Positions 1-23,739 of a stretch of DNA of 23,739 bases are shown here, piece after piece (position 1 is the stretch's first letter; each line of letters begins with the position of its first letter). Source of the DNA: a virus; the IMG/VR virus record IMGVR_UViG_3300006802_000579, positions 1 through 23,739 of that record; one strand, 5' to 3'. Both the position numbers and the translations under genes were made by a program. A model generated the notes under the pieces. It saw only the letters and a list, made by a program, of their open reading frames with translations. It was not told the DNA's origin and made no database searches.

Positions 1-1346
1 AAATCTGCAGCAGACATAATTAAATATCCTTCACTTTCATAAGTAGATGTTTCTTTATACACATCAGAACTTGCAACAGAAATAACAAACTTACCATTAC
101 CCTGTGTTATTCCCTTAACTAATCCATTACCACCTGTTTGTAAATCTCTAGCAAGACCTGCTGTAGGTAAGTAATATCTCCATAGATTTACTTCATTAGT
201 TCCTTCGTGTACTCCCATATAAACACTATCTCTTGAAACAAACATTGAATGTGGGCAAGTATCAATTCCATCTACTATCCATTCTTTTATTAATTGTCTA
301 TTAGCTAATACATATAAGTCATCAGCTACAACTAAATCAGCACGATAAAATCTTCCAACTGTTCTACTTTCTTCTTGCGTACCTAAAAATATAATTCCTT
401 CTGATGCAGCTATAGAATGTATTTGTTCAAATGGTATTTGTGTTTGTCCTTTAAGTTCTAATGTTCCTGCTACATCTTTAAGTGCATAAACATTTTGATT
501 TGTACTTGCAGCTAAAATAACTGCACCTGCATCTATAACAGATGTAATTTCGTGTGTAGGTTCTATTGTTAACAACGCATCTACTACAGCAAACTCTGAA
601 GCCCAACTGTCTGCGAATGGGTCGCCTTCCCATAAATATTCTGCACTACCATCATTAGCAGTTACAACTAATCTATCTTTTACAAACCAAACACCTGTAA
701 ATATGCCACCAGTAAAACCTGTATTATGTACTGACCAACCATGACCACCTGGTTCATAGTGTACAAATTGTTTATTAGTTGTTCCTGCAGTTCCAGTTGT
801 AACATAAATTGTATTTCCAAATGCTGCCATACCTGTAATAGCATAAAGTATTCCAGTAGATGTCATAGCTGTCCAGGTATCTCCATCATCTGTACTTTCA
901 TAAATAGTTGTATTGTCAGATACATAAATATTTCCATTGGTTGTTCTAACCATATAGTTATTATCAGAACTAAAACTTATGCTTTCTGCTGCAGTTGTGT
1001 ATAGCAAATGAATGTGATAAGAAGTTTCATCATCTCCATGAAATACATCTACACCTTTGCTATCCCAAAATCTTGTTGTATCTTTAGGTGTACCATTAGC
1101 TCTATGTGCAGTGTCTAAACCTTGTCCACCAGTAAAGTTATTTCTTGAATAGATACGCCCTAAGTTAGAAGTGAAATCTTCAGGGTTTTGTTTAACATTT
1201 ATTTGTCCTTCTTGTACATCAGATGATTGTATAGTCATCTCTCTACCTGGACCAATAGCTGCTCTGAAATACAAATTATCTAATCGTAAATCATATCCAT
1301 ATCTTTTTGGATTGCGAATGTTAGAAGTAGAAGCTATTCTAGGCAC
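1..1346 (-). CDS. Asp-box (BNR) beta-propeller tail protein, partial at left edge
   Basis: An open frame of about 448 codons runs without a stop from a GTG at 1346 to the left edge, so the C-terminus is missing. The start is inferred: the frame has a stop a few codons upstream, GTG is the first usual start codon, and it overlaps the end of the upstream connector gene by 8 nt. No clear SD is visible. The protein begins PRIASTSNIRNP. It has an N-terminal stretch with YSRNNFTGGQGLD and RFWDSKGVDVF, then repeated beta-strand-like segments. One segment, ESTDDGDTW, matches the S-x-D-x-G-x-T-W Asp-box of BNR/sialidase-type propellers. As the last gene of the capsid operon it is most likely a tail nozzle, spike or receptor-contact protein. 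The Asp-box is seen; the tail role is inferred from position. No catalytic sialidase residues were identified. Confidence 0.75.
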   Translation of the reverse strand, partial: MPRIASTSNIRNPKRYGYDLRLDNLYFRAAIGPGREMTIQSSDVQEGQINVKQNPEDFTSNLGRIYSRNNFTGGQGLDTAHRANGTPKDTTRFWDSKGVDVFHGDDETSYHIHLLYTTAAESISFSSDNNYMVRTTNGNIYVSDNTTIYESTDDGDTWTAMTSTGILYAITGMAAFGNTIYVTTGTAGTTNKQFVHYEPGGHGWSVHNTGFTGGIFTGVWFVKDRLVVTANDGSAEYLWEGDPFADSWASEFAVVDALLTIEPTHEITSVIDAGAVILAASTNQNVYALKDVAGTLELKGQTQIPFEQIHSIAASEGIIFLGTQEESRTVGRFYRADLVVADDLYVLANRQLIKEWIVDGIDTCPHSMFVSRDSVYMGVHEGTNEVNLWRYYLPTAGLARDLQTGGNGLVKGITQGNGKFVISVASSDVYKETSTYESEGYLIMSAAD

Positions 1347-2280
1347 TTGGATATACCACGCTGTTTAAACTGACAGGTTCAGGGTATCTAGCTCTTAAAT
1401 CTTTTCTTGCTTGATTAATTAATACTTGTTGATATTGCAACAAAGAGTTTCTTATATTAGATGATGAATTAACTGGATAGTTTGTAACTGCCATTTGTTG
1501 CGTAATATAGTCTGCTGTGTAGGTAGGAACATCTTTACCTGCAATCATTTGAGCAGCAACACCTGACATAATGATTGGTTCATATTCAGTTTCTAATCCT
1601 ATGTCTGACAATGTTGAGGCTTCATTGGTTACTTCACCGAATTTCTTTTTGAATGTACAGTGGACATTTACTCCATTACTAATACCGGAGAATTGTACAA
1701 CTTTTCCTGATGCAGTTACAGAAGTTGGTACATTAATAAGTTCCATAGCAACTCCTCTAAACTGTACTGTTGTCTCACTACCACTAGCAAGTGTTTGATA
1801 TTGTGAAACTGCAGCTAATGGTGCAACAATTCTATTATCATCTGCACCTTCTAATGCTACATATCCTGCAGCACTAGCTATTGTTTGAGTTTCTACTGCA
1901 TAAAGAGTAGGGTATAAATTTTCTATTTGGTCTTTTACAGCATTAAATACATTAATTCTTGCGAATGGTGGAGCTATCTTGATTAAATCTCCTAATGAAT
2001 GAGAAGCAGCAGTAGTTCCTCTTGCACCTCTTACTACTGTTATTTCATTTGTAACAGTATTAAGTTCTTTAGAGTACATAAGTTCTTGACCTATTTCTAT
2101 AATCGCACCTGCATCTAAAGCATCTTCTTCTTCAACAGAAAACAAATCACGATCATAAGGTATTGTTGTAGCTGAAGCATCTATTCCTGATGTTAGATAA
2201 GAGTAACTAACAATGTCTTCCATTGGTTCAAGATACTCTCTAAAGACCCTATCAACTAGGTTTCCTATAGTTGTACTCAT
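1339..2280 (-). CDS. Putative head-tail connector / adaptor structural protein
   Basis: A 313-aa protein without transmembrane segments. It starts with ATG (MSTTIGNLVDRVF) 9 nt after the stop of the decoration-type gene, behind a good SD (AAGGAAG). The N-terminal ~130 residues have the look of a phage connector: a helix (LVDRVFREYLEP), then short beta segments with IEIGQELMYSKEL and EITVVRGARGTTAASHS. A GARGTT-like loop is often seen in adaptor or tail-completion proteins. The rest is beta-rich and ends in a helix with YQQVLINQARKDLRARYPEP. The place after capsid and decoration genes and before a tail protein is the usual slot for a head-tail adaptor. I do not recognise a named family with certainty, and it could instead be a tail-tube or collar protein. 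Confidence 0.65.
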   Translation of the reverse strand: MSTTIGNLVDRVFREYLEPMEDIVSYSYLTSGIDASATTIPYDRDLFSVEEEDALDAGAIIEIGQELMYSKELNTVTNEITVVRGARGTTAASHSLGDLIKIAPPFARINVFNAVKDQIENLYPTLYAVETQTIASAAGYVALEGADDNRIVAPLAAVSQYQTLASGSETTVQFRGVAMELINVPTSVTASGKVVQFSGISNGVNVHCTFKKKFGEVTNEASTLSDIGLETEYEPIIMSGVAAQMIAGKDVPTYTADYITQQMAVTNYPVNSSSNIRNSLLQYQQVLINQARKDLRARYPEPVSLNSVVYPSA

Positions 2281-2289
2281 GTTACTTCC

Positions 2290-2643
2290 TTATGCTGAAT
2301 GAAATACTAATTCTATTTTTCTGTCTGCAACTTCTGCTGTACCGGATACTACTTTAATAGCACCAATTCCGGCCCAACCTGAAGGGTCTACTCTGACATG
2401 ACTATTAGCAGTTACTGTATAAGTTACATCTGTACCATCAGTTTCTTTTAATGCTTTAAAAGTTCCTCCGGTATTTGTAGATGCTACTTGAAAAGTAACA
2501 GCAGTTCCTGTCATAGTAGCCGGAAATATAATTCCTGATAACAATAAACCATCTGTATCTACTGCAGTGGATACTGTAGTATTCTCAGAAATATCTATTG
2601 TTACACCTTTTGTTTTATATATATTACTACCTGCTACTGGCAT
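2290..2643 (-). CDS. Small beta-rich virion protein, probable capsid decoration protein or head fibre
   Basis: A 117-aa protein made almost entirely of predicted beta strands, rich in Thr, Val, Ser and Gly. Features are GIIFPATMTGTAVTFQVAS, then GGTFKALKETDGTDVTYTV, and a conserved-looking end with IKVVSGTAEVADRKI. Short proteins of this pattern, placed directly after the capsid gene, recur in marine and other tailed phages as structural (decoration or fibre-base) proteins; I infer the role from that and from position. The SD is TTTAGGAGAATAA just before ATG, the same 13-mer that precedes the capsid gene. A terminator-like hairpin lies between the capsid gene and this one, so its level is probably lower than that of the capsid protein. 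Confidence 0.6.
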   Translation of the reverse strand: MPVAGSNIYKTKGVTIDISENTTVSTAVDTDGLLLSGIIFPATMTGTAVTFQVASTNTGGTFKALKETDGTDVTYTVTANSHVRVDPSGWAGIGAIKVVSGTAEVADRKIELVFHSA

Positions 2644-2674
2644 TTATTCTCCTAAATCTTATTTTATATTCTAA

Positions 2675-2707
2675 CAGAAGAAAAGGGTGGAGGTGGAGTT
2701 CCACCCT
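2675..2707 (-). terminator. Intrinsic terminator between capsid gene and decoration gene
   Basis: On the minus strand the sequence reads AGGGTGG, a 10-nt loop, CCACCCT, then TTTTCTTCTG: a 7-bp GC-rich stem followed by a U-rich tract. It lies 20 nt past the capsid stop codon. As no clear new promoter is seen before the next gene, it probably works as a partial terminator that sets capsid protein above the downstream tail proteins. Confidence 0.75.
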
Positions 2708-2726
2708 AATCTTCAAATATTTATCT

Positions 2727-3737
2727 TTAGCTTACGCCATTGATAACTGCGTGATATTCAGCAGGTCCTTTATCAAGACCAATTTCCATATAAACACGCT
2801 TTGATATTGCGGCTGCATCATCATTATCTGTATCTTCTACGAAGACACCACCTTTTCCTGGGATGTTTAAGAAACAAACATCTAGGTATGCAAGGTCCAA
2901 AACGAATGCTTGGTCAGCAGGAACAAATTCGTTCACTACTAATCCAATATTTCCAAATGGAGTAATGATGCTGTCAATGTTAATACCTGCAATGTTTCTA
3001 TCTCTAGGCAATACTGCCATTTGATTAGAACCACTCTTAACAAGGTTTTGGTTCAAGTCTAATACTGAACCTGGTCTTGCGAAAAGTACAGGGTTATTCA
3101 TTGGAGCACCTGCATCATACATTAACTTTAATGTTTCAGCTACTGCATTAAAGTCAAGACCTTGTGCAGAACCTAATCCATCACCAGTTGTATCATGTGC
3201 GTATGCTGATGAACCATTTCCGGAAGCTACCCATTGTGCGATACCACGCATTTCTCTTGGGTTTCCATCTGTTCCATCATTGAAAGTAGCATTAAAGAAT
3301 TCATACTCAACTTCTCTTGCGATTTTGCTAAGTAGTTCTTCTAATTGAAATGCCATTTCATCTTGTACTGGGTTAGAACCTTCAAAAGCTGCTGTTCCAC
3401 TTTCCATAGCTTGTGAGTTCAAATATCCTGTAGATGCCAAAGCGGAGTAGGTGAGTTTAACACCTTGGTTCCAAATTTGGACACAGTCTATTGCAGAACT
3501 TCTGCTTCTACCAAAATAAGCAGGTGAACCACCTTCAGCTACAGTTGTGTAACTTGAAACTGCAGGTGTATCTACTTTTTGGGTTTGGAAAACTGGAGAG
3601 TTAAGAAGTTTACCACCTGTTAAACCACCAACCATTGATAGTAAAGGTGTTCTTCTTGCACCAACTTTGAATAGTTCGCCAGTGAAATTGTTAATCTCAG
3701 ATACTGAGATTGGGTCCGGGGAAGCTATTGCTGCCAT
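2727..3737 (-). CDS. Major capsid protein (HK97-fold, SU10-like)
   Basis: A 336-aa protein, the usual length for an HK97-fold capsid protein without a large processed delta domain. It begins MAAIASPDPISVSEINN, followed by FTGELFKVGARRTPLLSMVGG. This N-terminal pattern of a 'gelf...tPlls' arm then a glycine-rich stretch resembles SU10-type capsid proteins (inference from memory, not a search). Later parts include an E-rich spine helix (QDEMAFQLEELLSKIAREVEYEFFN) and an A-domain with DLAYLDVCFLNIPGKGGVF. It directly follows a scaffold gene, which strongly supports the call. The SD is TTTAGGAGAATAA, 6 nt from ATG. The 46-nt spacer upstream folds into two competing hairpins (separate entry). A terminator follows. 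Confidence 0.88.
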   Translation of the reverse strand: MAAIASPDPISVSEINNFTGELFKVGARRTPLLSMVGGLTGGKLLNSPVFQTQKVDTPAVSSYTTVAEGGSPAYFGRSRSSAIDCVQIWNQGVKLTYSALASTGYLNSQAMESGTAAFEGSNPVQDEMAFQLEELLSKIAREVEYEFFNATFNDGTDGNPREMRGIAQWVASGNGSSAYAHDTTGDGLGSAQGLDFNAVAETLKLMYDAGAPMNNPVLFARPGSVLDLNQNLVKSGSNQMAVLPRDRNIAGINIDSIITPFGNIGLVVNEFVPADQAFVLDLAYLDVCFLNIPGKGGVFVEDTDNDDAAAISKRVYMEIGLDKGPAEYHAVINGVS

Positions 3738-3781
3738 TTTATTCTCCTAAATTTTTGTTTAGGAGGCTTATTCTCCTAAAC
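3738..3781 (-). promoter_or_regulatory. Two-state hairpin leader with decoy SD before the capsid gene
   Basis: Read on the minus strand the spacer holds, in order: GTTTAGGAG, a 7-nt loop, CTCCTAAAC, AAAAA, TTTAGGAG, AATAAA, then the capsid ATG. The middle segment is complementary to both flanking segments. With the first copy it makes a perfect 9-bp hairpin that leaves the capsid SD free. With the second copy it makes a perfect 8-bp hairpin (6-nt loop) that buries the SD. TTTAGGAGAATAA occurs twice here, so the first copy looks like a decoy SD. The pairings are seen; a switching role is inferred. Confidence 0.6.
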
Positions 3782-3782
3782 G

Positions 3783-4235
3783 CTACTTTTTTTGTTGCTC
3801 ATTGAGAGCTTTTAATTTTGTAGCAATACTATCTCTGACCCGACCAGTTTGTTGAGCTTGTGCTATTTGGTCTCTTACACTTGTATTAGCAGTAACAGCT
3901 TGTGCTTGACTTGCAAGATTATCTAATCTTTCTTGTCCTGCGTTAACTGTCTCACGAAAACTGTCTTGCTGCCCAAATACCTCATCTCCGAATTCTTCTA
4001 CAACATAAGCCTTTAGAGCTTCTGCGTTAAGTTCTCCTTCGTAACTTAGGTCGGTTGCTTTACCAATTCCCTTTGTTCTGTCTAAACCTATTTGTTTAAA
4101 CAAGTCATCTCGTTCTTTAGTTTGATACTGTATCAGTTCTTCTCTAAGAGATTTATTCTCTTCTCGAATAGCTTTCCAGTTCTTATCTTCACTCGATGAT
4201 TGAACATCAGTTTCGTTAGTTATTTCTTCAGACAT
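3783..4235 (-). CDS. Capsid scaffolding protein
   Basis: A 150-aa, highly charged, helix-rich protein. I place the start at 4235 (MSEEITNETD) because AGGAG lies at normal distance; the longer frame from 4292 has no SD and would run into the leader. Domains: acidic N-terminus; coiled coil about residues 20-45 (IREENKSLREELIQYQ); then IGLDRTKGIGKATDL-YEGELNAEALKAYVVEEFGDE, a pattern typical of phage scaffolds ('lG.d...G.gka....G......l..f..e.'); then a Gln/Ala-rich helix and a Lys-rich end (LNEQQKK) suited to binding the capsid protein. It stands just upstream of the capsid gene, the classic position. It would act inside the procapsid and leave before or during DNA entry. Confidence 0.85.
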   Translation of the reverse strand: MSEEITNETDVQSSSEDKNWKAIREENKSLREELIQYQTKERDDLFKQIGLDRTKGIGKATDLSYEGELNAEALKAYVVEEFGDEVFGQQDSFRETVNAGQERLDNLASQAQAVTANTSVRDQIAQAQQTGRVRDSIATKLKALNEQQKK

Positions 4236-4401
4236 GTATTGTCTCCTATTCCTATAAATAATATTTTTACAAGTGCCATTTATGTCATGCACTGGGACTA
4301 CTACATATTATTTATTTGTCATGTCTTGTATGTAGGCATCAAGACAGTTCTCGTATCCTAGGTCTAGTTTTACCACCCGGCCTTAGTAGAGTGTCAAATT
4401 T
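4236..4401 (-). promoter_or_regulatory. Long 5' leader of the capsid operon
   Basis: About 160 nt between the promoter below and the scaffold start hold no credible gene. The minus-strand transcript can form AGTGCAT...ATGGCACT (7 bp with a one-base bulge, plus-strand 4270-4291) and CTACATA...TATGTAG (7 bp, 21-nt loop). The scaffold SD (AGGAG) lies just after. These may stabilise the abundant mRNA. No known riboswitch was recognised. Confidence 0.4.
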
Positions 4402-4428
4402 ATTATATCATAGTTTAATTAAATGCAA
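4402..4428 (-). promoter_or_regulatory. Extended -10 promoter for the capsid operon
   Basis: The minus strand reads TTGCAT, 15 nt, TATAAT, with TGA directly before the -10 (TGaTATAAT, an extended -10). Expected start is near 4395, giving a 160-nt leader to the scaffold gene. The core TATGATATAAT matches three other candidate promoters in this window. A 17-bp near-palindrome (4426-4442) sits on its upstream edge. It would let scaffold and capsid be made independently of the long packaging operon. Confidence 0.7.
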
Positions 4429-4442
4429 GCTGTTTAAACAAG
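4426..4442. repeat. CAAGCTGTTTAAACAAG motif, possible operator
   Basis: This 17-mer contains the perfect 10-bp palindrome TGTTTAAACA and touches the -35 of the capsid promoter. An identical 17-mer lies inverted at 12518-12534 inside the 2091-aa gene. Position fits a regulator site, but several other copies of the palindrome are inside genes where the encoded Phe-Lys-Gln in an AT-rich genome can explain them. Confidence 0.35.
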
Positions 4443-4445
4443 TAG

Positions 4446-5648
4446 TTAAGCCTCAACTAATCCGGTGACTTCTCCTGTTTGTGCTGTAGCTGCACCTGCA
4501 ATTATTGCAGATTGTGATGCCGCTCTAGCTTCTGTGCTTTTAATTAAACTTAATTGTTCAGGACTTAGACCTGCTAATCCTGTTGCTATTTCTTCTTGTG
4601 TTAGTTGTTGACCTGCTGCAGCTGCAACTCTAGTCAATCCTGATAATTGTTCTGTCTCTCTAAATAAAGTTCTAGCTTGTTCTTGTTTTATTCCTGCAGA
4701 TATAAACTCTTGTACTGCAGATTTACCTAATTTAATATCTGCTACTTCTGCTTCAGCTAATATTTGTGATACAAGTATTTGATTTTCTAATACTGATGTT
4801 GCTATCTCAGGTGATATAAACATAGCAAATAGTGCCTCTTCTGTTAAATCCATACCATACTGTTCACGATATACATTTAACACAATGTCTCTATTGTTTA
4901 TTAATTGTTCATATCCAAATTGCAATCTACCTTTAAACTCTTGAATATCTACATCTCCCGCAATAGCATCTATAATTTCATTTTCAAAAATATTAGGATT
5001 AAGATTGTAATTTCTAAGTTCATCTTTCATTGCATCTTTAACTTCTAGGTATTGTATTTCTGTCATTCTTAATGAACCATCTTCTCTTTTAATACCAGTA
5101 AATGTTTTAGCATAATCTTCTGATGCTCTACCTTGTGCAATAGCTATATCAATACTTCCAGTATCTACCCAACTATTTAAAATAATGTTCAATATATTTC
5201 CAGGGTAATAAGGGAATAATGCTTTAGCATCATCAAATGTAGGTGTATAAGTTTGTGTTTGAGTTTCAAATGCTGCAACTGTTGGCTGACCTGGAGGTGG
5301 GTAATTGTTTTGTTGACCATTTAGTTGTGCTAATAATTCTTCTATTCTTTTTCGAGCTGCTTCTTCTGCATCTTTTAATGCTTGTTCTGCTGCAGATAAT
5401 GTATCTCCTTCATCTCCTGCAGGAGGTTCTACTGGTGCATTATTAGTAATTGGTGCTACATCACTACCATAAACTAATCCAGTTGTATTTGCTATGCCAC
5501 CAAACTTTTCAGATTGTGCTTGTGCTTCTGCAATAGATACTGAACCTTGTATCTTAGCGTTAGCAGCAGCTCTAGTTTGAGGTCCAATAATTCCATCAGG
5601 TGTTACACCTAGTTCTTTTTGTAATGCAATAATCTCTGCTTTAGTCAT
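4446..5648 (-). CDS. Virion-internal type protein with N-terminal peptidoglycan-binding-like domain
   Basis: A 400-aa protein. Residues 1-33 (ALQKELGVTPDGIIGPQT) match the core of a PG_binding_1 repeat, 'LQ..LGv..DGi.Gp.T..A'. Then comes a helical Ala/Gln/Glu-rich stretch (about 95-120, EQALKDAEEAARKRIEELL), a Pro-rich linker (NYPPPGQPTV), and a long helical region of 250 residues with no recognised motif. The C-terminus is Ala/Thr-rich. ATG overlaps the stop of the upstream 391-aa gene as TAATG. It is the last gene before the capsid promoter. No catalytic cell-wall hydrolase residues are seen, so a structural or ejection role that may touch peptidoglycan during entry is inferred. A terminal lysis enzyme is less likely. 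Confidence 0.6.
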   Translation of the reverse strand: MTKAEIIALQKELGVTPDGIIGPQTRAAANAKIQGSVSIAEAQAQSEKFGGIANTTGLVYGSDVAPITNNAPVEPPAGDEGDTLSAAEQALKDAEEAARKRIEELLAQLNGQQNNYPPPGQPTVAAFETQTQTYTPTFDDAKALFPYYPGNILNIILNSWVDTGSIDIAIAQGRASEDYAKTFTGIKREDGSLRMTEIQYLEVKDAMKDELRNYNLNPNIFENEIIDAIAGDVDIQEFKGRLQFGYEQLINNRDIVLNVYREQYGMDLTEEALFAMFISPEIATSVLENQILVSQILAEAEVADIKLGKSAVQEFISAGIKQEQARTLFRETEQLSGLTRVAAAAGQQLTQEEIATGLAGLSPEQLSLIKSTEARAASQSAIIAGAATAQTGEVTGLVEA

Positions 5649-6823
5649 TATCCAAATACTCCTGAATATGATTGTGGTATCTTTCTAGCTAAATCATCTA
5701 AGAAAGCGTTCTTTATACCTGGGCTATTAATAAATGTTTGTCTTACTAACTTATCAAACTCTTGAAAACTACCATTAGATTTAGATATTAATTCATTAAC
5801 TTGTTCTTGTTGGTCAGCAGTTAATGACACAACTTGTCCACCAGTAGTTCCATTGATAAGTCTTGATGCTCTATTTGTATATTGTGGGTTCCAAGTACTG
5901 TATGATGAACCTGCAAATGAAGGATACAATACATCATGTATTCTTTGTAATTCTTGTTCTACTCCTGCTTGGTTACCTGCTTTAACTTGTGCTGCAAGTT
6001 TTACAAATTCACCACTTTGTTTGTAACTTTCTAAAGCAGTTGCACCTAGTTTATTTGTTATTAAGTTAGCTGTTGTAGATTGTCCTGCATTAACACCAGT
6101 AAATTTTCCTACAAATGTTTTAAGACTGTCAGGTAACAAATCTTCACCACCTAATAAATCTAAATATGTGCTGTCATCAATAAAATCTATATACATATCT
6201 ACTTCTTCAATAGATTTAAAAGTTCCTGTAGTTAAACCATAAGCTAATACTTTAGCTAAATCATTAACAGGTCCTTTCATATCTCTAGCTAACATAGCTT
6301 CTCTGATGTTAATAATGTTTGTTTTGATTTCTTCTTCTACTGCATTAGGGTCAGCATAATATCTAACCATATAATTTCTCTGTTCTTCTGAAGTATTTAA
6401 ATACCATTCAGTGTTTGATAAATCATCAGTAGATATTGGTACACCAGTAAGCGTTGCAGCTAAGAATGCAGCTTGTACATCGTTATCTAGTAACCATTGC
6501 ATACCATTCTCTTCTGCTCTTTTAGCTAATAAGTTTTCTTGAACATCCATAATGCTTCTGTAATCTTGTTGTTCAGCACCTGTTTGTATCTCTGATACTA
6601 ATAAATCTTCATGTCCTCTAAATACATAACCGAATGTAGCAGCAAATTTTTGTTCATCCATTGATGTAATTGCTGCACCTGGTTGTATGAATGACTTACT
6701 ATCTACTTTTGCAAGTATAGGAAAGTCTCCTAACTCTTCATCTGTATCAAAAAAGACAGCATAAATAACCCCATTTATTTCAATGAGCATCTCAGGTTGG
6801 AATATAAATTGATTAGTTAACAT
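5648..6823 (-). CDS. Uncharacterised 391-aa protein of the large-protein block
   Basis: I do not recognise this protein. It begins with a beta-rich section (MLIEINGVIYAVFFDTDEEL) and continues as mostly helical sequence with EEEIKTNIINIREAMLARD, then a Gln-rich segment with TADQQEQVNELI and a C-terminus LDDLARKIPQSYSGVFG. No membrane segment, signal peptide or cysteine pair is visible. It starts at a TAATG overlap with the 576-aa gene and ends at a TAATG overlap with the 400-aa gene, so the three are probably made in fixed ratio. By company it is a candidate internal virion or ejection protein; that is inference from position alone. Confidence 0.55.
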   Translation of the reverse strand: MLTNQFIFQPEMLIEINGVIYAVFFDTDEELGDFPILAKVDSKSFIQPGAAITSMDEQKFAATFGYVFRGHEDLLVSEIQTGAEQQDYRSIMDVQENLLAKRAEENGMQWLLDNDVQAAFLAATLTGVPISTDDLSNTEWYLNTSEEQRNYMVRYYADPNAVEEEIKTNIINIREAMLARDMKGPVNDLAKVLAYGLTTGTFKSIEEVDMYIDFIDDSTYLDLLGGEDLLPDSLKTFVGKFTGVNAGQSTTANLITNKLGATALESYKQSGEFVKLAAQVKAGNQAGVEQELQRIHDVLYPSFAGSSYSTWNPQYTNRASRLINGTTGGQVVSLTADQQEQVNELISKSNGSFQEFDKLVRQTFINSPGIKNAFLDDLARKIPQSYSGVFG

Positions 6824-8553
6824 TATCTATTAAAAGAAAATAGCATTGCTTCATTCTTATCCTCTGTAGCTAAGTCTTCATTTAAACTATCTAGTATTAT
6901 ATCATACACTGGTTTAGATATTTTGTAAGCTATTGAATACTTATCTGATACTTCACCAAAGTTATCCCAAAAACTTTCATCAGTTGTTTGTGCTTTATAT
7001 GCTGCTTGTCCTACATCAGATAACAATAAAGCAGTTTCATATATTCCATAAGCTATTGCTGCAGGTGCAGCTACAGTACTTAAACCTATAGCAGGTAATA
7101 CTTTAGGTAGTACAAACTTAGTTATCACCTGGTCTCCTACATCTGCTTTCTCTAATACACTAAGTATTTTTTTAAACACTCCAGGGTTGTTACCTATAAT
7201 CTTCTTAGCTTTATTTAGATTATCTACACCATCTGACTTAATTATTGCATCTTCTAAATCATCTACTACATTTGTAGGTGTGTCTATAGAATTTCCTTTT
7301 AATATATCTTCTTCTGTTGTTTTAGATAGTCTATTTAAGAATTCACTATCAGGTGTTTCTTCTAAATCATATCCGGCTATTTTTAAATCTTCGTTTATAA
7401 ATGTATATAAATCTTTTCCTTCTGCAATTGTTGATGCAAAGTTTGGGTCAGTAGTATATTTGACTGAATATTCTTTACCCATAATATTTTGATATTCATT
7501 GAAATAATCAGAACTAACTTGATATGGAATATCAGCCATCACTCCTTCAAATGGTCTTAATGTAACTAAGAACTGTGCAGGATTTTTACTGTTCCATAAT
7601 AAATTATTTAAGTTTTTCTGTATTTCTTGTCCTACATCTCCTGCAATAGATAGTGCTACATCTAAGTGATTACTCATTTCCCATCCATCTAAGAATGCAT
7701 GATTAGCTCCACTGAATTCTGTATAACCAGTTTGTAATCTACCTAGCTGTTCGTAATAATATTTAATCATATTTTTTATACCAACTGTTTTTAAATTTTC
7801 AGGATTATTAATACCGGCTACTATATCTGATGCTTCATCTCCTATATATAAATAGTTGTAAAAAACATCATATAAATTGTCTATACTTTCAGCATCTAAA
7901 TTATCCACTTGATTATATATTTCTGTAAGTTGAGTTGTAAAAGGTCTCATAATTTCAGTAGATGGCCAAGCAGTATAAAGTTGTGCTATTTCGTGATATT
8001 GAATATCATCTAATACTCTTATTTGAATTTCTAATGCATCAGGAACATCACTAACTTTTATATTAGAACCCATTAGTTGCTCTGACATATCAACAATTAT
8101 GTTATCAATATTATTAACATCTATTTCAAAATCATAATTATCATTTAAATAATTTGCTATATCTTCCAATGCTTGTGCTGTATCTTCATAACCAGTCCAC
8201 ATCAATTCAGGTTCTGTTAAATTGTCAAATTGGTTAGTCTCTTTAAATATATCGTAATTAGTTTTGACATAATCTATTACAGTTTCAAGTTTTAATTTAT
8301 TAAAGTTTTCTTCTACTGGTATGAAACTTTCAAACAATGCACTTGTATGTGTTGTGTAAAGACTACCTTCATTTCCTTGTATTATTGTTTGTAGTAAATG
8401 TTCTCTAAATTCTGTTGCATTAGTTATATAATTTTTACCCCAAGGTATTGAAGAATTAATATATAAATTATCACCTAAAGAAAATAATTCATCGTATATA
8501 GTTTTTATACCATCTTCAATTAGGCCAATTTCTCTTTTACCGAGTTCAGCCAT
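6823..8553 (-). CDS. Uncharacterised 576-aa protein with C-terminal hydrophobic segment
   Basis: A 576-aa, acidic, Asn/Asp/Tyr-rich protein of no recognised family. Most of it looks helical, with many short segments such as YDVFYNYLYIG and DNIIVDMSEQL. Around residues 480-515 there is a strongly hydrophobic Ala/Leu-rich stretch (KVLPAIGLSTVAAPAAIAYG, then IYETALLLSDVG), long enough to enter a membrane. The last 20 residues are acidic. A soluble body with one late hydrophobic part is what one would expect of an ejection protein that inserts into the host envelope, but this is inference. ATG overlaps the stop of a 26-aa gene as TAATG; its own stop overlaps the next ATG in the same way. Confidence 0.55.
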   Translation of the reverse strand: MAELGKREIGLIEDGIKTIYDELFSLGDNLYINSSIPWGKNYITNATEFREHLLQTIIQGNEGSLYTTHTSALFESFIPVEENFNKLKLETVIDYVKTNYDIFKETNQFDNLTEPELMWTGYEDTAQALEDIANYLNDNYDFEIDVNNIDNIIVDMSEQLMGSNIKVSDVPDALEIQIRVLDDIQYHEIAQLYTAWPSTEIMRPFTTQLTEIYNQVDNLDAESIDNLYDVFYNYLYIGDEASDIVAGINNPENLKTVGIKNMIKYYYEQLGRLQTGYTEFSGANHAFLDGWEMSNHLDVALSIAGDVGQEIQKNLNNLLWNSKNPAQFLVTLRPFEGVMADIPYQVSSDYFNEYQNIMGKEYSVKYTTDPNFASTIAEGKDLYTFINEDLKIAGYDLEETPDSEFLNRLSKTTEEDILKGNSIDTPTNVVDDLEDAIIKSDGVDNLNKAKKIIGNNPGVFKKILSVLEKADVGDQVITKFVLPKVLPAIGLSTVAAPAAIAYGIYETALLLSDVGQAAYKAQTTDESFWDNFGEVSDKYSIAYKISKPVYDIILDSLNEDLATEDKNEAMLFSFNR

Positions 8554-8633
8554 TAGCTACCTGATTTATTATTTTGCTTTTTTTTCTTTAACTCTTCACT
8601 AAAGTTCTTATAAAAATCTTCTACCCTACTCAT
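8553..8633 (-). CDS. Tiny 26-aa basic protein bridging two genes
   Basis: An ORF of 27 codons (MSRVEDFYKNFSEELKKKKQ, ending NNKSGS) fits exactly between neighbours. Its ATG overlaps the end of the 105-aa gene (shared ATGAG) and its stop overlaps the 576-aa gene's ATG as TAATG. Without it there would be an unusual 72-nt gap in an otherwise gapless run. The product is amphipathic in its first half and Lys/Asn-rich at the end. It may be a real small virion protein or a coupling ORF that carries ribosomes to the next gene. No homologue is recalled. Confidence 0.5.
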   Translation of the reverse strand: MSRVEDFYKNFSEELKKKKQNNKSGS

Positions 8634-8943
8634 CTATCTTCATCTTTCCAGGGTTTTCTCTAAGTCTATTAACAATATCTATTAAAGATATATCCGATTG
8701 TTGAGAGGTTTCCATACCTTCTTTTATATTTTCTGATACTTTCTTAGCAACTGTTGCAGGGCCTTTAGCAGCACTTGTTAAGAACTCTGCAGTACCTTTT
8801 ACAGTACTCTCTCCAATAGCAGTTATTAATTTAAGCAGTTTATAGTAGTTCTTAGCAGGCTGTTTAAACACGCTGCTTTGAGCCTGTGCCTGTGGGCTTT
8901 GTTGAAATCTAGTATTTGGGTCCTGTTGTTTATCTTCTTCCAT
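8626..8943 (-). CDS. Small 105-aa Gln/Lys-rich protein of the virion block
   Basis: A 105-aa protein with a low-complexity Gln-rich N-terminus (MEEDKQQDPNTRFQQSPQAQ) followed by a helical Ala/Lys-rich middle (VKGTAEFLTSAAKGPATVAK, KVSENIKEG) and a charged C-terminus. It has no recognised domain. The start is at a TAATG overlap with the 477-aa gene, and AGGAG lies about 10 nt upstream. The gene contains one TGTTTAAACA palindrome (8861-8870) encoding part of SVFKQ. Likely a minor virion or accessory protein; function unknown. Confidence 0.55.
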   Translation of the reverse strand: MEEDKQQDPNTRFQQSPQAQAQSSVFKQPAKNYYKLLKLITAIGESTVKGTAEFLTSAAKGPATVAKKVSENIKEGMETSQQSDISLIDIVNRLRENPGKMKIDE

Positions 8944-10376
8944 TATGTATTCTCTCCTAACTCAATAGCACCCATTGATGCTTCAAATATATTAGTTGCA
9001 TATTTAATATTATTTAAATCTTCTGCTGCAGCTAATTGTCCTTTTACTTCAGGTCGTTTTGCTAATTCTTCTGTAATAATTTCTAATGGAGATTTAACGA
9101 TTGGCTGTTCTCCTTTCTGTCCCATTAAGTATTCGTATGATGGTAACACTAATGGTAATGTACTACCCTTTAAATATCTTGGAAATTCTCCAGGTTGTGT
9201 AGCTCTAACATCTTTAAATGTTGTATTTAATATTAAATCTTTATCTGTTATTAAAGAGTTTTTAAAATCTCTTTCTAAAGCAGCAGCTTGTCCAAATGAT
9301 TGTACTGCTAAGTTTCCATAATCTACATAATTTTGTGGAGTAATAACAATACCCAATTCATCTGCAGCTTGGTCAATAAGTTGTTGTATTTGTGCAGGTG
9401 ATACATTAACTTCTGATTGTAAATAATTAGCTTCATTAAGAAGTTTTATAAAGTCTTCTGTCTCTCCAATTTCTTTCATTACCTTGTCTAATGTTGAAGT
9501 GTATGCAGGTAATCCTGCAGCTAAATCTTTTTCCCAAGCAAAGTTAGGGTCATCAGCAGCTTTAATAAATATAGCAGACATAAAGTTAGCTTCTCTATCA
9601 GTCCATTGTCCCCACTCATCTAAAGTAGGTGCATCCATTCCGGCTCTAGTCATTTTCTGTTGCAATCTAAATATTTCTGATGGGTCAAGGTCAGTGAACA
9701 TACTATATTCATTGCCTTTCCAAAATGGTGCAGGTACTTGTTCTCCTGCTGAGTTAGTAATTAATCCATCTTTAGTTGTTTTATATCCCCAAGTTGGATG
9801 ACTTGTTCTAATAGCACCTTGTGCTTGTTGTATATCTTGTGCTGTTTTAGCAACATCATTTACATCTTCAGCTAGTTTTATGTCTGATGTATCTGTTTCT
9901 TTTACACTTGTAGAAAAATCTTTATAGCTTAATCCGCTTGCAGGTTCTTCAGTTTTCTTTTTATCAAAAGTAATAATCACATCAGGTTTAGGTTTAGTAA
10001 ATGTACTTGTTGGGTCTTCAATTCTTTGTTGCTTTTTAACAGAAGTAATGCTGTCATAAACATCTATAATTAATTCAGCTACTTGTGGCTGTATATCTGT
10101 TGTAGGATTATTAATAATAAATGCATACTTCTCTCTAACATCAGGGCTTATAAATGAAGAGAAGTTTTCATCTTCCATTATTTCTGATATAGACCATAGT
10201 TTATCTACTTGACCTCTAACCTCTTTTGTTGGTCCAGGTTTTTCTACTGTAAAATAAAACAATGGTTGAGCAAAAGATTGTGATATTAGTTCTGCAATAG
10301 ATGCATACTTCTTAGGTTGTTCTCCGGTAGGAGTTTCTTCACCTAATAGTTCTTGTACTAAATCTTCATTTTCCAT
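8943..10376 (-). CDS. 477-aa virion-block protein with peptidoglycan-binding-like motif
   Basis: A 477-aa protein. An internal segment, FRLQQKMTRAGMDAP followed by EWGQWTDREANFMSA (about residues 236-270), follows the pattern 'LQ..L..AG.......G.W...T..A' seen in large phage virion proteins carrying a PG-binding-like fold. I give this as a resemblance, not a firm domain. The N-terminal 140 residues are mixed; a Lys/Glu-rich linker with ITFDKKKTEEP follows; the C-terminal third is helical. The ATG lies one base past the tandem TAATAA stop of the 2091-aa gene, and the SD (AGGAG) is inside the last codons of that gene, so translation should be coupled. Probable internal or ejection protein. Confidence 0.55.
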   Translation of the reverse strand: MENEDLVQELLGEETPTGEQPKKYASIAELISQSFAQPLFYFTVEKPGPTKEVRGQVDKLWSISEIMEDENFSSFISPDVREKYAFIINNPTTDIQPQVAELIIDVYDSITSVKKQQRIEDPTSTFTKPKPDVIITFDKKKTEEPASGLSYKDFSTSVKETDTSDIKLAEDVNDVAKTAQDIQQAQGAIRTSHPTWGYKTTKDGLITNSAGEQVPAPFWKGNEYSMFTDLDPSEIFRLQQKMTRAGMDAPTLDEWGQWTDREANFMSAIFIKAADDPNFAWEKDLAAGLPAYTSTLDKVMKEIGETEDFIKLLNEANYLQSEVNVSPAQIQQLIDQAADELGIVITPQNYVDYGNLAVQSFGQAAALERDFKNSLITDKDLILNTTFKDVRATQPGEFPRYLKGSTLPLVLPSYEYLMGQKGEQPIVKSPLEIITEELAKRPEVKGQLAAAEDLNNIKYATNIFEASMGAIELGENT

Positions 10377-10379
10377 TTA

Positions 10380-13300
10380 TTAATCTCCTGTGTTGGCACT
10401 GTTATTAGGGCTTATCTCATAGAATAGCACCTCATTAGCTAATTGTGGAAAGTTAGTGTTCTTACCTTCATTTACCAAATCTTGCCAAATTATTGTCATT
10501 ATCTCTCTAGCTTTTACTGGGTCTGTACTTGTACCATTTAATGTTCTAGCTTTTTTTGTTGGGCTAAAAACATATAGTGTATTATCACCATAAGTAAAAC
10601 TTCCACCTTTTAATAATACATCATTAATTTCATTTCTGTAATTCAAGTACTTCTCTAAATACTTCCACTCAGGGCTTTGTCTTGTAAGTTCATAATCTTC
10701 CCATCTTTGAAGTTCTGCAAATATTTCTCTAGTAGAAGCCATTTTAGGTTTACCTTGTCCACTGAATAAATCAATATCATAATCATCTTCAATCTCTGCT
10801 TTTAGTTCGCTAATTTTTTCTGCTTGCAATGATGGAGGAACGCTTTCTTTAATGTCTTTTTTACCTTTTTCATATTCAAATATTGCTTGGCTATGTCTCA
10901 TAAAACTAGCATATTGTTGCGGTTCTATGCCTTGACTTCTAGTTTCAAAATATGCAGGCCAAAATAATTCATCTTCTACTTTATCCGGATGTACATAGTA
11001 TGCAGTATTTGGTAATGCATCTGCTTCTAATAACCTACTTCTGTCATCTTGTTGCCACCAAAAGAATGAGTTTTCTTTAACTGGTTGCTTACCAACTTTA
11101 TAAGAAGATGGTTGTTTTAATGGAATTGGATTGATACCAAACTTCTCTATAAACTCTTCTTGTGTTGTAAAGTTATCATAACCATTTTTAATTAACATCT
11201 CTTGATATTTATTAACTAATGCTTGTGTTGCCCACCAATTACCATTTTTATCTTCAACTTCTATTCTTGGCTGTATTGCTGTTGGCAAAGAAAACTGTGC
11301 CATGCCTCTAAACATATATACATATCTTGCATGTTTTAATGCTTGGTCCATGTATTTATTTACTTCAAGTTCATCTTCTTGGCCAACTAATCCTGCAAGT
11401 ACATAAGAACTGTATAAATCCATTGCAGTAGTTGCAAAAGCATTTTGTAAATCTTCATCAGGAGAACCTTCCCAAGTTAAAAACTTCTTAGCCCATGCAG
11501 GCAACTGGTCTGATAATTGTCCTGAACTTTCAAATTCACCTAAGAAAAACTTTCTAATTAATTGGGATGAACCTATTGCATTTAAAAATATTCTCATTGG
11601 AAATGTAACAACTGGTCCAAATCCAGGAGCAAATCCATTTTGTGCAATTAAGTTAAGACCTGAAGCAAAACCAGGAGCAGTCATTCTTACACCTTCTTCT
11701 TCTAAACTTTGTCCAAAAGCAAGTGTTTGGTAAGGAGATGTAATAGCATCAGGTAAATTTTCTTCAACACCTGAAGAACGAATAACATTACCCAATGCTT
11801 TAAAGGTACCAAGAGTAAGAACATTAAAGACATCAACATAGTTAAACATTAACTTACCTGTGCTTGGGTCTTTTTCTAAGAAACCATTTTCGCTATCCCA
11901 AGGTTTAGCTTCTGTACCATTATCTACAGTTACTCTTGCTCTATTAAATTTCTGTGGATTATCAACAATTAATTTACCCCATGATTGGAAAACTTCAGCC
12001 CATATTTCAGGAAATGGAATATATTTAGAAAACAAATCAGAAGCAACATGTCGTTGTGATACAGAATAAAATAATGTTTTTACTTCATTCATAGCGGCAT
12101 GTTTTAATAGTTCTTCTGCTTGCTGAACACTTGTAACTGTATTTTCTAAAGATGGTTCTTTAGCTGCAGCAATTAAATCATCCCATAATTTATTACCATC
12201 TATCCAAGGTTCTGCACCTTTTAAGAATGCTGCTTTGGTTTTATCATCCATAAACTTAATTACTTCTATAGCATTTTCATAAAATGCATATCTGAATAAT
12301 GGGTCTCTGTTTAGATAGTTAGATGGCTTAGATATTAAAGCATTGTATCCAGTTTCTAATAAACTATTGAGAGCATCGTTACCATAACGAACATCAGCTA
12401 AATATCCTGCAGCTTGTATTTCTTCACCAACAATCATAGTTCCACTTTCAGATATTCTATTCATTAGGTCAAATCTTCTTGGTAGCGTATTAGCCCCTAA
12501 TCCCGCATCCTCTACTTCTTGTTTAAACAGCTTGATAAATTGTTTAAAGAATTCTTGATTATTTATTCCTCTTTCTTTTAATTTAAAAGTTTGAATATGA
12601 GTTTTATATCGTAACCAATCTTTGTTTTCTATAACTCCACCATTTTTAATAAACTGAAATAGTTTTGTATTATTTCCTACAGACATATCTACAACATATT
12701 TTGGGTGAGTTTTTCTACCATTTTGGTACCAAACTCTTGTAGCTATTTCTGCACTTAACTCTTTACCAGTTTGTGGGTCTAAAATTTTAGCAGTTGGGTT
12801 TCCAATTAATTTACCAATTCTATATTGAATACTTTCTAAATATTCTCTTAATGCTTTATCACTTTGTAAATAAAGTCTATCTTCTGAATTATGACTTCTT
12901 CTAACTAATTCTTCTAGTTTACTTTTACCTTCACCTCGTAGCCATACCATAGTGTCATCAATTCCTTTATTGACTAATGGCACAACTATTGGGTCAGATG
13001 ACAATAAATATAATTCTTCCCATAACGCTTCCCACCATTGAGGGTTTACATTTCCATTAGGTAAATATTTATCAACATTAATAAACAGGTTTTCTGCTAA
13101 ATCTTTCCTTCCTGCTAATAGTCCTTCAGTTACAGCAGCTTCTCCCATAGAAGCAAGATAACTTTCATCTGTGGTAAATAAGCTACCTCCAGGTAAACCT
13201 TTAGCAGCACCTTTAACTTCTTCTACTTTCAAACCTAATGCATCAAAGTTAGATTTAAACAATGCTTCTAGTGTTGGTTGATTAAGAATTGTATCTATAT

Positions 13301-16300
13301 TAATATCTGCTGCACTTTTATAGCCTGGGCCTTTAACTTTGCTAAATAAATATATTAAAGAATTATCTTGTAGCGGTTTACCAAATCCTGTTTTTTCCGC
13401 TAGTTCTCTATTAGCAATATAGACACTTTCTTGGAATGAATTCATACCCATAAATACAGCATTGCTGACTGCATTATCACCTTGTAATCCTATAGATACA
13501 TCAACCATAAAGTTTCCTTCTTGGTCAACATAAGTACCCATAACATGTTTGTCTTTAGATAATAGTCCTATAGTGTCATCATCAAAAAAGATATTGTCTA
13601 ATTGTTGGTCAATATATTCTGCAGGAGAAATTCCTAATTCTGTAGCTTTCTTTTCAATGTCACCGATTTGACCCATACTGAATTCTTTATCTTTGTAAGG
13701 TGATACGAATGCATCACCTTCAGCAGGTCCTCTTGTCTTTAAATCAAAAAATCTTTTTTCATCTAAGTCAGTTGTAAATCCACCTGCTTTAATAAATGCT
13801 TCACCCATTGAGTTATAAGTGTTACCATCATATCCAATAATAGAACCTTTGGAAGATGCTTTAATTTTCTTAGATGTAGTTTGAAAGGCTTTTTCTGTTA
13901 AGTCTGCAAATCTAATATCTCTTAAATCATAGTTATTTATTGCAGCATCAATCATATAATCTGATACAACACCCTGTGTATTTGTCTCTAGCAAATGTTC
14001 TTTTAGAAGTGTTTGTGCTTTATCAAAGTTCATTGATTTGAATTGCTTAATATCATCTACATCAATCATATTTTTTAAGAATGTAATACCATCATCATCC
14101 ATTCTTGTAGTCATTATTATTTCACCTAAATTGTTATATAGCTGTGCAACATTATCAGCTCTAACTTCGTCACCAAATAATCCAAATTCTTTATTAGAGT
14201 TCAATGCCATTCTTTTAAAAGGATGTGTAATAAAGTTTACTTTGCCGCCAAATGCAGCTCGTAATGCTTCTTCAGGTGCAATTCTTAACATCAATGCAAG
14301 TCTTAACATCCAGGCAGGTTTCAATATTTTATTCTGTAAATCATCCAACATAGTATGTATTGGTCCTTTAGGTTTAAGAACTAATTTATTTTTTGATACA
14401 TTATCTACTAATGCTTTTCTTGGTATCTTAAAAAAGTCTGTCCATCCATAATCTTCAGTTAAGTTTTTAGGTTTACTTGCCCAAGCTCTTAATCTACTGT
14501 CAGTTGGTCCAATAAGAGTTTGATGTGCTTTTGTTGCACGAACTACATCTTGTGGGTCTATGAATGATGAAAATGTATCAGTAGCTTGTGACAATAAATG
14601 CATACTAGGAACAGCTTCAAATATAAATTGTTCAACTTTTTGTACATCATATTCAAGTCCTAATGCATTAAAATGTGCTTCTAAATCTTTTATTATTTTT
14701 TTGTATTTCTTTTTTACTTTTACACCATTAAAAGATAAAGAACCTCCTGATGTACCTTTAAAGAAACTTCTTAGTTCTTCTAATTCAGAAGCATAATTTG
14801 CTTGTTGATTAACTAAACTTTCTAAATCTATTTTTAAATTAGGATTTTTATTTTGTACTGACTTCACAATAGCTAAATTGATGTTGTAAACTATTTCATC
14901 TAACTCACCTTGATTAGTAGAACTTAATACATCTTGTACATATTGACCTCTTGTTTTGGCATCTACAAAAGCGTTTTTCATATTTGTATCTGCATTCCAA
15001 GCAGTTTCATCTAATTGATTTATCATTGCAGTTGTCTGAGGTCTAAGTGAAAATGCTCTTTGCATTTGTTTAGGAAGTGCCATTCTCATTTGAGTTCCTA
15101 CTCCAAGTAATCCTTTAGCAGGATTTGCTGATTGGAACATTCCTGCAAATCTTCTAAGTGGTGCAACATCTGTAGCCTCACCTGTTATTAATTTACCAAC
15201 ATAGTTAAAGAACTCACCAGTTACTGTTGGTTTTGCAGGTAATGCATTTAATCCAAAGTTTTTATTATTCTTAGTAAATTCTCTAACTCTATCTATTTCT
15301 GCTCTTTTTGTTTTTGGCATATATTCTTTTATCATGTTGAACATATTGTCAAATTGTGTATCTGTTAAGTTACCACCTTTAGCTACAACTTCTAGTACAT
15401 CCCATACATGAATAGGGTCATCTACTTCAAGCAATACTTTTTTAACTGACATAGGAATATTTCTAAATTCAGGAATATCATTTAGGAAAGACATGCCTTC
15501 AGCTCCACTAAGTTGTGCTATTGCTTCACCAAACTTTTGGCCCCAACCTGTAGTCCTAACATCATCAATAGTTCTTCCATAATATAGAGAACGATTATAT
15601 TTTCCTGTTTTACCAGGCAATAATGTTTTAAGTAATGTAGTGGTTGGGTCTGCTGCTTTAATTGCTTTAGCATTAGCACTTACTAAACCTCTCATTGCAG
15701 TTTTTACACCTGAACCATAAGCTAAAGCTAAGTTAACTGGGTCAGCAGCAACTCTAAATACAGCATCAACTGCACCTGAGACAACGCTATATCCAGTTGT
15801 ACCTGGTTCTAACATTTGAGCAGCTATAACTCTTCCTGGAGATATATCTATTTTTTGTCCAGTCTTAGTTGTATATTTAAACTTATCTTCTCTAATATCA
15901 AATACTTGTGTAATTGGTACACCATAAATATCTGCTGCTTTTGTTATAGCAGTTCTTTCATCAGAACCTTTTCTTATTTCATCTAAGTATGTTTGAGTAT
16001 TTTTTAAATCTAATGAACTTGGTAAGTATCCAGTACCTAGGTTAAGTGGTTTACCTTTTCTTACTTCTTGTAAAGCTAAATTAAATTCTGTAGGTCCATA
16101 CTTTTGTCTTGCATTTATAAATGCTTCACCAACACTAGGGTTAAATACCCTACTTAAAAAATTAGCTGTAGTTCTACCTTCTTGTCCTGGAGATTGATTT
16201 ACAAAAGTTTCAGCTAAACCACCTAATGTAGCAGCAGCTACAGTAGCAGGAACTGACCTACCAGTTTCTTGTGCAGCAACAACTGCAGATTTAAATCCTC

Positions 16301-16655
16301 TTGATACTGGTTGGAACGCTGCATCTAGTGCAAGCATACCTAACTGTACACCTCTTTTAAATGGATTTACTTTAGTGACTACTTCTGATGCATACTTCTT
16401 AGCTAGTATTTCTTGATTTCTTTGTGCTAATTGTAAAGCTAAATCATCTTCAGGGTTAAGTCCTGTTAATGCAGAATACACCACCATTTGTTTTGGTAAT
16501 GTAGGATAGGCTGTTGCCATATCAGATATTCTTTGTTGAAGTTCTGCGTTAGTTTCTTTTGTACCTTGTTTGTAAGAGTTAACTCTGTTTAGAGTATCTT
16601 CTGCATGAGCAATAGCAAGGTCCATCGCAGAAAATCGTAAACCATTAGACCGCAT
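10380..16655 (-). CDS. Giant 2091-aa virion-associated protein, probable ejection/internal protein
   Basis: At 6.3 kb this is over a quarter of the window. The sequence is mainly helical with hydrophobic or amphipathic stretches near the N-terminus (about residues 105-150, QLGMLALDAAFQPVSRGF and VPATVAAATLGGLAETF) and a segment AWMLRLALMLRIAPEEALRA near 780. Near 1550 is YIPFPEIWAEVFQSWGKLI, and near 1870 WWQQDDRSRLLEADALPNTA. These tryptophan/proline patterns recall very large phage 'polyvalent' or internal proteins. I saw no convincing polymerase (no TxxGR-type motif), protease or lytic transglycosylase site. It lies between portal and scaffold. The ATG has an AAGGAAAG SD and overlaps the upstream gene by 11 nt. 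The virion role is inferred from place and size; a virion enzyme cannot be ruled out. Confidence 0.6.
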   Translation of the reverse strand: MRSNGLRFSAMDLAIAHAEDTLNRVNSYKQGTKETNAELQQRISDMATAYPTLPKQMVVYSALTGLNPEDDLALQLAQRNQEILAKKYASEVVTKVNPFKRGVQLGMLALDAAFQPVSRGFKSAVVAAQETGRSVPATVAAATLGGLAETFVNQSPGQEGRTTANFLSRVFNPSVGEAFINARQKYGPTEFNLALQEVRKGKPLNLGTGYLPSSLDLKNTQTYLDEIRKGSDERTAITKAADIYGVPITQVFDIREDKFKYTTKTGQKIDISPGRVIAAQMLEPGTTGYSVVSGAVDAVFRVAADPVNLALAYGSGVKTAMRGLVSANAKAIKAADPTTTLLKTLLPGKTGKYNRSLYYGRTIDDVRTTGWGQKFGEAIAQLSGAEGMSFLNDIPEFRNIPMSVKKVLLEVDDPIHVWDVLEVVAKGGNLTDTQFDNMFNMIKEYMPKTKRAEIDRVREFTKNNKNFGLNALPAKPTVTGEFFNYVGKLITGEATDVAPLRRFAGMFQSANPAKGLLGVGTQMRMALPKQMQRAFSLRPQTTAMINQLDETAWNADTNMKNAFVDAKTRGQYVQDVLSSTNQGELDEIVYNINLAIVKSVQNKNPNLKIDLESLVNQQANYASELEELRSFFKGTSGGSLSFNGVKVKKKYKKIIKDLEAHFNALGLEYDVQKVEQFIFEAVPSMHLLSQATDTFSSFIDPQDVVRATKAHQTLIGPTDSRLRAWASKPKNLTEDYGWTDFFKIPRKALVDNVSKNKLVLKPKGPIHTMLDDLQNKILKPAWMLRLALMLRIAPEEALRAAFGGKVNFITHPFKRMALNSNKEFGLFGDEVRADNVAQLYNNLGEIIMTTRMDDDGITFLKNMIDVDDIKQFKSMNFDKAQTLLKEHLLETNTQGVVSDYMIDAAINNYDLRDIRFADLTEKAFQTTSKKIKASSKGSIIGYDGNTYNSMGEAFIKAGGFTTDLDEKRFFDLKTRGPAEGDAFVSPYKDKEFSMGQIGDIEKKATELGISPAEYIDQQLDNIFFDDDTIGLLSKDKHVMGTYVDQEGNFMVDVSIGLQGDNAVSNAVFMGMNSFQESVYIANRELAEKTGFGKPLQDNSLIYLFSKVKGPGYKSAADINIDTILNQPTLEALFKSNFDALGLKVEEVKGAAKGLPGGSLFTTDESYLASMGEAAVTEGLLAGRKDLAENLFINVDKYLPNGNVNPQWWEALWEELYLLSSDPIVVPLVNKGIDDTMVWLRGEGKSKLEELVRRSHNSEDRLYLQSDKALREYLESIQYRIGKLIGNPTAKILDPQTGKELSAEIATRVWYQNGRKTHPKYVVDMSVGNNTKLFQFIKNGGVIENKDWLRYKTHIQTFKLKERGINNQEFFKQFIKLFKQEVEDAGLGANTLPRRFDLMNRISESGTMIVGEEIQAAGYLADVRYGNDALNSLLETGYNALISKPSNYLNRDPLFRYAFYENAIEVIKFMDDKTKAAFLKGAEPWIDGNKLWDDLIAAAKEPSLENTVTSVQQAEELLKHAAMNEVKTLFYSVSQRHVASDLFSKYIPFPEIWAEVFQSWGKLIVDNPQKFNRARVTVDNGTEAKPWDSENGFLEKDPSTGKLMFNYVDVFNVLTLGTFKALGNVIRSSGVEENLPDAITSPYQTLAFGQSLEEEGVRMTAPGFASGLNLIAQNGFAPGFGPVVTFPMRIFLNAIGSSQLIRKFFLGEFESSGQLSDQLPAWAKKFLTWEGSPDEDLQNAFATTAMDLYSSYVLAGLVGQEDELEVNKYMDQALKHARYVYMFRGMAQFSLPTAIQPRIEVEDKNGNWWATQALVNKYQEMLIKNGYDNFTTQEEFIEKFGINPIPLKQPSSYKVGKQPVKENSFFWWQQDDRSRLLEADALPNTAYYVHPDKVEDELFWPAYFETRSQGIEPQQYASFMRHSQAIFEYEKGKKDIKESVPPSLQAEKISELKAEIEDDYDIDLFSGQGKPKMASTREIFAELQRWEDYELTRQSPEWKYLEKYLNYRNEINDVLLKGGSFTYGDNTLYVFSPTKKARTLNGTSTDPVKAREIMTIIWQDLVNEGKNTNFPQLANEVLFYEISPNNSANTGD
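12518..12534. repeat. Second copy of the 17-mer motif, inverted
   Basis: CTTGTTTAAACAGCTTG is the exact reverse complement of the motif next to the capsid promoter (4426-4442). Here it is inside the giant gene and encodes part of KLFKQE, so it may be under coding constraint only. Confidence 0.35.
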
Positions 16656-17121
16656 CGCTTTCCTTTAATTTGTTTGCATATCGATATTGTTTTTTAGCAT
16701 CAACAATTTGTGGAGCTGCATTTTTCTGTTGAAAGTATTCTAAAATTATTGGGTCTCTAAATTGTTCAAACAATCCCATCATATAAGCATCAAAGTCCAT
16801 TTCAGGCATTGGTTTAAATGGAGCACCAGTTCCTGTTTGTAATCCATTAACATTAGATACTCCAGGAAATTTTGTTTTGTCTCCAAGTTTCATTGGTCTT
16901 GCAACACCACCAACTTGTGTATCTGTAGTAGCAGCAACTGCTGCAGCAGCTTGTTCACCTGATACTTCAGCAGTAAGTCCTGAAGCAGCTTCATTAACTA
17001 TTTGTGATTGACCAGTTGGGTCTCCTGATTTTCTAGGAATATACAAATCTGCATATCCTGGGTCTGCTTTTAAATCAGTTGCTTGTTTTGCTGCTTTTGC
17101 TGATGCAGGTTGTCTAACCAT
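16645..17121 (-). CDS. 158-aa Ala/Gly-rich protein after the portal region
   Basis: The protein has a low-complexity Ala-rich N-terminal half (MVRQPASAKAAKQATDLKAD, then SGEQAAAAVAATTDTQVGG) and a better-ordered C-terminal half with MPEMDFDAYMMGLFEQFRDP and a Lys-rich helix. An ATG at 17130 is also possible, but GAGG stands 9 nt before the ATG at 17121 and only one base before the other, so I prefer 17121. It overlaps the genes on both sides. Function is unknown. Its size, disorder and position after portal fit a small virion-assembly or internal protein, or a chaperone for the giant protein that follows. Confidence 0.5.
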   Translation of the reverse strand: MVRQPASAKAAKQATDLKADPGYADLYIPRKSGDPTGQSQIVNEAASGLTAEVSGEQAAAAVAATTDTQVGGVARPMKLGDKTKFPGVSNVNGLQTGTGAPFKPMPEMDFDAYMMGLFEQFRDPIILEYFQQKNAAPQIVDAKKQYRYANKLKESDAV

Positions 17122-17404
17122 ATCTTTCATCCTCTTCGTTTAAAAATTCTCCTAAGTTTGATATAAATTGTAAAAAGTCTATTTTCTGTTGGTCATCTCT
17201 TAAAGACATTGATATTTTTATAAACACTCCAGGCATTGGTCCAGGTATGTGATATTCATATACAACTGGAAACATCATTTCATCTGTGTCTAATTCTACA
17301 TCTAAAATATCTTGTTCTCTTGTATAACGAAAATCCCAGTCTTCCTGGTTAATCATGTCATAGAATGCGGCATTAGTCCTAGCCATTGGGTCGTTATCCG
17401 GCAC
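17114..17404 (-). CDS. 96-aa protein of unknown function downstream of portal
   Basis: I choose GTG at 17404 (protein MPDNDPMARTNAAFYD) because a perfect AAGGAGG lies 8 nt before it; the GTG at 17413 would abut that SD. The start overlaps the end of the portal gene by 11 nt and its end overlaps the next gene. The protein has a helical start (NAAFYDMINQEDWDFRY), a beta-rich middle (DEMMFPVVYEYHIPGPMPGV) and an acidic end. No family recognised. Possible portal-associated or head-completion factor, from position only. Confidence 0.55.
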   Translation of the reverse strand: MPDNDPMARTNAAFYDMINQEDWDFRYTREQDILDVELDTDEMMFPVVYEYHIPGPMPGVFIKISMSLRDDQQKIDFLQFISNLGEFLNEEDERYG

Positions 17405-19145
17405 CTTGTCCACCTCCTTGTGCGGCTGCTTGAGCGAGAACTTGAGCTAATCCTGGAGGTGGTCCTTGTGGTCCCATTTGTTGTGGGCCTGCAGCAAGAG
17501 CCTCTTCTTCAGGTGTCATATCCTCTCCTTCAGGAGTATAGAACTTTTCTAATATTTTATTTATGTTTTGAGGATTTTTCTTAATCTCAATAGCAGCCAT
17601 AGTTGCTTTAGGATTTCCTTGTGCAGCTTGGGCCATAAGACTTTCAAATAAAACATTCTCTGCTCTTTCAGCAGATATTCTTTGATTGATAAGAGATATG
17701 TTATCTAATCCATCCATATTCTCTTGTAGTGTTTGTGTATCAATAATACCTTGTTGTTTTAATTGCAATCCAGTAATAATCTTTTGTGGTTCATCGAACC
17801 CGGCCATAACTCCATACACTCTTCGTGTTTTATACTGTTCTGCAATATCAGTACCAGGAACATAAGTTTCTTTGAATGCTGTACCTTTACGATAACCTGC
17901 AATAGGTTTTCTCATATTAGAATACATGACTTCATCCCATTCAAGTCTCTTACTATCTATTTGTTCTAATGCATCTTTAAGAATTGTTTGATATTCTCTA
18001 ACATGCAATGATGCAGATTGACCAAGTTCTTCTAGTCCTCGGCCAGTATCAAATGCATTAGGGCTTTGTCCATCATCTGAAACTGGATAAGCTGAACCTA
18101 AACGAAGATGTCTTTCTAGTCTATCTATCTGTTGGAACAGTTGATAGGGCAGATTGTTTACTGGTTTTATTACTTGACTGCCAGGAGTTAAGTAGTTTAC
18201 AGATAATCTTCCTTTCTTATACTGTCCACTTTCTATCTCACCAATGATGTTAGTTTCTGTAAAAACAGCATCTTCCATTGCAATGACAGATAGAACATTT
18301 ATCTTCGCCATATTTGCCATCAATCCAATCACATGATGGAACTGACCTTGCATTTGGTCAAAAGCAAATCTCTTTGCTACGACAAATCTTGGTCCTGATT
18401 TTAAAGGGTTAGGTATGAAATCTATAATAATTCTATTTTCCGGTAAGAAGATGTAAGTACCTTCTTCATCATAATATTCAGCTACAACTTTACCTGTACC
18501 ACTTTGATTGGCCCAAGTTTTATCATAACTAGACATATAAGCCATAGTGTTATATTCACTACTAACTTCATCCATAATTATATTTTTATATTTTGGATAT
18601 ATCTTAGCTAGTGTTGTATGTGGAACTCTTTGTACGACAGCTAATTCTCTAGGTTGTTGGCCTTCACCAAAGTAACCTGGATAACATAGATATGGGTCTT
18701 TTACTTCTGCATAAGGATAAGGAACTCCATTAGCATCTTTCTTTTCTTTTAGTACCCAAACAGCAAAACCATAACCTGGTAACCATCTACCAACTTGTGG
18801 TAATTGTAAATCTACTTTTTGTAATTCATCATAAGCATGAACTATTCTCTCTAATTTTTCTGCACGCTTGTTAGCTCTTTCGCTATCTTTATCATTGAAG
18901 ATGTCAACTTTTAAATCCGGTGCTCTACCTAGTTTTTGTGCAAATCTTTCCATAGCGGAGTGAAGTAAGTTAGGTGCAGGTATTTGTTGGTAATCCATAT
19001 CTCTCATTGATTTACCTAACAATGCTTTTATTCCATCGGCACCACCATTCATGATGGCTCGAATTTTATCTTTTTCGGCTACTACATCAGCATGTAAACT
19101 TCTTAATTCGTAAACCCTGCTGTAAACTTCATCTGCTGTTTTCAT
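17394..19145 (-). CDS. Portal protein
   Basis: A 583-aa protein directly after TerL, in the usual size range of SPP1-gp6-like portals. The start is placed at the ATG at 19145, which overlaps the TerL stop as TAATG and has GGAG upstream; a TTG 9 nt earlier is also in frame. The N-terminus is helical (VYELRSLHADVVAEKDKIRA); then IPAPNLLHSAMERFAQKLGR, a WLPGYGFAVWVLKEK beta segment and YPYAEVKDPYLCYPGYFG, all as in portal clip/wing regions. LEELGQSASLHVREYQTILK marks the long helix of the crown/stem side. The end is Gln/Gly/Pro-rich. It would form the 12-mer at the capsid vertex and serve as docking point for TerL. Assignment rests on sequence look plus synteny. Confidence 0.85.
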   Translation of the reverse strand: MKTADEVYSRVYELRSLHADVVAEKDKIRAIMNGGADGIKALLGKSMRDMDYQQIPAPNLLHSAMERFAQKLGRAPDLKVDIFNDKDSERANKRAEKLERIVHAYDELQKVDLQLPQVGRWLPGYGFAVWVLKEKKDANGVPYPYAEVKDPYLCYPGYFGEGQQPRELAVVQRVPHTTLAKIYPKYKNIIMDEVSSEYNTMAYMSSYDKTWANQSGTGKVVAEYYDEEGTYIFLPENRIIIDFIPNPLKSGPRFVVAKRFAFDQMQGQFHHVIGLMANMAKINVLSVIAMEDAVFTETNIIGEIESGQYKKGRLSVNYLTPGSQVIKPVNNLPYQLFQQIDRLERHLRLGSAYPVSDDGQSPNAFDTGRGLEELGQSASLHVREYQTILKDALEQIDSKRLEWDEVMYSNMRKPIAGYRKGTAFKETYVPGTDIAEQYKTRRVYGVMAGFDEPQKIITGLQLKQQGIIDTQTLQENMDGLDNISLINQRISAERAENVLFESLMAQAAQGNPKATMAAIEIKKNPQNINKILEKFYTPEGEDMTPEEEALAAGPQQMGPQGPPPGLAQVLAQAAAQGGGQGAG

Positions 19146-21061
19146 TATCTCCAACTGTCAATATCTATACTACTACCTTCATATCCACCAAAACTTGGTT
19201 CATATTCAAGTCCCATTGTAGCAAGTCTTTCCTTTTGTAACCTACGAATTGTTTTCATAGGAAACCAACTTGCCATAACTAAGTCAGATTTCTGACCTAC
19301 AGTTCTACTCTTATTCTGAGCTGAGCTAAAGTACACAAGCTGACTTTTATATAAGTTTACCTTCTCTTGGGCTTCAAATCCAAGATATGGCAAAGAAATT
19401 AATTTGTCAGCAAACAATGGTCTCATCGCAGTAACACCAAATATTGGGTCGTGCTTATTAGAATAAGTTTGCGTTCCTTCTAGAAATATACCATGTTTTC
19501 CTGCAAATTCACGAATTGATTGGTCTTGTCTTATTGCTCTTTGAAATCCATTTTCTTCAATAACCCAGTGTGCAAGATTGTATTTCACAAACCAATTTTT
19601 CATAATTGCTAATGCTTGTGGAATACCACCTCCAAGTGAGTTTTCCATATCAATCATGTATAACTTATTTGATGTTTGGTCATATCCCCATAAGAATGCA
19701 GCCTGGTATCCAGTTGATGCCGGGTCAAGTCCTGCTATTAATCTAACTCCTGCAGGAATTTGTCCTATTTCTCTACTTTGGTCTCTACAACTTTCTATCT
19801 CTACGCTATCAAATAAAGCCATACCATCAGGCATTGCTACATTAAGATAAACCATTTCATAAATTGCTCTACCACCAGTAGTTTCAGCACCTGACTTTCG
19901 GTCCATTAACCATTTGTAAGTTCTTTTTCCTGGCCATAACATACAATCAACATGTAACTCACTATCCCAATCAGTTAAATTACATCCAGTATCGTGTGCT
20001 TCTTCAACGATAGTATGCCAACTTTCGTTATCTAGTAAGTGTGAATATAAATCATCGTAGTGTTGGCGAGAACCAATTACTACCATGGCGGTATGTTCCT
20101 CTTTACGACTAGACAATGTAGTGGTCCACCAGGTTCTTGTGTTGTCTCTAGAAGCAGGTTGCATAGTTGAACTGTGGTCTTCCAAGTCATCTGCGATAAT
20201 AATGTCACAGTCTCGGGATAATATTTTTCCACCCCTACCAATACCAACCATGGTAGGAGACTTAATACCGGTAACAGTACGAGTGCCGACAGTAAACCCA
20301 TTCTGCGACCACGCTTTTCCTGCTCGGCTAGTTGGTTTGAAACTTTTTCCAGGTGGACATAATTCTTCGATGAGTTTTTCATTGTTCTCTAATTGGTCTA
20401 TTACTGAGCTAACTGCGTTCTTTGCTATCTCCTCATTACCACCTACCCATGATATTCTAACATTAGGGTTCTTGATAATAAGCCATACTGCGAAATGAAT
20501 TAACAAGTCTGTCTTGCCATGTCGAGGTGGAGATAGTATCATCTGCTGATTTCCATGTTCAATAGCTTCTAAAATAGATTTAATCCATCTGATATGAAAT
20601 TCAGGTGTCTCATAAGGTTTACCTTGTTCAGTTTCAAAATACCTATCTCTAAATATTTTAAAGTCAGCTAATGATTTTTCTGCTTTAGCAGGTAAAGTCC
20701 AGTTCTCTGCTTTTTCTTTGGTTTCCATATCTTCTAACCAAGCAGCATAAGCATAAGACAATGCAGCTTTTGTACAACCTAGTAATTCTGCAGCATCTTG
20801 TTTTTTCATATCGCCTTTAAGAATTAAAGGTCCTAAATCTTTTTCTATAAGTTTTTTATAGATTTCGCCTCTTCTTTTTTGCACATTAGGTTCAGCAACT
20901 GGTTTACCATCATGGTCCGGTTCATAAACTGCACCTTGTTGTTGGGCATAATATTTTTTATTGTGATAGGCTTTTGAACATTTTGCAGAACAAAACTTTC
21001 TTGCAGGAGGTTTTAAAACATTGTGACAGGATTGGGCAAAACATAATTTAACTTTAGCCAT
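19145..21061 (-). CDS. terL: Terminase large subunit with N-terminal zinc finger and HTH
   Basis: A 638-aa packaging ATPase/nuclease. Residues 7-33 hold C-x4-C...FCSAKC...H, a zinc-finger pattern. Residues 66-115 look like a helix-turn-helix (KKQDAAELLGCTKAALSYAY). The motor follows: Walker A SPPRHGKTDLL (177-187), Walker B DIIIADD with E294 nearby (286-294), and VVIGSRQHYDD (327-337). The nuclease region has IAGLDPASTGYQ (about 442-453) with the first catalytic Asp, then HWVIEENGFQ with an acidic pair near 500. The PPRHGKT form is usual in Terminase_6-type TerLs. The ATG overlaps the end of a 35-aa zinc-ribbon gene by 8 nt. No separate small terminase was found; the N-terminal extension might supply DNA recognition (inference). 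Confidence 0.95.
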   Translation of the reverse strand: MAKVKLCFAQSCHNVLKPPARKFCSAKCSKAYHNKKYYAQQQGAVYEPDHDGKPVAEPNVQKRRGEIYKKLIEKDLGPLILKGDMKKQDAAELLGCTKAALSYAYAAWLEDMETKEKAENWTLPAKAEKSLADFKIFRDRYFETEQGKPYETPEFHIRWIKSILEAIEHGNQQMILSPPRHGKTDLLIHFAVWLIIKNPNVRISWVGGNEEIAKNAVSSVIDQLENNEKLIEELCPPGKSFKPTSRAGKAWSQNGFTVGTRTVTGIKSPTMVGIGRGGKILSRDCDIIIADDLEDHSSTMQPASRDNTRTWWTTTLSSRKEEHTAMVVIGSRQHYDDLYSHLLDNESWHTIVEEAHDTGCNLTDWDSELHVDCMLWPGKRTYKWLMDRKSGAETTGGRAIYEMVYLNVAMPDGMALFDSVEIESCRDQSREIGQIPAGVRLIAGLDPASTGYQAAFLWGYDQTSNKLYMIDMENSLGGGIPQALAIMKNWFVKYNLAHWVIEENGFQRAIRQDQSIREFAGKHGIFLEGTQTYSNKHDPIFGVTAMRPLFADKLISLPYLGFEAQEKVNLYKSQLVYFSSAQNKSRTVGQKSDLVMASWFPMKTIRRLQKERLATMGLEYEPSFGGYEGSSIDIDSWR

Positions 21062-21161
21062 TTTTTTTATATCCTTTACACTCTTTGTTTAAACAAGTTA
21101 ATTTAAAGTAGGTTCTATCGAAGTGTAGCGGTAAACCACATTTTCTACATCCTATATCCAT
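21054..21161 (-). CDS. 35-aa zinc-ribbon protein upstream of terminase
   Basis: A short ORF beginning MDIGCRKCGLPLHFDRTYFK and ending TCLNKECKGYKKNG. CxxC and Cx4C pairs separated by ~19 residues form a minimal four-cysteine zinc ribbon. Its last 8 nt overlap the start of TerL in another frame, and it fills the otherwise empty space upstream. AGG (TATGGATATAGG) elements near the start are weak as an SD. A TGTTTAAACA palindrome lies within it (21086-21095). Two cysteine pairs are unlikely by chance in so short an AT-rich ORF. It may help nucleic-acid binding in packaging or transcription; the function is not known. Confidence 0.65.
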   Translation of the reverse strand: MDIGCRKCGLPLHFDRTYFKLTCLNKECKGYKKNG

Positions 21162-21171
21162 AATAAAATAT

Positions 21172-21333
21172 TTATTGTTTTGAGGCCCAGGTATTATCTA
21201 CCCAGTTTGGATAAGAACGACCTGCTGCTGAGGCTCTTCTTTTAGCCATAGCTTTTTGTTTATCTGTAAGTTTTTTAGATTTACTCTTTGGGTTTGGTTT
21301 ATCCCAAGGAGGTTTTGCATTTCTTCCACCCAT
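21172..21333 (-). CDS. 53-aa basic phage protein, hypothetical
   Basis: An ORF (MGGRNAKPPWDKPNPKSKSK, later KRRASAAGRSYPNWVDNTWA) with an ideal SD, AAGGAG, 6 nt before ATG. It is rich in Lys and Arg in the first two thirds and ends with Trp-containing turns. Small proteins with a 'KRRASAAGR.YPNWVDN' stretch are, as I recall, present in other marine phages, but I cannot check. The net positive charge suggests DNA or RNA binding. It starts 9 nt after the upstream 85-aa gene. Confidence 0.65.
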   Translation of the reverse strand: MGGRNAKPPWDKPNPKSKSKKLTDKQKAMAKRRASAAGRSYPNWVDNTWASKQ

Positions 21334-21342
21334 ACTAACTCC

Positions 21343-21600
21343 TTACCACATTTTGCAAGACCAGTACCTAGGTGTAGTCTTGTCTTTTGCTGTATCGCAT
21401 TTATGTCTAGCTCTAAATGATTTTCTAGCTTCAGGGTTATCTTTTCTGATTTCCATATTTGGGTCTCCAAACATAACCTTTTTAACTTTATCTCCATCTT
21501 TAACATAGACTTTAAATTTTTTTCTACCATATCCTGGTTCGCCCTTACCTATTCTTGATGGGCTATTCAATGTTACTGACTTTCCTTGATATGTAGCCAT
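21343..21600 (-). CDS. 85-aa basic phage protein of a marine-phage type
   Basis: A basic protein starting MATYQGKSVTLNSPSRIGKG and ending with a conserved-looking block: KKFKVYVKDGDKVKKVMFGD, NMEIRKDNPEARKSFRARHK, CDTAKDKTTPRYWSCKMW. The C-terminal pattern with C-D-T-A-K-D and Y-W-S-C-K is one I associate with small hypothetical proteins of marine myoviruses and other environmental phages; role unknown. Two Cys and a His might bind metal. The start follows a 23-aa gene by 2 nt and has no SD, so it may depend on translational coupling. Confidence 0.7.
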   Translation of the reverse strand: MATYQGKSVTLNSPSRIGKGEPGYGRKKFKVYVKDGDKVKKVMFGDPNMEIRKDNPEARKSFRARHKCDTAKDKTTPRYWSCKMW

Positions 21601-21602
21601 AA

Positions 21603-21674
21603 TTATTTTTTAGTATATTTCTTTTTCTTAGTAGGTTTTTTCATTCCCTTTGGGTATCCAATATCTTTTGGCAT
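21603..21674 (-). CDS. 23-aa lysine-rich mini-protein
   Basis: The ORF encodes MPKDIGYPKGMKKPTKKKKY-TKK. The ATG overlaps the stop of the 42-aa gene as TAATG with AAGGA upstream, and the stop is 2 nt before the ATG of the 85-aa gene. The fit on both sides supports a real gene despite its size. Ten of 23 residues are lysine. It may bind nucleic acid or act mainly to couple translation. Confidence 0.55.
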   Translation of the reverse strand: MPKDIGYPKGMKKPTKKKKYTKK

Positions 21675-21802
21675 TATACTTTTTTCCTTCCTGCCTTACG
21701 CAAAGCTATTGCTACAGCTTGTTGCTGCGAATAACCTTCTGACATAAGTTTCCTTATGTTTCTACCAACTGTCTTATCTGAGCTTCCTGTATATAAAGGC
21801 AT
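21674..21802 (-). CDS. 42-aa small helical protein, first gene of the late run
   Basis: The protein MPLYTGSSDKTVGRNIRKLM-SEGYSQQQAVAIALRKAGRKKV has an internal 'NI..LM.EGY.q.QAvAIA...AG' pattern that I recall from tiny proteins of many phages. I chose the ATG at 21802. A longer in-frame start at 21925 would force translation through a strong TTCG hairpin and gives unlikely protein. No SD is obvious. Likely a small DNA-binding or virion protein; unknown. Confidence 0.65.
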   Translation of the reverse strand: MPLYTGSSDKTVGRNIRKLMSEGYSQQQAVAIALRKAGRKKV

Positions 21803-21820
21803 GTTTTTATAATAACACAA

Positions 21821-21840
21821 AACTCCACCGAAGTGGAGTT
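21821..21840 (-). terminator. TTCG tetraloop hairpin with T-rich tail in the late leader
   Basis: On the minus strand: AACTCCAC-TTCG-GTGGAGTT, a perfect 8-bp stem with a UUCG tetraloop, then TTGTGTTATT. Outer bases ACACAA and TTGTGT can lengthen the stem. It looks like an intrinsic terminator but lies about 20 nt upstream of the first late gene. It may be an attenuator that late transcription must pass, or a 5' stabilising hairpin. Confidence 0.6.
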
Positions 21841-21936
21841 GTGTCGTACAGTTGTCCAAACTGTTATGAAAGAAATACGAAATATCAATCAGCAAGTCAT
21901 CAGTTATCCAACATACAACTGTCATTTTTTTTTCTG

Positions 21937-22004
21937 ATGAAAAGCATACTTTCTTTTCATATTCTTACTTGTATCCTCATACAAGTCCCTGAAACTTTTT
22001 CAGG
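21937..22004 (-). promoter_or_regulatory. Three tandem perfect hairpins in the late-gene leader
   Basis: Within 68 nt there are three perfect stems: 21937-21960 (ATGAAAAG/CTTTTCAT, 8 bp), 21967-21986 (ACTTGTAT-CCTC-ATACAAGT, 8 bp) and 21988-22004 (CCTGAAA-CTT-TTTCAGG, 7 bp). None has a clear T-tract on either strand, so they do not look like terminators. Being just upstream of the late run, they may form a structured 5' leader or protein-binding site. Confidence 0.5.
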
Positions 22005-22006
22005 TA

Positions 22007-22035
22007 TATATATATTATTATTGATTAGATTTTAA
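22007..22035 (-). promoter_or_regulatory. Weak candidate promoter for the terminase run
   Basis: The minus strand has TTAAAA, 17 nt, TATATA, followed by the hairpin leader. The match is weak in such AT-rich DNA. A perfect A7T8 tract (22043-22057), which should bend DNA, stands just upstream. A phage-controlled late promoter elsewhere is equally possible. Confidence 0.3.
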
Positions 22036-22090
22036 GTGATGTAAAAAAATTTTTTTTAGTTGCATATAACTACAGTTGTATATACTGAAA

Positions 22091-22115
22091 TTAAATGTAC
22101 TCTACATACATTTAA
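22091..22115. repeat. Perfect 9-bp inverted repeat
   Basis: TTAAATGTA, 7 nt, TACATTTAA. It lies between the end of the metallopeptidase cassette and the start of the late leader. It has no T-tract, so a protein operator is more likely than a terminator. Nearby ACAGTTGTAT (22072-22081) is repeated inverted at 21913-21922. Confidence 0.45.
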
Positions 22116-22127
22116 CCCTATAAGTAA

Positions 22128-22155
22128 TAAGGCCCCTATCCTTGAGGGGGCTTTA
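22128..22155 (-). terminator. Terminator after the metallopeptidase gene, possibly bidirectional
   Basis: The plus strand reads AAGGCCCC, 9 nt, GGGGGCTT with one G-G mismatch, then TATTATAT; the minus strand gives the same stem followed by a CCTTATT tail. It begins right at the stop of the HEXXH gene and would end that two-gene transcript before the late leader. Confidence 0.65.
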
Positions 22156-22506
22156 TTATATAACTTTAAGTAATTTTTCTTCCATTCGTTCAGCTTCCTT
22201 TTCAAACTCTAAATCTTCTTCAGGTTCATCAGTAACATCAATATTGTTGTGATAGGTTCTATTGTGTTTAACTTTAACTATGCCAGTAACAAATTGGTAA
22301 ATGTGCCATAGTTCATGTAATAAAGTTTTCGTATATAATTCATTATTTATTTCTTTATCAATATAAATTACAAAACTCCTGGGCCTATAGTTATGGTCAT
22401 CAATATAAAGTTCTCCATAATTGCCATCGAGTTTTTTTCTTTTAATAGATATATTGATTTTGTGTTTAGGTAAATAAACTTTTAAAAATTTTTTTGCTAG
22501 TTTCAT
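22156..22506 (-). CDS. Small HEXXH zinc metallopeptidase-like protein
   Basis: A 116-aa protein with HELWHIYQF near residue 63, a canonical HEXXH zinc motif, and a C-terminal acidic helix EFEKEAERMEEKLL, where a third glutamate ligand could lie as in ImmA/IrrE-type gluzincins. The N-terminal half is basic and beta-rich (KINISIKRKKLDGNYGELYI). I place the start at 22506 (MKLAKKFLKVYLP), because its ATG overlaps the stop of the 35-aa gene as ATGA; an upstream ATG at 22539 lies inside that gene. Such short phage metallopeptidase-like proteins are common but poorly studied. It might cleave a host repressor or toxin-like factor, or only bind metal. No membrane segment. A terminator follows. Confidence 0.7.
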   Translation of the reverse strand: MKLAKKFLKVYLPKHKINISIKRKKLDGNYGELYIDDHNYRPRSFVIYIDKEINNELYTKTLLHELWHIYQFVTGIVKVKHNRTYHNNIDVTDEPEEDLEFEKEAERMEEKLLKVI

Positions 22507-22610
22507 TCTTCTTCTGCAAACTCCTGGCATACAGGACAAAGACCATTAACTAATTCATCCTCCCAAAAAGGATGCCAACAGTTATCACAATCAACTACAG
22601 GAATTGTCAT
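22503..22610 (-). CDS. 35-aa CxxC-CxxC zinc-ribbon protein
   Basis: The ORF encodes MTIPVVDCDNCWHPFWEDEL-VNGLCPVCQEFAEEE. Two CxxC pairs, about 15 residues apart, make a minimal zinc ribbon. The coding end overlaps the metallopeptidase ATG (ATGA). No SD precedes it; instead an extended -10 (TGaTATAGT) lies so close that transcription should begin at the ATG itself, giving a leaderless mRNA. It could be a small nucleic-acid-binding or partner protein of the metallopeptidase. Function unknown. Confidence 0.65.
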   Translation of the reverse strand: MTIPVVDCDNCWHPFWEDELVNGLCPVCQEFAEEE

Positions 22611-22616
22611 ATAGAA

Positions 22617-22627
22617 ACTATATCATA
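22617..22627 (-). promoter_or_regulatory. Extended -10 promoter, leaderless start for the zinc-ribbon gene
   Basis: The minus strand reads TATGATATAGTT; the -10 hexamer is TATAGT (22622-22617) with TGA before it. Six nt separate the hexamer from the ATG at 22610, so the expected first base is the A of ATG. There is no clear -35, which is acceptable for an extended -10. Confidence 0.6.
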
Positions 22628-22636
22628 AAGTAAAGA

Positions 22637-22652
22637 CCTCGGTTGCCCGAGG
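22637..22652 (-). terminator. GNRA-tetraloop terminator
   Basis: Minus strand: CCTCGG-GCAA-CCGAGG then TCTTTACTTTAT. A 6-bp GC-rich stem with a stable GCAA tetraloop and a U-rich though interrupted tail. It lies about 90 nt after an extended -10 promoter and just before the next promoter, which fits the end of a short RNA. Confidence 0.6.
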
Positions 22653-22727
22653 CCTAAACTTATACATACACAATAGAAAGGAGGAAACTTTGAACGAAAC
22701 CTTTGAGGTTTGCAAGTTATCCTAACT
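22637..22727 (-). ncRNA. Candidate ~90-nt small RNA with an anti-SD (CCTCC) segment
   Basis: From an expected start near 22727 to the terminator above there is no ORF of note. The RNA would hold AAACC-TCAAA-GGTTT (5-bp hairpin), then CCTCCTTTC in a region without strong pairing, then the terminator hairpin. CCTCCTTTC is the perfect complement of an ideal SD, GAAAGGAGG. C-rich unpaired stretches of this kind are used by regulatory RNAs of Gram-positive bacteria to block SDs. Promoter, hairpins and motif are seen; that the RNA exists and acts on mRNAs is inferred. Confidence 0.5.
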
Positions 22728-22733
22728 GCTATA

Positions 22734-22744
22734 ACTATATCATA
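22734..22744 (-). promoter_or_regulatory. Extended -10 promoter for the small RNA
   Basis: Minus strand TATGATATAGTT, identical over 12 nt to the promoter at 22616-22627. The -10 is TATAGT (22739-22734); start expected near 22727. No good -35 hexamer. Confidence 0.55.
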
Positions 22745-22825
22745 CTTTAAATTTTATGGGGTAAGTTTTTAAGTAAGGAGGCTTTACAAAAAAAAGTACC
22801 CTAAATAATTTTACTATATTTAATT

Positions 22826-22837
22826 TATGGTATAGTT
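22826..22837 (+). promoter_or_regulatory. Extended -10 promoter for the pseudoknot RNA
   Basis: Plus strand TATGGTATAGTT; -10 TATAGT (22831-22836) with TGG before it. It differs by one base from the two minus-strand promoters. A weak TTTTAC stands at -35 spacing (16 nt). Start expected near 22843. Confidence 0.55.
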
Positions 22838-22842
22838 GAATT

Positions 22843-23146
22843 TAAGAAACACGATAGATTGCAGGCATTTAGAACAATCTATCAGATTAGAAAACAAATT
22901 AAGTGGACTTGCCTGACCATGGTAACTAGGGTTAAAGCCTATTATTCTACATTTGTTTAATTGCTGCGATATGGAGTTAATTCGGTTTGGGAGGGCGTAG
23001 CACAGGGTAAGAACCTTTAATTATCTTTATTCAGATATAACTTGCTAGTAAAAGAACAGGCCTAATCTCTTGTAGTTAACAGTATATTTTTAGAGGGTAC
23101 ACTAATTAATAAGTGGGGGTCAACCTTAAACCTCCCCCCATATTTT
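22843..23146 (+). ncRNA. Candidate structured noncoding RNA of about 300 nt
   Basis: No ORF of useful length is present, but there is a promoter at one end and a terminator at the other. Visible structure: a perfect 9-bp hairpin (GATAGATTG 22853-22861 with CAATCTATC 22875-22883). Its loop begins CAGGCA (22862-22867), which is complementary to TGCCTG at 22910-22915, allowing a 6-bp pseudoknot. A TAGG/CCTA stem follows, then GCTGCG (22963-22968) with CGTAGC (22996-23001), 6 bp with one G-U pair. It does not match what I remember of tmRNA, RNase P RNA or 6S RNA. Pairings are seen; a functional RNA is inferred. Confidence 0.55.
23114..23146 (+). terminator. G/C-rich intrinsic terminator
   Basis: TGGGGG, 15 nt, CCCCCA followed by TATTTTATT: a 6-bp very GC-rich stem and a T-rich tract on the plus strand. 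It closes the candidate structured RNA. The run of six C bases stands out in this AT-rich region. Confidence 0.7.
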
Positions 23147-23165
23147 ATTGGTAAATATTACCAAT
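23147..23165. repeat. Perfect palindrome ATTGGTAAATATTACCAAT
   Basis: An 8-bp inverted repeat with a 3-nt centre (ATTGGTAA-ATA-TTACCAAT), directly after the terminator and adjoining the larger inverted repeat. AT-rich dyads like this are typical of repressor or replication-initiator sites. No bound protein is known. Confidence 0.5.
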
Positions 23166-23229
23166 TGTTTATACACTTTGTAGAGAAATATCTAGCATAT
23201 ATATTTGTTATTGCTCACTGTATAAACAA
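23165..23229. repeat. 11-bp inverted repeat flanking an AT-rich core
   Basis: TTGTTTATACA (23165-23175) and TGTATAAACAA (23219-23229) are perfect inverted copies with 43 nt of AT-rich DNA between them. TTATACACT within the left arm is one base off the DnaA-box form TTATNCACA. The layout could be paired operators or part of a replication origin; neither is shown. Confidence 0.5.
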
Positions 23230-23438
23230 GGTGAAAAGTAATACCATAGAAATTTAAACAACTACCCCCCGAATGCAAAACGACTAACTTTTATTCGGCT
23301 AACTCTTCTCAAAGTCTTCGGCCAATTCTTGCATCAAAATTAGAAACTTTTTTTATTTTTTTTTAAGTTTTTTTTTGCACCCTCAAAATCCCCAATGTTT
23401 ATAGGCTTTTAGCTTAGATATTTTTTATATATTTATTC
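23230..23438. other. Noncoding AT-rich stretch with long T-tracts
   Basis: No credible gene was found here. It holds ATGCAA (near 23274) that can pair with TTGCAT (near 23326), and runs of 7, 9 and 9 T bases between about 23348 and 23377. These T-tracts should bend the DNA and may act upstream of the promoter at 23447. A minus-strand 11-codon ORF (MQELAEDFEKS) is too short to support. Confidence 0.4.
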
Positions 23439-23459
23439 AATAGTTGTTGACAAACTATT
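23439..23459. promoter_or_regulatory. Inverted-repeat operator over the -35 box
   Basis: AATAGTT, 7 nt, AACTATT: a perfect 7-bp inverted repeat whose centre GTTGACA contains the -35 hexamer of the strong promoter. A bound repressor would block RNA polymerase. The repressor gene is not in this window. Confidence 0.6.
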
Positions 23460-23475
23460 AAAATCCCCCTATAGT
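23447..23475 (+). promoter_or_regulatory. Near-consensus sigma-70 promoter
   Basis: TTGACA (23447-23452), 17 nt, TATAGT (23470-23475). The -35 is a perfect consensus, the spacer is optimal and the -10 has five of six bases. It is the best promoter in the window. Expected start is near 23482. It points away from the late genes, so it likely drives early transcription or an RNA. Confidence 0.85.
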
Positions 23476-23481
23476 ATATCT

Positions 23482-23739
23482 TATACAAAAACAATAGAGA
23501 GGACCTTAACTCTTAAAACAAAGCTAAGGAAAATCGGCAAGGCAAGTACAGTCAAAATCGTGTTCAACTAAATACCTTGACAGAGGCATAAAGGCCCAAG
23601 GATACAGCGACTAGACCCAGTGAGAATGCTAGAGTGTAATCTAGAAAAACTCACCTTCGAGAGAAGATTGGTGGAGACACATAAAACAACCCGATAAGCG
23701 AAAAATTCAAGATTAAGAAACTTGTAACGATAAGTAAAA
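23482..23739 (+). ncRNA. Candidate structured RNA, runs off the right edge
   Basis: From the predicted start to the end of the window all three forward frames are broken by stops; the longest ATG frame is 23 codons. The sequence looks richer in G+C than its surroundings. Pairings: CCTTA (23504-23508) with TAAGG (23525-23529); CAAGG (23538-23542) with CCTTG (23575-23579), which could alternatively pair with CAAGG at 23597-23601; GTGAG (23620-23624) with CTCAC (23650-23654) enclosing CTAGA-6 nt-TCTAG; and directly adjoining CTTC-GAGA-GAAG (23655-23666), a GNRA tetraloop. It is either a long 5' leader or a stand-alone RNA. I do not recognise a family. Confidence 0.5.

Follow-up and report, generated by a model that had tools for sequence, protein, structure and literature searches.

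Does the gene-free stretch beside the late genes of an uncultured marine phage encode an RNA, and what might such an RNA do? The window analyzed here is a 23.7-kb piece (23,739 nucleotides) of the phage record, with a GC content of 34%. Its leftward-running genes encode the terminase, the portal, head proteins, and a protein of 2,091 residues. To the right of these genes, an ORF scan of positions 22540–23567 found no ORF of at least 40 residues on either strand. The candidate RNA (22843–23146) is located there, on the + strand and downstream of an extended -10 box. A first-pass annotation had proposed a noncoding phage RNA here: about 300 nt without a gene, between a promoter and a strong terminator, with a 9-bp perfect hairpin whose loop is complementary to TGCCTG downstream, a loop pseudoknot, and other stems. 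The absence of a gene held, as did the hairpin and the CAGGCA/TGCCTG complementarity, both by sequence. The noncoding reading is supported, in the absence of expression data, with the conserved unit narrowed to the first ~170 nt. The features of the region are as follows.

22828–22836, + strand: extended -10 element TGGTATAGT, read from the sequence, without a good -35 box
22845–23015, + strand: conserved RNA core of ~170 nt, the unit defining the family, captured by covariance model R1
22853–22883, + strand: hairpin P1, a perfectly paired 9-bp stem (22853–22861 with 22875–22883) and a 13-nt loop, supported by covariation
22862–22867, + strand: kissing-loop strand 1, CAGGCA, at the start of the P1 loop, pairing with 22910–22915
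22903–22920, + strand: hairpin P2, GTGG (22903–22906) with CCAT (22917–22920), supported by covariation
22910–22915, + strand: kissing-loop strand 2, TGCCTG, in the P2 loop, 42 nt past CAGGCA, supported by complementarity and covariation
22923–22944, + strand: hairpin P3, with bulged C22926 and the 7-nt loop G-U-N-A-N-A-G, supported by covariation
22947–22950, + strand: P4, 5' strand CTAC, pairing with 22997–23000
22984–23007, + strand: G-tract motif GG-TTT-GGG-A-GGG-CGTAGCACA-GGG, supported by tract conservation
22997–23000, + strand: P4, 3' strand GTAG, pairing with 22947–22950
23076–23139, + strand: 3' domain (TTAACAG ... ACCTCCCCCC), whose sequence is conserved within the phage group of the window and for which no helix is supported
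23147–23171, + strand: A+T-rich 8-bp hairpin ATTGGTAA-ATA-TTACCAAT followed by TGTTT, read from the sequence and kept in close relatives

The folding energy of the region shows no excess stability over shuffled sequence (z of 0.11 and -0.13), so only comparison decides whether the fold is real. Relatives of the portal protein led to 80 viral contigs, many with the RNA region. A pattern for the conserved centre retrieved more than 100 IMG/VR stretches, and a second pattern added more. The ~170-nt core is present in more than 100 marine viral contigs, one copy per record, and the R1 model built for 22845–23015 matches all terminase loci whose flanks are long enough, L058 and L076 being the only exceptions. 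In those two contigs the core is missing between the terminase and the early genes, a mutually similar stretch (AGGTRAAGAGGACATCAGGMGTACAAAAG) stands in its place, and the 3' domain is kept; a swap of RNA modules is one possibility.

A structure-free covariation search of 80 non-redundant cores ranked a loop-loop pair, 22864–22913, at the top (U-A in 43, A-U in 27, G-C in 10, all standard), followed by one pair of P3 and then one of P4. RNAalifold picked the loop-loop helix unaided. In 41 sequences aligned with MAFFT, blind to structure, paired cells make up 95.3% of those in 29 pairs, and 20 of the 29 pairs show double-sided changes; the covariation score is 0.454, compared to 0.160 for shuffled and at most 0.142 for slid controls, and the kissing loop, P2, P3, and P4 are each 100% paired. 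The result was reproduced with 83 distinct model-aligned sequences, for which the model did not contain the kissing pairs, and with a more diverse set of 50. By comparison, and without expression data, the core is a genuine structured RNA whose helices carry compensatory changes above controls. The first-pass annotation would have been refuted by a lack of covariation in homologues or by coding homology; covariation is strong for both the stem and the loop pairing, and coding homology was not found.

The conserved fold is built from four hairpins or helices and one loop-loop contact. P1 shows double-sided changes in all eight counted pairs, with 83–97% of cells paired depending on the alignment. 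Its CAGGCA has its partner in the 10-nt loop of P2, a hairpin with a 4-bp stem that also covaries; the proposed pseudoknot is therefore refined to a kissing loop of 6 bp. This contact is 100% paired in both the 41- and the 50-sequence alignments, with double changes in five of six pairs, and occurs as CAGGCA/TGCCTG, CCTGCT/AGCAGG, CAGACT/AGTCTG, CTAGCT/AGCTAG, GTAGCT/AGCTAC, and CTGGCT/AGCCAG. The P2 stem forms 4/4 pairs in all 50 sequences, in the versions GUGG/CCAU, GAGG/CCUC, GCCG/CGGU, GGGG/CCUC, and GAGG/CCUU, and a sixth version, GUCG/CGAU, is found in L198. The other predicted stems are likewise real, as P3 and P4. P3 consists of 3 bp, a bulged C, 4 bp, and the 7-nt loop, whose UNA might resemble a U-turn in our reading; its inner stem varies among UAGG/CCUA, UAGC/GCUA, UGGG/CCCA, and UUGG/CCAA, and its outermost pair is missing in part of a second phage group described below. 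L295, the most divergent member (78 bits), retains the fold; its kissing loop is CTGGCT/AGCCAG, and it has a rewritten P3 (AAU-C-GUCC-GUCAUAG-GGAC-AUU), in which all four inner pairs are replaced (GUCC/GGAC) and the bulged C and loop length are retained.

The 4-bp helix P4 closes a stretch of about 46 nt, largely variable as far as the G tracts, and pairs without gaps in 114 of 114 cores (UCAC/GUGA, UCAU/AUGA, CCAC/GUGG, CUAC/GUAG, CCGA/UCGG). The tracts follow the pattern GG-N2-5-GGG-N1-2-GGG-N8-9-GGG in 112 of the 114, with linkers that vary in length and letters; a two-layer G-quadruplex is conceivable, its folding being inferred from the tract pattern only. P1 has many G-U pairs, and P2 has one that is invariant in the window's group; these would be A-C on the other strand, which assigns the RNA to the + strand. 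Two relatives carry insertions of ~80–100 nt inside the RNA (L152 309–558 and L261 1326–1598); that of L152 separates P3 from the rest of P4 and leaves the flanking helices intact.

Several further pairings and motifs were considered and rejected. A conformational switch, with 22963–22968 as second partner for the P4 3' strand, has complementarity no better than mismatched or shuffled partners. One covarying pair hinted at a helix in the 3' domain, but its neighbours do not pair, and it is ascribed to shared ancestry. TTAACAG and GGGAGGG can be read as boxA-like and Shine-Dalgarno-like, with surrounding letters that are not conserved. Pairing of the G-rich motif with the C-rich 3' end is not general, as members without the 3' domain keep the motif.

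The boundaries of the transcript are inferred from sequence alone. The proposed promoter held as the extended -10 element, which places the transcript start near 22843. Of 124 relatives, 107 have a -10-like box at an almost fixed distance, compared to 26% of shuffled upstream stretches, and in 82 the box is preceded by TG. The claim of a strong terminator held only in part. The G5/C5 hairpin at 23114–23138 is terminator-like, but it is not conserved and was not called by a terminator scan. The hairpin at 23147–23171, itself A+T-rich and weak, is the better candidate and probably the RNA 3' end. Beyond the core, the 3' part is variable or missing in relatives; the 3' domain is absent from the second phage group and from L087, L089, and L176. 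In these three contigs, a small ORF replaces the domain and encodes a zinc-ribbon-like peptide of ~40 residues (LKKCKECxxxLKQ...).

A second, larger conserved noncoding stretch begins at 23482 and is cut off by the window end (23739); it reaches ~420 nt in relatives. It has strongly conserved blocks and lies between a promoter, TTGACA-17-TATAGT (23447–23475), and the first early ORF. This stretch also occurs in L001, L004, and L014, a pattern scan found it in only four contigs, and it has no Rfam match. It may be another structured leader RNA.

Is this RNA a known one? None of the 4227 Rfam 15 families (including GOLLD, ROOL, 6S, pRNA, tmRNA, and EAR) matches at gathering score, and searches of 22540–23739 and of L004 gave only chance-level matches (E of about 1 to 4). 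ARAGORN found no tRNA or tmRNA genes in the window and 13 related loci, no cultured-phage record matches the RNA region at the DNA level, and no description was found in the open-access literature searched, which excludes subscription journals and most preprints. The family is thus likely to be previously uncatalogued. In kind, the RNA belongs among the structured RNAs of phages, as do GOLLD and ROOL, which likewise are phage-encoded and covariation-supported, have loop-loop contacts, and lack a known function (PMC12286853); like GOLLD, it joins a conserved part to a variable one. It is nonetheless a separate, smaller family: ROOL measures 659 nt in a solved example, many GOLLD RNAs exceed 800 nt, and both often lie near tRNA islands (PMC12286853), whereas this core has only ~170 nt and the scanned contigs have no tRNAs. 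Loop-loop pairing is also central to the phi29 pRNA, another small phage RNA, but the Rfam model of pRNA does not match here and the terminase is of another type. 6S RNA and actinobacterial Ms1 are of similar size (200–300 nt) and are discrete transcripts, as this RNA is inferred to be. Both bind RNA polymerase and could be analogous in function should that enzyme be the target here. 6S RNA forms one long open hairpin; in contrast, this RNA has a multi-hairpin kissing fold.

The genomic setting of the RNA differs between two phage groups. In the window's group, the RNA lies on the strand opposite the terminase, 423–2246 nt from the terminase start in contigs with enough flank (L058 and L076 excepted). 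In 7/7 mapped contigs it is found where leftward late and rightward early genes diverge, on the side and in the direction of the early genes. In the window, G010, and L004, the early genes are served by separate TTGACA-type promoters. The second group (L109, L190, L276–L284, and others) has siphovirus tail genes and, in the loci at hand, no relative of the window's terminase. There, the RNA follows lysis genes and is boxed by an upstream terminator hairpin (AAAAAGAGGAG-ATTTGTAT-CTCCTCTTTTTTT) and a downstream one (GCTCTTGAGC-GCTCAAGAGC, or an unrelated GAAAGCCC...GGGCTTTC hairpin); the upstream and the second downstream hairpins were identified by eye and not called by scans. This boxing points, by inference, to a free-standing RNA gene of ~230 nt; a separate TTGACA promoter usually precedes the gene that follows. 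L295 represents a third setting, with the RNA upstream of genes running in its own direction. The genes that follow the RNA differ between and within groups, so a conserved downstream gene, the mark of an operon leader, is lacking. In L087, L089, L176, and L295, an ORF lies close behind the core without a visible terminator.

Individual contigs show further variation. In G001 (L199–L201), a gene for a 526-residue protein that reads as a DNA cytosine methyltransferase lies between terminase and RNA, 307–1887 nt left of the core. In the early arm of G004 (L205–L207), genes at +4657 to +7099 relative to the core encode a MoxR-type AAA ATPase and, after it, a large protein whose end may be VWA-like; no DNA polymerase was noticed there. 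G011 (L214–L216), a 52.6-kb contig, has its structural genes twice, probably because the assembly is chimeric or two phages have been joined.

Although their terminase, head, and tail differ, the two groups have in common the RNA and tail-fibre-like, holin, endolysin-like, and Mre11-like genes, from which we infer that they probably share hosts. Among cultured phages, it is mostly actinobacteriophages that carry the closest relatives of the portal and Mre11-like proteins, and the best terminase matches are Streptomyces phages. The GC content (33–34%) fits Ca. Actinomarinales, at 32.5% (PMC7771536). The host is likely to be a low-GC marine actinobacterium, as inferred from protein relatives and GC. 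It is not proven, since WhiB, a common actinophage marker, is absent in 16 records. Neither the core pattern nor portal relatives were found in one-per-species prokaryote genomes, and no prophage was found there.

We favor, with moderate confidence, the explanation that the phage makes a discrete noncoding RNA, which would work in trans on a machine of the host. In this model, host RNA polymerase would transcribe the RNA from its own extended -10 promoter up to a terminator behind the variable 3' part. The RNA would fold into a compact globule, of which P1 and P2 with their 6-bp loop pairing, P3, P4, the four G tracts, and unpaired letters are conserved by comparison, and would act early in infection by binding a host machine, most likely RNA polymerase or the ribosome. 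Its discreteness is supported by the flanking terminators of the second group, the separate promoter of the next gene, and the single copy per record; action on a shared host is inferred from the genes that two otherwise different groups have in common with the RNA. There are no expression data and no binding partner. Against trans action, the RNA of the window's group is always the first element of the early side, as expected of a cis leader, and against discreteness stand the four contigs with an ORF close behind the core and the weakness of the window's own terminator.

The chief rival, which remains possible, is a cis element heading the early operon, either a processive antitermination RNA like HK022 put or Bacillus EAR or a ligand-sensing leader that would control the early genes. 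Put and EAR are structured RNAs that head operons, and the position in the window's group, which never changes, fits them; the invariant unpaired letters are typical of binding pockets, and the ORFs close behind four cores would suit a leader. However, the second group carries the RNA as a boxed, free-standing unit ahead of a gene with its own promoter, the early genes of the window, G010, and L004 also have promoters of their own, the following genes are not conserved, and the EAR model does not match. A role in packaging or replication, as an RNA like phi29 pRNA, an origin transcript, or a site near the terminase, is unlikely. The terminase gene is indeed only 0.4–2.2 kb away in the window's group, and phi29 pRNA forms rings through kissing loops. 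Yet the second group has the RNA behind lysis genes and without that terminase, neither pRNA nor any other Rfam family matches, and the window's terminase is of the phrog_38 type, which to our knowledge has no RNA cofactor. It is least probable that the structure acts as single-stranded DNA, as an origin, recombination, or packaging hairpin. Covariation alone cannot separate RNA from single-stranded DNA, but the frequent G-U pairs on one strand, one of them invariant, the -10 box at near-constant distance, and the terminators behind the RNA all speak for transcription.

A bolder and less probable form of the trans-acting model is possible: a new class of phage RNA, in which a kissing-loop pair is joined to an intramolecular G-quadruplex, that would capture or reprogram the RNA polymerase or ribosome of uncultured marine Actinobacteria and pass between unrelated phages as a self-contained RNA gene for host takeover. 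Few structured RNAs of phages have a convincing fold, and for most of these no function is known. This one is short and has defined helices, which makes direct probing, structure solving, and testing feasible, and the R1 model can be used for metatranscriptome searches. The wide conservation of the RNA points to an important job during infection, a function that is inferred. Its wide spread among marine viral contigs, its near-universal presence in one phage lineage, and its occurrence in an unrelated one suggest strong selection and a target that is probably a host component.
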